Positions 1 to 64,000 of a stretch of 64,000 nt of DNA are shown one piece after another. The position numbers and the translations under genes are program-made. Numbering within the stretch: the stretch's first letter is position 1; every line of letters starts with the position of its first letter. The stretch is taken from the NCBI GenBank assembly GCA_015059015.1, contig SVBG01000002.1, forward strand, positions 237,636 to 301,635. Reading direction: 5' to 3'. A model generated the notes under the pieces. The model ran no database searches and was not told the origin of the DNA. It was given only the letters and a program-made list of their open reading frames with translations. This stretch comes from Erysipelotrichaceae bacterium (GTDB taxonomy: Bacteria; Bacillota_I; Bacilli_A; ML615J-28; CAG-313).

Positions 1-1
1 A

Positions 2-220
2 GCAAGAAATGTAATTAAGTATATTGTTGATTATGATAATATACAAGTAGTATTTACAACTCATAACCCTAATTTGGCTACAAACGAAATGTTAAGACCT
101 GATTGTTATTTTACTCTTAAAAACGGAAAACTAACTTCTTTTGCAGATAGCACTGAAAGAGAACTTAGAGAAGGACATAACTTAGAAAAAATGCTTAGAA
201 ATGGAGAATTTAATGGCTAA
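2..220 (+). CDS. AAA-family ATPase, C-terminal fragment (gene begins left of window)
   Basis: The reading frame is open from the left edge and ends at TAA 218-220, giving the last 72 residues. They contain a 'VVFTTHNPNLATNEMLRPD' stretch, which is the H-loop region (Thr-His-Asn) of SMC/OLD-type AAA ATPases, followed by a strand-turn 'CYFTLKNGKL' typical of their ends. The Walker motifs are outside the window. It overlaps the next gene, whose ATG lies 8 bases inside it, so the two are translationally coupled. ATPase plus TOPRIM-like partner pairs of this kind are known from anti-phage and abortive-infection loci. The defence role is inferred from this layout only. Confidence 0.75.
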   Translation, partial: ARNVIKYIVDYDNIQVVFTTHNPNLATNEMLRPDCYFTLKNGKLTSFADSTERELREGHNLEKMLRNGEFNG

Positions 221-983
221 AAAAATTTTACTAATTGTCGAAGGCGATAATGATGAGGTAAAGTTTTTAAGAGGGATATTTAACAAATGTATGAAAAAAA
301 CTGAATACAAAATCTATTCTTATAGAACTACTATTCATGTTTTAGCACAAGAATTATATGGTCATTATAATGATTTTGATAAAGGGGATGTAGATATTAA
401 ATTAGTATTAGCTTCTCTGGAAGAAGATACTATAAAAAGAAAATTACTTCATGATGCTTATTCAGATGTTTTTCTTGTCTTTGATTTTGAACCACAACAT
501 GACCATCCGCACTTTGATACGGTAAAGAGAATGATTAATTATTTTAATGATTCAACAAATCAAGGAAAATTATTTATTAATTATCCTATGATTCAGTCAT
601 ATAAACATTTTGACAGGCTTCCTTGTCATAATTTTGAAAACCTGGAAGTATCAATTACTGAAGTAAAAAGATACAAAGAATTAGTAGGAAACGTAAGTGG
701 TTTCACTGATTTAAATAAATATGATTATGTTACGTTTTATAGCATTGCAGTACATCAATTAAAAAAAGCATATAAAATTGTATATGGGACATATGAATTA
801 TTTGACGAAAATAAATATTTGAATTTTGATTTGTGTGAAGTGTTTGAATGTGAAATTAATTTATTAACATCTAGACAAGTTATCAGTGTTTTAAATACTT
901 GTATATTTGCATTAATAGATTTTGCACCTAAAAGGTTTTTTATTTTTATAGAAAAACATAAAGATGATTTGTTAATAAACTAA
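213..983 (+). CDS. TOPRIM-like partner protein of the upstream AAA ATPase (putative defence effector)
   Basis: 256 residues. The first strand and turn, 'KKILLIVEGDNDEVKFL', match the conserved glutamate motif of TOPRIM and RloB-like domains (VEGxxDxxFL). A second acidic motif, 'FLVFDFEPQHD', lies about 90 residues on and would supply metal-binding Asp residues. An in-frame ATG at 201 exists, but GGAGA at 203-207 sits 5 bases before ATG 213, so 213 is chosen. The gene overlaps the ATPase end, and a strong terminator follows. Proteins of this type accompany ATPases in OLD/AbiL-like systems, where the TOPRIM part is thought to be a nuclease. I cannot name the exact subfamily. Confidence 0.65.
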   Translation: MAKKILLIVEGDNDEVKFLRGIFNKCMKKTEYKIYSYRTTIHVLAQELYGHYNDFDKGDVDIKLVLASLEEDTIKRKLLHDAYSDVFLVFDFEPQHDHPHFDTVKRMINYFNDSTNQGKLFINYPMIQSYKHFDRLPCHNFENLEVSITEVKRYKELVGNVSGFTDLNKYDYVTFYSIAVHQLKKAYKIVYGTYELFDENKYLNFDLCEVFECEINLLTSRQVISVLNTCIFALIDFAPKRFFIFIEKHKDDLLIN

Positions 984-1011
984 ATAGTGTATATATTTTA
1001 TATGAAAATTT

Positions 1012-1040
1012 AAATGTAACCATTTTAGGTTACATTTTTT
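1012..1040 (+). terminator. Intrinsic terminator after the ATPase/TOPRIM pair
   Basis: A perfect 10-bp stem (AAATGTAACC, 1012-1021, with GGTTACATTT, 1028-1037) has a 6-base loop and runs into a T tract. It closes the left transcript. Confidence 0.85.
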
Positions 1041-1264
1041 CATTATATTTGACTAAATCACAGTTTAGTTGAATTTATATCAACAAATAGGTTATTGTGT
1101 TTAGAATATAATTGGAGTATAATATAATTGTTTGTATTATTAAATATTAATTAATCAATATGTAATATAAAAGAATTGTTTTGAACTTTGAATTGTTTTT
1201 TAGTTATATATAATTTGTTATAAAATTCCGCAACTAAATAGTTCATACTCAGCAAACGAAATAC
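1041..1264. other. AT-rich intergenic stretch without a recognisable gene
   Basis: No ORF with a ribosome binding site was found on either strand. The stretch contains a short inverted repeat (ACTAAA...TTTAGT near 1053-1070), two copies of TATAATTG near 1106-1130 that look like -10 elements, and nothing else I can name. With the leader ORF it makes up the roughly 500 bases between the defence-type pair and the exporter cassette. Confidence 0.5.
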
Positions 1265-1293
1265 TTTACATTTTCTTTCTTATTTGATATAAT
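1265..1293 (+). promoter_or_regulatory. Strong promoter of the leader peptide/exporter cassette
   Basis: TTTACA (1265-1270), a 17-base spacer and TATAAT (1288-1293). TG two bases before the -10 gives an extended -10. Transcription should start near 1300, about 36 bases before the leader ORF. It is among the best promoter matches in the window. Confidence 0.85.
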
Positions 1294-1335
1294 GATTATA
1301 TATAAAATAAAATTAATTGAAAGGAGTTGATTACT

Positions 1336-1401
1336 ATGAAAAATATAAACATATATAAATTAGAAGTAATCGGTTTCTTTCATGTGACTGTTTTTTGTTA
1401 A
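1336..1401 (+). CDS. 21-residue leader peptide preceding the ATPase/exporter cassette
   Basis: A 21-codon ORF that starts MKNINIYKLE and ends HVTVFC, closed by TAA 1399-1401. AAGGAG (1321-1326) is a strong ribosome binding site 9 bases upstream, and a consensus promoter lies before it. It has no signal peptide; the C-terminal half is hydrophobic/aromatic and ends in Cys. Codons 7-11 (1354-1367) are perfectly complementary to the 5' arm and loop of the terminator 35 bases past its stop. This suggests a translated sensor of an attenuator, as for bmrB before bmrCD in Bacillus subtilis. Less likely, it is a secreted signal or RiPP precursor exported by the ABC pair. Confidence 0.7.
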   Translation: MKNINIYKLEVIGFFHVTVFC

Positions 1402-1450
1402 GTTTTATTAATTATAATATGCCTTTGAATTTTAACACTTCTAATTTATA
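1354..1450 (+). promoter_or_regulatory. Putative antiterminator of a leader-peptide attenuator
   Basis: Bases 1354-1367 (TATAAATTAGAAGT, inside the leader ORF) can form 14 uninterrupted Watson-Crick pairs with 1437-1450 (ACTTCTAATTTATA). That segment is the terminator 5' arm, its loop and the first two bases of the 3' arm. This fold excludes the 10-bp terminator hairpin, so the two structures are mutually exclusive. Which one wins would depend on where a ribosome sits on the leader ORF. The pairing is visible in the sequence; the switch is inference. Confidence 0.65.
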
Positions 1451-1463
1451 GAAGTGTTTTTTA
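1434..1463 (+). terminator. Attenuator terminator between leader ORF and ATPase genes
   Basis: A perfect 10-bp stem (AACACTTCTA, 1434-1443, with TAGAAGTGTT, 1449-1458) has a 5-base loop and is followed by T residues. It lies 32 bases after the leader stop and 25 bases before the first ATPase gene. No second promoter is apparent between it and the ATPase gene, so the cassette would need readthrough. Confidence 0.85.
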
Positions 1464-1487
1464 TTTACAAAAAATGGGAGGTATTTT

Positions 1488-3185
1488 ATGAATGAATTAA
1501 AAAAGTTAATAAAAGAAATTGATGGATGTCATTGGAATAATATTTTAAGAATATGTGATTTAGCTATGAAAAGATTTTATTGTATAGAATTTTTGAAGTT
1601 TAATTTTACATATAAGATAGGTTGTTTAGATCTAATATATATGCATTTTAGTATTCCAGTAAATAATCTTCCTAAATATGAAGTTAGTAATAAGGTGTTT
1701 TTGGAAGACTATGTATTACGTCAACTTACTTATGAATTAAGAAGTTTAAATGATGAAATTTATGGATCAAATAATTCACAAAAAGAAACACATGGAATGA
1801 TTAAATATCAAGAATGTGATGATAGAGTTTTATCTAGAAATTCTATTTTTTTAGATGAAGATAAAAATGAACTCAATTATTATATAAAGGTTAAATTACC
1901 TTTAGTAAATAATAAGATTAGTGCTAAAAGCGTATTACAATATATAACCAAGATTACTTTAGTGGTTAGAAATGTAATAAAGAATATTGATGTTTTAGAT
2001 TACGAAGAAAAGAAAAACATTTATGATAATCAATTGTTAATAAGAAAGTATTTGAAAGAAAATAATTATGTGAGTTTTATAGCAAATAATAGTATTTTAC
2101 CTAGATTTAATGGAACTGAAGAAAAGGATATAAATGCTATACCATTTCAATCACCAGAGACATTTGAGATAGAAATACCACTTTCAAATGGTGAATCAAT
2201 TTATGGTATGGGGATTAAGAAAGGAATCACTTCAATAATCGGAGGTGCATTTTCGGGTAAGTCAACATTACTTAACGCTATTGAAAATGGAATTTATAAT
2301 CATATAAAAGGTGATGGTAGAGAATACTGTATTACTGATGATACTGCAATAAAGGTTTCTGCTGAAGATGGAAGATATATAAGTAATTTAAATATTAGTT
2401 CTTTTTTTACAAAAGCTTTAGTTCCAGATATTGAAAATTTTACAACTTTAGCCGCAAGTGGTAGTATATCTCAAGCAGCAAATATTGTAGAAGCAATCAA
2501 TGGGAAATCTAAACTAATATTAATAGAAGAAGATAGTAGTGCAACAAACTTTCTAATTAAAGATGAAATTATGAGAGACATTATTAATGCTGATGCTAGT
2601 ATTCCATTTACTGATCGAATTAAAGAGTTAGAAAAAATTGGTTTATCAGTAATTTTAGTTACTGGTGCAACTAGTAAGTTTTTGGAATATTCAAACCAAA
2701 TAATAAAATTTGAAAAATATATATGTCACGATGTTAATAATGAAGAATTGAAGACAAAAAATAAAAAAGATGAAAAAGTAGATTACTATGTACCAATATG
2801 GGAAAGTAGTAGAAGGATTAATATTGAAAATAATACAGTTAAATTCATATTATTTAAGAAGTTTAATGTCGTAACTAATCATTTAGTTTTTATAGATGAT
2901 TTTGAAGTAAATATAAAAAATTTAGAATCTATAAAGAATAATTACCAAATTAATTCACTATGTTTTTCTGCAATTCATCAATTGGGTAATGAATACTATA
3001 TGAATAAAGAATTAATTAATAATTGTTATGAAATAATTAGTAAGTTTAATAAAAAAGAATGGTATGAAATAGCATTATCAAATTTCTATAAATATGAATA
3101 TTTTTTAGAAGAAGTTAGGCCTATTGATGCATATAGATTTATAAATAGAATACGTGGAATAAAGTTTGAGAAAAATAAAAATTAG
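1488..3185 (+). CDS. ABC-class ATPase (PF09818 type), copy 1
   Basis: 565 residues, the usual length of the family. The N-terminal ~200 residues are variable; then 'YVSFIANNSILPR', 'GMGIKKGIT', Walker A GGAFSGKS (252-259), 'GDGREYCITDDTA', an ABC-signature-like SGSISQA (324-330), and Walker B 'LILIEEDSSATNF' (343-355). The C-terminus has 'FINRIRG', typical of this family. The Walker B Asp is replaced by Glu (residue 347), unlike copy 2. Bacterial members are poorly characterised; a trypanosome relative (MRB1590) is an RNA-binding ATPase. There are no membrane segments. It starts at ATG 1488 after GGGAGG. It is the first gene after the attenuator and probably works with copy 2. Confidence 0.85.
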   Translation: MNELKKLIKEIDGCHWNNILRICDLAMKRFYCIEFLKFNFTYKIGCLDLIYMHFSIPVNNLPKYEVSNKVFLEDYVLRQLTYELRSLNDEIYGSNNSQKETHGMIKYQECDDRVLSRNSIFLDEDKNELNYYIKVKLPLVNNKISAKSVLQYITKITLVVRNVIKNIDVLDYEEKKNIYDNQLLIRKYLKENNYVSFIANNSILPRFNGTEEKDINAIPFQSPETFEIEIPLSNGESIYGMGIKKGITSIIGGAFSGKSTLLNAIENGIYNHIKGDGREYCITDDTAIKVSAEDGRYISNLNISSFFTKALVPDIENFTTLAASGSISQAANIVEAINGKSKLILIEEDSSATNFLIKDEIMRDIINADASIPFTDRIKELEKIGLSVILVTGATSKFLEYSNQIIKFEKYICHDVNNEELKTKNKKDEKVDYYVPIWESSRRINIENNTVKFILFKKFNVVTNHLVFIDDFEVNIKNLESIKNNYQINSLCFSAIHQLGNEYYMNKELINNCYEIISKFNKKEWYEIALSNFYKYEYFLEEVRPIDAYRFINRIRGIKFEKNKN

Positions 3186-3203
3186 CTAAAGAGGTGATAT
3201 AAT

Positions 3204-4928
3204 ATGAATTTATTAAAAAGTTATTTAGCAAAATTGCACGCTCAAAATAAAAATAGAATTGATGAATTATATTTAGATAGATTTAGTAAAATTGATGACT
3301 ATAAAAGATTAGAATACATTTATTCAGATTTAAAATTTTGGTTTTATGGAATGTCACATAGAAATCCTGAAAAGTTAGTTTTAAATATTGAAATTCCCAA
3401 AGAGTTAGTATTTGAAAATGTTATTACTGATAATGTTGTTGCAGTTGAACATTATTTGTTAAAATATTTATATGAAGATGTTAATAAAATTAATGAAGAA
3501 TATTTTAATAAAAATAAAAGTACTAGGGAAAAACCATACGTTGAATCACAAAAAACAAACGAGATAATTATTAAAAGAAATGGTATTAGTTTTGACTTTG
3601 ATAAAAAAGTATTTAACTATAGACTGTTATTTTTTGTTCCTTTAATAAATAATGCACATATTAATGGCAAAAGTACTTTTAAGGCAATTAAAGAAATAAT
3701 GACCATTGTATCAAAAAAACTAGAACTAATTAATAAAGAAGAATTTAATAAAAATATTGATATTTATTTAAAGCAACAGGAAATTAGAAACTATATAAAA
3801 GAAAATGGTTATGTATCATTTATAGCGAATAATAGTATTTTACCAAGAAGTGAAGAGACTAATAAACCGTTAGAAAATTCGATTAATTTTACATCCCCTA
3901 AATCTTTAGAAATATGTATAAAGCTAAAAGATGGAAATAAAATCTTAGGAATGGGGATTAAAAAAGGTATAACTGTTATTACTGGTGGAGGGTATTCAGG
4001 TAAAACAACTTTACTTGAAGCTATTGAAATGGGGGTTTATAATCATGAATGTGGTGATGGTAGGGAATATTGTATTACAGATGATACTGCAATGAAAATT
4101 TGTGCCGAAGATGGAAGATATGTTACAAATACCGATATTTCTCCATTTTACAAGTACATTCCATCAAATGAAGGTATTCATAATTTTTCAACTCAAGATG
4201 CTAGTGGAAGTATTTCACAGGCCGTAAATATTATTGAAGCAATTAACTGTAATAGTAAATTACTTTTAATTGATGAAGATAGAAGTGCAACTAATTTTAT
4301 GATAAGAGATTATAATATGCACCTAGTAGTAAAAAATGATCCAATTATTCCTTTTACTAATCGAATTAAAGAAATATATAGAAATTATGATGTTTCGACT
4401 ATTTTGGTAATAGGTGGATCTAGTGTATATTTAAAATATGCAAATTGTGTTTTATTGTTAGAAGAATATGTTCCTAAAGATATAACAAATTATGTAAGAA
4501 CATTAGATTTAATGAAAATTATGGAAGAGAATGTTGAAGCAAAATTTAATGTTAAAAGAAAAATTGCAAACTTTAAAACAAAAGAAATGTTTAATTATTT
4601 TAATATTGTTTCAAATGATAAGAGTAAGAATATTGTTATTGATGAGTATCAAGCCGATATTACATTTATTTCAACGTTAATTTCTGATAATCAAATTAAT
4701 TATCTAGCGTATATAATACAACTAATTCTATCAAGAAATGAGTTTTTGGAAAACGATATTATAGACAATATATTAAATAAAAATGATAAGTTATTTGATG
4801 AATGGATATATCAAATTGTTTCACAGTATAATTTTAAATGTGATGTGTGGTTTGATGATATTCGTAAACAAGATATTATAAGTTGTATAAATAGATTAAG
4901 AGGAATTTTATTTGAATTTATAGATTAA
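3204..4928 (+). CDS. ABC-class ATPase (PF09818 type), copy 2
   Basis: 574 residues, a tandem paralogue of the preceding gene. Shared blocks include 'YVSFIANNSILPR', 'GMGIKKGIT' and 'GDGREYCITDDTA'. Walker A is GGGYSGKT (261-268), signature-like SGSISQA is at 334-340, and Walker B is the canonical 'LLLIDEDRSATNF' (353-365), so this copy looks catalytically complete. The C-terminus has the family 'INRLRG' motif. The N-terminal thirds of the two copies differ, suggesting division of labour or a heterodimer. It lies 18 bases after copy 1 with GAGGTG before the ATG, and 18 bases before the exporter genes in the same transcript. The substrate is unknown. Confidence 0.87.
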   Translation: MNLLKSYLAKLHAQNKNRIDELYLDRFSKIDDYKRLEYIYSDLKFWFYGMSHRNPEKLVLNIEIPKELVFENVITDNVVAVEHYLLKYLYEDVNKINEEYFNKNKSTREKPYVESQKTNEIIIKRNGISFDFDKKVFNYRLLFFVPLINNAHINGKSTFKAIKEIMTIVSKKLELINKEEFNKNIDIYLKQQEIRNYIKENGYVSFIANNSILPRSEETNKPLENSINFTSPKSLEICIKLKDGNKILGMGIKKGITVITGGGYSGKTTLLEAIEMGVYNHECGDGREYCITDDTAMKICAEDGRYVTNTDISPFYKYIPSNEGIHNFSTQDASGSISQAVNIIEAINCNSKLLLIDEDRSATNFMIRDYNMHLVVKNDPIIPFTNRIKEIYRNYDVSTILVIGGSSVYLKYANCVLLLEEYVPKDITNYVRTLDLMKIMEENVEAKFNVKRKIANFKTKEMFNYFNIVSNDKSKNIVIDEYQADITFISTLISDNQINYLAYIIQLILSRNEFLENDIIDNILNKNDKLFDEWIYQIVSQYNFKCDVWFDDIRKQDIISCINRLRGILFEFID

Positions 4929-4946
4929 AAGGAGGTAGAAATTAAA

Positions 4947-6740
4947 ATGGATTTTAATAAACCAAATATAATTAGGAATTTTTTCTATTCATTAAAAAAA
5001 ATATATAAGGTTGATAAAATATATGTTATTGAAACAATTGTTTATACAGTCATTTCAGCATTAATAGTTTTTATGTATCCATATATATTGAAAATTGCAA
5101 TTGAAGCCATTGAACAAAATCTTGAATTTAAAGAACTAATTATAAAAGTCTTAGTTATTGTTATAATTGTTTTAATTTTAGTGTTTATTAATCAGGTCTG
5201 TTGGAGAGATAAATTTTATAGAGCAAGAAAGTTGTCTGCGATATTTACAAGAGAATATCATTTAGAATCACTTAAAACTGATTATGAAAAATTTGAATTA
5301 CCAGAATCACAAGATGCATTTGAGAAGGGCTCACGTGCACTCGGTGTGAGAAGTGGATTTATCGGCTTGTACACAAATATGTTTACTACAATCAGTAAAA
5401 TAATTACCTTTATAATTGGTTGTGGAATAATACTAAGGGTAAGTTTTTGGTTAATTGGCATAATAGTTTTATTAGCAATTCTAAAATTATTTTTGATGAG
5501 TTATAATACAAAAAAAGAAAAAAGTAATTTTCATGATAAAACACCTGGGTTATGGAGAAAGATTAATTATACTGACAATATTTCAAAAAATTTAAGCATT
5601 GGTAAAGACTTACGTATATATGAAATGGATAAATTTATTGATATGGAACGTCAAAAAACTATTGATGAATATATGAGGCTTTATAAAAAAGAAGAAATTA
5701 GATCTAATTTTATTAATATAGTTATTGAAAGTTTAAATATTCTTGATGAAATAGCTTTATATGCATTTATGATTTATGAAGTAATTAACCATAATATGAG
5801 TATTGCTGATTTTACATTTATCATTTCTGCAATAAGAACACTATCATCATCTTTAACTGCGATAATTAGTATCTATAGTAATAATTTATCACAAAGTTTA
5901 CAAGTTAATGATTATAGAAAGTTTATGATGATGGATTTATCATTTGATGGTAATACTAAACCTTTTGATTGGAATGAAGTGGAAATTGAATTTAAAAATG
6001 TAAGTTATAGTTACTATATGCAAGAAGGATATACTTTGAAAAATTTATCGTTTAAGATTCATAAAGGTGAACGTATTGCATTAGTTGGACATAATGGTGC
6101 TGGCAAAACGACATTGATAAAACTTATTTGTGGATTCTATCATCCAACTGAAGGAGAAATACTAATAAATGGTGTAAATATTGATGAAATTGATAGAGAA
6201 AGTTTAATTAAGCTGATTGCTCCTGTTTTTCAAGATTCTAATCATTATGCAGTTAGCATTAAAGAAAATGTCGCAATGGAAGCAGTCGGATGTATTGATG
6301 AGGAAAAATTATATAATGCACTTAACCTAGTTGGATTAACAAAAAAAATAAAAGAGTTAAAAAATGGTGTAAATACAATTATAACTCGTGATATGGATGA
6401 TACTGGTGTTGAACTATCTGGTGGAGAAAGCCAAAAACTTTCTATTGCAAGGGCAATTTATAAGGATGCCCCATTTGTAATTTTAGATGAACCTACAAGT
6501 GCACTTGATCCACTTGCAGAATATGATCTTTATATTAATCTAAATAAAATAATTAATAATCACTCTGCAATATTTATTTCGCATAGACTTTCATCAACAA
6601 AGTTTTGTGATAGAATATTCTATTTAGAAAAAGGTGAATTATTAGAGGTTGGAACACATGAAGAATTAATGAGTATAGATAGTGAATATAAGAAGCTATT
6701 TAATATGCAAGCAGAATACTACAAGGAGGCTGAAGAATAA
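4947..6740 (+). CDS. ABC exporter half-transporter 1 (MdlB/BmrC type)
   Basis: 597 residues. An N-terminal six-helix exporter domain (about 1-310) is fused to a nucleotide-binding domain with Walker A GHNGAGKTT (near 381), a canonical signature LSGGESQK (near 491), Walker B 'FVILDEP' and an H-loop 'ISHRLSS'. No C39 peptidase domain is present. AGGAGG lies just before the ATG. The stop overlaps the start of the next half-transporter (TAATG), so the two are translationally coupled and probably form a heterodimer, like BmrCD or LmrCD. The substrate could be a drug or a peptide. Upstream attenuation makes a ribosome-targeting antibiotic the better guess. Confidence 0.88.
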   Translation: MDFNKPNIIRNFFYSLKKIYKVDKIYVIETIVYTVISALIVFMYPYILKIAIEAIEQNLEFKELIIKVLVIVIIVLILVFINQVCWRDKFYRARKLSAIFTREYHLESLKTDYEKFELPESQDAFEKGSRALGVRSGFIGLYTNMFTTISKIITFIIGCGIILRVSFWLIGIIVLLAILKLFLMSYNTKKEKSNFHDKTPGLWRKINYTDNISKNLSIGKDLRIYEMDKFIDMERQKTIDEYMRLYKKEEIRSNFINIVIESLNILDEIALYAFMIYEVINHNMSIADFTFIISAIRTLSSSLTAIISIYSNNLSQSLQVNDYRKFMMMDLSFDGNTKPFDWNEVEIEFKNVSYSYYMQEGYTLKNLSFKIHKGERIALVGHNGAGKTTLIKLICGFYHPTEGEILINGVNIDEIDRESLIKLIAPVFQDSNHYAVSIKENVAMEAVGCIDEEKLYNALNLVGLTKKIKELKNGVNTIITRDMDDTGVELSGGESQKLSIARAIYKDAPFVILDEPTSALDPLAEYDLYINLNKIINNHSAIFISHRLSSTKFCDRIFYLEKGELLEVGTHEELMSIDSEYKKLFNMQAEYYKEAEE

Positions 6741-8515
6741 TGAAATTAAAAAAAATCAAAAGAAATCTTAAATATTTTATTCCATTACTTTTAAAAATCA
6801 GTCCAATGTCAATTGTAGTAATGATAATTGTTGCTGTAGTAAATTCAATTAGTAGTATTGCTTGGGTCATTTTTCCAAAATTAATTTTAGATGAATTATT
6901 TTATACCAAGGATTATCACAAATTATTAATTATTGTCATTACTTTTATTGTAGTACAATTTATTTGTAGGGTATTAGATAATATATTTAATAGTATGAAT
7001 TATTATATTATTCAAAAAGCCGATTTTAAAATAGATAAATTATTCAATGAAAAGATTGCACGTATTGATTATTTTCATATAGAAGATCCACAATTTAATG
7101 ATGAATTAAGCTATGCGAAAAATTGTTTAAATCAATATAGTAATGGTATTTATTCAACCACTTGGACAATAAAAGAGTTTATTCAAAATATAATTACAAT
7201 ATTAAGTGTTGTTGGAATAATAATAGCTAGTGGTGAATTCTTAATTATATTTGTTACACTAATTGGTGTTATTCTAAATACTATATTTTATGGAAAATAT
7301 CAAAAAATTGATGAAGAGTTTAATAATGGTACAGTAAGATTTTTTAGAAAACAATGGTATTATGGAAAAAGTATGATGGCTTTTAGAAGTCAAAAAAATT
7401 TAAGAATGTACGAAGCAAACAATTTAATTAAAAATAAAAGCGATGAAGCAAATAAAGAAATATTTAGAATAGAAGAAGAAGCTAATAGAAAGCGAAATAA
7501 GGTTAGTTTATTTGAATATAGTTTTAGTTATTTATTTACAACATTTGTAACAATAATTCTTTTAGCATTTGCTATATATTATAAAAATTTAGAATTAACA
7601 GTATTTACTATGCTGTATGGATCGGTACAAACATTAGATAACGGAATTGCAAATTTAGTATATTCATTAAAAAGATATTATCAAGATTGTGTATATCAAG
7701 AAAACTTTATTAATTTAATGGAAATAGAAACGATATTTAAAGATGGTAGAAAGAAAATTGAGAATATAGAAACAATTGAATTTAAGAATGTTAGTTTTAA
7801 ATATCCACGCTGTGATAATTATGTACTTAAAAATTTAAGCTTTAAAATAGATTCAAAAGAAAAAATATCATTAGTTGGTTTAAATGGAAGTGGCAAAACA
7901 ACAATAATTAAGTTGATATGTAGATTTTTTGATGTAAATGAAGGAGAAATATTAATTAACGGAGAAAATATTAAACTATATAAATATGAAGATTATATGA
8001 AGTGTTTAGCTATTGTATTTCAAGATTTTAAAATTATATCTTTTAGCATAAAAAATAATATTGCAATACTTGATGAAAACAAAGAAAAACTATATGACGT
8101 TTTAAGAAGAAGTGAGGCGCTTGAAAGAGTAAATGAACTTCCAAATAAAGAAAACACTTATATTAATAAGTGGTTTGATAAAAAAGGTGTTGAATTCTCT
8201 GGTGGTGAACTTCAGAAGTTTGCGTTAGCAAGAGCTCTTTATAAAGATGCTGATTTTGTAGTTTTAGATGAACCTACAAGTGCTTTAGATCCTGTAAGCG
8301 AATCAAAAATTTATTATCATTTCAAAGATGTTGTAGGTGAAAAATTGACTTTATTTATTTCGCATAGATTATCTAGTTGTATATTTAGTGATAAAATATT
8401 AGTGCTTGATGGATATAATATTGTTGAGACTGGCACTCACGAAGAATTAATGAAAAATAAAGAAGGCTTATATAGAAAGATGTTTATGGCTCAAGCAGAG
8501 TATTATAACGAATAA
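6740..8515 (+). CDS. ABC exporter half-transporter 2 (MdlB/BmrD type)
   Basis: 591 residues with the same layout as its partner: six predicted helices, then a nucleotide-binding domain with Walker A GLNGSGKTT (near 379), signature FSGGELQK (near 487, first residue changed from Leu to Phe), Walker B 'FVVLDEP' and H-loop 'ISHRLSS'. Both half-transporters keep the Walker B Glu, so a strongly degenerate site is not obvious. Its start shares one base with the previous stop. No terminator is clear downstream. The transmembrane part has aromatic-rich helices such as 'IAWVIFPKLIL'. Substrate unknown. Confidence 0.88.
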   Translation: MKLKKIKRNLKYFIPLLLKISPMSIVVMIIVAVVNSISSIAWVIFPKLILDELFYTKDYHKLLIIVITFIVVQFICRVLDNIFNSMNYYIIQKADFKIDKLFNEKIARIDYFHIEDPQFNDELSYAKNCLNQYSNGIYSTTWTIKEFIQNIITILSVVGIIIASGEFLIIFVTLIGVILNTIFYGKYQKIDEEFNNGTVRFFRKQWYYGKSMMAFRSQKNLRMYEANNLIKNKSDEANKEIFRIEEEANRKRNKVSLFEYSFSYLFTTFVTIILLAFAIYYKNLELTVFTMLYGSVQTLDNGIANLVYSLKRYYQDCVYQENFINLMEIETIFKDGRKKIENIETIEFKNVSFKYPRCDNYVLKNLSFKIDSKEKISLVGLNGSGKTTIIKLICRFFDVNEGEILINGENIKLYKYEDYMKCLAIVFQDFKIISFSIKNNIAILDENKEKLYDVLRRSEALERVNELPNKENTYINKWFDKKGVEFSGGELQKFALARALYKDADFVVLDEPTSALDPVSESKIYYHFKDVVGEKLTLFISHRLSSCIFSDKILVLDGYNIVETGTHEELMKNKEGLYRKMFMAQAEYYNE

Positions 8516-8552
8516 ATAAATATGTTATATTAATAAATTATTTTTTTTAAGA

Positions 8553-8808
8553 ATGAAATGTATGGATAGATATGGAAGTGTTTTTGAGAAAATAATAATA
8601 GGAAAATTATTATAATTTAGGTATTTTTTATACCCTCAAAATGTCACTAATAGTGTCATTAATGATGTCACTATGAATGGTAAAATGATAATGAGAAAAT
8701 AGTTTATTATTTGATAAAACAAAAACCTAAGATTACAGTTTTAGACATTTCAAAAAAAATAATAAAACAACAAGAACTGTTAAAAGAATACTCATTAATT
8801 TGAAATAA
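8553..8808 (+). pseudogene. Decayed C-terminus of an AlbA_2/HATPase_c_4-type regulator
   Basis: Pieces of one protein end appear in successive frames: 'DRYGSVFEKI' (compare the family RxGSGxxRI motif), then 'NVTNSVINDVTMNGK', then 'EKIVYYLIKQKPKITVLDISKKI', then 'TTRTVKRILINLK' and a stop at 8806-8808. In order these look like the tail of the schlafen/AlbA-domain regulators, an NVTN-type linker followed by a winged helix. At least two frameshifts separate them and no start site is intact. This accounts for most of the roughly 420 bases between the exporter and the next regulator. The 20-codon ORF at 8553-8615 has no ribosome binding site and is part of the remnant. Confidence 0.5.
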
Positions 8809-8934
8809 AAAAGTTTTAACTTTAATAAAGTATAAACTAAACGTTCCGTTGATAATGTATTACTTTTTAGTCGCTTCACTTTGTGGTGGTTTGATGGTAT
8901 ACTATTAGTGTAATATATATAATTGGAGGAAAAG

Positions 8935-10056
8935 ATGTTAGAAACTGTTGGCGATAATATTAGAAAATTAAGAAAAGAAAGAAATCTTACTCAAGAAGAT
9001 TTAGCTGCAGCAATTAATGTTACAGCTCAAGCTATTTCAAAATGGGAAAATAGTGTTGGACTTCCTGATATATCACAAATCATCCCTCTTGCAACTTTTT
9101 TTGGTGTTAGCACTGATGTTATATTAGGTGTTGTAATAAATGATAGGGAAGATGAAGTAAAGAAGATTATTGATGATTGTAATGAAAAAGCATTAAAATT
9201 AGATAATATTGGAGCATGGCTTTTATTACAAGAAGCTCTTAAAAAATATCCGACTAATTTAATTTTGTTACAAGAAAGCATTGAATATGGTATTGAACTA
9301 GCATATAAAGAGAATTCCACATATAATGAAGAATATGGTGAAATGATATATAGAAAAACAATTAAACAAGTTGATTTAATAGCTAAATATTCTTGTAATA
9401 CAAATGATGTTTTACGTGCTCATATGATTATGGTGCTTTTACATTCATCTTATGGTGATGTAGAAAGTGCTGTGAAACATGCTAATATGTTTCCATGGCG
9501 TGCAGATATGACGGTTGATGCGATGTGTGCTTGGATTAATCATGCATTTAATGAATATAAAATTGAACAAATAAATTTACAAAGGTGCTTACAGCAACAT
9601 CTATTTTCTACGATTAATATATTAGCAATGCTTGGAAATTCATATGAAAGTACAGAAGATTATGAAAGTGCTTTAAAAATGTATTTTAGTGCACTAGATA
9701 TAATTAATTATGTCTTTAAAGAAGATGAATATGTTCCTCAATTATATAAAGTAGAAAATGGTAATATATATTGTTTTATCGCCAGAACTTATATTAAAAT
9801 GAATAATAATGAAGAGTGTTTAAAGTGGCTTGAAAAAATGGTAGAAGTCGAACAAATAACGATACCAAAGAAGAATAAAGATTTTATTGTGAAAAATAAA
9901 TTTCTAGATAAAGCAAATGTTTATAATTTTGCAAAAATTGGTAGCATTCATGGAGATAATAATATTGTTAATTGCTTAACTTTAAGTTGTTTTAAAGATT
10001 TAGAAAAACTTGATAAGTATCAAAAATTATTATTAGTTGCAAAACAGATTTATTAA
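8935..10056 (+). CDS. XRE-family regulator with long helical (TPR-like) C-terminal domain
   Basis: 373 residues. Residues 8-62 are a clear Cro/CI helix-turn-helix ('NIRKLRKERNLTQEDLAAAINVTAQAISKWENS...LPDI'). The remaining ~300 residues are helical, with TPR-like pairs such as 'LAMLGNSYESTEDYESALKMYFSAL'. A TTG at 8923 lies inside the GGAGG ribosome binding site, so ATG 8935 is the start. The promoter has TG-G-TATACT near 8897. HTH-plus-TPR architecture resembles peptide-responsive RRNPP receptors, but many such Firmicutes proteins have no known ligand. It may control the exporter cassette or itself; no evidence decides. Confidence 0.85.
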   Translation: MLETVGDNIRKLRKERNLTQEDLAAAINVTAQAISKWENSVGLPDISQIIPLATFFGVSTDVILGVVINDREDEVKKIIDDCNEKALKLDNIGAWLLLQEALKKYPTNLILLQESIEYGIELAYKENSTYNEEYGEMIYRKTIKQVDLIAKYSCNTNDVLRAHMIMVLLHSSYGDVESAVKHANMFPWRADMTVDAMCAWINHAFNEYKIEQINLQRCLQQHLFSTINILAMLGNSYESTEDYESALKMYFSALDIINYVFKEDEYVPQLYKVENGNIYCFIARTYIKMNNNEECLKWLEKMVEVEQITIPKKNKDFIVKNKFLDKANVYNFAKIGSIHGDNNIVNCLTLSCFKDLEKLDKYQKLLLVAKQIY

Positions 10057-10061
10057 AATAA

Positions 10062-10116
10062 AAAAGTTATAATTCTATTATAGATGTTTATATCTAAAAT
10101 AGATTATAACTTTTTA
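10062..10116 (+). terminator. Terminator after the first XRE regulator
   Basis: A long hairpin pairs AAAAGTTATAAT-type sequence (from 10062) with ATTATAACTTTT (to about 10114) with one bulge, followed by a T-rich tract. Confidence 0.7.
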
Positions 10117-10186
10117 TTTTATCATTTAATTGAATTAATAACTTTTTAAGTATATAATTACAATAAAACACTAATATGAGAGCAAT

Positions 10187-10201
10187 TCTCAATAATTGAG
10201 A
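10187..10201. promoter_or_regulatory. Inverted repeat upstream of the second XRE promoter
   Basis: TCTCAATAATTGAGA has perfect 6-base arms with a 3-base centre. It is nested within a wider ACACTA...TAGTGT inverted repeat (10168-10207), about 20 bases before the -35. It could be an operator or a small hairpin; no function is assigned. Confidence 0.4.
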
Positions 10202-10223
10202 TAGTGTATCTTAAATTGTGGGG

Positions 10224-10273
10224 TGGACTAAAGATAAATTATATATTATAATGTTTGTGTAAACTAGTTTACA
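10224..10273 (+). promoter_or_regulatory. Promoter and 16-bp palindromic operator of the second XRE gene
   Basis: TGGACT (10224-10229), a 17-base spacer and TATAAT (10247-10252) make a fair promoter. The perfect palindrome TGTAAACTAGTTTACA (10258-10273) lies over the expected transcription start. That is where a repressor site would block initiation, so autoregulation by the encoded XRE protein is likely but unproven. Confidence 0.6.
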
Positions 10274-10317
10274 ATGTAAATGGCCAATTACATATATATT
10301 AATAAAGGAGAGAAAAT

Positions 10318-11400
10318 ATGAATTTAGGAAATAATATTAAATTTTATCGTACACAAAAAAAGATGACTCAAGAAGAGTTAGCAGAATTACTTGGTACAAC
10401 TTCAAAGTCGGTTTCAAGATGGGAACAAAGTATTACATACCCTGATATTAGTTTATTACCTTTTATCGCAAATATTTTTGAAATAACTGTAGATGAATTA
10501 TTAGGTGTGGAAAAAATTAATCAAAGCGAGTTTGTAAAAGAACTTAATAAAAAAGCTTTAGAATATCAAAAGAATTATGATTTAGATGGTGAACTTACAC
10601 TTTGGCAAGATGCTTACAAAAAGTTACCTAATAATGAAGAGATAAAGTATAATTTAATTTCTATTATGGTAACAATTAATATCGTTAATAATAGATTAAT
10701 ATATATAAATGATGTAGTTAAACTATCAGAAAGTATTCTTGAAAAATCAACAGATAATTTAATGAGACTAAAAGTTACCGAATGTCTAGTATCTTTATAT
10801 TCACAAATGGATGAAATTGAAATGGCAGAATATTATGCTAAACAACTACCTTCAAGTTTATTCCTTAATAGTAATGTTGTTAAAACTAGATATTTAAAGG
10901 GTGATAAACTATTAAACTTAATTCAATATAATACTAGTGAATTTATTAATGAGATTATGAGAGAATCAGAAAAGGTTTTATTCGATAATGGAATTAATTG
11001 TTCTAATGTGTATAAAAAAGAATACTTAGAAAGATTAATAAAAGTGAGTGAATTAATTTTTGTTAAAGATGGTGATTTTGGTTTTAATGCAGTGCCTTTT
11101 ATCTTTTATTATATAGAACTTTTAAAACTAGAAATTAAAACGAGTTGTGATAATAATAAGATAGTAAGTTATTTAAAGAATTTAAATGAACCACTTAATT
11201 ATATTATTAATTTTAAACCTCATAAGATTAAATCCCCATTTATGAGTAAATTAGAATGTAATTCTATTGGTGGATATTCAGTTGCTATTAATGATTTAAA
11301 AAATAATATTATAAAGGAATTAAATAATGAGTTATTTAATAATTATCAAAAATTAGCTGAGTATCAAGAAATTATTGATAAAGTAATGAATATGAAATAA
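10318..11400 (+). CDS. Second XRE-family regulator with long helical C-terminal domain
   Basis: 360 residues. The N-terminal helix-turn-helix ('NIKFYRTQKKMTQEELAELLGTTSKSVSRWEQS...YPDI') is typical of Cro/CI proteins. Residues 75-360 are helical, resembling the tail of the neighbouring regulator, though sequence similarity there is low. The ATG follows AAAGGAG. A perfect 16-bp palindrome overlaps its predicted transcription start. It is probably a paralogue of, or functional partner to, the 8935 gene. Ligand and targets are unknown. Confidence 0.85.
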   Translation: MNLGNNIKFYRTQKKMTQEELAELLGTTSKSVSRWEQSITYPDISLLPFIANIFEITVDELLGVEKINQSEFVKELNKKALEYQKNYDLDGELTLWQDAYKKLPNNEEIKYNLISIMVTINIVNNRLIYINDVVKLSESILEKSTDNLMRLKVTECLVSLYSQMDEIEMAEYYAKQLPSSLFLNSNVVKTRYLKGDKLLNLIQYNTSEFINEIMRESEKVLFDNGINCSNVYKKEYLERLIKVSELIFVKDGDFGFNAVPFIFYYIELLKLEIKTSCDNNKIVSYLKNLNEPLNYIINFKPHKIKSPFMSKLECNSIGGYSVAINDLKNNIIKELNNELFNNYQKLAEYQEIIDKVMNMK

Positions 11401-11409
11401 TTAATATTT

Positions 11410-11466
11410 AAGTAACTATCATTTAATTAAAAGTAACTACCTATTTTTAAACTCTTAATATATAAT
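11410..11466 (+). promoter_or_regulatory. Candidate activator site and -10 element before the lipoprotein gene
   Basis: The direct repeat AAGTAACTA occurs at 11410-11418 and 11431-11439, two helical turns (21 bases) apart. TATAAT at 11461-11466 has no recognisable -35 at the right distance. Phased direct repeats replacing a -35 suggest an activator-dependent promoter. The activator cannot be named. Confidence 0.45.
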
Positions 11467-11530
11467 GTTAGTAAAGATAAAAGTTAAAAATTTATCTTTT
11501 TATAATAAATAAACTACAAGGAGGAACATT

Positions 11531-12394
11531 ATGATTAAAAGATTATTTATTATTTTATTATTTATGGTTGGTTTATTTTTTAATGTGAGTTGTGACAATA
11601 TTACTTTTGAATATAAAGAACCAGAGAAAATTACATTTGAAAGCGGAATAGAATCTTTAAAGGAAGTTAAAAACTTTTCTGTTAATCTTGATATGAAAAC
11701 TATTTATGAAGGTGAAATAGTTGAAAAGATGTGCCTAGTAAATGTTTTAGTTCAAGATAATATGCAAAAAATTGAAATAACAGAAAGTGGATTTGTGTAT
11801 ACATTTTATACATTAATTGAAACTACTGATGAAGAAAAAGAATTATACATTATATTTGATCCAAGTATGTTTGATATGGATTATTCAGGAAATGTAAAAA
11901 TATCTTTAACTGAAATAAAGGAATTATTTTTTGATATAATATCTGAAGAAGTTAACCATGACGCTGCTATTAATGAAACAGAAGAAATATTAGCGGTAAT
12001 TGCAGATTTAACAAGTTTCTTTACAACTTTTAAAGATGAATATTTTGATGAATCTAATATTGAAGATTATGATTACATTTTTAATGAAACTGGAAAAGAA
12101 GAATTTAAAGTTGTAATGAATGAATTTATTGAAGTAATATCGGGTGATCCTACAATCTCTGAAAAAATAGATGTTGATATAGATGTTACTGCTAAAGTAA
12201 ATGATAAATATATTACTAATATTGTAGTTGATTTAATTGGTAATAATATTGATGATGGTGAAACAGAGATAATTAGATTTGATACTTTATTTGAACAATT
12301 TGGTGAAGTAGAAATTACTCTACCACAAGATGTAATTACATTTGATGAATTTATGGAACTACTTCAAGGTAGTGGATCAGTAGAAGTTGCATAA
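11531..12394 (+). CDS. Putative lipoprotein of unknown function
   Basis: 287 residues. It begins with a lipoprotein signal peptide (MIKR, then a hydrophobic run) and lipobox 'FNVSC' with Cys21. The mature part is acidic, with alternating strands and helices, and resembles LolA/LppX-like lipoproteins only loosely ('SLKEVKNFSVNLDMKTIYEGEIVEKM'). Its start follows GGAGG at a good distance. It stands alone between a candidate activator-controlled promoter and its own terminator. It is anchored outside the membrane; function unknown. Confidence 0.75.
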   Translation: MIKRLFIILLFMVGLFFNVSCDNITFEYKEPEKITFESGIESLKEVKNFSVNLDMKTIYEGEIVEKMCLVNVLVQDNMQKIEITESGFVYTFYTLIETTDEEKELYIIFDPSMFDMDYSGNVKISLTEIKELFFDIISEEVNHDAAINETEEILAVIADLTSFFTTFKDEYFDESNIEDYDYIFNETGKEEFKVVMNEFIEVISGDPTISEKIDVDIDVTAKVNDKYITNIVVDLIGNNIDDGETEIIRFDTLFEQFGEVEITLPQDVITFDEFMELLQGSGSVEVA

Positions 12395-12398
12395 AATT

Positions 12399-12428
12399 AA
12401 TCAGTTAGATTTTTCTAACTGATTTTTT
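12399..12428 (+). terminator. Terminator after the lipoprotein gene
   Basis: A perfect 9-bp stem (ATCAGTTAG / CTAACTGAT) has a 6-base loop and is followed by six T residues. Confidence 0.85.
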
Positions 12429-12444
12429 AAAGAATATATTTAAA

Positions 12445-12473
12445 TTGAATAATAAAATAAAAAATAGTATAAT
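12445..12473 (+). promoter_or_regulatory. Promoter of the sigma factor gene
   Basis: TTGAAT (12445-12450), 17 bases, TATAAT (12468-12473). The gene starts about 60 bases after the predicted transcription start. Confidence 0.65.
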
Positions 12474-12539
12474 AAATTTATAAAAAAGTGCGAAAAAAAC
12501 TTTTACTTTTGCAACTATATAAGTGAAGAGGTAAAATAT

Positions 12540-14153
12540 ATGAATAATTTAAGCAAAAATGAACTTAAAGAAAAAGTAGTAGATTATGCAGAAAAAGTAT
12601 TTTTCTTTTGTGTAAAAAGATGTAATTCTAGAATGGATGCAGAAGACTTATCACAAACAATACTTTTAGAAGTTTTAGAAAATATCGATAAAGGTGCACA
12701 TATCGATAATATGGACTTCTATATTTGGGGAGTATGTAAAAATCAATACAACATGTATTTAAGAAGAACTATTAAAAATAGAAATAATCTTGAATTAAAT
12801 GAAGAAGAAATTAATATATATAGTGATAATTCTAAAACACCTCTTGAAGAGCTTTTAGAAGATGAAAAGATAAGAAAGATGAATAGTGCAATTAAGTTAC
12901 TTAGTAAGGACTATGCTGAAATACTTTACGCTTATTATATAGAAGATAAAACTTTAAAGTTTATTGCGGAAGAATTAAAGTTACCTCTTGGAACAGTCGG
13001 AAGAAGACTGTCAGATATTAGAAAAAAGTTGAAGGAGTATATAGATATGGAAAGATTAAATGGTAAAAAGGCTTATGTGCCTAAAAACTTTCAGGTAGTT
13101 CAAAGTTTTAGTGGGAATTTAAGTTTTAACCCAAGTAAAGTTGTATATCCATTATTAATTAAAAATTTATTATATCATTCATATGGAATTGAATGTAGTA
13201 TTGAAGATTATTCAATTGAACTTGGAATTGCTAGACCTTATATTGAAGATTATGTTAAAGAATTAGTTAATAAAGATTTTTTAATTAAATTAGAAAATGG
13301 AAAATATTTAACTAATATTGCTTTTATTAATAAAAAAGAAAGAAGAGAAATTTTAGATTTCGCAAGAGAGAATATTTCTGGATATTATAATGCAATTGTA
13401 AACTTTACAAAAGAAAATTTAGAATTTTATAAATCATTGCTTGATGAAACCGATGCACTTGATGAACATTTAATGTGGTCATTTATTTGTTTAACAATGG
13501 TTATTGCAGAAAATGTGTTAAGAACTGATTTTACACTTAGAAATGATGGAACAAATTGGGATGTTATATTATTAGAAACGCTTGATAAATTATATAATGA
13601 TGAATTCTTTATTTCATTTAATGGACGTAATGGTGATTATAATGGTCGTCATTTATGTGCTTATGCATTTCCTGCAGATCATTGGAAAGAAGATGGTGGA
13701 GCCTCTGATGTAATTGCTTATAATAATGCTTTAACAGGAACATATGATTTAAATATTTTATATGAAGTATTAATTAAAAATACAAAGTATAGCGAGATGG
13801 ATGAAGAAAATAAAGTAAGTGTAGACAAATATGTTGAAATGGGAGCATTTACTATTGTTGATGATAGTATTAAAGTTAATATTCCAGTAATAACGATTGA
13901 AAATTATAAAGAATTAAAGAACAAAATTACTAGCGATGAATCATTAATTTCTGCATATAAAGAGTTATATAATGGAATATATATGAAAGTAAGAAATCTA
14001 ATCCCTAGTTATTTAGAAAAACAAACTCCATTTATTATTCAAGCAATCTTACTTGATCGTTCTTTAATTTTACATAGAGCATTTGAAGAAGGTATTATTA
14101 AAGCTGATAAGTCAAGAAAAGTATTTATTTATAATGGTGTTATTATAAAATAG
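12540..14153 (+). CDS. ECF-type sigma factor with a ~370-residue C-terminal extension
   Basis: 537 residues. Residues 12-80 match sigma region 2 ('DAEDLSQTILLEVLENI...FYIWGVCKNQYNMYLRR'). Residues 105-160 match region 4 ('LSKDYAEILYAYYIEDKTLKFIAEELKLPLGTVGRRLSDIRKKL'). ECF sigmas are normally about 180 residues. Here a winged-helix-like block (about 200-260) and a large unrecognised domain with conserved-looking aromatic motifs ('HLCAYAFPADHWKEDGG') follow. No anti-sigma gene is adjacent. The extension may be a built-in sensor or inhibitor, as in other ECF groups with C-terminal extensions. The caspase-like gene is next, but a terminator separates them. Confidence 0.8.
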   Translation: MNNLSKNELKEKVVDYAEKVFFFCVKRCNSRMDAEDLSQTILLEVLENIDKGAHIDNMDFYIWGVCKNQYNMYLRRTIKNRNNLELNEEEINIYSDNSKTPLEELLEDEKIRKMNSAIKLLSKDYAEILYAYYIEDKTLKFIAEELKLPLGTVGRRLSDIRKKLKEYIDMERLNGKKAYVPKNFQVVQSFSGNLSFNPSKVVYPLLIKNLLYHSYGIECSIEDYSIELGIARPYIEDYVKELVNKDFLIKLENGKYLTNIAFINKKERREILDFARENISGYYNAIVNFTKENLEFYKSLLDETDALDEHLMWSFICLTMVIAENVLRTDFTLRNDGTNWDVILLETLDKLYNDEFFISFNGRNGDYNGRHLCAYAFPADHWKEDGGASDVIAYNNALTGTYDLNILYEVLIKNTKYSEMDEENKVSVDKYVEMGAFTIVDDSIKVNIPVITIENYKELKNKITSDESLISAYKELYNGIYMKVRNLIPSYLEKQTPFIIQAILLDRSLILHRAFEEGIIKADKSRKVFIYNGVIIK

Positions 14154-14185
14154 ATATATATAAATTATCCTCTTATTTATAATTA

Positions 14186-14222
14186 AAAGCATCATTAGTC
14201 TTAAAAGATTAATGATGCTTTA
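14186..14222 (+). terminator. Terminator after the sigma factor gene
   Basis: AAAGCATCATTAGTCTT pairs with AGATTAATGATGCTTT (one G-T pair) around a short A-rich loop and is followed by T residues. Confidence 0.75.
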
Positions 14223-14308
14223 ATGCTTATTAACTCCAATTATGTATTAATTATGATATAATTAAAATAATCTTGTAAGTTTAATGCGAAGTAGTGGAGG
14301 AATAATTT

Positions 14309-14827
14309 ATGTCTAATAAAGTAAAAATACTATGTTTTGATGATGCGCTTGAAGCAATAACAATAAGAAGTGTTCTAGAAAGTTTTGATGCAAAGGTAGA
14401 AATTGCTTATATTGGTAGACCTAATGCTTTTATTGAAGAATTGAATAATTCAGATGATTATAAGTATATTATTTTTTCAGGTCATGGTGATAATAAGTTT
14501 ATTATGCCAGTACTTGCAGAAGAAATATATGTAGAAGATGAACCTAAGGATATAACAAGTGAAGTAATTAAGGAAAAGATTAATATTAATAATAAAATAA
14601 TAATTTCTATGTGCTGCAATACTGGTACTACTAATATTGCTGAATCATTTATTCAAAAAGGGAATACTTATATTGCACCAAGTGACTTTATAGAAGGTAC
14701 TGCTGCTTTATTTTTTGTTATTAAATTCTTCTACGAACATTTTGTTTTGAAGAAATCAATTGTTGATTCGTATAATAATTCAATAATAAATGATGATGAA
14801 ACAAGATTATATAAATTATTTAAATAA
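14309..14827 (+). CDS. Small caspase/CHAT-like (clan CD) protein
   Basis: 172 residues. 'KYIIFSGHGD' (His59) and 'KIIISMCCNTGTTNIAES' (Cys103 aligning with the CHAT SACNTG motif) form the His/Cys dyad pattern of clan CD peptidases. 'GTAALFFVIKFFYEHF' fits the helix after the active site in CHAT domains. There is no signal peptide or extra domain, so it is a bare protease-sized fold. The ATG follows GGAGG and an extended -10 (TGATATAAT). It sits next to the sigma factor with the long extension. An activity on that protein is only a possibility. Family-level call from motifs. Confidence 0.65.
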   Translation: MSNKVKILCFDDALEAITIRSVLESFDAKVEIAYIGRPNAFIEELNNSDDYKYIIFSGHGDNKFIMPVLAEEIYVEDEPKDITSEVIKEKININNKIIISMCCNTGTTNIAESFIQKGNTYIAPSDFIEGTAALFFVIKFFYEHFVLKKSIVDSYNNSIINDDETRLYKLFK

Positions 14828-14907
14828 TAAAATATAAAATTTAATTAAAAATTATTTTCATAAAAAGTATTTTTTTCTTACAAATGTTAATAATAATGTT
14901 GAAAGTG

Positions 14908-14936
14908 TTGAAATTATTTATATTTTATGATACAAT
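14908..14936 (+). promoter_or_regulatory. Promoter of the riboswitch-controlled transporter operon
   Basis: TTGAAA (14908-14913), 17 bases, TACAAT (14931-14936), with an extended TG before the -10. The aptamer begins within about 15 bases of the -10. Confidence 0.75.
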
Positions 14937-14948
14937 AATGTTGTATAC

Positions 14949-15046
14949 AAAAGGGAGTAGAAACCATTTAGTTTCATAAATGGAGTGTGGCTCATCAATA
15001 CAGTGGAAACACTCGGGCGCATTTGAAATTTCGAGACTTTTACCTA
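14949..15046 (+). promoter_or_regulatory. yybP-ykoY-type (Mn2+) riboswitch
   Basis: The leader contains the conserved order GGGAGTAG ... CATCAATACA ... CGGGCGCAT ... GAGACTTTTACC, which I recognise as the yybP-ykoY aptamer. P1 is formed by AAAAG at 14949-14953 with CTTTT at 15037-15041. The same CTTTTACC segment is the 5' arm of the terminator that follows. Metal binding that stabilises P1 should therefore prevent termination (ON switch). The class senses Mn2+ in studied cases. A covariance-model search would confirm it. Confidence 0.75.
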
Positions 15047-15073
15047 ATTAGTTTTAGGTAGGAGTCTCTTTTT
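15033..15073 (+). terminator. Riboswitch expression-platform terminator
   Basis: A 15-bp stem (15033-15047 with 15054-15068, two G-T pairs) is followed by TTTTT. Its 5' arm overlaps the 3' side of aptamer P1. Confidence 0.85.
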
Positions 15074-15162
15074 ATTTTATAATTAAATAGTTTTTAGGTG
15101 GAGTCTGTCAAATATAACGGGTGGATTCTATTTGCCATTTTTTAGTTTTGAAAGGAGAAATT

Positions 15163-16761
15163 ATGGGAATAGATAACATTTTAAATTTAATTGCCGGATT
15201 AGCGTTGTTTTTACTTGGGATGAATTCTATGGGTAGTGGTTTAGAAAATGCCTGTGGGAATAAAATGAAAACAATTTTAGAAAAATTAACAGCTAATCGG
15301 TTTTTAGGAGTAATTGTCGGAGCATTAATTACAATGGTAATTCAATCATCTTCTGCAACTACAGTAATGGTAGTAGGATTTGTAAATGCAGGAATGATGA
15401 CATTGTCTCAAGCTGTTTGGATTATTATGGGTGCAAACATTGGTACAACAATTACAGGTCAATTAATTGCGCTTGATATTGGATTTATTGCGCCAATATT
15501 TGCGGTTATTGGTGTTATTATGATTGTATTTTTAAAGAAAGCTACATTAAATGAAATTGGTAAAATATTATGTGGTTTTGGTGTTCTTTTTATTGGTATG
15601 GATATGATGAGTTCTGCTATGGCACCATTAAGAGATATGCCTGAGTTTGTGAGTTTAATGACTAAATTTTCAAATCCAATTTTAGGAATACTTGCAGGTA
15701 TGGTGTTTACGATAATTATTCAATCATCATCAGCATCAGTTGGTATTTTACAAGCTTTAGCAATAAGCGGTGCTATAGGACTTGAAAGTGCAGTATTTGT
15801 ATTATTTGGACAAAACATTGGTACTTGTGTTACTGCATTACTTGCATCAGCGGGAACAAATAGAAATGCGAAAAGAACAACACTTATTCATTTTATCTTT
15901 AACTTTACAGGTACTGTGTTATTTACTGTTTTATGTTTAGTTACCCCATTAACTACTTTAGTGAAGAAAATATCTGGAGATAATCCATCTCAACAAATTG
16001 CTAATATGCATACGATATTTAATGTTGCTACAACACTGTTACTTTTACCACTTGGTTCATATTTAGTTAAGCTTGCAAATATTATATTACCAGACAAAGT
16101 GATTGAAAGTGAATCTATATTTAAATATCTTGGTCATGATATAAATACAAAAGTTGGTGGTACGGCGATACATTTAGAAAATACTAGATTAGAAATTAAT
16201 AGAATTTATGAATTGTCGATTGAAAACTTAAACAATAGTATTAATTATTTATTAGGAGAAAAAGTAGATACTAGTGATATATTAGAAAAAGAAGATTTAA
16301 TTGATAAGTTAAATGAGGGTATAACAAAAGAAATTACTGATTGTATTTCTCATGAGTCAAATCATGCAGTTAGTGAAAGCTATAGTGCATATTTAAATAT
16401 AACTCACAATATTGAAAGATTAAGTGACCATGCAGTTAATTTAATGGAATATGGAAATGAGTTTAGAGAAAGAAATATAATTATAAATAAAATAGTTAAA
16501 GAAGAGATTAAAACATATAAAGAAATTATTAATCAAATGTTGGATATAAGTATGGATCCTTTAAAACTTAATGAAGTTGAACAATTAGAAGATAGAACAG
16601 ATAAAATGACCATTGAATATAAAGCAAATATGGTAAAACGATTAAGTACATCAATTTGTACAGCAGAAGGGTCAATAATTTATTCAAATATCTTAATTAA
16701 CTTTGAAAGATTAGGAGATCATTTATTAAATATTTCGCAAAACATATCAAAAATTAAATAA
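15163..16761 (+). CDS. Na+/phosphate cotransporter family protein with PhoU-like tail
   Basis: 532 residues. The membrane part carries the duplicated Na/Pi cotransporter signature: 'VIQSSSATTVMVVGF' near residue 60 and 'IIQSSSASVGILQAL' near 190, each followed by 'GANIGTT' or 'GQNIGTC'. The C-terminal ~200 residues are charged and helical with PhoU-like repeats ('HNIERLSDHAVNLMEYG', 'INFERLGDHLLNISQNI'). An upstream start at 15121 has no ribosome binding site; ATG 15163 follows AAAGGAG. It lies behind the Mn-type riboswitch and 17 bases before the exchanger. Direction of phosphate movement and the link to Mn2+ are not shown. Confidence 0.88.
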   Translation: MGIDNILNLIAGLALFLLGMNSMGSGLENACGNKMKTILEKLTANRFLGVIVGALITMVIQSSSATTVMVVGFVNAGMMTLSQAVWIIMGANIGTTITGQLIALDIGFIAPIFAVIGVIMIVFLKKATLNEIGKILCGFGVLFIGMDMMSSAMAPLRDMPEFVSLMTKFSNPILGILAGMVFTIIIQSSSASVGILQALAISGAIGLESAVFVLFGQNIGTCVTALLASAGTNRNAKRTTLIHFIFNFTGTVLFTVLCLVTPLTTLVKKISGDNPSQQIANMHTIFNVATTLLLLPLGSYLVKLANIILPDKVIESESIFKYLGHDINTKVGGTAIHLENTRLEINRIYELSIENLNNSINYLLGEKVDTSDILEKEDLIDKLNEGITKEITDCISHESNHAVSESYSAYLNITHNIERLSDHAVNLMEYGNEFRERNIIINKIVKEEIKTYKEIINQMLDISMDPLKLNEVEQLEDRTDKMTIEYKANMVKRLSTSICTAEGSIIYSNILINFERLGDHLLNISQNISKIK

Positions 16762-16778
16762 TAAAGGAGAATTTTAAA

Positions 16779-17903
16779 ATGTGGTTAGATTGGATAATAT
16801 TAATAGTAGGAATGCTTCTATTAATTAAAGGAGCGGATTTCTTTGTAGATGGTGCAAGTAAAATAGCAAAAGCTATGCACGTTCCATCATTAATTATTGG
16901 ACTTACTTTAGTATCTATGGGGACTAGTGCTCCTGAATTATCGGTAAGTTTACAAGCATCGCTTGCTAAAAGTAATGATTTGAGTTTTGGAAATGTTGTT
17001 GAATCAAATATATTTAATACATTCTTAATTTTAGGATGTGCATCAATTTTTGTTCCACTTGTAATTAGTGATGAAATGAAAAAATATGATATTCCAATTA
17101 TGGTTTTATTATATGGACTAATGTTATTATTTGGATTTGTTATTACTCCATATAAATTAGACTTAATTGAATCTATTATTTTTATTTTATTATTTGTTTC
17201 ATATATAGCATTATTAATAGTGAGAGCTAAAAAAGCAAAACTAGATGTACAAGAAGAAACTAAAGAAGGTATTTCAGTTAAGAACGTTATTTTAAGTGTA
17301 TTAATTGCTGTTGCAGGTATATTTGCTATAATAGAAAATTACTATATTACTATTGGTGTAATGGTTGTATTTGTTGTTATTCTATTATTAAAATTTAAGA
17401 AAACAGTAAATGAATCGCTAAATAAATTAAATATTTTATTTAGTATCATCTTTGTAGGGGCCGGATTAGTAGCAATAATTGGTGGTGGAACATTTGTTGT
17501 AAATAGTGCTTCTAATATTGCAACATCACTTGGAATGAGTGAAGCACTTGTGGGTTTAACAATAGTAGCGGTTGGAACATCACTTCCTGAACTTGTAACT
17601 TCAGTGGTAGCATCAATTAAAAAAGAAAATGATATCGCAATAGGTAATGTAATTGGTTCAAATATCTTTAATATTATATTTATATTAGGTGTTTCATCAT
17701 CAATTTCTAATCTTACTATTAAAGAGAAAATATCATTTGGAATAAGTGAATCACTTGCTGATTTATTGGTGTTATTATTATCTGGTATTTTAGTATTTAT
17801 AATTTCAAGATTAGGTAAAGATATTAAAAAGTGGCAAGGTGTAATTTTTATTGTTTTATATATAGCGTATATTGCTTATATAGTTTTAAGAGAATTTGCA
17901 TAA
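16779..17903 (+). CDS. Calcium/sodium antiporter (YrbG/CaCA family)
   Basis: 374 residues, about ten membrane helices in two inverted halves. Each half has the alpha-repeat: 'SMGTSAPELSVSLQAS...FGNVVESNIFN' near 45-85 and 'AVGTSLPELVTSVVAS...IGNVIGSNIFN' near 265-305. These carry the ion-binding Glu/Ser/Asn positions of cation/Ca2+ exchangers. Genes of this family are known clients of yybP-ykoY riboswitches, so Mn2+ or Ca2+ export is plausible. Second gene of the riboswitch operon, with AAAGGAG before its ATG. Confidence 0.88.
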   Translation: MWLDWIILIVGMLLLIKGADFFVDGASKIAKAMHVPSLIIGLTLVSMGTSAPELSVSLQASLAKSNDLSFGNVVESNIFNTFLILGCASIFVPLVISDEMKKYDIPIMVLLYGLMLLFGFVITPYKLDLIESIIFILLFVSYIALLIVRAKKAKLDVQEETKEGISVKNVILSVLIAVAGIFAIIENYYITIGVMVVFVVILLLKFKKTVNESLNKLNILFSIIFVGAGLVAIIGGGTFVVNSASNIATSLGMSEALVGLTIVAVGTSLPELVTSVVASIKKENDIAIGNVIGSNIFNIIFILGVSSSISNLTIKEKISFGISESLADLLVLLLSGILVFIISRLGKDIKKWQGVIFIVLYIAYIAYIVLREFA

Positions 17904-17907
17904 AAAT

Positions 17908-17937
17908 AAAAAGGAAATCTTAAGGGTTTTCTTTTTA
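17908..17937 (+). terminator. Terminator after the transporter operon
   Basis: A 12-bp stem (17908-17919 with 17925-17936, two G-T pairs) ends in a T tract. Confidence 0.7.
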
Positions 17938-17979
17938 TTATAGGAAGTTGTTAAATATAATTTAATATTTATTAAATTA

Positions 17980-18008
17980 TTGTATTATACTCATTTTTTT
18001 GATATAAT
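17980..18008 (+). promoter_or_regulatory. Promoter of the first solute-binding lipoprotein
   Basis: TTGTAT (17980-17985), 17 bases, TATAAT (18003-18008). Confidence 0.65.
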
Positions 18009-18031
18009 AATAATATAATTTGGAGGAAAAT

Positions 18032-20092
18032 ATGAAAAAAATAATTTTAATATTTGTTATGCTTTTTTGTTTTATAGTTATATCCTCATGCGACTATAAT
18101 ACTACTGGTGGTGATGACGATAATAAATTTGAATGTTATTTAAGTCTTAAGTTTAATAATTCAAATTTTGATAATTATACATATTTTGATAAAAATAAAA
18201 ATGATATTGAAGATTATAATTTAGATTTAATTGAAGTATCCTATTATTATGAACAAGATAAATTTACTATTTTAAATAAAGATGAATATTCAATTACAAT
18301 TACAGATTCAGATAATAATATTGTTAATGCGTTATCTTCTAATTTAAATGTAGGTGTTTATAGTATTGCTTTTGCTTATACTGAAAAGTCATTAAGTAAA
18401 GAAATAAAATTTGAAGTAACTGATAGTTCTGATATTAATGACGATCCTGACTATGAAGGAAAAATAGTACTTAATTTCAATAATTCTAACTTTAGTTATT
18501 ATACAAGTTTTATAAAAGGACAAAATTCAATTGAAGATTATGATTTAAATAAAATAATTGTTTTATACTATTATCAAAAAGATAAATATACTGTTTTAGA
18601 AAGTGATCAATATAATATCACAATTACTGATGGTGAAAGTAATGTAATTGATAATTTATCAGAAGATATGACTTCAGGTCTCTATGATATAACATTTACT
18701 CATAATGAAAGTTTGGTAAGTAAGACTATTAAATTTGAATTTATTGCGGAAGAAGAACTTCCAATCGTGAATGGTGTTTTAAATCCTAAGTATATTGATA
18801 CTACCAAAGAAACTATTGTTACTTTCTATCATGCAATGGGATCACAAAATCAACAAGTAATTCAAGATATTATTGATGATTTTGAAGAAGAAATGTACAC
18901 TAAGTATGGTGTAAGAGTAACTGTTGATCAAAGAAGTTTAGGTGACTATGATACATTAAGAGATACAATTGCTCTTGGTATTGCCTCTGGTGTACAACCA
19001 ACTGTTGCGCAAGCGTATCCTGATCATGTTTCATTATATTTAGAAGCTGCTGCTGTTAGCTCATTAGATAAGTTTATTGAACATTCTGAATATGGTTTAA
19101 CTGGATCTAAAGATGATTCATATGGATACATTGATAAATTCTATAATGAAGGTAATATATATGATATATATGGAACTACTTATTCATTACCTTTTAATAA
19201 ATCTACAGAGGTTTTATATTACAATATTGATCTATTTGAAAAGTATGATTGGAAAGTTCCTGAAACTTGGGATGACGTAATTGCAATTTGTGAAGCATGG
19301 AAAGAAACTACCGAATATAAAACTGCACTAAATTATGGTAAACAAGTTGCTGGTATAGGCATTGATTCAGAAGCTAATTTCTTTACTACTTTAATTCAAC
19401 AATGGGGAAGTGAAGTAACAGGTTTTGATGAAAATGGTATTGGTGAATTTAGATTTGATAGTGTAGAAACTAGAAATGCACTTAATTGGTTAGTTCAGGA
19501 ATTTAATAATGGAAATGTTGTTACAGCGTCTTATTTTGGTTATAGTTATTGTTCGGATGCATTTAAAGCTATGCAAATTCCTATGATACTAGGATCTTCT
19601 GCAGGTGCAAGATATAACATTCCATCTGATGGTTCATTTACAACAGGTGTGGCTCCATATCCACAAATGGCTGGTGCAAGTGAAGATGAGAAGTTTGTTA
19701 TTCAACAAGGAACTAATGTTACTTTATTTAATTGTACTGATAAACAAGAGGAATTATTCGGTTGGTTATTTATAAAATATCTAACTAATTATGAATCATC
19801 ACTACGTTGGGCTTTAAATACTGGCTATTTCCCAATTCGTAAAGATGTTGCTGAATCAAAAGAGTATAATGAATACCTAAATTATACTTTATATGATTAT
19901 GATACTGTAAAAGAAGCTATTAAAGTAGGACTTGAACAATCTGATTATTTCTATGTTACTCCTACATTCTTTGGTTCTTCTATGGTACGTGATGAAGGTG
20001 TATTTATTATTCAAGCTATTCTTTATTATCAAAATGAATACTCAGTTGATGAAGCTATTAAAGAAGCAATTAATGCTTTAAAAAATGTGTAA
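18032..20092 (+). CDS. Extracellular solute-binding lipoprotein (family 1) with two N-terminal beta repeats
   Basis: 686 residues. Signal peptide with lipobox 'ISSC' (Cys20). Two ~100-residue repeats follow (about 35-135 and 145-245), each with 'LxFNNSNFxxYT...YYYxxDKxTxLxxDxYxITITD'. From about residue 255 there is a family 1 (sugar/oligosaccharide type) solute-binding domain ('ETIVTFYHAMGSQN...PETWDDVIAICEAW...EELFGWLFIKYLT'). A TTG at 18020 lies in the ribosome binding site; ATG 18032 is used. No permease or ATPase genes are nearby, so its transporter is elsewhere or it acts as a stand-alone binder. A shorter paralogue lies at 21789. Confidence 0.87.
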   Translation: MKKIILIFVMLFCFIVISSCDYNTTGGDDDNKFECYLSLKFNNSNFDNYTYFDKNKNDIEDYNLDLIEVSYYYEQDKFTILNKDEYSITITDSDNNIVNALSSNLNVGVYSIAFAYTEKSLSKEIKFEVTDSSDINDDPDYEGKIVLNFNNSNFSYYTSFIKGQNSIEDYDLNKIIVLYYYQKDKYTVLESDQYNITITDGESNVIDNLSEDMTSGLYDITFTHNESLVSKTIKFEFIAEEELPIVNGVLNPKYIDTTKETIVTFYHAMGSQNQQVIQDIIDDFEEEMYTKYGVRVTVDQRSLGDYDTLRDTIALGIASGVQPTVAQAYPDHVSLYLEAAAVSSLDKFIEHSEYGLTGSKDDSYGYIDKFYNEGNIYDIYGTTYSLPFNKSTEVLYYNIDLFEKYDWKVPETWDDVIAICEAWKETTEYKTALNYGKQVAGIGIDSEANFFTTLIQQWGSEVTGFDENGIGEFRFDSVETRNALNWLVQEFNNGNVVTASYFGYSYCSDAFKAMQIPMILGSSAGARYNIPSDGSFTTGVAPYPQMAGASEDEKFVIQQGTNVTLFNCTDKQEELFGWLFIKYLTNYESSLRWALNTGYFPIRKDVAESKEYNEYLNYTLYDYDTVKEAIKVGLEQSDYFYVTPTFFGSSMVRDEGVFIIQAILYYQNEYSVDEAIKEAINALKNV

Positions 20093-20103
20093 TAATAAAA
20101 AAT

Positions 20104-20135
20104 AAAAACGATGTGATTTTTTACATCGTTTTTAA
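20104..20135 (+). terminator. Terminator after the first solute-binding protein
   Basis: A perfect 11-bp stem (AAAAACGATGT / ACATCGTTTTT) with an 8-base loop. Confidence 0.85.
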
Positions 20136-20176
20136 CCTATTAGAAAATATAAAATAATATGTAATGGAGAAATTTT

Positions 20177-20797
20177 ATGGTAAGTCTTGATAATTTGTTA
20201 GGAAAAACAACTGATTTTCAATTAGGTATAAGTATTAATGATTCTAGCGATTTGAAATTTATATTTGAATCCAATAGGATACACTACATTGAACTGTGTA
20301 TTCCAGTAGTACAAATCAAATATTTTAACGATAATTTAAATTTTTTCCAAGATGCATTTAGTTTAGAAAAAGATGTTCTAATTGATTTAGTTAATTATGA
20401 AGCATATTTTGTTGTAAATCCTGATAAAAATAATAAATATAAAAAAGGAGAAATTATCAAAAAGGACACATATATTAGTTCGTTATTTAAGCCTGATGTT
20501 GTAAAGGTGGATGTATTAACTGGTGGAGAAGCAATTAAGTATTTAATTAATGAATGCGCTAATGAAACAAATAAAAGGTTTTTGAATTTTTTGATAATGG
20601 AAAGTCTTCCTATATATTATGTGATTCCTAAATATCCTAATTCTAATTTATTAGAATATTATGATAATATTATATATCGTAATAATAGAATACCAAAATT
20701 AATTGAGTTAAAAGCTCCAGAACCAATAAAGATTTTTGAGGAAAAGGGATTTCAAAATAAAATTAATGAATTAATTAATCTTTTACTTAGTAAATAG
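20177..20797 (+). CDS. Hypothetical protein
   Basis: 206 residues, no signal peptide or membrane segment, mixed alpha/beta with many Ile and Asn. It starts at ATG 20177 after GGAG. I recognise no family or catalytic motif. It lies between two paralogous solute-binding proteins and just before a nitroreductase gene, separated from both by gaps of 55-85 bases. Function unknown. Confidence 0.7.
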   Translation: MVSLDNLLGKTTDFQLGISINDSSDLKFIFESNRIHYIELCIPVVQIKYFNDNLNFFQDAFSLEKDVLIDLVNYEAYFVVNPDKNNKYKKGEIIKKDTYISSLFKPDVVKVDVLTGGEAIKYLINECANETNKRFLNFLIMESLPIYYVIPKYPNSNLLEYYDNIIYRNNRIPKLIELKAPEPIKIFEEKGFQNKINELINLLLSK

Positions 20798-20853
20798 ATG
20801 AATTAATGTTTAACTAATTCATATAATTTAATTGGATAAAAAGGAGAGTATAT

Positions 20854-21363
20854 ATGAATGTATATGATGCTATTTTAAAAAGAAGAAGTATAAGAAAGTT
20901 TAAAAGTGATTTAATAAGTGATGAAATTATTAAGAAATTACTTATTGCAGCTATGGCTGCGCCAAGTGCTAGAAATATGCAACCTTGGGAGTTTTATGTA
21001 ATTTCTAATAAAGAAGTTATGTGTAAATTAAGAAATGTTGCAAGAAGTATTGATTTTGAATCTCCATTAATGATTATTGTATGTGGTAATACTGATAGAT
21101 CTATTACTAAAAATGATAATGATTTCTGGATTCAAGATTGTTCTGCTGCAATTGAAAATATTCTTCTTACCGCAACATCTGAAAATCTTGGAACTGTATG
21201 GTGTGGGATATATCCAGTTATGGATAGAGTAAACAAAGTCACTGAAATTATTAATCTACCTAAAAGTATTATTCCTCTAGGTGTAATTCATATTGGTTAC
21301 AAAGATGAAGAAAAAGAAGAAAGAACACAATATAATGATGAATATGTTCATTATATTAATTAA
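20854..21363 (+). CDS. Nitroreductase-family FMN oxidoreductase
   Basis: 169 residues. The N-terminus 'AILKRRSIRKFK' is the FMN-binding RRSxRxF motif. 'AAMAAPSARNMQPWEFYVI' and 'AAIENILLTATSENLGTVWCGIYP' are further hallmarks of the family. Short members of this length form dimers that bind FMN and use NAD(P)H; the substrate cannot be told from sequence. The ATG follows AAAGGAG. The next small ORF starts 6 bases after the stop. Confidence 0.9.
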   Translation: MNVYDAILKRRSIRKFKSDLISDEIIKKLLIAAMAAPSARNMQPWEFYVISNKEVMCKLRNVARSIDFESPLMIIVCGNTDRSITKNDNDFWIQDCSAAIENILLTATSENLGTVWCGIYPVMDRVNKVTEIINLPKSIIPLGVIHIGYKDEEKEERTQYNDEYVHYIN

Positions 21364-21369
21364 GATAAG

Positions 21370-21717
21370 ATGTTTGATTTTGAAGCTATAGTAAATAATA
21401 ATCATATATATATAAATAATTCATTTAATGTATTAATTAAAACAATTAATTGTTCTAATAGGGATTTTTCTTATGAAGGTAGTTCAACGATTGTTGGTGC
21501 AACAATTTATTTAAAAAATAAACAAGGGAATATTATTAGACCTAATGATATTCCTGTTACAAATGATTATCAGAAAAATATTATTAAAGCAAATTCAACA
21601 ATTGAAAGAGTTTGGACTTTTGATAAAATAGAAGAACCAGGAAGGTATGATTTATATATATCTTTTTATGATTATGTAAAGATTGTATATGACTTTATAT
21701 TTATAGAAAAAAATTAA
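21370..21717 (+). CDS. Hypothetical beta-rich protein (BsuPI-like fold possible)
   Basis: 115 residues starting 6 bases after the nitroreductase stop, with only a weak purine-rich site before the ATG, so it is probably translationally coupled. The pattern of short strands ('GATIYLKNKQGNIIRPNDIPVT', 'STIERVWTFDKIEEPGRYDLYISF') resembles BsuPI/Ig-like beta-sandwich domains. No signal peptide. The match is by pattern only. Confidence 0.6.
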   Translation: MFDFEAIVNNNHIYINNSFNVLIKTINCSNRDFSYEGSSTIVGATIYLKNKQGNIIRPNDIPVTNDYQKNIIKANSTIERVWTFDKIEEPGRYDLYISFYDYVKIVYDFIFIEKN

Positions 21718-21788
21718 ATATTAGTAAAAAAGTTGAAAAAAATGATATTTATGATATATTATTAACAAACATAAATAGGAGTTGTATG

Positions 21789-23192
21789 ATGAAAAAAATA
21801 TTATTAATAGTATTTATAAGTTTATTTTTATTTGTAATTTGTGCTTGTGATAATAACAATAATAATAATAGTAACGATGATGATATTTTATTACCAACTG
21901 AGCTTGATACTTCTAAAGAAACAGTTGTTACTTTCTATCATAAAATGGCAGGATATAATCATCCTGTTGGTGTTTTAGAAGATATTATTGAATCTTATGA
22001 GAAAGACATGTCCATTAAATACGGTGTGAAAGTCACTGTTGAACTTAAATCTTATAGTGATTATGATGACTTTAAAGATGAAATCTCTAATGGTACACAT
22101 GCAACAGTTATAGAGGCTGATTCTAAATTAATTTCCTCATTTGTTAAAGATAATACTATTAGTTTGTTAGATAAATATATTAAACATTCTGAGTATGGTT
22201 TAGATGGTAGTAAAGAAGATTCATATGGATATATTGATAGTTTCTTTAATAGTGGTAGTATTTATAATAAGAAAGGTAATTTCTATTCCATTCCTTTTAA
22301 TAAAAATGCAGAAGTATTATATTATAATAAAGACTTATTTGATAAATATAACTGGGAAATCCCTACAACTTGGAATGAGGTAATTGAAATTTGTGAAGCG
22401 TGGAAAAAAACTACTGAATATCAAACCTTAAAAGATAGTGGAAAACAAGTAGGTGGATTAGGGATTGATGAGGAAGAAACTTTATTTATTAACTTAATTA
22501 AGCAATGGGGAAGTGAATATATATCATTTAATGAAAATGGTGATCTTGAATATAGATTTGATAATCAAAAAACAAAAGCTGCCCTTACTTGGTTAGTAGA
22601 TGAGTTTAATAAAGGTAATATTGTTACTTCAACATATTTAGATACTTGGTATTGTTCAGATACATTTGTTGATCAACAAATTCCGATGGCTATCGGATAT
22701 AGTAGTTCTCTTACTTATTATGTGTTACTTGATGGTTCGTTTACAACTGGTGTTACTACATATCCACAAATGACTAGGGTAAATGATGTTGAAAAACAAG
22801 TTATTCAAAGTGGTTCTAATCTATCGTTATTTGAATGTGTTGATAAACAGGAAGAATTATTTGGGTGGTTATTTATAAAATATTTAACTAGTTATGAATC
22901 TCAATTAGAATGGACAACAAGAACAAATTTCTTTCCAGTTCGTAAAGATGTTATTATCTCTGAAGAATTTCAAGATGTATTAAATAATTTATTAAATAGT
23001 AATTCTTCATGTTTATTAGGTGATGTGTATCAAGTTTTAATTAGTCAATTAGATTATTTATATGCTGTTCCTACTTTTGATGATTCTTTATCTAAAGGAA
23101 AATTTATTATTAATGCTATATTATATAATCAAAAAGAATATGATATTGATAAGGCTATTAAAGACGCTCTTAATAAAATAGAAAATAGTTAA
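21789..23192 (+). CDS. Extracellular solute-binding lipoprotein, paralogue without N-terminal repeats
   Basis: 467 residues. Signal peptide with lipobox 'VICAC' (Cys20), a short Asn/Asp-rich linker, then a solute-binding domain closely similar to that of the 18032 gene ('ETVVTFYHKMAG', 'SEYGLDGSKEDSYGYID', 'IPTTWNEVIEICEAW', 'EELFGWLFIKYLT'). Two ATGs are adjacent (21786 and 21789); the second is 7 bases from AGGAG and is preferred. As with the paralogue, no permease genes are nearby. Gene duplication with gain or loss of the beta repeats is the simplest history. Confidence 0.87.
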   Translation: MKKILLIVFISLFLFVICACDNNNNNNSNDDDILLPTELDTSKETVVTFYHKMAGYNHPVGVLEDIIESYEKDMSIKYGVKVTVELKSYSDYDDFKDEISNGTHATVIEADSKLISSFVKDNTISLLDKYIKHSEYGLDGSKEDSYGYIDSFFNSGSIYNKKGNFYSIPFNKNAEVLYYNKDLFDKYNWEIPTTWNEVIEICEAWKKTTEYQTLKDSGKQVGGLGIDEEETLFINLIKQWGSEYISFNENGDLEYRFDNQKTKAALTWLVDEFNKGNIVTSTYLDTWYCSDTFVDQQIPMAIGYSSSLTYYVLLDGSFTTGVTTYPQMTRVNDVEKQVIQSGSNLSLFECVDKQEELFGWLFIKYLTSYESQLEWTTRTNFFPVRKDVIISEEFQDVLNNLLNSNSSCLLGDVYQVLISQLDYLYAVPTFDDSLSKGKFIINAILYNQKEYDIDKAIKDALNKIENS

Positions 23193-23198
23193 AAGAAA

Positions 23199-23226
23199 AG
23201 GACTCAGGAGTTGAGTTCTTTTTTTG
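23199..23226 (+). terminator. Terminator after the second solute-binding protein
   Basis: AAAAGGACTCA pairs with TGAGTTCTTTT around a short loop, followed by further T residues. Confidence 0.8.
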
Positions 23227-23342
23227 ATACAATATTACAAAATAATAAAATTTGTCAGTTTAGGGTGCATTTGTAACTTAATACCATAATTAATTTTAAA
23301 AATTATGTTATAATTTTTATATATAGTTTATGAGGTACTGAT

Positions 23343-24043
23343 ATGAGAAAAAGTAATAAAAAGCCTTTTTTTAGATTTGTTAAAAGTATTGTAAGATTAT
23401 TTAAGAAAAAACCTTTAATAATTAATAAAGAAAATATTTTAGAGGAACCATGTATATACATTAGTAATCATGCCGCATCATATGGTCCTACTAATTATGA
23501 ATTATATTTTCCTACTAATTTTAGGATGATGGGAGCATATCAAATGTGTGGAACATTGAAAGAAAGATGGAGTTATTTATATAAAGTATATTTTCATCAA
23601 AAAAGAAAAGTTCCAAAATGGTTAGCTTGTATTATAGCAACATTAATTACTCCTTTTATGATAATGTTCTATAAGGGAATGCAAATTATACCTATATATC
23701 CTGATGCTAGATTTAGAAGAACAATTGATGATGCTATTAATTCTTTGGAAAAAGGAGTTAGTGTTCTTATTTTTCCTGAAGATTCTAGTGATGGCTATCA
23801 CGATGAAATTAAAATGTTTTTGGTGGTTTTTGGCTTATCGCAAAAGAATATAAAAAAAGGTATGGAAAAGATTTAAAAATAGTGAGTATGTATTTATATA
23901 GAAAAACTAATAAAATAATAGTAGATATTCCAAGAAGTTATCATGATTTAGAGAAAAATATTAAAAATCATAAAGAGGCCGCAGAGTATTTTTTAAATAA
24001 TACAAATATGTTATATAAAAAAATAATTAATGATAATAAATAA
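23343..24043 (+). pseudogene. Lysophospholipid-acyltransferase-like gene broken by a one-base frameshift
   Basis: Frame 1 (from ATG 23343) encodes a PlsC-like protein: 'CIYISNHAASYGP' is the NH(x4)D-like motif with the Asp changed, and 'SVLIFPEDSSDGYHDEIKM' is the glycerol-phosphate-binding block. It then reads out of frame and stops at 23874-23876. Adding one T to the T5 tract at 23817-23821 restores 'FFGGFWLIAKEYKKRYGKDLKIVSMYLYRKTNKIIVD...' to a stop at 24041-24043, giving about 233 residues. The downstream frame still looks protein-like, so the break is recent or a sequencing error. It would act in membrane lipid synthesis if intact. Confidence 0.75.
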
Positions 24044-24056
24044 TTGATTAAATATT

Positions 24057-24082
24057 AGTACTTCGGTTGAAGTACTTTTTTC
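24057..24082 (+). terminator. Terminator after the broken acyltransferase gene
   Basis: A perfect 8-bp stem AGTACTTC/GAAGTACT with a GGTT loop and a T6 tail. Confidence 0.88.
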
Positions 24083-24184
24083 TAATTATAGTATATATAT
24101 TCAATAAAAAGTAATATAGTTGTTTTAAAGTGTTATTTATTGTAAAATATATTATATTATTCTATTATTATGGAGGAGGCAAAC

Positions 24185-26416
24185 ATGATAAGACTAGAGA
24201 ATGTATCCAAATATTATTATAATTCTTCTAATGTGAGTTGTGCACTTAGGAAGATAAATTTAAATTTTAAAATGGGTGAATTTGTTGCGGTGACTGGTGA
24301 AAGTGGTAGTGGTAAAACAACCTTATTAAATATTATTTCAGGTTTTGATTCTTATGAAGATGGTGAAATATATGTTAATGGGAAGCCTACTTCTTATTTT
24401 GATGAAGAAGACTTTGAAAATTATCGTAAAAATGAAATATCTTTTATATTTCAAAATTATAATTTAATTGAATCATATAGTGTAATTGAAAATGTAATGG
24501 TCACATATATCATTGCGGGTGTTCCATATGATACTGCAAAAGAAAAAGCTTTAGAAATATTGAAGAAAGTTGGTCTTGATGGTGATGTTAATAAAAAAAC
24601 AACAAAACTATCAGGTGGCCAAAAACAACGTCTTGCTATAGCAAGAGCACTTGCTAAAGAAACAAATATTATAGTTGCAGATGAACCTACTGGAAACTTA
24701 GATGATGAAAATGCTAAAGCTATTTTAGAAATATTAAAAGAGTTGTCAAAAGATAAATTAGTAATTATTGTTTCACATAATTTAGCACAAGTAGAACCTT
24801 ATATAACAAGAAAAATTAGGCTTCATGATGGCGAAGTTGTTAATGATGAATTAATTAATGAACCTAAAAATATCGTTCCTGTTGAAACTGATAAGGAATT
24901 ATCAAAAGATAGAAATAAAGTATTAAATTTTTCTTATCTTAATTTTAAAGCACAACCAGTTAGAACTTTATTATTATTTATGATTGTATTAATATCGGTT
25001 CTTGCAAGTTTTATTTTTATTGTAAATTTTAAAGCAAATTTAAATGATGCAAAAACTAAAGTATTAGATGATGAATTATTTATTAATTTTGATGATACAA
25101 GACTACTTGTTAGAACACTTGAACAAGATGTAATAACAGATGATATTATGAATGGTGCAATGGTTGATAAAGTAGTAAGTGTTGAAAAGTATGATTATAT
25201 TACTGATGTAAATTATTTTAGACCAACAGATTATAAATATGTTATTGAAAATGGTTATTTAGATGACATGAATCCTGTTACAGTTGATTTATCATATTAT
25301 AGATTACAAGATTTTACTCGTTTTATGAGAAGTGCTTGTTCTTTATCTGATAGTGATTTGGCTTATGGAAGACTTCCTGAAAATCCATATGAAATGGTCG
25401 TTTATGCTAGTGATGATGGTTTACTTGACACGATTGAAACTGTAATGTTTAATGATCAAAGAAAATGGAATGCAGGGGTAATGTTTAAATATGAATTAAA
25501 GATTGTTGGTATTTTAAAAGAACCAACTGAACAAGCTTATTTTTCTGAAAAATTATGTCAATTAATAGATTTATTACAATATAAATATCGAATTACTGTT
25601 AATTATCAAGTCAAAGGTGCAGGTGGTGCATATAAGCATCAACGCCTTCATTTTGATGAAATTGTTCTTGATCCAAATATTGGTGAATATGATTGTTCAT
25701 TTAGTAAAGCACTATTTAATGATGCTAGTAGTTATTTGTTTTCAAGTGGAACAAATAGTAATCTAAGTCTTGGATATTATAGTTATGATTTAAAATTAAA
25801 GTTTAATCAAAAAAATTGTCATAATATTCATAATAATGCTCTTGGTGTTTCTGAAGATTTATTTGATGTAATTTATAGTTTAGTAAAAGAGAAAAAACAA
25901 TTTGCCGTATTTATCGAAGACTATGCTTATTATAATGAGGTTAAGAAAGATTTATTAGATAATGGTTATGACTCGTTATCATGTTTTGAATCTAGTACAA
26001 AAGGATATGATGAAAATAAAGTTATCATAAGATATGTAAACTTAGCTATATCTATTGTTGCTTTTGTGGTTATTAATGTTGTTGGTGTTATTCTTTTGTT
26101 TACAATTCTTAAGTTTAGAAAGAATGATTATTTGATATTTAAAATGAATGGGATGTCAAATAATCTATGTAAAAAGATTAATATATTTGAAATATTCATA
26201 TATGGAGTTATATCATATATCCTTGTAATTATTTTAGTATTACTTGTATTTGGTTTAACTAAAAATGAAGTATTATTAGATGCGTATAAATATGTGAGAT
26301 TCTATGACTATTTGATTTTACTTCTTTCTACAGGAGTTCTAATTTTATTTATTTCTAGATTATTTAGTAAATTCTTGGAAAAACGTGTTAAAATTTCATC
26401 AATAAGTGAGGACTAA
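24185..26416 (+). CDS. ABC transporter ATPase-permease fusion (MacB/LolD-FtsX type) 1
   Basis: 743 residues. N-terminal LolD-like ATPase with Walker [10 protein letters not shown] (near 38), Q-loop 'FIFQNYNLIESYSV', signature LSGGQKQR (near 142) and 'ADEPTGNLD'. One helix follows at about 260, then a large extracytoplasmic domain and three C-terminal helices (about 618-725) of the FtsX permease type. An ATG at 24170 lies within the GGAGGAGG site; ATG 24185 is used. It is followed after one base by a second fusion of the same type, so they probably form one complex. Such pairs are often involved in peptide or lipoprotein efflux; substrate unknown. Confidence 0.87.
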   Translation: MIRLENVSKYYYNSSNVSCALRKINLNFKMGEFVAVTGESGSGKTTLLNIISGFDSYEDGEIYVNGKPTSYFDEEDFENYRKNEISFIFQNYNLIESYSVIENVMVTYIIAGVPYDTAKEKALEILKKVGLDGDVNKKTTKLSGGQKQRLAIARALAKETNIIVADEPTGNLDDENAKAILEILKELSKDKLVIIVSHNLAQVEPYITRKIRLHDGEVVNDELINEPKNIVPVETDKELSKDRNKVLNFSYLNFKAQPVRTLLLFMIVLISVLASFIFIVNFKANLNDAKTKVLDDELFINFDDTRLLVRTLEQDVITDDIMNGAMVDKVVSVEKYDYITDVNYFRPTDYKYVIENGYLDDMNPVTVDLSYYRLQDFTRFMRSACSLSDSDLAYGRLPENPYEMVVYASDDGLLDTIETVMFNDQRKWNAGVMFKYELKIVGILKEPTEQAYFSEKLCQLIDLLQYKYRITVNYQVKGAGGAYKHQRLHFDEIVLDPNIGEYDCSFSKALFNDASSYLFSSGTNSNLSLGYYSYDLKLKFNQKNCHNIHNNALGVSEDLFDVIYSLVKEKKQFAVFIEDYAYYNEVKKDLLDNGYDSLSCFESSTKGYDENKVIIRYVNLAISIVAFVVINVVGVILLFTILKFRKNDYLIFKMNGMSNNLCKKINIFEIFIYGVISYILVIILVLLVFGLTKNEVLLDAYKYVRFYDYLILLLSTGVLILFISRLFSKFLEKRVKISSISED

Positions 26417-26417
26417 T

Positions 26418-28931
26418 ATGATTAAGATAACTAATTTAAATAAATATTTTTATCGTAAAAAGTATAATGAAATACATGTAATTAACGATACAACATTAGA
26501 ATTTCCACAAAGTGGATTAGTTACATTACTTGGGGAAAGTGGAAGTGGTAAAACTACTTTATTAAATGTACTTGGTGGATTAGATGGTTTTGATAATGGC
26601 GAAATTGAAATTGATGGAAATATAATTAAAAAATATTCTGCAAGAAAAATTGATAAAATTAGAAATGAAAAAATAGGATATATTTTCCAAAATTATTTAT
26701 TACTTAAACAAAAAACAGTATATGAGAATTTAGAACTTGTTTTAAATATGTATAGTCTTGATTCTAAAAAAATTGATGAAAGAATTACTTATGTTTTAAA
26801 TGCAGTTGGGATGTTAAAATATAAAAAGAAAAGAGTCTCTGAATTATCAGGTGGACAACAACAACGTATTGCGATTGCACGTGCATTAATTAAATCTCCA
26901 TCATTAATTTTAGCAGATGAACCTACAGGAAACTTAGATGAGAAAAATACAATTGAGATTATGAATATCTTAAAGAAGATTAGCAAAACTACTTTAGTAA
27001 TTCTTGTATCTCATGAAAAACGTGTTGCATATAGCTATTCTGATATTATTATTGAACTAAAAGATGGAAAAGTAACTGGTACAAAAGCTATAGATAATAA
27101 AAATGGATATGAATTTGAGGATGATCAAAATATCTATTTGAAAGAATTAAATTATGAAAATATAGAAAATGATAATGTTAAAATTAGTTATTATACAAGT
27201 TCTAAAGATAAAATTAATTTAAATATTGTATATAAAAATAATAAAGTATATATAGAAAGTAATCAACCTGTTATTGTATTAGATAATTCTAATGAAATAA
27301 AACTAATTGATGATTATAAAAAAGTACTTGACACAGAAAAAGCGGTTGAGGTTAGTAGTTTTGAACTTGAAAAATTAGAATTTGTTAAAACACCTGGACT
27401 TTCTTTTAAAGAAAGGATAAGTCTTGCGGTAAATAATAATAAAAAAATGAAAAAGAAAACAACATTTTTATCTATTACTTTGTTTGTAGTTGTTGTTTTA
27501 ACTTTACTTTGTATTCAAAGTATCATTACTGCAAGTTTTGTTGATAAACAAAAATTAACAAATACTGATTCTAGAATATATAATATATATATGGATAAAG
27601 GTAGCGCACAAATTGATGATCGTGCTGGTAAATTTGGTTTTGATTTATTCTATAAAGATTTTTTAACTGAGAATCCTGAAATTGAACCTGTTATTAATTT
27701 TCATACTAGAGCGTCATATACAATGTCAACATTTACACAACTTGGTAATAAAGAATACTATCTTAGTAACTTCAGTGTTTTACCACTTAGTACACTGAAA
27801 GATGATTCGTTAATATATGGAAGACTTCCTGAAAATCCGATGGAAATAGTTGTAGATAAATGGGTATTAGAAAATGCGATAAATGGTTCTACTTTAAATA
27901 ACTTTATGAATGTTGCATCATTCTTAAATCAAAATGTAAATTTTGAATATATGAATAGTGATGTAACAATTGTAGGTATTAGTGAAACTAACCAAAACTC
28001 AGTTTATGTAAATAAATGGACAATGATAGATATTTATATGGGTTCATTAAATAAAACTAGTATTACATTTTGTTCTTTATCAGAATTTGAAAAACATTTA
28101 GGAAGAAAACTTAATATTGAACTTGATTCTAGAGAATGTTTATGGAACTTAAGTAAATCTACTCCAAGTACACTTGATTATTTTAGATATAATAGTGATT
28201 ATGATATGGAATTTACAATTGTAAAAAGCGTAGATTTTGAGGGCTTTCCATATACAACGATAGTATCTGATGATGCATATTATGATATTTTAAGATCAGT
28301 TATAAAAAGAGAATATAATATTCTTAATGTAGTATGTGAAAATGAAGAAGAAGTTGCAAAAGTAGATCAATTTATTAATGAAAGAAAAGAACTATTTGCA
28401 AGTGGTGAAATAAAAGCTAATTTAGAATTCGGTTATACTGGTCCAACTCCTGAAAATGAAGATGTTAAATTAGAGTTAAGTGCTACATCAGAATATAATA
28501 AAAAACTACAACCATATTATGATGAAGCAAAGAAAATAATTTCTTCTAGAGTTCTTATTACTTTTACAATTCTTGTAATATCAGTTTTAATTGTACTATT
28601 TTCAATGAAATCATTTGCAGTAAGTAATATATATGATATTGGAGTTTATAGAGCACTAGGAATCAAAAAATCAAGTGTAATTTCTATTTATGCGTTTGAA
28701 ATATTATTTATTAATTTAAAGACAACATTAATAGGTGGAATACTTTGTTATATTGTTACAAATATAATTTCATCAATTCCTATAATTTATGTAGATTTTG
28801 CAATATCGTTTATGACTTTTGTTTTAGTAACGTTTGGACTCATGTTAATTAATATAATTGTAGGTATTATACCTATAACTAGATATATGAGATTAACACC
28901 ATCTCAAATTCTAACAAAACATGATTTATAA
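26418..28931 (+). CDS. ABC transporter ATPase-permease fusion (MacB/LolD-FtsX type) 2
   Basis: 837 residues. ATPase domain with Walker [10 protein letters not shown], '[14 protein letters not shown]', signature LSGGQQQR and 'ADEPTGNLD'. A linker region (about 220-340) is longer than in the partner. One helix at about 350 is followed by an extracytoplasmic domain and three C-terminal helices from about 710 ending in the FtsX-like '[22 protein letters not shown]'. A GTG at 26406 overlaps the ribosome binding site; ATG 26418 lies one base after the previous stop. Predicted heteromeric partner of the preceding gene. Confidence 0.87.
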
Positions 28932-28936
28932 AATTT

Positions 28937-28972
28937 AAAATGATAATAGTTTATTCTATTATCATTTTTTTT
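28937..28972 (+). terminator. Terminator after the ATPase-permease pair
   Basis: A perfect 13-bp stem (28937-28949 with 28956-28968) with a 6-base loop and a T-rich tail. Confidence 0.88.
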
Positions 28973-29041
28973 AAAAAATTAGTTATTTTTATTATTCAGT
29001 TTAAAAAATTTGATATAATATATGTATAAGAGGCTAGTAAT

Positions 29042-29758
29042 ATGAATAAAAAAGTTTTTAAACGCCATGAATTAAAATATATAATTACGTTACAACAAAT
29101 GAATAGACTTATAGAAATATTAGGGTTATATATGAATGAAGATAAGTACTTTAAAAGTACTATTAGAAATATTTATTATGATACCCCTAATTTTTTACTT
29201 ATAAGAACATCAATTGAAAAACCAGATTATAAAGAGAAACTAAGAGTTAGGTCTTATAAAACAGTTGATGAGGATGATGATGTATTTGTTGAATTAAAAA
29301 AGAAATATAAAAAAGTTGTATATAAACGAAGAGAAGTACTACCTTATAATGCTGCAAGGTTATTTTTAGATAAAAAGGTTTTACCTAATGAACTGCAGAT
29401 TACAAAAGAGATTGCATATGCACTAGAGTATTATAAAGATTTAAAACCTGCAATCTTTTTATCGTATGATCGGCTTGCTTATATTGGAAAAGTTGATTTA
29501 GATTTTAGAATAACATTTGATAAAAATATTATGTGGCGTGATTATGATATTGATCTAACAAAAGATGCATATGGTAATTTAATATTACCAAGTGATAATG
29601 TTTTGATGGAAGTTAAAACTGTTATGGGGCTTCCTAGATGGTTACTTGATTTTTTAGGTGAAAATAATATATATAAACAATCATTTTCTAAATATGGAAA
29701 TGTATACAAAGAGATTTTGAATAAAGAGAAAGAAAAAGAGGAAATTAATTATGCTTAG
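29042..29758 (+). CDS. VTC-domain protein (polyphosphate polymerase superfamily)
   Basis: 238 residues. The start 'RHELKYIITLQQMNRL', the 'NIYYDTPNFLLIRTSIEKPDYKEKLRVRSY' block, 'VFVELKKKYKKVVYKRRE' and 'DNVLMEVKTVMGLPRWL' are the tunnel-lining basic and acidic strands of the VTC domain. The VTC fold uses NTPs, as in yeast Vtc4, but bacterial stand-alone members next to DUF4956 have no proven product. It overlaps the next gene by 8 bases. Part of a three-gene unit with DUF4956 and a secreted carbohydrate-binding-type protein. Confidence 0.88.
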   Translation: MNKKVFKRHELKYIITLQQMNRLIEILGLYMNEDKYFKSTIRNIYYDTPNFLLIRTSIEKPDYKEKLRVRSYKTVDEDDDVFVELKKKYKKVVYKRREVLPYNAARLFLDKKVLPNELQITKEIAYALEYYKDLKPAIFLSYDRLAYIGKVDLDFRITFDKNIMWRDYDIDLTKDAYGNLILPSDNVLMEVKTVMGLPRWLLDFLGENNIYKQSFSKYGNVYKEILNKEKEKEEINYA

Positions 29759-30431
29759 TGATTATTTAAAAAACAGTACAAATGATATGACATATTTTTT
29801 TATATGTATGGTATTTGCTATTGCGCTTGGTTTTCTACAAGCATTTGTATATACAGTTAAAAATAGATATACCAAAAGCTTTGTTACAACTTTAATATTA
29901 TTGCCTGTTGCGGTATGTATGATAGTACTTTTAGTTAATAATAATATTGGAGTTGCAGTTGCGGTTGCAGGTGCTTTTACACTTGTTAGATTTAGATCAG
30001 TTCCTGGTACTGGTAAAGAGATTACTGCAATCTTTATTTCAATGGTTACAGGTGTGACGCTTGCTTCATGGCAAACATATAATCTTGAATATGCATTATT
30101 CTTTTCATTAATTGGAAGTGGATTATTACTAATTTTAAATACAACAAATTTATTTACTAAAACAAATAAAAAAGAAATGATTCTTAAAGTTACAGTTCCT
30201 GAAATGTTAAATTATTATACTGTATTTGAAGATGTATTTAATAAGTATACTGTTTCATGTGAAAAACTTGCAGTAAAGTCAGTTAATATGGGAAGTATGT
30301 TTAAACTAACTTATCGTGTTGTTTTAAAAGATATAGAGTTAGAAAAAGAATTTATTGATGAACTTAGAATAAGGAATGGGAATTTAGAAATTTCATTATT
30401 TGATGATTCATATAACGAAAATATGCTGTAA
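29751..30431 (+). CDS. DUF4956 membrane protein
   Basis: 226 residues with four hydrophobic segments in the first ~135 residues ('YFFICMVFAIALGFLQAFVY', 'VTTLILLPVAVCMIVLLV', 'VAVAVAGAFTLVRFRSVPGTGKEI', 'YALFFSLIGSGLLLIL') and a soluble tail. The 'LVRFRSVPGTGKEIT' motif after the third helix is characteristic of DUF4956. It starts inside the VTC gene, showing translational coupling. In many Firmicutes it sits with VTC and CotH or Cthe_2159-type genes. Function unproven; a membrane partner for the VTC enzyme is plausible. Confidence 0.88.
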   Translation: MLSDYLKNSTNDMTYFFICMVFAIALGFLQAFVYTVKNRYTKSFVTTLILLPVAVCMIVLLVNNNIGVAVAVAGAFTLVRFRSVPGTGKEITAIFISMVTGVTLASWQTYNLEYALFFSLIGSGLLLILNTTNLFTKTNKKEMILKVTVPEMLNYYTVFEDVFNKYTVSCEKLAVKSVNMGSMFKLTYRVVLKDIELEKEFIDELRIRNGNLEISLFDDSYNENML

Positions 30432-30442
30432 GAGGTAGAAAA

Positions 30443-33313
30443 ATGATTAAAAAGATTTTATTAACTTTTGTGTTATGTTTATCACTAGTATTTATAGTAG
30501 GATGTAAAGATAAACCTCTATTTGAAGATAAATGTAAGAATGGTATTCATGGTGAATTAGAATGGATAACTGTTAAAGATTCAACTTGTAGCGAAGTAGG
30601 AGAAAAACAACAAGTATGTACTAAGTGCGAAGAAGTTATTACAACTGCTCCTATACCTTATAAAGATCATACAGAAAGTTCTGAATGGATTATTGTTAAT
30701 GATTCAACATGTACAACACTTGGATCGAAACATAAGGTGTGTACTGTATGTAATGAAGTTATTACTACAGCAATAGTTCAATATAAAGATCATACAGAAT
30801 TAAGAATTTATGGGATACCTCCTACTTGTGAAGAGGATGGACTAACTCTTTGTATATCTTGTAGCGAGTGTCATACTATGTTAGTTGAACCTGATGTTAT
30901 TCCTGCTTTTGGACATAATTATTTAATTGATGAAGAATCATCTACTGAACTTGTCCTTGTATATAAATGTGTTTTATGTGGTGATTCTTATGAATTAGAA
31001 AATGAATCTGGTACTTTATGTGATAATGGACATACTGAAAGTGATTGGATAACAACACTTGAAGCAACATGCACGTCACTTGGTAGTGCTCATAAAGTTT
31101 GTACAGTGTGTGAGGCTGAACTTGAAATTAAATCATTAGAAAAACTTCCTCATACTGAAGAAGTAGTACCAGGCACTCCTGCTAAATGTGAAGAAGAAGG
31201 TCTTACTGATGGTGTTAAGTGTAGTAAATGTGATTACGTTATTAAAGAACAAACAAAACTTCCTGCACTTGAACATGATTATAAAGTAACTAAGACTGTT
31301 TATCCAACAAATGGTGAAAATGGTTATATTGAATATACTTGTAGTAATTGTGATCATTCATATCAAAAAGTTTTAGAAGCAGGCGAGGGTTATGATGAAA
31401 CTCTTCCAACAACAATAGTTTTAAGTAATGATGTTATTGCAATATCTAATAATAATGGTGGTGTTGTAGTTAATGGTAGTGAAGTTATTATTACACTTGC
31501 AGGTGAGTACGATTTAGTAGGTGAAATTAATGAAGGTTCTATTTTAATAGCTCTTGGTGAAGAAGAAAGTGCTATAATAAATCTTCGTGGTGTAAAAATA
31601 ACATCTACAACTACAAATCCTATATATATAGAAAGTGGTAATGAAGTTGATATTTCAGCAAAAGCTGATACATTAAATTATATATATGATAAAAGAACTG
31701 CTACAACTACTGATGCAGTTGGTGGTGCTATTTATTCACTTGTAGACTTAGATATTAAAGGTAAAGGTTATTTAGAAGTTACTTCAACTTATAATAATGG
31801 TATCGCAACTACAAAAGATTTAAACATTAAAAATCTTACATTAGAAGTTAATGCTCCTAATAATGCACTTAAAGGGAATGATTCTCTTACAATTGAATCA
31901 GGTACTATTAAAGCAATTTCATCAAGTGGTGATGCTTTAAAAACAGAAAACTCAGATATTTCTAGTAAAGGTAATCAACGTGGTATTATTACAATAATTG
32001 ATGGAACACTTGACTTATATGCAGCTTGTGATGGAATTGATGCAGCATATGATTGTATCATTGAAGGTGGAACAATTAATATATATACTGAAAAGTATTC
32101 AACATATTCAGGTGATGTAACTGTTAATTCAACTTCAACATTATATTTAAGAGTCTCTTCTCGTGCAAGTGGTTTATCTAGTATTTCAAAATACTCTGCA
32201 ATGTTTATATCAGAAGATAATAAAACTACATTTGTAAACGGAACATATGTTTCAGCAAATGGTAAAAAATATTATAAATTTGATGTTCCAAGTGGATCAA
32301 GTTATGTAAAATTCTTTGCGTATAACTCTACACAAACACAGGGTCAAAGTACAAGTTACGCCTACGCAACAGATCAAATGACAATCCCTGCAAGCTATGA
32401 TACATATTATGTAAATAGTGCAGCAAGTTCAAAACTATCTGGTTCTTGGGAAAACTATAATTCTCCAACTGGTGGTATGGGTGGCCCTGGTGGTGGAATG
32501 GGAGGACCTCAAGATGGAAACTCCAATAAAGCAGAATATTCTTGTAAAGGTATTAAAGCAGATAATTCTATTTTAATTAATGGCGGAACTATTAATATTA
32601 AGAGTCATGATGATGGTATTCATACAAATAGTGATGTATTACTTGGAACTGGAAATTATGGAGTTGCAAGCCTTACAATAAGTGGTGGTAATGTAACAGT
32701 ATATTCTGATGATGATGGACTTCATGCTGATGGTACATTAACTGTAGATGGTGGTAGTGTTATTATTTCAAATTCATATGAAGGATTAGAAGGAAATTAT
32801 ATATACTTTAAAGGTGGAACAGTTCAAATTAAATCATCTGATGATGGCATTAATGCGAAGACTACATTATACTTTCATGGTAGTATTGTTTACCTAGATG
32901 CAGGTGGAGATGGAATTGACTCTAATGGTAATATATATATGACTGCAGGTGTCGTTTTAGCACTTGGTCCTACTAATGGTGGTAATGGAGTAATTGACTA
33001 TGGTGATAGAAACTGTACATTCTCATTTACTGGTGGATTACTTCTTGCGGTTGGATGTTCAGGAATGAATGCAAAACCTACTGCTGGAACTGGTAATACA
33101 GTATCTGCTACAACCCCAGGAGCACCTAGTATTGGTTCATATTTAACAGTTACTTCTAATGAAAATGTAGTTGCAGTACTTAAAGTTACTAAGTCAAGTC
33201 AAAACTATAGAGTACTAGCATATAACAATACTGCTTATCCAAGTACAACAGTTAGTGTTACAACAACAACAAGCGTTACACTTACTAATGACTTATATTA
33301 TGTAGCTAAATAG
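30443..33313 (+). CDS. Secreted lipoprotein: Cys-rich repeats plus Cthe_2159-like carbohydrate-binding beta-helix
   Basis: 956 residues. Lipobox 'IVGC' (Cys21). Residues ~25-310 hold repeated ~45-residue units with 'HTESxxWIxxxDSTCTxxGxKHKVCTVC', carrying paired CxxC motifs that look metal-binding or disulphide-rich. From about 325, 'ISNNNGGVVVNGSEVIITLAGEYDLVGEINEG' begins a Cthe_2159-type domain rich in 'SGDALKTENSD', 'DDGIHTNSD' and 'GGDGIDSNG' turns of a beta-helix. It is split by a Gly-rich linker near 676-692 ('GGMGGPGGGMGGPQDG'). Third gene of the VTC/DUF4956 unit, starting 11 bases after DUF4956. It is probably surface-anchored and may bind polygalacturonate-like glycans. Confidence 0.85.
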   Translation: MIKKILLTFVLCLSLVFIVGCKDKPLFEDKCKNGIHGELEWITVKDSTCSEVGEKQQVCTKCEEVITTAPIPYKDHTESSEWIIVNDSTCTTLGSKHKVCTVCNEVITTAIVQYKDHTELRIYGIPPTCEEDGLTLCISCSECHTMLVEPDVIPAFGHNYLIDEESSTELVLVYKCVLCGDSYELENESGTLCDNGHTESDWITTLEATCTSLGSAHKVCTVCEAELEIKSLEKLPHTEEVVPGTPAKCEEEGLTDGVKCSKCDYVIKEQTKLPALEHDYKVTKTVYPTNGENGYIEYTCSNCDHSYQKVLEAGEGYDETLPTTIVLSNDVIAISNNNGGVVVNGSEVIITLAGEYDLVGEINEGSILIALGEEESAIINLRGVKITSTTTNPIYIESGNEVDISAKADTLNYIYDKRTATTTDAVGGAIYSLVDLDIKGKGYLEVTSTYNNGIATTKDLNIKNLTLEVNAPNNALKGNDSLTIESGTIKAISSSGDALKTENSDISSKGNQRGIITIIDGTLDLYAACDGIDAAYDCIIEGGTINIYTEKYSTYSGDVTVNSTSTLYLRVSSRASGLSSISKYSAMFISEDNKTTFVNGTYVSANGKKYYKFDVPSGSSYVKFFAYNSTQTQGQSTSYAYATDQMTIPASYDTYYVNSAASSKLSGSWENYNSPTGGMGGPGGGMGGPQDGNSNKAEYSCKGIKADNSILINGGTINIKSHDDGIHTNSDVLLGTGNYGVASLTISGGNVTVYSDDDGLHADGTLTVDGGSVIISNSYEGLEGNYIYFKGGTVQIKSSDDGINAKTTLYFHGSIVYLDAGGDGIDSNGNIYMTAGVVLALGPTNGGNGVIDYGDRNCTFSFTGGLLLAVGCSGMNAKPTAGTGNTVSATTPGAPSIGSYLTVTSNENVVAVLKVTKSSQNYRVLAYNNTAYPSTTVSVTTTTSVTLTNDLYYVAK

Positions 33314-33336
33314 ATTAAGTTTAATATTTCAAAATT

Positions 33337-33367
33337 AAGAGGGTGTTATACTAACACCCTCTTTTAA
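33337..33367 (+). terminator. Terminator after the VTC/DUF4956 unit
   Basis: A perfect 12-bp stem (AAGAGGGTGTTA / TAACACCCTCTT) with a 3-base loop and T tail. Confidence 0.9.
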
Positions 33368-33412
33368 TATGAAATTTTCGTTAAACAAAAAAATATAAAA
33401 TAACCAAACTAA

Positions 33413-33442
33413 TAGACAAAAATAAATTATAAAGTGTATAAT
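33413..33442 (+). promoter_or_regulatory. Promoter of the ACT/DUF711 pair
   Basis: TAGACA (33413-33418), 18 bases, TATAAT (33437-33442). Confidence 0.55.
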
Positions 33443-33473
33443 ATAGTAAAAAACAAGAGAGGACTAGAATACT

Positions 33474-33743
33474 ATGAATGCAATTTTATCTGTTGTTGGG
33501 AAAGATACTGTAGGGATTTTAGCAAGTGTTTCTGTTAAATGTGCAGAATATAATGCTAATGTTATTGATGTATCACAAACTGTTATTAATGAATACTTTG
33601 CGATGTTTATGTTTATAAACATTGATAATTTATCAATTGAATTTAATGATTTTGTTGATGTACTTGTAAATCTTGGAAAAGAAAAGAATTTAGAAATTCA
33701 TGTAATGCATGAAGAAATCTTTAATATGATGCATAAGATTTAA
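33474..33743 (+). CDS. ACT domain protein (UPF0237)
   Basis: 89 residues forming one ACT domain: '[36 protein letters not shown]'. The 'GKDxxGIlA' loop is the ligand-binding turn of ACT domains, which bind amino acids or other small effectors. It follows AGAGAGG and is 11 bases before the DUF711 gene. The pair is conserved as neighbours in many Firmicutes and archaea, but its role is unknown. Confidence 0.92.
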
Positions 33744-33754
33744 AAGGTGTTACT

Positions 33755-35113
33755 ATGTACAATAAAAGAGAAATATTAGAAACTATTCAAATGATTAAAG
33801 AACAAAACCTAGATGTAAGAACAATTACAATGGGAATATCTTTAATTGATTGTATGGATACAGATATATATAAATCATGTGAAAAAGTTTATAATAAAAT
33901 ATATAGATGTGCTAAAGATTTAGTAAAAGTTGGAAATGATATTTCAAAAAAATATGGTATTCCAATTGTAAATAAAAGAGTTTCTGTTACACCTATTTCG
34001 ATGTTAGTTGGAGTAAGTGGTGGAGATCCAGTTCTTTATGCTAAAACACTTGATAAAGTTGCAAATGATATTGGTATAGATTTTATTGGAGGATTTAGTG
34101 CATTAGTACAAAAAGGTTTTGCACCTGGAGATATGGAACTAATAAATTCTATTCCTCTTGCACTATCTGTTACATCAAAACTTTGTTCAAGTGTAAATAT
34201 TGGTTCTACTCGTGCAGGTATTAATTTAGATGCAGTTAAATTAATGGGAGAAAAAATAATAGAAGCCGCAACACTTACTAAAGATGATAATTGTTCAGGT
34301 GCTGCAAAACTTGTAGTATTCTGTAATGCTGTTGAAGACAATCCATTTATGGCAGGAGCATTCCATGGTGTTGGAGAAGCTGATTGTGTAATTAATGTAG
34401 GAGTATCTGGTCCTGGTGTTGTTAGAAGTGCAATTAGCAGGCTTCCAAAAAATGCAAGTATTGCAGAAGTTGCAGAAATGATCAAAAAGACTGCATTTAA
34501 AGTAACTCGTATGGGACAACTAGTTGGTGTAGAAGCATCAAAAATGCTAAATGTTCCATTTGGTATTGTTGACTTATCGCTTGCACCAACACCAGCAGTA
34601 GGTGATTCTGTTGCTCATATCTTAGAAGAAATGGGACTAGAAGAGTGTGGTGGTTGTGGAACAACTGCTTGTCTTGCTATACTAAATGATGCTGTTAAAA
34701 AAGGTGGGGTAATGGCATCAAGTAGAGTAGGAGGGCTAAGTGGTGCATTTATTCCTGTAAGTGAAGATGCTGGTATGATTGCTGCTGCAAAAAATGGTGC
34801 ATTAAAACTAGAAAAACTAGAAGCAATGACTGCTGTATGTAGTGTAGGCCTTGATATGATTGTAGTACCAGGTGATACATCCGCAAAAGTACTTTCTGCA
34901 CTTATCGCAGATGAAGCTGCAATTGGTATGATAAACTCTAAAACTACTGCTGTCAGAGTCATTCCCGCAATAGGTAAAAAAGATACTGATGTTCTTAACT
35001 TCGGAGGACTACTTGGCTATGCACCAATTATGAGTATTTCTAAAGTTAAACCTGATATCTTTATTGATCGTGGAGGTCAAGTTCCATCACCTTTAAATAG
35101 TTTAAAAAATTAA
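33755..35113 (+). CDS. UPF0210 / DUF711 (PFL-family) protein
   Basis: 452 residues, full length for the family. It starts '[29 protein letters not shown]' and contains '[12 protein letters not shown]', '[15 protein letters not shown]', '[14 protein letters not shown]', '[19 protein letters not shown]' and '[24 protein letters not shown]', all typical of UPF0210. The fold is related to glycyl-radical enzymes (PFL-like), but the members lack a proven reaction. It follows the ACT gene by 11 bases, which may supply effector binding. No terminator is obvious before the toxin-antitoxin locus. Confidence 0.92.
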
Positions 35114-35210
35114 AAAATTTTTAGCGGTGTATTATTTTAGAATCTTATCATATACTAATAGTGTAACTAAAATATTATAGAATTCTTTAATAAAATATTT
35201 AATAAAACTA

Positions 35211-35239
35211 TTGACTTTTAGAATATTTTTAGTTATAAT
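35211..35239 (+). promoter_or_regulatory. Promoter of the ToxI-type RNA antitoxin
   Basis: TTGACT (35211-35216), 17 bases, TATAAT (35234-35239). Transcription should start near 35246, about 25 bases before the first repeat. Confidence 0.85.
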
Positions 35240-35270
35240 ATAGATGTAAGAATTCTTAATATTAGAATTC

Positions 35271-35386
35271 TTAATTCAAGGTATCCCACCACCGAAAGTG
35301 TGGTCTTAATTCAAGGTGTCCCACCACCGAAAGCGTGGTCTTAATTCAAGGTGTCCCACCACCGAAAGCGTGGTCTTTAATTCAAG
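35271..35386 (+). ncRNA. ToxI/AntiQ-like RNA antitoxin: three 35-nt tandem repeats plus partial fourth
   Basis: Three head-to-tail copies of a 35-base unit lie at 35271-35305, 35306-35340 and 35341-35375, with a partial fourth start (TTAATTCAAG) at 35377-35386. Copies 2 and 3 are identical and copy 1 differs at two bases. Each unit has CCACCACCGAAAGCGTGG, able to form the short stem needed for an H-type pseudoknot. Directly abutting 34-36-base repeats between a strong promoter and a terminator, upstream of a ToxN-like gene, are the hallmark of type III toxin-antitoxin systems. The RNA is cut into repeat units by the toxin and inhibits it. Confidence 0.85.
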
Positions 35387-35409
35387 AGGTGACATATGTC
35401 ACCTTTTTT
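35387..35409 (+). terminator. Terminator separating antitoxin repeats from toxin
   Basis: A perfect palindrome, AGGTGACATATGTCACCT (35387-35404), followed by T residues. In known type III systems such a terminator sets the high antitoxin to toxin ratio. Confidence 0.85.
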
Positions 35410-35452
35410 GTCTATTTTATAATTTTAATATTTTTAATGTTTATTTTTTCTC

Positions 35453-35481
35453 TTTACTTTTTTTAAAAAATTTGATATAAT
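35453..35481 (+). promoter_or_regulatory. Second promoter between antitoxin and toxin
   Basis: TTTACT (35453-35458), 17 bases, TATAAT (35476-35481), with TG forming an extended -10. It would start a transcript near 35488 that lacks the antitoxin repeats. Confidence 0.7.
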
Positions 35482-35507
35482 TTATTTATAAATAAACAAA
35501 CACTCAC

Positions 35508-35565
35508 AGTCTTATTCATACTCTAGTTTGTTAATAAAACTAAGGTATGAGTAGGACTTTTTTTG
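35508..35565 (+). terminator. Long hairpin terminator just upstream of the toxin gene
   Basis: 22-base arms (35508-35529 and 35537-35558) pair with one mismatch and three G-T pairs, closed by a 7-base loop and followed by seven T residues. With the second promoter it would give a short RNA of about 75 bases and only limited readthrough into the toxin. No leader ORF precedes it. Confidence 0.8.
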
Positions 35566-35605
35566 TTTTTTATAAAATATTATTATAATCAATATGGAGG
35601 TACCA

Positions 35606-36097
35606 ATGTTAAATTTTTATGATGTAGATATTTCTTATGCAAATTTTTTGAGAAAATTTGATACTAGAGTCCCACAAATTAAATATAATACTAATAATAA
35701 ATTTGTGTGTGGTATTGTTTTGAAAATAGATAAGTATGATTATTTTGTTCCAATATCATCTGATATTAGTAGAAAACAAACTAGTATGCTTATTGAAGAT
35801 ACAAATGGAAGAGCAATAGCTTCACTTAAATTTTGTTTTATGTTTCCTGTACCATCTAATTTAGTAACTATTAAGAATCTGGCAAATATACGAAAAACAG
35901 ATCAAGCGTATGCATATTTATTAAAGATAGAATTAAAATTTTGTCAAAAAAATGAAAAAATAATACTTCAAAAAGCACAAAATATTTATAAAATAGGTTG
36001 TAATAAAAACCATGTTTTAAATTATTCTTGTTGTGACTTTTTATTACTACAACAAAAATATGATGAATGGGTAAAGGCTGAAGTAGTTGCGATATAA
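35606..36097 (+). CDS. toxN: Type III toxin, ToxN/AbiQ-family endoribonuclease
   Basis: 163 residues, within the 160-200 range of the family. 'MLNFYDVDISYANFLRKFDTRVP' matches the ToxN/AbiQ start. 'FVCGIVLKIDKYDYFVPISSDISRKQ' matches the conserved GIVL...YxxPLTSxK core that holds the catalytic Thr/Ser-Lys-type residues. 'YLLKIELKFCQKNEKII' and 'FLLLQQKYDEWVK' match the C-terminal helices. An ATG at 35594 is part of the GGAGGT ribosome binding site, so ATG 35606 is used. The toxin cuts mRNA and its own antitoxin repeats, and usually acts in phage defence or plasmid maintenance. A bidirectional terminator separates it from convergent purC. Confidence 0.87.
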   Translation: MLNFYDVDISYANFLRKFDTRVPQIKYNTNNKFVCGIVLKIDKYDYFVPISSDISRKQTSMLIEDTNGRAIASLKFCFMFPVPSNLVTIKNLANIRKTDQAYAYLLKIELKFCQKNEKIILQKAQNIYKIGCNKNHVLNYSCCDFLLLQQKYDEWVKAEVVAI

Positions 36098-36098
36098 A

Positions 36099-36128
36099 AA
36101 ACTGCTGTATTTTGATATACAGCAGTTT
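36099..36128. terminator. Bidirectional terminator between toxN and purC
   Basis: A perfect 12-bp stem (AAACTGCTGTAT / ATACAGCAGTTT) with A residues on one side and T-rich sequence on the other serves both convergent genes. Confidence 0.85.
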
Positions 36129-36147
36129 ATGTTTTAATATATATAAA

Positions 36148-36831
36148 TTATCTATTTAAAATTAGTTTAGTTAAAGTAATTGGATCTACAATCTTACCAT
36201 CTTTATAAACACGCATATTGCCTGATGCGATTTCATCAATAAGAATTACTTCACCATTGTTGTAACCAAATTCAAATTTGATATCCCAAAGATCAAGACC
36301 AATTTTCTTTAAGTCACTAGCTATTATATTTGTGATATTTAATGTTTGTTCTTTCATCGAATCAAATAGTTCACCGCTCATTACACCAAGTGCAACAAGT
36401 CCTTCTTTAGTTACTAGTGGATCTCCTTTTTCATCATTTTTGAAAGTGCATTCAACGTAACCACCTTCAAGGTGAGTTCCATCTTTGATATATTCACCAT
36501 AACGACGAATAAAACTACCTGTTGCAACAAGTCTACAAATAACTTCTAGACCATGTCCAAATACTTTACCAGGTAACACTTCCATTGTTGCATCTTCAAT
36601 ATTTGCGTTTACATAGTGAGTTTTGATACCAGCTTGTTTTAATAGTTCAAAATAATAAATTGATACTTTTAAGTTTTCTTTTCCAATACCATCAATTGTT
36701 AAACCAACAGTATTTTCACCTGGGTCAAACACACCATCTTTACCTGTACAATCATCTTTAAATTTTAATAGAACGTTACCATTTTCTAAACTATAAACGT
36801 CTTTAGTTTTGCCTTCGTAAATCTTATTCAT
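36148..36831 (-). CDS. purC: Phosphoribosylaminoimidazole-succinocarboxamide synthase (SAICAR synthetase)
   Basis: 227 residues. The minus-strand product starts '[28 protein letters not shown]' (the ATP-binding Gly-rich start of PurC). It contains '[32 protein letters not shown]' and '[27 protein letters not shown]', both signatures of SAICAR synthetase. It joins CAIR and aspartate using ATP, step 8 counting from PRPP. It lies divergent from the main pur operon, about 70 bases from its promoter, so the ZTP riboswitch does not control it. The minus strand carries GGGAG before the start and a TACAAT-like -10 further up. Confidence 0.95.
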
Positions 36832-36903
36832 TGTTTTGCTCCCTTTTAGTTTTTTAAATTTACTTCATTATTGTATCACAAAAAAAAATAAGATTTATAA
36901 AAC

Positions 36904-36932
36904 TTGCAATTATTTTGTATTTATAGTATAAT
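36904..36932 (+). promoter_or_regulatory. Promoter of the purine operon
   Basis: TTGCAA (36904-36909), 17 bases, TATAAT (36927-36932), ending about 10 bases before the riboswitch P1 stem. Confidence 0.75.
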
Positions 36933-36939
36933 AATGATA

Positions 36940-37010
36940 GTTATACAACTGACGGATTGTGGAGTATACCATATGGGAGTATAACATAATGAGTGTCGAC
37001 CGTCTGGGCA
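36940..37010 (+). promoter_or_regulatory. ZTP (pfl) riboswitch controlling the purine operon
   Basis: P1 is TTATAC (36940-36945) with GTATAA (36978-36983). Between them lie ACTGACGG, then a GTGG...ACCA hairpin, then GGGA, the order of the pfl aptamer. After a short linker comes CGACCGTCTGGGCA (36997-37010), which matches the conserved CCGNCTGGGCA half of the aptamer. Its last bases are the 5' arm of the following terminator. ZTP or ZMP binding should prevent termination, turning on purine and one-carbon genes when 10-formyl-THF runs short. Recognition is by motif; a covariance search would settle it. Confidence 0.87.
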
Positions 37011-37040
37011 TATTTCTTACGTTAGAAGTATGCCCTTTTT
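37006..37040 (+). terminator. ZTP riboswitch terminator
   Basis: A 12-bp stem (GGGCATATTTCT / AGAAGTATGCCC, one G-T pair) followed by five T residues. Its 5' arm shares bases with the aptamer 3' motif. Confidence 0.88.
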
Positions 37041-37085
37041 ACGTTTTTATGACGGAATAATATATATAAAATTTGGAGGAAAGAA

Positions 37086-37571
37086 ATGAGAGTTGCAGTA
37101 GTGATGGGTTCTAAAAGTGATTTAGCTAAAGTTGAACCCGCTATTTTAATTTTAAAAGAGTATGGAGTAAAAACTGATGTAAGATGTTTATCTGCACATC
37201 GTGCTCACAATGAATTAGCTGAATTTGTAAATGAATGTAATAATAATGGTACTGAAGTAATAATTGCTGCTGCAGGGATGGCTGCTGCACTTCCAGGTGT
37301 TGTTGCAGCACAAACTGTACTTCCTGTAATTGGTGTTCCAATTAGTGGTAGTGTATTTGATGGTATGGATGCATTATTATCTATAGTTCAAATGCCTACT
37401 GGTATTCCTGTTGCAACAGTTGCAGTTAATGGAAGTAAAAATGCTGCTTACTTAGCATTACAAATAATTGCAGTTAAAAACGTAGAATTAAAAGAAAAAT
37501 TACTTGAATTAAGAAATAAAATGACAAATGAAAATCTACTTGCTAATGAAGAAGTTAGCAATAAATATTAA
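37086..37571 (+). CDS. purE: N5-carboxyaminoimidazole ribonucleotide mutase / AIR carboxylase subunit
   Basis: 161 residues. 'VVMGSKSDLAKVEPAILILKEYGV' is the PurE nucleotide-binding loop and 'VRCLSAHRAHNEL' the conserved SAHR motif; 'VIIAAAGMAAALPGVVAAQTVLPVIGVP' completes the core. It converts N5-CAIR (or AIR plus CO2) to CAIR. No purK is in the window, so its class (N5-CAIR mutase or direct AIR carboxylase) cannot be decided from context. First gene after the ZTP riboswitch, with GGAGG before the ATG. Confidence 0.95.
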   Translation: MRVAVVMGSKSDLAKVEPAILILKEYGVKTDVRCLSAHRAHNELAEFVNECNNNGTEVIIAAAGMAAALPGVVAAQTVLPVIGVPISGSVFDGMDALLSIVQMPTGIPVATVAVNGSKNAAYLALQIIAVKNVELKEKLLELRNKMTNENLLANEEVSNKY

Positions 37572-37587
37572 AATGGAGGAATAAAAA

Positions 37588-38619
37588 ATGAGTAATAAAT
37601 ATCGTGAAGCTGGTGTAGATTTAGAAGCAGGTTATGAGTCAGTTAGACTTATTAAATCTCATGTTGCAAGAACTAAAGTACTTGGTGCAGTTGATTCAAT
37701 TGGTGCATTTGGTGGAATGTTTGATTTAAGTTTACTTAACATGAAAGAACCTGTATTAGTATCAGGAACTGATGGTGTTGGTACAAAACTTATGATTGCA
37801 TTTGAAGTTGATAAACACGATACAATTGGTATAGATGCTGTTGCAATGTGTGTTAATGATGTATTAGTTCAAGGTGCAATGCCAATATTCTTCCTTGATT
37901 ATTTAGCTGTAGGAAAGAATTTCCCTAAAAAGATTGAACAACTTGTAAAAGGTGTTGCAGATGGATGTGTACTTAGTGAATGTGCATTAATCGGTGGTGA
38001 AACTGCTGAAATGCCAGATATGTATGATGTTAATCATTATGATATTGCAGGTTTCTGTGTAGGCGCAGTTGAAAAATCTAAATTATTAGACGGACAGAAG
38101 ATAAGTGTTGGTAATGTACTAATTGGTCTACCTTCAACTGGTTGTCATTCAAATGGTTATTCATTAGTAAGAAAAGTATTGTTAAAAGATGCTAAACTTG
38201 ATGTTCATAAATTCTATCCTGAATTTAATAAAACACTTGGTGAAGAATTACTTACTCCAACTAAGATTTATGTAAAAACTATTAAATATTTACTTAATAG
38301 TGGTGCTAATATTAATGGTATGTGTCATATTACTGGGGGCGGTTTCTATGAAAATGTTCCTCGTATGTTAAAAGATGGTCAAGGTGTTGAAATTAATGTT
38401 AATTCATTCCCAAGACCTAAAATCTTTGATTTAATTAAGGAAACTGGTAATATCCCTGATAAAGAAATGTATAATGTATTTAATATGGGTATTGGTTTTA
38501 TCTTAGCAGTTGAAGAAAAAGATGTAGAAAGTGTAATGAATTTATTAAAAGAAATTAATGAACCTGCTTATGTTATTGGTAAAGTAACAAATTCTGGTGA
38601 AGTGGATTTAAAATGGTAA
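37588..38619 (+). CDS. purM: Phosphoribosylformylglycinamidine cyclo-ligase (AIR synthetase)
   Basis: 343 residues, the normal length. 'YREAGVDLEAGYESVRLIKSHV' is the usual start, 'PVLVSGTDGVGTKLMIA' the catalytic/ATP-binding loop, and 'CALIGGETAEMPDMY' and 'ITGGGFYENVPRML' further signatures. It closes FGAM to AIR with ATP (step 5). Its stop overlaps the start of purN by 7 bases, so the two are coupled. Confidence 0.96.
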   Translation: MSNKYREAGVDLEAGYESVRLIKSHVARTKVLGAVDSIGAFGGMFDLSLLNMKEPVLVSGTDGVGTKLMIAFEVDKHDTIGIDAVAMCVNDVLVQGAMPIFFLDYLAVGKNFPKKIEQLVKGVADGCVLSECALIGGETAEMPDMYDVNHYDIAGFCVGAVEKSKLLDGQKISVGNVLIGLPSTGCHSNGYSLVRKVLLKDAKLDVHKFYPEFNKTLGEELLTPTKIYVKTIKYLLNSGANINGMCHITGGGFYENVPRMLKDGQGVEINVNSFPRPKIFDLIKETGNIPDKEMYNVFNMGIGFILAVEEKDVESVMNLLKEINEPAYVIGKVTNSGEVDLKW

Positions 38620-39206
38620 ATATAGCAGTATTTGTTTCAGGTGGTGGAACTAATTTACAATCATTAATTGATGCATGTGCTAACAATGAAATTAATGGAA
38701 GTATTAAATTGGTTATATCAAATCGTAAAAAAGCATATGGCTTAGAAAGAGCTCGTCTTGCAGGTATTAAAGCAGAATGGATTAAAGATGAAGATATAAT
38801 TATTAAAAGGCTTGAAGAAGAACAAATTGATTTAATCGTTCTTGCTGGGTACTTAGCAATTGTATCAGAAAAGTTAATTAGTAAATATGAAAATAAAATA
38901 ATAAATATTCATCCATCACTTATTCCTTCATTTTGTGGAGAGGGATATTACGGGATACATGTTCATGAAGCATGTTTTAAACGTGGATGTAAAGTAAGTG
39001 GCGCAACAGTTCATTTTGTTTCAGCTGTTGTAGATGGTGGGCCAATTATCTTACAAAGAAGTATAGATATATCTGATTGTGCAACACCAGAAGAAATTCA
39101 AGAAAAAATATTAATTAATATAGAACATAAAATTTTAAAAGAAGCAGTTGGGTTATACTGCGATAATAAACTAAAAGTAGTAAATGAAAGGGTAGAAATA
39201 ATATGA
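38613..39206 (+). CDS. purN: Phosphoribosylglycinamide formyltransferase (10-formyl-THF dependent)
   Basis: 197 residues. 'AVFVSGGGTNLQSLIDAC' is the phosphate-binding start. 'KIINIHPSLIPSFCGEGYYGIHVHEACFKRG' carries the catalytic Asn-His pair and 'GATVHFVSAVVDGGPII' the Asp loop. The GEGYYG insertion is the clostridial-type variant. It formylates GAR (step 3). It ends in TGA within ATGA, sharing bases with the purH start; this is the only TGA stop seen among the genes of this window. Confidence 0.95.
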   Translation: MVNIAVFVSGGGTNLQSLIDACANNEINGSIKLVISNRKKAYGLERARLAGIKAEWIKDEDIIIKRLEEEQIDLIVLAGYLAIVSEKLISKYENKIINIHPSLIPSFCGEGYYGIHVHEACFKRGCKVSGATVHFVSAVVDGGPIILQRSIDISDCATPEEIQEKILINIEHKILKEAVGLYCDNKLKVVNERVEII

Positions 39207-40726
39207 AAAGAGCATTAGTAAGCGTTACTAATAAAGAAGGTATCGTTGAATTTTGTCAAGGATTAGAAAAATTAGGTTTTGAAATTGTATCAACAGGTGG
39301 TACTTTAAATAAATTAGCGTCTAGTGGTGTTAAAGCAATCGCTATTGATGAAGTAACTAAATTTCCAGAAATGTTAGACGGTAGAGTTAAGACTCTTCAT
39401 CCAATGGTTCATGGAGGACTTCTTTATAGAAGAGATTTAGAAAGTCATGTAAAAACAATTGAAGAATACGGAATTCATCCAATTGATTTAGTATGTGTAA
39501 ACTTATATGAATTTGAAAAAGCACTACGTGCTGGTAAACCAATGCCAGAAATGATTGAAAATATTGATATTGGTGGTCCTTCAATGATTAGAAGTGCTGC
39601 TAAAAACTTTAAAGATGTTTTAATCGTTACAAATCCTAGTGATTATAATAGTGTGCTTGAAGCTATTGAAAATGGTACTGATGACTATAACTTTAGACTT
39701 AATTTAGCTTATAAAGCATTCTCAGCTACAGCTGCTTACGATTCTATTATTTCTCGTTATTTTGCAGGTGTAGTAGGAGATGAATTCCCTGATACACTTA
39801 ATATTTCTTTAAAGAAAGTAGAACACTTACGTTATGGAGAAAACTCTCAACAACTTGCAAATACATATCAAGATTCATTTATTGAAAAATCACTTCTTGA
39901 TTACGTTCAATTAAATGGTAAAGAAATCTCATTTAATAATTTGAATGATTTATACGGTGCTGTTGCTTTAGTAAGAGAATTTGCAGGTGTTACAGTTACT
40001 GCTGCTATTAAACACTCAACTCCATGTGGTGTTGCAGTTGGTGCTACTGGCTATGAATCATATATGAAAGCATATCTTGCTGATCCACAATCAATCTTTG
40101 GTGGTATTGTTGCAGTAAACTATAAAGTAGATAAAGAAACTGCTCTTGAGATGACTAAGATTTTCTTAGAAATTGTTGCTGCTCCAGATTTTGATGAAGA
40201 AGCACTTGCAGTACTTAAGAAGAAAAAGAACTTACGTGTTCTTAAACTTAATAATCTTGATGCCAAAGAAGCTAAATATGATATTAAATATTTAGAAGGT
40301 AAAGTACTTGTTCAACAAATTAATTCTAAGATGATTGATGAAATGAAAGTAGTTACTAATGCAGTTCCTACTAAAGAACAAATCTCTGATATGGAATTTG
40401 GTATGAAAGTAGTTAAATACGTTAAGTCTAATGCAATTTGTATTGTTAAAAATGGTGTTACTCTTGCAATTGGTGGAGGACAAACTTCACGTGTATGGGC
40501 ACTTGAAAATGCTATTCATAACAATCCAGATAAAGACTTTAAAGGAAGCGTTCTTGCAAGTGATGCATTCTTCCCATTTAATGACTGTGTGCAAGTTGCT
40601 GCTAATGCTGGTGTTGCTGCTATTATTCAACCTGGTGGAAGTATTAAAGACCAAGATTCAATTGATCTATGTAATGAACTTAATATCCCTATGGTATTTA
40701 GTGGTTATCGTCATTTTAGACACTAA
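39203..40726 (+). CDS. purH: Bifunctional AICAR transformylase / IMP cyclohydrolase
   Basis: 507 residues. The N-terminal MGS-like cyclohydrolase domain has 'LVSVTNKEGIVEFCQGLEKLGFEIVSTGGT' and 'DGRVKTLHPMVHGGLLYRR'. The C-terminal AICARFT domain has 'VTAAIKHSTPCGVAVG' (Lys-His catalytic pair) and 'IGGGQTSRVWALENA'. It performs the last two steps to IMP using 10-formyl-THF. When formyl-THF is short, its substrate ZMP accumulates and feeds the ZTP riboswitch at the operon head. Confidence 0.96.
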   Translation: MKRALVSVTNKEGIVEFCQGLEKLGFEIVSTGGTLNKLASSGVKAIAIDEVTKFPEMLDGRVKTLHPMVHGGLLYRRDLESHVKTIEEYGIHPIDLVCVNLYEFEKALRAGKPMPEMIENIDIGGPSMIRSAAKNFKDVLIVTNPSDYNSVLEAIENGTDDYNFRLNLAYKAFSATAAYDSIISRYFAGVVGDEFPDTLNISLKKVEHLRYGENSQQLANTYQDSFIEKSLLDYVQLNGKEISFNNLNDLYGAVALVREFAGVTVTAAIKHSTPCGVAVGATGYESYMKAYLADPQSIFGGIVAVNYKVDKETALEMTKIFLEIVAAPDFDEEALAVLKKKKNLRVLKLNNLDAKEAKYDIKYLEGKVLVQQINSKMIDEMKVVTNAVPTKEQISDMEFGMKVVKYVKSNAICIVKNGVTLAIGGGQTSRVWALENAIHNNPDKDFKGSVLASDAFFPFNDCVQVAANAGVAAIIQPGGSIKDQDSIDLCNELNIPMVFSGYRHFRH

Positions 40727-40738
40727 GAGGTTATATAT

Positions 40739-41992
40739 ATGAAAGTACTAATTATTGGTAGTGGTGGTCGTGAACATGCGATTTGCTACGCATTATCAAA
40801 AAGTAGTAAAGTAACTGAAATTCATGCAATTCCAGGAAACCCTGGTATTGCAAAGTTAGGCACTTGTCATAACGCAAGTGTAGAAGATTTAGAATATATA
40901 TTAAAATTTGTTGAAGAGCATAATATTGACTTAACAGTTGTTGGTCCAGAAGTTCCTCTTTGTATGGGACTTGCTGACTTACTTGAAGCAAATGGCCATA
41001 AAGTATTTGGGCCTTGTAAAGAGGCTGCAACTCTAGAAGGGTCAAAAGTTTTTTCAAAAGATTTTATGAAACGTCATAATATTCCAACAGCAGCTTATGC
41101 AAATGTTGATAACTATGAAGATGCTGTAAAGACTTTAAAAGAGTTTTCTTATCCTGTAGTTATTAAAGCAGATGGACTTGCTGCTGGTAAAGGTGTAGTA
41201 ATTTGTGAAGATGAAGATGTAGCACTTAAAACACTAAAAGAATTCTTAATTGATAGAGCACTATCTGGTGCTGGAAAAACTGTAGTGCTTGAAGAATTCT
41301 TAACAGGTTTTGAATGTTCTTTACTTTGTTTTACAGACTCTGAAACAATTATTCCAATGGTTACCGCAAAAGATCACAAACAAATATTTGATGGGAATTT
41401 AGGTCCTAATACTGGTGGTATGGGTACTATTAGTCCTAATCCATTTATGCCAAGTAATATGGATGATGTATTAAAAAATGAAATACTTGATCCATTTATG
41501 AAAGGGTTAAAAGAAGATAACCTAGATTTTAGAGGTGTAATCTTTATCGGTTTAATGATTGAAAATGGCCATGCAAAAGTCTTAGAATTTAATGTTCGTT
41601 TTGGTGATCCTGAAACACAAGTAATTATGCTAAGACTAAAAAGTGATATATATGACATAATGTATGCTACTGCAACTAAATCTTTAAAAGATATTAATAT
41701 CTCTTGGAGTGATGAAGTTGCAGGATGTGTAGTTCTTGCAAGTAAAGGATACCCTGGAAGTTATCCTAAAGGATTAGTTATTACAGGTCTTGATGATGTT
41801 TCTGATGATATTATTGTATTCCATGCAGGGACTAAAGAAGTAGATTCTAAAATTGTTACTAATGGTGGACGTGTTTTAAATGTTTGTACTACAGGTAATA
41901 GTTTAGAAGAAGTTAGAAATAAAATTTATAACGCAATAGATAAAATAGATTTTGATGGCAAATATTGCCGTAAAGATATTGGCTTAAGATAG
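40739..41992 (+). CDS. purD: Phosphoribosylamine-glycine ligase (GAR synthetase)
   Basis: 417 residues. 'KVLIIGSGGREHAICYAL' starts the N-domain. 'SYPVVIKADGLAAGKGVVICEDEDVA' is the ATP-grasp loop and 'HAKVLEFNVRFGDPETQVIMLRL' the metal-binding signature of PurD. It joins phosphoribosylamine and glycine with ATP (step 2). It lies 12 bases after purH and 8 before purL, with no promoter in the gaps. Confidence 0.96.
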   Translation: MKVLIIGSGGREHAICYALSKSSKVTEIHAIPGNPGIAKLGTCHNASVEDLEYILKFVEEHNIDLTVVGPEVPLCMGLADLLEANGHKVFGPCKEAATLEGSKVFSKDFMKRHNIPTAAYANVDNYEDAVKTLKEFSYPVVIKADGLAAGKGVVICEDEDVALKTLKEFLIDRALSGAGKTVVLEEFLTGFECSLLCFTDSETIIPMVTAKDHKQIFDGNLGPNTGGMGTISPNPFMPSNMDDVLKNEILDPFMKGLKEDNLDFRGVIFIGLMIENGHAKVLEFNVRFGDPETQVIMLRLKSDIYDIMYATATKSLKDINISWSDEVAGCVVLASKGYPGSYPKGLVITGLDDVSDDIIVFHAGTKEVDSKIVTNGGRVLNVCTTGNSLEEVRNKIYNAIDKIDFDGKYCRKDIGLR

Positions 41993-42000
41993 GAGGAACT

Positions 42001-45000
42001 ATGAATAACGTACATCGCATTTATGTTGAAAAAAGAATTGAATATGCGGTAGAGGCTAAAGAATTACTTCATAATTTACAAACTCAATTAAAACTTTCAA
42101 ATCTAGAAAATGTAAAAGTTATTAATAGATATGATGTTGAAGGAGTTAATGAATCATATTTAAACGAAGGTATCTCTATTATCTTAAGTGAACCGATGGT
42201 AGATAATGTTTTCATTGAAAACTATGAGTTTAGTAATATGGAACTTGTTTTTGGAATTGAATATCTTCCTGGTCAATATGACCAACGTGCAGATGCTTGT
42301 GAACAATGTTTCCAACTTTTAACTGGTGAAAAAAGTGTCATTGTAAAATGTGCTAAAATTATCGAACTTGTTGGTGATTTATCTAGTAAAGATGTAGAAA
42401 AGGTTAAAAAATATTTAATTAACCCAGTTGATCAGCGTCTTGCAAGCCTTGAAAAGCCTGAATGTTTAACAAGTGCTAAAGTAGAAATTGATAAAGTTCC
42501 TGTTGTTGAAGGATTTATTAATTTTAATAAAGAAGAATTAATCAAATATTTAAGTGATAATTCAATGGCAATGAACTATGATGATTTAAAAGTTACTCAA
42601 GATTACTTTAAAAATGAAGAGCATCGTGATCCTACTTTAACTGAATTAAAAGTTCTTGATACTTACTGGTCAGATCATTGTCGTCATACTACATTTTCGA
42701 CAATTATTACTGATTTAGAAATTGAAGATGGACAGTTTAAAGAAATCTTAAGAAGCGAAGTTGATAGCTATATTGCATCTCGCCATGCAGTATATGGTAT
42801 TGAAACTAAACGTCCAATGACTTTAATGGATCTTGCTACAATTTCAATGAAAGAATTAAGAAAACAAGGATATTTAAATGACCTTGAAGTAAGCGATGAA
42901 ATTAATGCTTGTTCAATTGAAATTAAAGTAAAAACTGCACATGGTGAAGAAGATTGGTTGTTAATGTTTAAAAATGAAACTCATAACCATCCTACTGAAA
43001 TTGAACCATTTGGCGGTGCTGCTACTTGTCTTGGTGGTGCTATTCGTGATCCACTTTCTGGTCGTGCATATGTTTATCAATCAATGCGTATCACAGGTGC
43101 TAGTGACCCAAGAGCTTCACTTGAAGATACAATTAAAGGTAAACTTCCTCAAAGAAAGATTTGTAAAGAATCTGCACATGGTTTCTCTAGTTATGGTAAT
43201 CAAATCGGTCTTACAACTGGTTATGTACATGAATTATATCATCCTGGATATGCTGCTAAGAGAATGGAAATTGGTGCTGTTGTTGCAGCTGCTCCAAAAG
43301 CACAAGTAAAAAGACTTGAACCACTTCCAGGACATATTGTACTTTTAATTGGTGGTAGAACTGGTCGTGATGGTATTGGTGGAGCAACAGGCTCATCAAA
43401 ATCACATGAGGTTAAAACTACTGCTACTGCAGGTGCAGAAGTACAAAAAGGGAATCCAATTGAAGAAAGAAAAATTCAAAGATTATTTAGAAACGCTAAA
43501 GTTTCAGAAAAAATTATTCGTTGTAATGACTTTGGTGCTGGTGGTGTATGTGTTGCAGTTGGTGAACTTGCACCTGGTTTAGAAATCGAACTTGATAATG
43601 TCTTAAAGAAATATGATGGTCTTAATGGAACTGAACTTGCGATAAGCGAATCTCAAGAAAGAATGGCTATTGTAATTGAAGAATTAGATGAAGAATTTAT
43701 TAAAAATGAATGTTATAAAGAAAATTTAGAAGTTGTTAAAGTTGCTACAGTTACAGGTAATAATAGACTTGTAATGCACTATCTTGGTCAAACAATTGTT
43801 GATATTGATAGAAGTTTCCTAGATAAAAATGGTGCGAGTCGTTATCAAAATGTATTCGTAGAACTTCCTGATTTTGATAAAGCTCCATTTGAAAATAAAG
43901 TTGAAGAAAATTTTGTTGAAACATCAAAAGAAGTATTATCACGTCTTTCTGTATGTAGTCAAAAAGGCCTTGTTGAAATGTTTGACTCATCAATTGGTAA
44001 TGGTACTGTACTATCTCCTTATGGTGGTAAAACACTTAGAACAGAAACTGAAGGTATGGCAGCATTAATTCCAACACTAGGATATGATAATACAACTGCA
44101 TCTATTATGAGTTACGGTTTTAACCCTGTAATTTCATCATGGTCACCATATCATGGTGCAATATATGCTGTTGTTGAAAGTGTTGCTAAAATCATCGCAA
44201 TGGGTGGAGATTATCATAAGATTAGATTTTCTTTCCAAGAATATTTTGAAAAGTTACTAAATAATCCTAATAAATGGGGTAAACCATTTGCAGCGCTTCT
44301 TGGTGCTCATAAGGTTCAAAAAGCATTAAAGCTTGCATCTATTGGAGGAAAAGACTCAATGAGTGGATCATTTGAAGATTTAGATGTTCCACCAACACTT
44401 GTTTCTTTTGCAATCACATACGCTGATGTTGAAGATGTTTTAACTCCTGAGTTAAAAGGAAGTAATCATTTATTAGTAGAAGTATGTTTAGATAAAGATA
44501 AGTATCATGTTTATGATTTTGATAAATTAATTAATACTTATGATGTTGTAACAAAGTTAATTAAAGAAAAATTAGTTTATAGTGCTTACACTGTTAAAGA
44601 TGGTGGTGCGTTAGAAGCTGTTTATAAAATGGCATTTGGAAACAACATTGGTGTATGTTTAAATAGTGATTTAGATTTAACTACTTTTTCAGCTAAAAAC
44701 TATGGAAATCTTATTTTAGAGGTTGATAAAGAAATAGATTTAAGTGATTTAAATGTACGCGTAATTGGTGAAACTAATGATTCTTGTAATGTTACATATA
44801 ATTCTGAAGTAGTAGCATTAGATGATGCTTATGATATATATAAAGGTGTATTAAATGATGTATATCCAGAAACTTGTGAGGCTCCTACAAATGATATTAT
44901 TGTAGGTAATTATAGTGATAGACCTGCATTAAAAGCAAAAGTATTATATGATACAGTCAATGTTGTGATTCCAGTATTCCCGGGTACAAACTGTGAATAT

Positions 45001-45753
45001 GATTCTAAACGTGCTTTTGAAAAAGCAGGGGCTAAAGTAGAACTTGTTGTGATTAGAAATAAGACTGAACAAGATATTAAAAATTCTGTAAATGATTTAG
45101 TATCTGCAATTAAGAAAGCACAAATTATGATGTTACCTGGTGGATTTAGTGCTGGTGATGAACCAGAAGGATCAGGTAAATTTATCGCAACATTTTTAAG
45201 AAATAAAAAAATTAAAGATGCAATAACAGATTTACTAGAAAATAGAGATGGTCTAATGATTGGTATTTGTAATGGATTCCAAGCTTTAATTAAACTAGGT
45301 TTATTACCATATGGTAAGATTTCTGATATGAAAGATATGGATCCAACTCTTACATTTAATACAATTCATAGACATGTATCTCAAATGGTTAATACTAGAA
45401 TTTCATCTGTTAAATCACCTTGGTTAGCTGGTGTTAATGTAGGAGATATTCATACAATTCCAGTGAGTCATGGTGAAGGTCGCTTTGTAGCACCAAAAGA
45501 AGTATTAGAAGAATTGTTTAAAAATGGTCAAGTATTTACACAATACGTTGATGATAATAATAATCTAACAATGGAATCACCATTTAATCCAAATGGATCA
45601 ATGATGGCTATTGAAGGTATTGTTTCACTAGATGGTCGTGTTATCGGTAAGATGGGACATAGTGAACGTCAAGGCGATAATAGATTTGTTAATATCTATG
45701 GTGAAATGGATCAAAAATTATTTGAATCAGGTGTAAATTATTTTAAAAAATAA
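42001..45753 (+). CDS. purL: Phosphoribosylformylglycinamidine synthase, large single-chain form
   Basis: 1250 residues, combining the FGAM synthase core with a C-terminal glutaminase domain, so no purQ or purS is needed. 'TYWSDHCRHTTFSTII' and 'ETHNHPTEIEPFGGAATCLGGAIRDPLSGRAYV' are the ATP-binding core motifs. 'GIGGATGSSKSHEV' and 'FNDFGAGG'-like segments follow. The glutaminase has 'FPGTNCEYDSKRAFEKAG', nucleophile Cys1090 in 'GICNGFQAL', and 'SHGEGRFV'. Single-chain PurL of this size is also found in Clostridia, Bacteroidetes and proteobacteria. It converts FGAR to FGAM (step 4). Confidence 0.95.
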   Translation: MNNVHRIYVEKRIEYAVEAKELLHNLQTQLKLSNLENVKVINRYDVEGVNESYLNEGISIILSEPMVDNVFIENYEFSNMELVFGIEYLPGQYDQRADACEQCFQLLTGEKSVIVKCAKIIELVGDLSSKDVEKVKKYLINPVDQRLASLEKPECLTSAKVEIDKVPVVEGFINFNKEELIKYLSDNSMAMNYDDLKVTQDYFKNEEHRDPTLTELKVLDTYWSDHCRHTTFSTIITDLEIEDGQFKEILRSEVDSYIASRHAVYGIETKRPMTLMDLATISMKELRKQGYLNDLEVSDEINACSIEIKVKTAHGEEDWLLMFKNETHNHPTEIEPFGGAATCLGGAIRDPLSGRAYVYQSMRITGASDPRASLEDTIKGKLPQRKICKESAHGFSSYGNQIGLTTGYVHELYHPGYAAKRMEIGAVVAAAPKAQVKRLEPLPGHIVLLIGGRTGRDGIGGATGSSKSHEVKTTATAGAEVQKGNPIEERKIQRLFRNAKVSEKIIRCNDFGAGGVCVAVGELAPGLEIELDNVLKKYDGLNGTELAISESQERMAIVIEELDEEFIKNECYKENLEVVKVATVTGNNRLVMHYLGQTIVDIDRSFLDKNGASRYQNVFVELPDFDKAPFENKVEENFVETSKEVLSRLSVCSQKGLVEMFDSSIGNGTVLSPYGGKTLRTETEGMAALIPTLGYDNTTASIMSYGFNPVISSWSPYHGAIYAVVESVAKIIAMGGDYHKIRFSFQEYFEKLLNNPNKWGKPFAALLGAHKVQKALKLASIGGKDSMSGSFEDLDVPPTLVSFAITYADVEDVLTPELKGSNHLLVEVCLDKDKYHVYDFDKLINTYDVVTKLIKEKLVYSAYTVKDGGALEAVYKMAFGNNIGVCLNSDLDLTTFSAKNYGNLILEVDKEIDLSDLNVRVIGETNDSCNVTYNSEVVALDDAYDIYKGVLNDVYPETCEAPTNDIIVGNYSDRPALKAKVLYDTVNVVIPVFPGTNCEYDSKRAFEKAGAKVELVVIRNKTEQDIKNSVNDLVSAIKKAQIMMLPGGFSAGDEPEGSGKFIATFLRNKKIKDAITDLLENRDGLMIGICNGFQALIKLGLLPYGKISDMKDMDPTLTFNTIHRHVSQMVNTRISSVKSPWLAGVNVGDIHTIPVSHGEGRFVAPKEVLEELFKNGQVFTQYVDDNNNLTMESPFNPNGSMMAIEGIVSLDGRVIGKMGHSERQGDNRFVNIYGEMDQKLFESGVNYFKK

Positions 45754-45771
45754 AATCATGAGGTGAAAAAA

Positions 45772-47181
45772 ATGGGTGGTTTTTTCGGTATAGCATCTAA
45801 ATCAGACTGTGTAATGAAACTATTTTTTGGTATAGATTATCATTCACATTTAGGTACTAGACGTGGTGGAATGGCATTATATGGCGAAGAGGGATTTCAA
45901 AGAGTAATTCATAATATTCAAAATTCCCCTTTTAGAACAAAATTTGATGCAGACTTAGATAATTTAAAAGGTAATATTGGTATTGGATGCATATCTGATA
46001 ATGAAGCACAACCATTATTAATTAATTCTATTTTAGGATCTTATGCAATCTCTACAGTTGGTAAAATTAATAACTTAGATGAATTGCGTGGGGAATGCTT
46101 TAAAAATGGTAGAGTGCAGTTTATTGAAATGAATAAAGGGTTAATCAATCCAACAGAAATGGTTGCTGCACTTATTAATCAAAAGTCTACAATTGTTGAA
46201 GGATTAAAATACGCTCAGGAAAAAATAGATGGCTCAATGAGTATACTACTTTTATTTCCAGACCGTATATATGCCTCCCGTGATAAATATGGTAGAACTC
46301 CTATTATTGTAGGAAAATCAAAAAGTGGATATTGTGTTACATTTGAAAGTAGCGCATATCAAAATTTAGGGTTTAGTTATGTAAAAGACTTAGGACCTGG
46401 TGAAATTGTCTCAATTACAAACAAAGAACTTACAGTTTTAAGTGAACCTAATAAGTGTATGAAAATGTGTTCATTCTTATGGACTTATTATGGTTATCCA
46501 ACAGCTACTTATGAAGGGCGTAATGTTGAAGTAATGAGATATAAATGTGGAGAACTATTAAGAAAACGAGATAATATAGAAGCAGATGGTGTAGCAGGGG
46601 TACCTGATTCTGGTGTTCCACATGCAATTGGATATTCTAATACTGCTCATATTCCGTATATTAGACCGTTTATTAAATATACTCCAACTTGGCCAAGATC
46701 GTTTACACCAAGTAGTCAAACTCAAAGAAATCTTATCGCAAGAATGAAACTTATTGCAATACCAGAACTTGTTAAAGATAAAAAATTAATCTTAATTGAT
46801 GACTCAATTGTAAGAGGAACACAATTAAGAGAAACAGTAGAATATTTATATGATGCAGGAGTAAAAGAAGTGCATGTTCGTCCTGCTTGTCCACCAATTA
46901 TGTTTTCATGTAAGTACTTAAATTTCTCTCGTTCAACTTCAGTAATGGATTTAATGACTAGAAAAGTTATTGCAGATTTAGAACAAGTAGAAGTAGTATC
47001 TGATGAACTTGCAAAAGAATATATCGATCCAGATAGTCCAAAATATAAATTGATGGTGGATGAAATATGTAAACGTATGAATTTTGATACGTTACAATAT
47101 CATAGAATTGATGACTTAATAGAGTCAATTGGACTTGAACCATGTAAACTTTGTACATATTGTTTCAATGGTAAAGAATAA
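45772..47181 (+). CDS. purF: Amidophosphoribosyltransferase-like protein lacking the N-terminal Cys nucleophile
   Basis: 469 residues. The PRPP-binding motif '[21 protein letters not shown]' and the phosphoribosyltransferase half are intact, and Cys residues in '[13 protein letters not shown]' and 'CKLCTYC' fit the PurF iron-sulphur site. The glutaminase half starts '[33 protein letters not shown]'-like: where canonical PurF has a terminal Cys (CGIxG), this has Gly. GTG 45763 lies in the ribosome binding site; ATG 45772 is used, and no in-frame start upstream would supply the Cys. It may use ammonia, or be a regulatory paralogue. It lies between purL and guaB. Confidence 0.88.
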
Positions 47182-47191
47182 GGAGGAAAGT

Positions 47192-48691
47192 ATGGCTTTT
47201 TATTTTAAAGAACCTTCACGAACATTTAGTGAATATTTATTAGTACCTGGTTATTCTAGTTCAGAATGCCAACCTAAAAATGTTAGTTTAAAAACACCAC
47301 TTGTTAAGTTTAAAAAAGGCGAAGAGCCTAGAATTTCTCTTAACATCCCACTAGTATCTGCAATTATGCAATCAGTATCAAACGATACACTTGCTATTTC
47401 ACTTGCTAAAGAAGGCGGTATTTCATTTATTTATGGTTCTCAAACAATTGAAGATCAAGCTGCAATGGTAAAACGTGTAAAAGATTATAAAGCTGGTTTT
47501 GTTACTTCAGCATCAAATCTTACACCAGAAGCTACTTTAGCTGATGTAATTGCATTAAAAGAACAAAATGGACATTCAACTGTAGCAATCACACATGATG
47601 GTACTGCTCATGGTAAACTTCTTGGTATTGTTACTGGTAGAGATTACCGTGTATCAAGAATGGCACCGGAATTAAAAGTTAAAGAATTTATGACACCACT
47701 TGAAAAGTTAGTTACTGCAAAACTTGGTGTAACTTTAAAAGAAGCAAATGATATTATTTGGGATAACAAATTAAACTCACTTCCAATCGTTGATGAAAAT
47801 GGTTGTCTTGATTCATTTGTATTTAGAAAAGACTATGAATCTAATAAAAATAATCCAAATGAATTATTAGACAAAGAAAAACGTTTAGTAGTTGGTGCCG
47901 GTATTAATACAAGAGACTATAAAGAAAGAGTTCCAGCACTAATTAATGCTGGTGTAGATGTTCTTTGTATTGATTCAAGTGAAGGATTTAGTGAATGGCA
48001 AAAACTAACTATTGAATGGATTAGAGAACATTATGGTGACAAAGTAATGGTTGGTGCGGGTAATGTTGTTGATGCTGATGGATTTAGATTCTTAGCTGAT
48101 TGTGGTGCTGACTTTATTAAAGTTGGTATCGGTGGTGGATCTATTTGTATTACTCGTGAAACTAAAGGTATTGGACGTGGTCAAGCAACAGCTACAATTG
48201 AAGTTGCAAAAGCACGTGATGAATACTTTAAAGAAACTGGCGTATATGTACCAATTTGTTCAGATGGTGGTATTGTACACGATTATCATATTACATTAGC
48301 CCTTGCAATGGGATCTGACTTTGTAATGTTAGGTAGATACTTCTCAAGATTTGATGAATCACCAACAACAAAGGTAAAAATCAACGGACAATATATGAAA
48401 GAATACTGGGGCGAAGGCTCAGCTCGTGCTCGTAACTGGCAACGTTATGACTTAGGTGGCGACAAGAAGTTATCATTTGAAGAAGGTGTTGACTCTTATG
48501 TTCCATATGCTGGACCATTAAAAGATAATGTCGCAGTATCGCTTGCAAAAGTAAAATCAACTATGTGTAACTGTGGAGCACTAACAATCCCAGAACTACA
48601 ACAAAAAGCAAAATTAACACTTGTTTCTTCAACTAGTATTATTGAAGGTGGAGCACACGACGTAGTATTAAAGGATAAAACAAGTTCATAA
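47192..48691 (+). CDS. guaB: IMP dehydrogenase
   Basis: 499 residues. The barrel has '[32 protein letters not shown]', substrate loop '[12 protein letters not shown]' with catalytic Cys319, and flap '[15 protein letters not shown]'. A CBS pair is inserted ('[25 protein letters not shown]...[13 protein letters not shown]'). Many ORF callers would start 63 bases upstream inside purF; ATG 47192 follows AGGAGG and begins '[22 protein letters not shown]', as in relatives. It oxidises IMP to XMP with NAD+. Confidence 0.95.
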
Positions 48692-48702
48692 GGAGTGTTA
48701 CT

Positions 48703-50784
48703 ATGGACACAAATAAATTACTTTCAAATTACGGTTGTTATACATTTAATGATGACGTAATGAAAGAACGCTTACCAAAAGAAACATATGAAGAATTTAA
48801 ATCATCACTTGAAACAGGAGCTACACTATCTAAAGAATGTGCTGCTGTTATTGCAGATGCAATGCTTGAATGGGCAAGCGAACTTGGTGCAACACATTTT
48901 ACACATTGGTTCGCACCACTTACTGGTCTTACTGCAGAAAAACATGATTCATTCTTAGAACTTATTGATGATAAAGCGACTGTTAAGTTTAGTGGTAAAC
49001 TTTTAAGAAAAGGTGAAACTGATGCATCAAGTTTCCCATCAGGTGGTCTTCGTGCAACATTTGAAGCACGTGGATATACTGCATGGGATTGTACGTCACT
49101 TGCATTTGTAAAAGATGGATCTTTGTATATACCAACACTATTTTGTTCATATACAGGGGAAGCACTAGATAATAAAACACCACTTCTTAAATCATGTGAT
49201 GCACTTAATAAAGAAGCAGTTAAACTACTTAATTTAATTGGTTTAAAAGATGTAACAAGTGTAACTAGTTATGCTGGTGCTGAACAAGAATATTTTTTAG
49301 TAGATGAAGAATACTTTGAAAAACGTCTTGATTTAAAACTTACTGGAAGAACTTTATATGGAGCTAATCCTCCAAAAGGTCAAGAATTAGAAGGGCATTA
49401 TTATGGTTATTTAAACAGTCGTATTGCTAACTTCATGAAAGAACTTGACTCTGAACTTTGGAAATATGGTATTCCAGCTAAGACAAAACATAATGAAGCT
49501 GCTCCTGCACAACATGAAATAGCTTGTATATATAGAAAAGTAAATATTACAACTGATAATAATCATTTACTTATGCAATTAATGCAAGATATTGCTAAAA
49601 AACATGGACTAAGATGTTTACTGCATGAAAAACCATTTAGAGGTGTAAATGGATCAGGTAAACATAATAACTGGTCTATTGTAACTAATACAGGAATTAA
49701 CCTATTTAAACCAGGCAGTGATCCAATAAATAATCTACCTTTCTTAGTAACACTTGCTTGTATGATAAAAGGTGTAGATGATTTTGCGGACTTACTTAGA
49801 CTTTCTATTGCAACACCAGGAAATGATCATAGACTTGGTGGTAATGAAGCTCCTCCTGCAACAATCTCAATGTTTTTAGGAGATGCTCTTAATGATTTAA
49901 TTGAAGCAATCATTAATGGTAAAGAACTTCACGAAATTGAAAAAACTAGATTTAAAACAGGTGTTAAAGTAATTCCTGATTTTCAAAAAGATAATACTGA
50001 TAGAAATAGAACATCACCATTTGCTTTTACAGGTAATAAATTTGAGTTTAGAGGTGTTGGTTCTAGTCAATCAATTGCTATTGCAAACACAATGCTTAAT
50101 GCAATGCTTGCATATACAATGAAAAAAATGTCAAAGAGATTAGAACAAGGTGCAAATGTTTACGATGTAATTAAAGAATTCTTTAATAATCATAAACGTG
50201 TTATTTTTGAAGGAAATGGTTACTCAAAAGAATGGGAAAAAGAAGTTGAAAGAAGAAAACTTTCAAATCTTAAAAATACTGTTGATGCAATCAAAGTATT
50301 AAAAGATGATAATCAAATTAAAGCACTTACTTCACTTGAAATTTTAACTGAATCTGAAATATCTTCTCGTTATGAAATTTTATTAGATAGTTACTCAAAA
50401 ACAATTCAAGTTGAAGCATCCACTGCTTTACATATGGCAAAAAGCCAAATATTTCCAGCATGTCTTTCTTATTTAGATAAAATAGCTAATACTTATCAAA
50501 CACTATCTTCTGTAAAACTTAATGCAAACTACTTAAAAGATGAAGTATTAGAAATAAATGATTTAGTAAAACAAATGAAAGATGTAATGGATAAATTAGA
50601 ACAAAAAATAAAAGAAGCACAACTACTTAAAAATGATTGTCTTCTTGGAGCTAATCACTGGAGAGATGAAGTGTGTACTACAATGAATGAGCTAAGAAAT
50701 ATTGTAGATACACTTGAATCTAAAGTGGATGAAAAATATTGGCCTATGCCAACATATATCGATTTATTATTCGGTATTAAGTAA
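48703..50784 (+). CDS. glnN: Glutamine synthetase type III
   Basis: 693 residues, the length of GSIII (about 700), much longer than GSI or GSII. 'THFTHWFAPLTGLTAEKHDSFL' is the GSIII N-terminal signature. 'FPSGGLRATFEARGYTAWD', 'AGAEQEYFLVDEEYF', 'NEAAPAQHEIACIY' and 'NGSGKHNNWSI' are substrate and metal-binding blocks; 'FRGVGSSQSIA' lies late in the protein. It makes glutamine from glutamate and ammonia, the amide donor for PurL and GuaA. Its position inside the pur operon, 11 bases after guaB, places glutamine supply under the ZTP riboswitch. Confidence 0.95.
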   Translation: MDTNKLLSNYGCYTFNDDVMKERLPKETYEEFKSSLETGATLSKECAAVIADAMLEWASELGATHFTHWFAPLTGLTAEKHDSFLELIDDKATVKFSGKLLRKGETDASSFPSGGLRATFEARGYTAWDCTSLAFVKDGSLYIPTLFCSYTGEALDNKTPLLKSCDALNKEAVKLLNLIGLKDVTSVTSYAGAEQEYFLVDEEYFEKRLDLKLTGRTLYGANPPKGQELEGHYYGYLNSRIANFMKELDSELWKYGIPAKTKHNEAAPAQHEIACIYRKVNITTDNNHLLMQLMQDIAKKHGLRCLLHEKPFRGVNGSGKHNNWSIVTNTGINLFKPGSDPINNLPFLVTLACMIKGVDDFADLLRLSIATPGNDHRLGGNEAPPATISMFLGDALNDLIEAIINGKELHEIEKTRFKTGVKVIPDFQKDNTDRNRTSPFAFTGNKFEFRGVGSSQSIAIANTMLNAMLAYTMKKMSKRLEQGANVYDVIKEFFNNHKRVIFEGNGYSKEWEKEVERRKLSNLKNTVDAIKVLKDDNQIKALTSLEILTESEISSRYEILLDSYSKTIQVEASTALHMAKSQIFPACLSYLDKIANTYQTLSSVKLNANYLKDEVLEINDLVKQMKDVMDKLEQKIKEAQLLKNDCLLGANHWRDEVCTTMNELRNIVDTLESKVDEKYWPMPTYIDLLFGIK

Positions 50785-50803
50785 ATAAATGGAGGAAGAA
50801 ATA

Positions 50804-52471
50804 ATGTTAAGTGATTTAGAGATTGCTCAACAAGCGAAAATATTAAAAATAAAAGAAATTGCTGCAAAAGTTGGTCTAACTGAAGATGATTTAGAACTTT
50901 ATGGAAATTACAAAGCAAAGATTCATCTTGATAAACTTAATAGTGATAAAAAAGATGCTAAATTAATCTTAGTAACTGCAATTAACCCTACACCTGCTGG
51001 TGAAGGTAAATCGACAACTACAATTGGACTAGCTGATGCAATGAATAAAATTGGTAAAAATACAGTAGTTGCACTTCGTGAACCAAGTTTTGGTCCTGTT
51101 TTAGGTGTTAAAGGTGGTGCTGCTGGTGGAGGATACGCACAAGTTATTCCTATGGAAGATATTAATCTACACTTTACTGGTGATTTACATGCTATTACAA
51201 CTGCTACAAATGCTATTGCAGCTATGCTTGATAACCATATTCAACAAGGAAATGAACTTGGAATTGATCCAACTAGAATTATTTTACATAGATGTCTAGA
51301 TATGAATGATCGTGCTTTAAGAAATGTAATTGTAGGTCTTGGTGGTCCGACAAATGGTGTGCCTAGAGAAGATCATTTTGATATCACTGTTGCATCAGAA
51401 GTTATGGCAGTACTTTGTCTTGCAACTAGTTTAGAAGACTTTAAAAAACGTATCGCAAGAATGGTTATTGCATATACATATGATAAGAAACCTGTAACTG
51501 TTGAAGATATTAAAGCAACAGGTGCTGTAACTTTAATTATGAAAGATGCACTTATGCCAAACCTTGTTCAAACACTTGAACATACACCAACACTAATTCA
51601 TGGTGGACCATTTGCAAATATTGCACATGGTTGTAACTCTGTAATTGCTACTAAAACAGCTCTTAAAATGGGTGATTATGTTGTAACAGAGGCAGGATTT
51701 GGTGCAGATTTAGGCGCTGAAAAATTCTTAGATATTAAATGTCGTATGGCTGATTTACATCCTTCATGCGTTGTTATTGTTGCAACAATTAGAGCACTTA
51801 AGATGCATGGTGGTGTAGAAAAGAAAGATTTAGCGATTGAAAACGTAGAAGCTTTATTAAAAGGTATTACTAACCTTGAAAAACATATTGAAAATATTGG
51901 TAAATACAATCTTCCATATGTTGTTGCAATTAACAAATTTGGAACTGATACAGATGCAGAAATTGAAGCACTTGCTAATTGGGCAAAAGAACATAATCAT
52001 CCAGTAGCATTATCTGAAGTATTCGCAAAAGGTGGAGAAGGTGGTGTTGAACTTGCTCGTAAAGTAGTTGAAGAAATTGAATTACATGATGGTGCAGAAC
52101 GCTTTGCTCCAATTTATGATGCAGCACTTCCTATTAAAGATAAGATTGCAGCTATTTGCAAAGAAATTTACGGGGCAGACGGTGTTGAATTTACGACTAC
52201 TGCTAAAAACCAAATGGCAGCAATTAAGAGAAATGGGTGGGATAACTTACCAATTTGTATCGCAAAAACTCAATACTCTTTATCTGATAATCCAAAATTA
52301 CTTGCACGTCCAACTAACTTTACAATCACAATTAGAGAATTAAAACCATCTATTGGTGCTGGATTTATCGTTGCACTTAGTGGTGATATTATGACAATGC
52401 CTGGTCTTCCAAAAGAACCAGCTGCAAATAAGATGGATGTTGTAAACGGAAAAGCTGTAGGTTTATTCTAA
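50804..52471 (+). CDS. fhs: Formate-tetrahydrofolate ligase
   Basis: 555 residues. '[29 protein letters not shown]' holds the ATP-binding P-loop. '[41 protein letters not shown]' and '[20 protein letters not shown]' are characteristic. ATG 50789 lies in the GGAGG site; 50804 is used. It makes 10-formyl-THF from formate, the one-carbon donor of PurN and PurH, and is a classical ZTP-riboswitch client. Confidence 0.96.
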
Positions 52472-52474
52472 AAT

Positions 52475-54016
52475 ATGAAAAATGAACTTGTCTTAGTATT
52501 AGATTTTGGTGGACAGTACAACCAACTTATCGCACGTCGAGTAAGAGAATGTAATGTTTACTGCGAAGTTCATCCATATAATTTATCAATCGAAAAAATT
52601 AAAGAATTAAATCCTAAAGGTATTATTTTTACTGGTGGTCCTGCTAGTGTATATGGAGAAAATTCTCCACTTTGTGAAAAAGAAATCTTTGATTTAAATA
52701 TTCCTATTCTTGGTATTTGTTATGGATCACAACTTATGGCACATTTACTTGGTGGTTGTGTTGAACATGCTGAAACTTCGGAATATGGTAAAACACCAAT
52801 AATAGTTGATACTACTTCTAAATTATTTGAAAATGTAGATAAAGAAACAATTTGTTGGATGAGTCATACTGACTTGATAAAAGAAGCACCAAATGGATTT
52901 AATGTTACTGCATATTCTAAAGATTGTCCTGTTGCTGCAATGGAAAATAAAGATAAAAACTTATATGCCGTACAGTTTCATCCAGAAGTTCAACATACCG
53001 TTCAAGGTATGAAGATGCTATCTAACTTTGTAAAAAATATCTGCAAGTGTTCAGGTGACTGGAAAATGGCTGATTTTGCAGAAAAGACAATCAAGGAAAT
53101 TAAAGATCGTGTTGGTAGTGGTAAAGTACTATGTGCATTATCTGGTGGAGTTGATTCAAGCGTTGCAGCTGTACTATTATCAAAGGCTGTTGGTAATAAT
53201 CTTACATGTGTATTTGTAGACCATGGTTTACTTCGTAAAAATGAAGGTGATGAAGTAGAAGCAGTATTTGGTAAGGATGGAAATTATAACCTAAACTTTG
53301 TAAGAGTAAATGCACAAGATAGATTTTACAGTAAACTTAAAGGTGTTACTGATCCTGAAGCAAAACGTAAAATTATTGGTGCAGAATTTATTAGAGTATT
53401 TGAAGAAGTTGCTAAGAAAATTGGTAAAGTTGACTTTTTAGTTCAAGGTACAATTTATCCAGACGTTATTGAATCAGGTCTTGGTAAAAGTGCTACAATT
53501 AAATCACATCATAATGTAGGTGGTCTTCCATCGGTTGTTGATTTTAAAGAAATTATTGAACCTTTAAGACTTTTATTTAAAGATGAAGTAAGACGTGTTG
53601 GTTTAGAACTTGGAATTCCAGAATACTTAGTATTCCGTCAACCATTCCCAGGTCCAGGACTTGGAATAAGAATTATTGGTGAAGTAACAGCGGAAAAAGT
53701 TAGAATTGTTCAAGATGCTGACTATATCTACCGTGAAGAAATTGCTAAAGCTGGTATTGATAAAACTCTTGGTCAATATTTTGCAGCACTTACAAATATG
53801 CAAAGCGTTGGTGTAATGGGTGATGAAAGAACATACGACTACGCAATAGCACTTCGTGCTGTAACTACAACTGACTTTATGACAGCTGACTGGGCTAGAA
53901 TTCCTTATGATGTATTAGATGTTATTTCAAGAAGAATTGTTAATGAAGTAAAAGGTGTTAATAGAGTACTATTAGATTGCACTTCTAAACCACCTGCAAC
54001 AATAGAATTTGAATAG
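52475..54016 (+). CDS. guaA: GMP synthase (glutamine-hydrolysing)
   Basis: 513 residues. The class I glutaminase domain has Cys82 in '[15 protein letters not shown]' and 'QFHPEVQHT'. The PP-loop ATPase has '[19 protein letters not shown]', and the C-terminal dimerisation domain ends '[10 protein letters not shown]' as usual. It converts XMP to GMP. It starts only 3 bases after the fhs stop with no recognisable ribosome binding site, so translation probably depends on coupling to fhs. Last gene of the operon, followed by a terminator. Confidence 0.96.
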
Positions 54017-54025
54017 AAATAAAAT

Positions 54026-54058
54026 AGATAGATTAGTTTATTTAATCTATCTTTTTTG
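54026..54058 (+). terminator. Terminator of the purine operon
   Basis: A perfect 10-bp stem (AGATAGATTA / TAATCTATCT) and a run of T residues. Confidence 0.87.
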
Positions 54059-54120
54059 TATATATTTTTCTTGTAATTTATATATTATTATGATAAACTA
54101 ATCGCAAGGAGTAAAGCATT

Positions 54121-54471
54121 ATGAAAAATATTGATGAATATGTTTTATATTATGAATTTCATGCAATCTTTGATTTAGAGGGGATGCCACAAATGGATTC
54201 TTCTTTTGGTAGTTATGAGGTGAAATTAAAAGTAGGAGAGTATTTAAATCTTCCTTTTCATGAAGAGAATAAGTCTTTTATTGAAAAAATAGAAGAAATT
54301 GATGGATTGATTGTTGTAACACTTAATATACCTTGTAAAACATTGTGGGAAAATGATGGAGAAATGCTTTTAATTAAAGAAAATGAAGTAGTTAAATATT
54401 ATTATGGTAGAACTACTTTGAATACGCAAATGGATTATTATTTTAAGTTTAGGATTATAAATAAGAATTAA
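54121..54471 (+). CDS. Hypothetical protein
   Basis: 116 residues, no signal peptide or helix long enough for a membrane segment, predicted beta-rich ('YVLYYEFHAIFDLEG', 'GSYEVKLKVGEYLNLPF'). The ATG follows AAGGAG. Its stop codon lies inside the stem of the following terminator. No family recognised. It stands alone between guaA and the addB-like gene. Confidence 0.65.
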   Translation: MKNIDEYVLYYEFHAIFDLEGMPQMDSSFGSYEVKLKVGEYLNLPFHEENKSFIEKIEEIDGLIVVTLNIPCKTLWENDGEMLLIKENEVVKYYYGRTTLNTQMDYYFKFRIINKN

Positions 54472-54497
54472 CAAAATAGATTTGTTAATTCTTATTT
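54463..54497 (+). terminator. Terminator overlapping the end of the hypothetical gene
   Basis: A perfect 13-bp stem (AAGAATTAACAAA, 54463-54475, with TTTGTTAATTCTT, 54481-54493). The TAA stop codon of the upstream gene is part of the 5' arm. Confidence 0.85.
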
Positions 54498-54546
54498 TAT
54501 TTTTGTTAAATATGATATAATTTAAATAAAGAAGAAGGTGAAAATT

Positions 54547-56877
54547 ATGATTGATTTTAATAAAATCGTTGATGGATCAATAGTTATATGTCCTAGTAGT
54601 ATAAAAAAAGAACTGATTAAAAATAAATCAGTTTTAAATATTATAAAAGATATTAAGTTTATGTCTAAAGAGGAGTTAATAAGTGGCTTCTATTTTTCTT
54701 ATGATATAAATGCTATATATTATTTACATGAAAAATATGGATATGAGTATAGTTTATGTGAAGAAGTAATAAAAAACTTATATAATATTTCACCTATTAA
54801 TGATAAGTTGAAATTATTAAATAATATATATGAAGATTTATGTAATAATAAATTATTAATTACAAACCCTTATTTTAAATATTTATTTAATAATAAAAAA
54901 GTATATATATTAGGTTATTCAAAGCGTGATATTGAATTATTAGATATTATTAGTAAAATAACTAGTGATTTTGAATATAGTGTTGTAGAATTTAGCGCTA
55001 ATAAAAAATTAGAGTGCTTTAAATTTAATGATATTGAAGAAGAAGTAATATATGTAATATCTAGAATCGGTGAGTTAGTAGAAAGTGGAGTGTCTTTAAA
55101 TAATATATATTTTTATAATATTCCTTCTGAATATAAACTTATTTTAAAAAAGGTTTTTATTTTTCATAATTTAATGCTTTCTACTAAAAGTGATTTATAT
55201 ATATATGATACACCTGTTTTTAAAGAGTATTTAGATTTACTAAAAGATAATTCTTTTATTGATGCGTACAATAAGTTAACTGAGAGTGTTAGTTATGATC
55301 CACAAGATGTTTTAGGAGTAATTGTTGATTTAGTTGTTGAAGTAACAAGTTTAAAAATTGAAAAAGAAAAACAAATTGAAGTTTTGCGTTATCTTGCCTC
55401 TAAAAAGAGATTACAAAATCTTGAATATAAAGAATCAATTAAAGAGATTGATGATAGTTATATTTTAGAAGATCATGAATATTGTTTTATGCTTGGTTTT
55501 TCACAAGGGGTATACCCTGTTATCGCAAAAGATACAGAGTTTTATTTAGATAGTGAAAAAGTTTTATTAAATAGAAATACTTCAATTATTAAAAATGAAA
55601 TTAATGAAGAAAGATTAATTAAGTTTATTTCTAATACAAAGAATTTAATTATTACTTTTAAAAATCAAGTTGGTAAAAGTGTTTATTATCCATCAGGATT
55701 AATTGAAAAATTAGGTATTGTTATGCAGGAAAAAGAACTTAATTCAATTAGATATTCAAGAGTATTTGCGAAATTTGAAGTTAGTAAGTATTTAGATTTA
55801 AATAAATTATATGGTGTAGATAATAAATGGATTAATACATTTACTATTGAAGAGTTAGGTTTTAATATGTATGATCATAATTATAAGAAAATTGTAAGTT
55901 TTGATAAAAATCAACAAATAGAACTATCTTATACGCAAATAGATGATTTTATGAAGTGTCCATTTAAGTATTATTTGAAACATATTTTAAGAGTTGATGA
56001 ATTTATTGGTAGTTTTAAAACAGAGATTGGAACATTATTTCATAATATATTAGAAGAATCTAATACTAAAGAAATTAATTTAGATGATTATAAAGAAGTT
56101 ATATATAATACATTTAAAACTTATAAAGATAGGTATTTTGCGGAAAAGGTACTACCTCAAGTATTAAAGGTTGTTAAAAAAGTTAAAGAATTTCATAATA
56201 ATACAATCTTGGATAATATTTCATATGAAAAAGAATTACGAATTAAAATTGATGAGTTATCTACATTAATGGGAAGAATTGATAAGTTTTTAATTGATGA
56301 TGCCTCTAAGTTAATAGCAGTTGTTGATTATAAAACAGGTAAGTTTGAGTTTGATAAGAATAAAGTAGAATTTGGTCTTGGTTTACAACTTCCAATTTAT
56401 GCGTTATTATTAAGCGAAGAATATCCAGATTATTTAATAGCAGGTGTTTATATTCAAAAAATATTACATGAAAATGAAAATTTAAAAGATATAGAATCTT
56501 ATTTAATGGATGGGATTACAATTAATGATTTAAATATTATTAAGTTAATAGATCCAACACTTGGTAGTTTAGAAAATGAATTTGGGAAAAAAATACCTAC
56601 ATCACAATATATAAAAGGAATTAAAGTAAAAAATGATGGTTCTTTGTATGCTGGTGTCCCTGTTGTAGATAGTAGTGAATTTTCTTGTATTTTACAAACA
56701 ACTAGAAAACATGTAGAATATGTAATTAATCAAATTAGGAATGCTTCTTTTGATATTTCTCCTTTAGACATTGAAGAAGAAAGAAGCGATGCATGTACTT
56801 ATTGTAAGTTTAGTGATATTTGTAATCATAATAGTAAAGATAAAAGACGCGTAAGTATTAAGAAAGGGGATGAATAA
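54547..56877 (+). CDS. addB: AddB-like subunit: PD-(D/E)XK nuclease with iron-sulphur staple
   Basis: 776 residues against about 1150 for Bacillus AddB. The nuclease domain starts near residue 465 ('ELSYTQIDDFMKCPFKYYLKHILR', first cluster Cys). It continues through 'GTLFHNILEES' and 'AVVDYKTGKFEF' (catalytic D...DYK) and ends with 'CTYCKFSDIC' (CxxCx5C), the remaining Fe-S ligands. The N-terminal half shows no Walker A, so it is a shortened, inactive helicase-like scaffold. GTG 54538 overlaps the ribosome binding site; ATG 54547 is used. With AddA it processes double-strand DNA ends for recombination. Confidence 0.85.
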   Translation: MIDFNKIVDGSIVICPSSIKKELIKNKSVLNIIKDIKFMSKEELISGFYFSYDINAIYYLHEKYGYEYSLCEEVIKNLYNISPINDKLKLLNNIYEDLCNNKLLITNPYFKYLFNNKKVYILGYSKRDIELLDIISKITSDFEYSVVEFSANKKLECFKFNDIEEEVIYVISRIGELVESGVSLNNIYFYNIPSEYKLILKKVFIFHNLMLSTKSDLYIYDTPVFKEYLDLLKDNSFIDAYNKLTESVSYDPQDVLGVIVDLVVEVTSLKIEKEKQIEVLRYLASKKRLQNLEYKESIKEIDDSYILEDHEYCFMLGFSQGVYPVIAKDTEFYLDSEKVLLNRNTSIIKNEINEERLIKFISNTKNLIITFKNQVGKSVYYPSGLIEKLGIVMQEKELNSIRYSRVFAKFEVSKYLDLNKLYGVDNKWINTFTIEELGFNMYDHNYKKIVSFDKNQQIELSYTQIDDFMKCPFKYYLKHILRVDEFIGSFKTEIGTLFHNILEESNTKEINLDDYKEVIYNTFKTYKDRYFAEKVLPQVLKVVKKVKEFHNNTILDNISYEKELRIKIDELSTLMGRIDKFLIDDASKLIAVVDYKTGKFEFDKNKVEFGLGLQLPIYALLLSEEYPDYLIAGVYIQKILHENENLKDIESYLMDGITINDLNIIKLIDPTLGSLENEFGKKIPTSQYIKGIKVKNDGSLYAGVPVVDSSEFSCILQTTRKHVEYVINQIRNASFDISPLDIEEERSDACTYCKFSDICNHNSKDKRRVSIKKGDE

Positions 56878-56880
56878 CAT

Positions 56881-59800
56881 ATGGCATTAGAATTAACTAA
56901 CGGTCAAAAGGCGGCAATTAAAGAATATGGTAAAAATATTATTGTTTCTGCTGGTGCTGGAAGTGGTAAGACTTTCGTTTTAACAGAACGTGTTATTTAT
57001 TTTATAAAAGAACACGGGTTTAGGTTAAGTGATTTCTTAATTCTTACATTTACTAATCTCGCTGCTGGAGAAATGAAAGACCGCATTAGAAAGAAATTAA
57101 AAAGTAATAATTTACCTGATGCTGCCTTTGTAGATACTTCTGATATTTGTACATTTGATTCATATGCTCTTGCACTTGTAAAAAAATATCACTTTTTACT
57201 TGGAGTATCTGCTAACATTTCAATTGTAGACTCAAATATTATTTCTGTTCGTAAAAGAACAATTATTAATGATTTATTTGAAGAAATGTACGCATTAGAA
57301 GATACAGAGTTTTTAAATTTAATTGATCGTTTTTGTTTTAATGATGATGAAGAACTTAGAACACTTGTATTTAAATTATATAATCATTCTTTAAATGAAC
57401 TTGATACTCCTAGTTATTTAGACAATTTTATTAATAAATATTACAGTGATGACTTTATTAATGAGATTATTGATATATATACAAATAAGCTAAAATTATA
57501 TATCCCAATTATTAAAAATTTAATTTTGAATTTACCAGACGTTCCACTTAAAAAAGGTTCTTCAGATACATATTATAGTAAGGTATGTGAATTATTACAT
57601 GGTTTTATTAACGCAACAACTTATGATGAAATAATTACTAATATTCCAGAAAAACTTGGTGTACGAGCTCCTGATGGATATAGTGAAGATGTTTCAATAA
57701 AAGCTTTTAAAAAAGAATATGAGAAATTAGTTAAACAAGTAAAGAAATTACCTAATTCAACTATTGAATTTAATGATTATTTTAAAGATAATATTAAATA
57801 TGCAGAAACTTTAATTAAACTTGTTAAAGAAGTAGATAATAGATTAAAAAATTATAAGTATACTTATCAAATCTATGAATTTAGTGATATTGCTAAATTA
57901 GCACTTAATTTAGTAAAGAATAATATAGAAGTTAGAAACTCGCTTAAATCTCACTTTAAAATGATAATGATTGATGAATATCAAGATACATCTATTCTTC
58001 AAGAAGCATTTATTAATTTAATTGAAAATAACAATGTTTATATGGTTGGTGATGTTAAACAATCTATATATCGATTTAGAAATGCAAGATGTGATATTTT
58101 TATTGATAAGTATAATCGTTTTAAATATAAAGGTGAAGGTCTTGCAATAGACTTAAATAAAAACTTTAGATCTAGACGTGAAGTACTAGATGATATTAAC
58201 TATATATTTAAGAATCTTATGACAACTGAATTTGGTGGTGCATCTTATATTGATGATCATTTAATTGAATGTGGAAATACTGATTTTGAGGAATTTGGAA
58301 AACTAGATGTTTCATCTCATTCTGATTTTTTAATCCATAATGTAAAAGGTGATGAAAGTATTACTGCTGAAGCAACCCTAATCGCAAGAGATATTATTGA
58401 TAAAATTAATAATCATTATCAAGTACTTGATGGGAAATCATTAAGGGATGTTAAGTTTTCTGATTTTTGTATTTTAATGGATAGAGGAACTGCATTTGAG
58501 GATTATTATAAAGTGTTTTCTAGTTATCAAATACCTTTATATATTGTAAATGATGAGAATATTAAAAATACACAAATAGTTAAATTACTAGGTAATTTAT
58601 TAAAAATTGTAAAATCAATTTTTAATAAAGATTATTATAAAAAAGAATTTAAAAAAGCTTTTGTTAGTCTTGCGAGAAGTTTTTTATACAATTATAGTGA
58701 TGAAAAGATATATCAAATTTGTAAAAATAATTTATATAAAGAAACAGAAATCTTTAAATTAATTAAAGATTCTTTATATAATAATTCATCTTTACCACTT
58801 TCATCAAAAATTGAGGCTTTAATATTTGATTTAGATATATATAATAAATGTGCATTTTCAGGTAATGTTATAAAAAATGAAATGTATTTAGATTTATTTA
58901 TAAATCTATTTAAAGAAATGACTCGCCTTGATTATACACTTGATGACTTCTTATTATATTTAGAATATATTGATACATATAATTTGAAAATAACTCTTTC
59001 ATCAACTGGTTCTAATATTGATAGTGTTAAACTTATGAATATTCATAAGTCTAAAGGGTTAGAGTTTAAGATTGTTTATTTTTCGGGATTATATAAATCA
59101 TTTAATTTAGAAGAAACTAAAAATGATTTTGGAGTATCATCAAAATATGGACTTATTTTAAAACCAAACGATGATGAAAAAGAAAATATTTTAAAAACGT
59201 TAAATAAAGATGCTGAAATAATTGATCAAATTAATGAACAAATAAGGTTATTTTATGTAGCCTTAACTAGAACAAAAGAAAAGATGATTTTTGTTTTAAA
59301 TAATGAAAAGTATAATGCTTTATTTGATAAACATAATAATAAGGTTTTATATAGTTATATAAGTGATAATAATTTAAATAATTTAGATGTAAACACTAGA
59401 TATGAAAAAATTATCAATAGTTTCTTAAACAAAGAAATTAATTTAGAAGTTTTTATGTCAGTTTTAGCTTTATATGGTTATGAATTATGTGATGAATTTT
59501 ATGAGTTAAAAGAAACAGAAGTTTTTAAATTAACTTATGAATATTTTATAGAAAATTTAATTAAAACAAGTAGTGAATATATGTGTGATTCATATATTGA
59601 AAATTATATGGAAGTATTAGATAAAACTTCTAGTTATAAAACTGGTCATATTACATTTTCAGAATATATCAACTTTATGAAGTTGTTAGATTATAAAGTA
59701 AATGAAAGCTATTTAGAAGAAGTAGATATAGAGAGTATTGATTTTGATTTAAATAAGTTAATTATTAATCCAAGATATATTTATAATGAGTTTAAAAATA

Positions 59801-60915
59801 TAGATTTTATTAATAGATTACTTAATAATTATTCAGATATTAAAGATATTCTTAAATACTATAAATTTTATTTTAGTGAATATCCTAATGAAGATTATCT
59901 GATTAAAAGTATGTATGATTATAATGATAAACTGCTAAGTAAATCTGAATTACTTTTAATTACTGATTATTTAGGTTATACGCTTAATTTTAATTTTGAT
60001 GATTATATTTTCTTTGATGAGTTAAATTATGAAGTAGATATTATACCTAACGATAAAATGATAGATATTATTAAATATATTAAAAATGCTCCTAAGAGAT
60101 GCTTTGAATATGATGCTAGTTTAAAATTAATATTTAAAGATTATTTAGATAAAAATATAACTTTAGATGAGTTTAGAGAATATATTAATTTATTCGGCTT
60201 TACAATAGATATTAATTTTGATGTGTGTGATAAGAAAGAAGAGTTACACTATACTGTAGATGATATATATAAAGTAATTGTAGATAAGAAAAAGTATCAG
60301 TTAGATTATCCTTCTATGAAGTCGTTTAAGTTATTTATTGATCCTTTTATTGATAGTTATTTATTTGATAAAAGAATAATTGATATTAATACAAAAGGAA
60401 CTTCGCTAACTATTCAAAATGAAAATATGATAAAAGAGAGTTTAATTATTAAACAATTAGATGTTGATAATAGTGTGATTAAAAAGTTTAGAGCTTCTAA
60501 AAAATTAGATATTAATTCTTCAAAGAAAAATATGGAGTTTGGTACTAAGATTCACTTTCTACTTGAAATGATGGATTTTATAAATCCGGATTATAGTTTA
60601 ATAAATGATGAGTACTATAGTTCTATTATTAAAGATTTTTTAACATCTGATTTATTAAAAAATATTAATAATGGAAAAATTTATAAAGAATATGAATTCT
60701 ATGATATTGATACTAATACTTCTGGAATAATTGATTTAATGATAGTATATGATGACTATATTGATATAATAGATTATAAGACAAAAAATATAGTGGATGA
60801 TTCTTATTTAAAACAATTGTCTATTTATGAAGAATTTATTAAGAAAATATTTAAAAAGAAAGTTAATACATATCTATATTCATTACTTGACCGAACATAT
60901 AAATTGTGTAATTAA
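56881..60915 (+). CDS. addA: ATP-dependent helicase/nuclease subunit A
   Basis: 1344 residues, slightly longer than usual. UvrD/Rep motifs: 'QKAAIKEYGKNIIVSAGAGSGKT' (Q motif and Walker A, residues 8-30), 'LTFTNLAAGEMKDRI' (Ia), 'MIMIDEYQDTS' (II, near 363), 'YMVGDVKQSIYRFRNA' (III), 'VKLMNIHKSKGLEFKIVYF' (V) and 'RLFYVALTRTKEKM' (VI). The C-terminal nuclease has 'FGTKIHFLLEMMDF' near 1220 and 'DIIDYKTKN' near 1296. It starts 3 bases after the addB stop. It forms the AddAB complex that resects breaks and degrades foreign linear DNA. Confidence 0.95.
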   Translation: MALELTNGQKAAIKEYGKNIIVSAGAGSGKTFVLTERVIYFIKEHGFRLSDFLILTFTNLAAGEMKDRIRKKLKSNNLPDAAFVDTSDICTFDSYALALVKKYHFLLGVSANISIVDSNIISVRKRTIINDLFEEMYALEDTEFLNLIDRFCFNDDEELRTLVFKLYNHSLNELDTPSYLDNFINKYYSDDFINEIIDIYTNKLKLYIPIIKNLILNLPDVPLKKGSSDTYYSKVCELLHGFINATTYDEIITNIPEKLGVRAPDGYSEDVSIKAFKKEYEKLVKQVKKLPNSTIEFNDYFKDNIKYAETLIKLVKEVDNRLKNYKYTYQIYEFSDIAKLALNLVKNNIEVRNSLKSHFKMIMIDEYQDTSILQEAFINLIENNNVYMVGDVKQSIYRFRNARCDIFIDKYNRFKYKGEGLAIDLNKNFRSRREVLDDINYIFKNLMTTEFGGASYIDDHLIECGNTDFEEFGKLDVSSHSDFLIHNVKGDESITAEATLIARDIIDKINNHYQVLDGKSLRDVKFSDFCILMDRGTAFEDYYKVFSSYQIPLYIVNDENIKNTQIVKLLGNLLKIVKSIFNKDYYKKEFKKAFVSLARSFLYNYSDEKIYQICKNNLYKETEIFKLIKDSLYNNSSLPLSSKIEALIFDLDIYNKCAFSGNVIKNEMYLDLFINLFKEMTRLDYTLDDFLLYLEYIDTYNLKITLSSTGSNIDSVKLMNIHKSKGLEFKIVYFSGLYKSFNLEETKNDFGVSSKYGLILKPNDDEKENILKTLNKDAEIIDQINEQIRLFYVALTRTKEKMIFVLNNEKYNALFDKHNNKVLYSYISDNNLNNLDVNTRYEKIINSFLNKEINLEVFMSVLALYGYELCDEFYELKETEVFKLTYEYFIENLIKTSSEYMCDSYIENYMEVLDKTSSYKTGHITFSEYINFMKLLDYKVNESYLEEVDIESIDFDLNKLIINPRYIYNEFKNIDFINRLLNNYSDIKDILKYYKFYFSEYPNEDYLIKSMYDYNDKLLSKSELLLITDYLGYTLNFNFDDYIFFDELNYEVDIIPNDKMIDIIKYIKNAPKRCFEYDASLKLIFKDYLDKNITLDEFREYINLFGFTIDINFDVCDKKEELHYTVDDIYKVIVDKKKYQLDYPSMKSFKLFIDPFIDSYLFDKRIIDINTKGTSLTIQNENMIKESLIIKQLDVDNSVIKKFRASKKLDINSSKKNMEFGTKIHFLLEMMDFINPDYSLINDEYYSSIIKDFLTSDLLKNINNGKIYKEYEFYDIDTNTSGIIDLMIVYDDYIDIIDYKTKNIVDDSYLKQLSIYEEFIKKIFKKKVNTYLYSLLDRTYKLCN

Positions 60916-60995
60916 TAATTAATTCTTTAATATCAATACTTTTTTTTATAATTATGATATACTATAAGTAGAAGAATTTGAAAGTGGTATATAAG

Positions 60996-61946
60996 ATGAT
61001 TGTCGTAGTAAATTTTAGTAGTAGAAAAGATGGTAATTGTTATAGTATCTCTGGTGTTATAAAGAAACATTACCGAGATAAAAAAGTAAAGATTTATAAT
61101 TTTTATGAAAATACTTACTCTTCTTGTGGACATTGCGATTATGAATGTTTCAAGAAAAGATGTAAAGTCAATGATGGTATTAATGAAATTTTTAAATCGA
61201 TTGTTCAATCTGAAGAAACGATTTTTGTACTCCCTAATTATTGTGATTATCCTAATAGTAATTATTTCCTGTTTAATGAAAGAAGTTGTGGTTTCTTTAA
61301 TGGCAATAAAGATTTACTTAATCGATATTTAAATATAAAGAAAAAGTTTATTGTTGTATCTAATTCATGTCATTCAAACTTTTATGATGTGTTAAAATAT
61401 CAAGTATGTGAAAATATAAAACCAGAAATACTTTATTTTAATTCAAAAAAGTTTAATCAAAACCCAATTGATGGAACTCTTATGAGTAAAAGTGATGCAG
61501 AAGCATTAGTTCATGATTTTTTAGATTCTAGGTATTTAGAAGAAGAAAGTGCAATGGCAATTGTATTTTACAAACAATTAGTTTTAACAACCGTTGAAGA
61601 AGTATATGATAGACCAACATTATCTTTACCAAAAGGTCATATAGAAAAAGGCGAATCAGTTCTTGATGCGGCAATAAGAGAATGTTTTGAAGAAACTAAT
61701 GAAGTAATTACTAAAGATAACTATGTTGATAAATTAGATCCATTTGAAATAACATTTATTAATCATCACAATAAGTTAGTTAAAAAAATTATATATCCTT
61801 TGATATTTAGAGTAAATAAAATAGGAAATTTAGTCTCAAAAGAAGATCGTATTAAAAAGGTAAAATATCTTTCAATTGGTGAATTTTTAATAAAATGTAC
61901 ATATGATAATGTTAAAACAATGATTATGGAAGCAATATGTAAATAA
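60996..61946 (+). CDS. Flavodoxin-like (FMN reductase-type) domain fused to NUDIX hydrolase
   Basis: 316 residues. Residues 1-180 resemble NADPH-dependent FMN reductases or iron-sulphur flavoproteins: 'VVVNFSSRKDGNCYSISGVIK' would be the FMN-phosphate loop, and 'CGHCDYECFKKRCKVNDGINEIFKSI' is a Cys-containing segment of that type. From ~187 a NUDIX domain follows with box 'GHIEKGESVLDAAIRECFEET' (Gx5Ex7RExxEE); the final box Gly is Asn. A TTG at 60978 would add six residues but lacks a ribosome binding site; ATG 60996 is preferred. It may clean up an oxidised nucleotide or FAD/NAD-type substrate. I know of no characterised protein with this pair. Confidence 0.75.
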   Translation: MIVVVNFSSRKDGNCYSISGVIKKHYRDKKVKIYNFYENTYSSCGHCDYECFKKRCKVNDGINEIFKSIVQSEETIFVLPNYCDYPNSNYFLFNERSCGFFNGNKDLLNRYLNIKKKFIVVSNSCHSNFYDVLKYQVCENIKPEILYFNSKKFNQNPIDGTLMSKSDAEALVHDFLDSRYLEEESAMAIVFYKQLVLTTVEEVYDRPTLSLPKGHIEKGESVLDAAIRECFEETNEVITKDNYVDKLDPFEITFINHHNKLVKKIIYPLIFRVNKIGNLVSKEDRIKKVKYLSIGEFLIKCTYDNVKTMIMEAICK

Positions 61947-61966
61947 TATAAAGAAGGAGAGAGAAA

Positions 61967-64000
61967 ATGAAAAAAATTGTTTTAAGTATTTGCTGCATAC
62001 TTGCGGTTGTTATGCTTGCTGTCTCTGTTACTAGTTGTAAGAAAACTTATACAGTAACATTTAAAGATGGTGACACTGTATTAAAAACAGAGGAAGTAAA
62101 AAAAGGTGATAGTGCGATTGGTTTAACTCCAGAAAAAGAGGGTTATACATTTACTGGATGGGATAAATCATTTGCTAGTGTAACTAGTGATTTAATAGTT
62201 AATGCTAACTTTACTATTAATACATATACAGTAACATTCAAAGATGGTGATACTGTATTAAAAACAGAAACAGTTAACTATGGAGATAATGCTGTTGGAT
62301 TAACTCCAGAAAAAGAGGGTTATACATTTACTGGATGGGATAAAGAGTTTACTTATGTAAAAAGTGATTTAGTTGTAAATGCTAATTTTACAGTTAGTAT
62401 ATTTACAGTAACATTCAAAGATGGTGATACAGTATTAAAAACAGAAACAGTTAATTATGGAGCTGCTGCTGTTGGATTAACACCTGAAAAAGATGGTTAT
62501 AAATTTACTGGATGGGATAAAGAAATTAATAATATAACAAGTGATTTAGTAGTAAATGCAGTATTTAAAGTTAATGCATATACTGTTACTTTTAAAGATG
62601 GCGATCAAGTATTAAAAACAGAAGCAGTTAATCATGGAGAAGCAGCAGTTGGTTTAACACCAGAGAAAGTTGGTTATACATTTACTGGTTGGGATAAAGA
62701 ATTTGACAATGTAACAAGTGATTTAGTTGTTAATGCTAACTTTACTATTAATACTTATACAGTAACATTCAAAGATGGTGATACAGTATTAAAAACAGAA
62801 ACAGTTAATTATGGAGGAGCAGCTGTAGCGCCAACACCGGAGAAAGTTGGTTATACATTTACTGGATGGGATAAAACATTTGATAATATAGCAGATGATT
62901 TAGTTGTTAACGCAGTATTTACTATTAATACATATACAGTAACATTCTATGTTGATGGTGAAGTTTACGCTACAAAAACAGTAGAACATGGTAAAAATGC
63001 TGTTGCGCCAACAAGACCTAAGAAAACTGGTCACGATTTTATGGGTTGGGATATTTCATATAAAAATGTAACTAGTGATCTTGATGTTAACGCTGTATTT
63101 GAAAAATGTGAATATGAAGTTGTATTCTATGATTTCAGCGGTAATGCTATTAAAACTGAAAATGTTAAATATCAAGAAGCAGCTACAGCACCTGAAGTTA
63201 TATCAGATGAATATTATGAATTTACTGGTTGGGATAAAGAGTTCTCATTAGTTACTAAAGATTTAGAAGTTTATGCTGTTGGTAATAAAATTAAAGGTAA
63301 AATTGAATATTACTTTGGCGAAGAAGAATTAGATCTTACTCCTGTATCATATACATTTGGTGAAACTACTACGCTTCCTACTCCAGAAAAAGCTGGTTAT
63401 TATTTTGTAGGTTGGTTCTTAAATGAAATTTCATTAACTCCTTATACAGAAATTGATGCTGACGCAACAGCAGATTATAAGTTACAAGCTAGATTTGTTG
63501 AAACTGAAAAACAAAATTTAATTAAGTTAGAAGAAACAGAATATCACTTTACAAGTATTAAATCTACATTACATTCAAGTGGTAATTTCTATGTATTCCA
63601 ACCTGTACTACCTAGCGGAGTAGAAGCAAGTGTAACTAAATATAATTGGTCAACAAGTGATTCTACAATCGCAACAGTTTCTGCGTATTCATCAATTACA
63701 ATTAACTCAGCTGGTTATTGTATCTTAACAGCTACTAATAAAGAAAATCCAGCAATTATTATTAATGCGGTAATTAAAACTACTGTAGATAATATAACTG
63801 TTGTTACTGAAGCAGAAGCTAATGTTATTGAACTTTGTGATGTAACATTTGTAGGTAAAGATGGTGAAACAATTGGTACTACTAAATGTCATAAAGGTGG
63901 TAGTGTAATTTATCCTGCAGCACCTTATTATGAAGGTTATAAATTTATTGGTTGGGATAAACTAAACTATAACATTACAGAAGATACTACAATTACTGGT
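61967..64000 (+). CDS. Surface lipoprotein with tandem InlB B-type (Flg_new) repeats, open at right edge
   Basis: At least 678 residues, no stop before the window end. Signal peptide with lipobox 'VTSC' (Cys24). About seven ~59-residue repeats follow, each with 'TYTVTFKDGDTVLKTE...GLTPEKEGYTFTGWDKEF...VNANFT'; first repeats begin near 62051, 62228, 62405, 62581, 62759 and 62936, then diverge. After residue ~520 a Big-like segment appears ('YNWSTSDSTIATVSAYSSI') before another repeat starts at the edge. The ATG follows AAGGAG. Such repeats form stiff beta-rich stalks on listerial internalins and many gut bacteria. Probably cell-surface adhesion or carbohydrate contact. Confidence 0.88.
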   Translation, partial: MKKIVLSICCILAVVMLAVSVTSCKKTYTVTFKDGDTVLKTEEVKKGDSAIGLTPEKEGYTFTGWDKSFASVTSDLIVNANFTINTYTVTFKDGDTVLKTETVNYGDNAVGLTPEKEGYTFTGWDKEFTYVKSDLVVNANFTVSIFTVTFKDGDTVLKTETVNYGAAAVGLTPEKDGYKFTGWDKEINNITSDLVVNAVFKVNAYTVTFKDGDQVLKTEAVNHGEAAVGLTPEKVGYTFTGWDKEFDNVTSDLVVNANFTINTYTVTFKDGDTVLKTETVNYGGAAVAPTPEKVGYTFTGWDKTFDNIADDLVVNAVFTINTYTVTFYVDGEVYATKTVEHGKNAVAPTRPKKTGHDFMGWDISYKNVTSDLDVNAVFEKCEYEVVFYDFSGNAIKTENVKYQEAATAPEVISDEYYEFTGWDKEFSLVTKDLEVYAVGNKIKGKIEYYFGEEELDLTPVSYTFGETTTLPTPEKAGYYFVGWFLNEISLTPYTEIDADATADYKLQARFVETEKQNLIKLEETEYHFTSIKSTLHSSGNFYVFQPVLPSGVEASVTKYNWSTSDSTIATVSAYSSITINSAGYCILTATNKENPAIIINAVIKTTVDNITVVTEAEANVIELCDVTFVGKDGETIGTTKCHKGGSVIYPAAPYYEGYKFIGWDKLNYNITEDTTITG

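Follow-up and report, generated by a model that had tools for sequence, protein, structure and literature searches.

Peptidases of clan CD carry a Gly next to the catalytic His and are built on a six-stranded sheet, with five strands parallel and one antiparallel, and conserved helices; their S1 pockets are partly formed at the start of helix 1. The C-terminal end of strand 3 carries the catalytic His, and the end of strand 4 carries the Cys (PMC4357240). Among CHAT proteins, SAVED-CHAT, from type III CRISPR, fuses CHAT to a SAVED sensor, and TPR-CHAT, i.e. Csx29 of Craspase, is a caspase-fold protease that works with Cas7-11 and Csx30. CHAT proteases serve as effectors of type III CRISPR systems (PMC11229360). 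In type III-E CRISPR a TPR-CHAT protease acts on a sigma-factor inhibitor, and sigma factors under the control of a protease exist there (PMC10028731).

The gene analysed here lies in a 64,000-nucleotide stretch of an Erysipelotrichaceae genome (contig SVBG01000002.1, positions 237,636–301,635; hereafter the window), and its product resembles each of these proteins in predicted fold while differing from all of them in build. SAVED-CHAT (8tl0) is the best solved fold match, and a weak and nonsignificant profile alignment (E 1.5) runs through the Cys region, whereas the window protein has no sensor. Csx29 shares the fold, yet neither of its partners turned up as a constant neighbour of window-type genes. 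Gingipain RgpB (C25) is the second-best fold match but is larger, with pro- and other domains, in contrast to the window protein, which has no extra domain. Metazoan caspases and legumain have the same order of strands and helices, with His and Cys at the ends of strands 3 and 4; by contrast, the window protein lacks a prodomain, and it lacks a caspase-type cleavable linker because only 19 residues, about half of them helical, separate strands 4 and 5 in its model. Its 172 residues make it shorter than the matched caspase, gingipain, and CHAT chains, and part of the usual substrate cleft may therefore be missing.

Gene, conserved residues, and predicted fold

An earlier note, made from the sequence alone, had described a minimal stand-alone caspase/CHAT-like protein of 172 residues beside an unusual sigma factor, with SGHG (His59), SMCCNTG (Cys103), and nothing else. 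Translation of the open reading frame confirms this description, Cys103 being the second Cys of its motif, and the minus strand opposite the gene has many stops (features in Table 1). A 98% identical copy in the same genus differs by 7 synonymous changes over about 101 sites and 4 nonsynonymous changes over about 415 sites, a pattern that indicates purifying selection between these two sequences. With this copy and diverged homologues in other families (25–46% identity), the frame is a conserved gene rather than a chance one.

A promoter scan of the window gave 11 matches compared with 10.6 in shuffles, i.e. no excess. The Rfam scan of the window placed no known RNA family near the gene; its sole match is a ZMP/ZTP riboswitch (RF01750, 54.5 bits) at 36935–37016. 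Separately, a possibly structured leader (14950–15070) with a terminator-like hairpin (15033–15068) precedes a Na/Pi cotransporter gene (15121–16761), and this leader has no Rfam match.

Table 1. Features at the caspase-fold locus, in window positions
Feature	Position	Strand	Basis or remark
Predicted single-domain caspase-fold (clan CD type) protein, 172 aa	14309..14827	+	ORF, translation, 36-sequence family, AF2 model, PDB fold matches
Codons His59-Gly60, predicted catalytic His and adjacent Gly	14483..14488	+	36/36 homologues; DSSP of model
Codon Cys103, predicted nucleophile	14615..14617	+	36/36 homologues; DSSP of model
Family-specific loop, residues 66–79, between His59 and helix 3	14504..14545	+	Column counts
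Shine-Dalgarno-like GGAGGA	14296..14301	+	Sequence; 7 nt 5' of ATG
16-pair hairpin (4 G-C pairs), terminator-like, tail partly T	14186..14221	+	Between sigma gene and caspase-fold gene
ECF-type sigma factor, ~370-residue unassigned C-terminal extension	12540..14153	+	Pfam/NCBIfam regions 2 and 4

The conservation alignment holds 36 full-length sequences, including the near-identical copy from the same genus. Dropped from it were L025/L030, in which a truncation precedes the Cys; L063/L064, a single gene broken across two frames, in whose pieces both dyad motifs are readable; L059, which is only a short piece; and L060, a large protein of another kind that has a DTHG...NGSC domain. L026–L029, L031, L032, and L061 repeat loci that were already included and were set aside. 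Both His59 and Cys103 occur in all 36 sequences, and no loss of either was seen among the aligned homologues. M1, R20, E24, G36, P38, G60, G106, G130, F136, and Y142 are likewise invariant, R37 is kept in 35 of 36, and the residue at position 15 is acidic throughout (E in 28, D in 8). In the loop of residues 66–79, M66, P67, L69, Y74, E78, and P79 are each kept in 33–35 of the 36, and from its position the loop likely shapes the active-site cleft. The motifs GRP (36–38), MPxL (66–69), and EP (78–79) are strongly conserved and specific to this family. Its Cys-x-[TL]-G pattern resembles CHAT.

The AlphaFold2 model, built from 8 sequences, has a pLDDT of 93.3 and a pTM of 0.91. DSSP assigns strands to residues 3–9, 28–34, 53–57, 97–100, 120–124, and 168–171, and helices to 13–25, 38–46, 84–90, 108–115, 130–146, and 151–158. 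His59 comes just after strand 3 and Cys103 just after strand 4, i.e. where clan CD enzymes carry their catalytic pair, and the invariant G60 takes the place of the clan's His-adjacent Gly. The six modelled strands and six helices follow the caspase order, and superposition on clan CD chains (Z 12–16 over 144–162 residues) agrees with the clan's six-stranded sheet. The window protein is thus predicted to form a complete caspase/haemoglobinase fold.

Comparison with solved structures points the same way. Among 26 Foldseek matches in the PDB at E ≤ 0.001, 25 belong to clan CD, the best of them being SAVED-CHAT 8tl0 (3e-7). VIA-align also places SAVED-CHAT first (Z 16.4, 162 of 172 residues, 2.8 Å, 13% identity), followed by RgpB (15.2), separase (14.4), the C-terminal region of DdvA (14.2), Craspase TPR-CHAT (13.3), caspase-7 (13.3), and legumain (12.7). 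Of the best 50 matches listed, 48 are named clan CD proteins and the remaining two are DdvA. Structure prediction therefore yields a caspase-like fold, with clan CD leading the PDB matches, and the invariant dyad together with this predicted fold supports the proposal of a minimal stand-alone caspase/CHAT-like protein.

DdvA deserves separate mention. It is a membrane anti-sigma factor whose residues 801–991 (PDB 8rw5/8rot) superpose on the fold of the window protein, and this constitutes an independent link between the caspase fold and sigma control.

Family assignment and distribution

Searches with the window protein returned nothing significant in Pfam, NCBIfam, PADLOC, PHROGs, or the PDB sequence search, and none of the named peptidase families was matched at the sequence level above its cut-off. 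Profiles of 5 and 36 members reached no named structure at a significant E-value. Specifically, Pfam CHAT (PF12770) lists no match for the window protein or the other alignment members scanned, and at E ≤ 1 the window protein is matched neither by the metazoan-type caspase model (C14A, PF00656) nor by the gingipain model (C25, PF01364), the gingipain likeness being one of fold only. Because these family tests fail, we file the protein as a clan CD-type domain rather than as a Pfam CHAT, caspase, or gingipain. In the part of the literature covered by our search there was no paper on this family.

Two further proteins are unusual. L058:1456–2067 (minus strand) encodes a divergent, 25% identical single-domain protein with SAHG and SAACTGG that is weakly Pfam-CHAT-like (13.1 bits with PF12770, cut-off 24), and it suggests that small caspase-fold proteins form a wider set. 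L060:1–2448 (plus strand) encodes the large Paenibacillaceae protein mentioned above, which has a caspase-like region with the DTHG...NGSC pattern and proline-rich linkers and is matched by no Pfam peptidase model.

The family is rare. The gene is present in 1 other of 4 genomes of the same genus, i.e. the 98% copy, and beyond that copy none was found in the 60 relatives searched once chance matches were set aside. Weak matches with E of about 1e-4 and worse, in this search (L003) and in the class-sample, phylum-sample, and viral-contig searches (L006–L015 and L017), were treated as chance; those in L003, L008, and L017 belong to proteins that are TrkA-like or are very long phage proteins. Two further clear homologues (47% and 40% identity) came from a sample of the class comprising 395 genomes. 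In a phylum sample, 9 of 392 genomes had matches at E ≤ 0.01, the convincing ones being only the window itself and genome G082.

A scan of genome contigs found 8 loci with a caspase-fold gene: the 98% copy in a goat-caecum Bacilli MAG, an unassigned MAG, an Oscillospiraceae MAG, a Haloplasma MAG, Priestia endophytica, Paenibacillus campinasensis, Virgibacillus proomii, and a truncated copy in Mycoplasmatota zrk7. Among plasmids, one record, the mobilizable pBEH1 of Priestia filamentosa, carries the gene. Profile searches matched 29 of 245 genomes at E ≤ 1e-5 in the family of P. campinasensis (27 near full length, one fragment, and one large different protein), 3 of 291 in the class on the Oscillospiraceae side, and 1 of 16 in the family of Priestia, namely the query itself. 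Overall, relatives are scattered through Bacillota and Mycoplasmatota, mainly in Paenibacillaceae. Most Paenibacillaceae copies group together in the tree, two sit with Bacillaceae, and the window copy is on a long branch. The phage collection held no match to the protein, and viral contigs gave one chance match in one search and none in another.

Broken copies also occur, one truncated (L025:9977–10387, plus strand, in zrk7) and one split over frames (L063, in genome G865). Because the family is rare and such copies exist, the gene is dispensable.

Candidate functions

The reading that we favour, with fair confidence, is that of a free-standing clan CD cysteine peptidase domain, reduced to its catalytic core and encoded alone, in which His59 activates Cys103 and control operates through expression or dimer formation. 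With fold and dyad taken from prediction and conservation, the protein is probably an active cytosolic endopeptidase, and Cys103, once activated by His59, would attack a peptide bond in a cytosolic protein. Position 15, always acidic and located at the start of helix 1 in the S1-pocket region, hints that a basic P1 residue would be preferred. Window-type proteins lack a sensor, a prodomain, a membrane segment, and a fixed partner, and because a regulatory domain is absent, control would probably act at the level of expression or through dimers. The protein looks like a member of an unnamed small clan CD protease family rather than the partner of a sigma factor.

The strongest competing account keeps the caspase fold and gives up proteolysis: Cys and His would serve acyl transfer, ligation, redox, or ligand sensing, or the protein would bind peptides only. 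A caspase fold with its dyad is no proof of proteolysis, the GRP, MPxL, and EP motifs are particular to this family, and no peptidase model in Pfam matches window-type proteins. However, the closest fold matches of known activity are endopeptidases, and the His-Gly/Cys-x-x-Gly arrangement is invariant; we regard a non-peptidase as possible yet unlikely.

The patchy distribution, the copy on a mobilizable plasmid, and the two Paenibacillaceae copies that the tree sets with Bacillaceae would also suit a defence effector acting as an abortive-infection protease, as would the CRISPR role described for CHAT proteases. Such a function is improbable here: PADLOC gives no match, neither a sensor partner nor a defence neighbour is conserved, and the phage collection has no counterpart.

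More improbable still is a protease that acts solely on the extended sigma factor next to it, cleaving so as to release or destroy that factor in the manner of Csx29, Csx30, and CASP-sigma. The two genes do adjoin on one strand in two genomes of the same genus; in the window, where the earlier note had pointed out their proximity, the sigma gene lies 155 nt upstream, and the type III-E CRISPR protease provides a precedent. The hairpin of Table 1, however, stands between them. We compared 34 neighbourhoods, and positional counts cover 31 of these because the ORF picker missed the central gene in three (L073, L082, and L088). The extended sigma factor adjoins the caspase-fold gene in 2 of the 34, i.e. 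the window genome and its 98% relative, and two members of one genus are nearly one observation; the other 32 have no adjacent sigma factor of the extended type. The L066 neighbourhood contains, somewhere along its length, one more weak sigma match (E 8.4e-5). The factor is multi-copy, with five matches in the genome of the window and others in G003, G007, G011, and G041, and it is found in 5 of 60 relatives; three of these (G007, G011, and G041) have no protease match. Because adjacency is confined to one genus and this multi-copy factor occurs in protease-free genomes, the pairing is local and most likely incidental; the proposed partnership is not borne out, and we rejected the sigma factor as part of a system. 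The CRISPR type of linkage between protease and sigma factor is not seen either, given the 2 of 34 and the finding of no Cas or SAVED domain in six window proteins, i.e. the caspase-fold ORF and the five upstream.

No gene is constantly beside the caspase-fold gene in these neighbourhoods, and none is kept beyond close relatives. The most regular neighbour is a gene of the S9 prolyl oligopeptidase type (PF00326; the L078 copy matches at E 2e-58), which stands at +1 in L071, L077, L078, and L080 and at +3 in L081, all from one Paenibacillaceae clade. About 4 kb from the P. campinasensis homologue, L022:14312–15189 translates into CRISPR-array-like repeats (FNPRTRIECD), again not a constant neighbour.

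Finally, a generic alpha/beta domain of Rossmann or receiver-like type, in which the HG...C pair arose by chance, has next to no likelihood and is strongly disfavoured by the AlphaFold2 model, Foldseek, and VIA-align: receiver-like proteins appear far down the fold lists and one profile match is to a response regulator (E 2), whereas clan CD matches lead by a wide margin across nearly the whole chain and the dyad is invariant.

A leader in Paenibacillaceae

Among 26 Paenibacillaceae leaders inspected, 15 combine a short upstream ORF with a predicted hairpin that would sequester the Shine-Dalgarno (SD) sequence (L035, L036, L037, L039, L041, L043, L045, L046, and L048–L054). The upstream ORF has 3–7 codons, its own SD-like site, an ATG 115–130 nt 5' of the gene, and a TAAC stop context. 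On its 3' side lie a GC-rich GGGCCCGA-like stretch and an anti-SD CCTCC, which is able to pair with the SD of the gene. The encoded peptides vary (MKK, MKITIL, MTNTKR, MVNRKR, MKRSIYL, and others), and it is therefore the leader element rather than the peptide that is conserved. The window copy has no such leader.

A search for the core leader pattern found it in 7 of 240 genomes, every time upstream of the caspase-fold gene. An RNA-model search of 245 genomes recovered the same 15 copies and no others; because no more than 15 candidates per genome were scored, its silence elsewhere is weak evidence. No Rfam family matched the leader when 20 sources were scanned. In the consensus fold there are only 4 pairs, none with two-sided change, and z-scores of 10 leaders range from -2.4 to +0.3. 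The CCUCC:GGAGG pairing is present in the minimum-energy fold of 9 of the 10 and in the centroid of the tenth. Statistical support for the leader fold is modest.

The arrangement has the architecture of erm-type translational attenuators, and the sequences suggest that the leader may be a translational attenuator of the caspase-fold gene. A gene-specific leader of this kind would fit translational control in Paenibacillaceae. Extending this, we put forward only tentatively, as a rather unlikely proposal, that these free-standing caspase-fold peptidases, minimal (172–195 aa) yet complete, need no sensor or activator domain and that in Paenibacillaceae the leader blocks their synthesis until translation is disturbed. 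If true, this would be a bacterial caspase-like enzyme made only upon disturbance of translation.

Most of the bacterial caspase-like proteases met in this work as solved structures are parts of CRISPR systems or of larger sensor proteins. A catalytic core that is soluble, has an invariant dyad, and lacks any attached regulator would make a convenient minimal model of the caspase fold. It would also raise the question of how a bare caspase is restrained, to which the Paenibacillaceae leader offers a testable answer, i.e. control at the level of translation.
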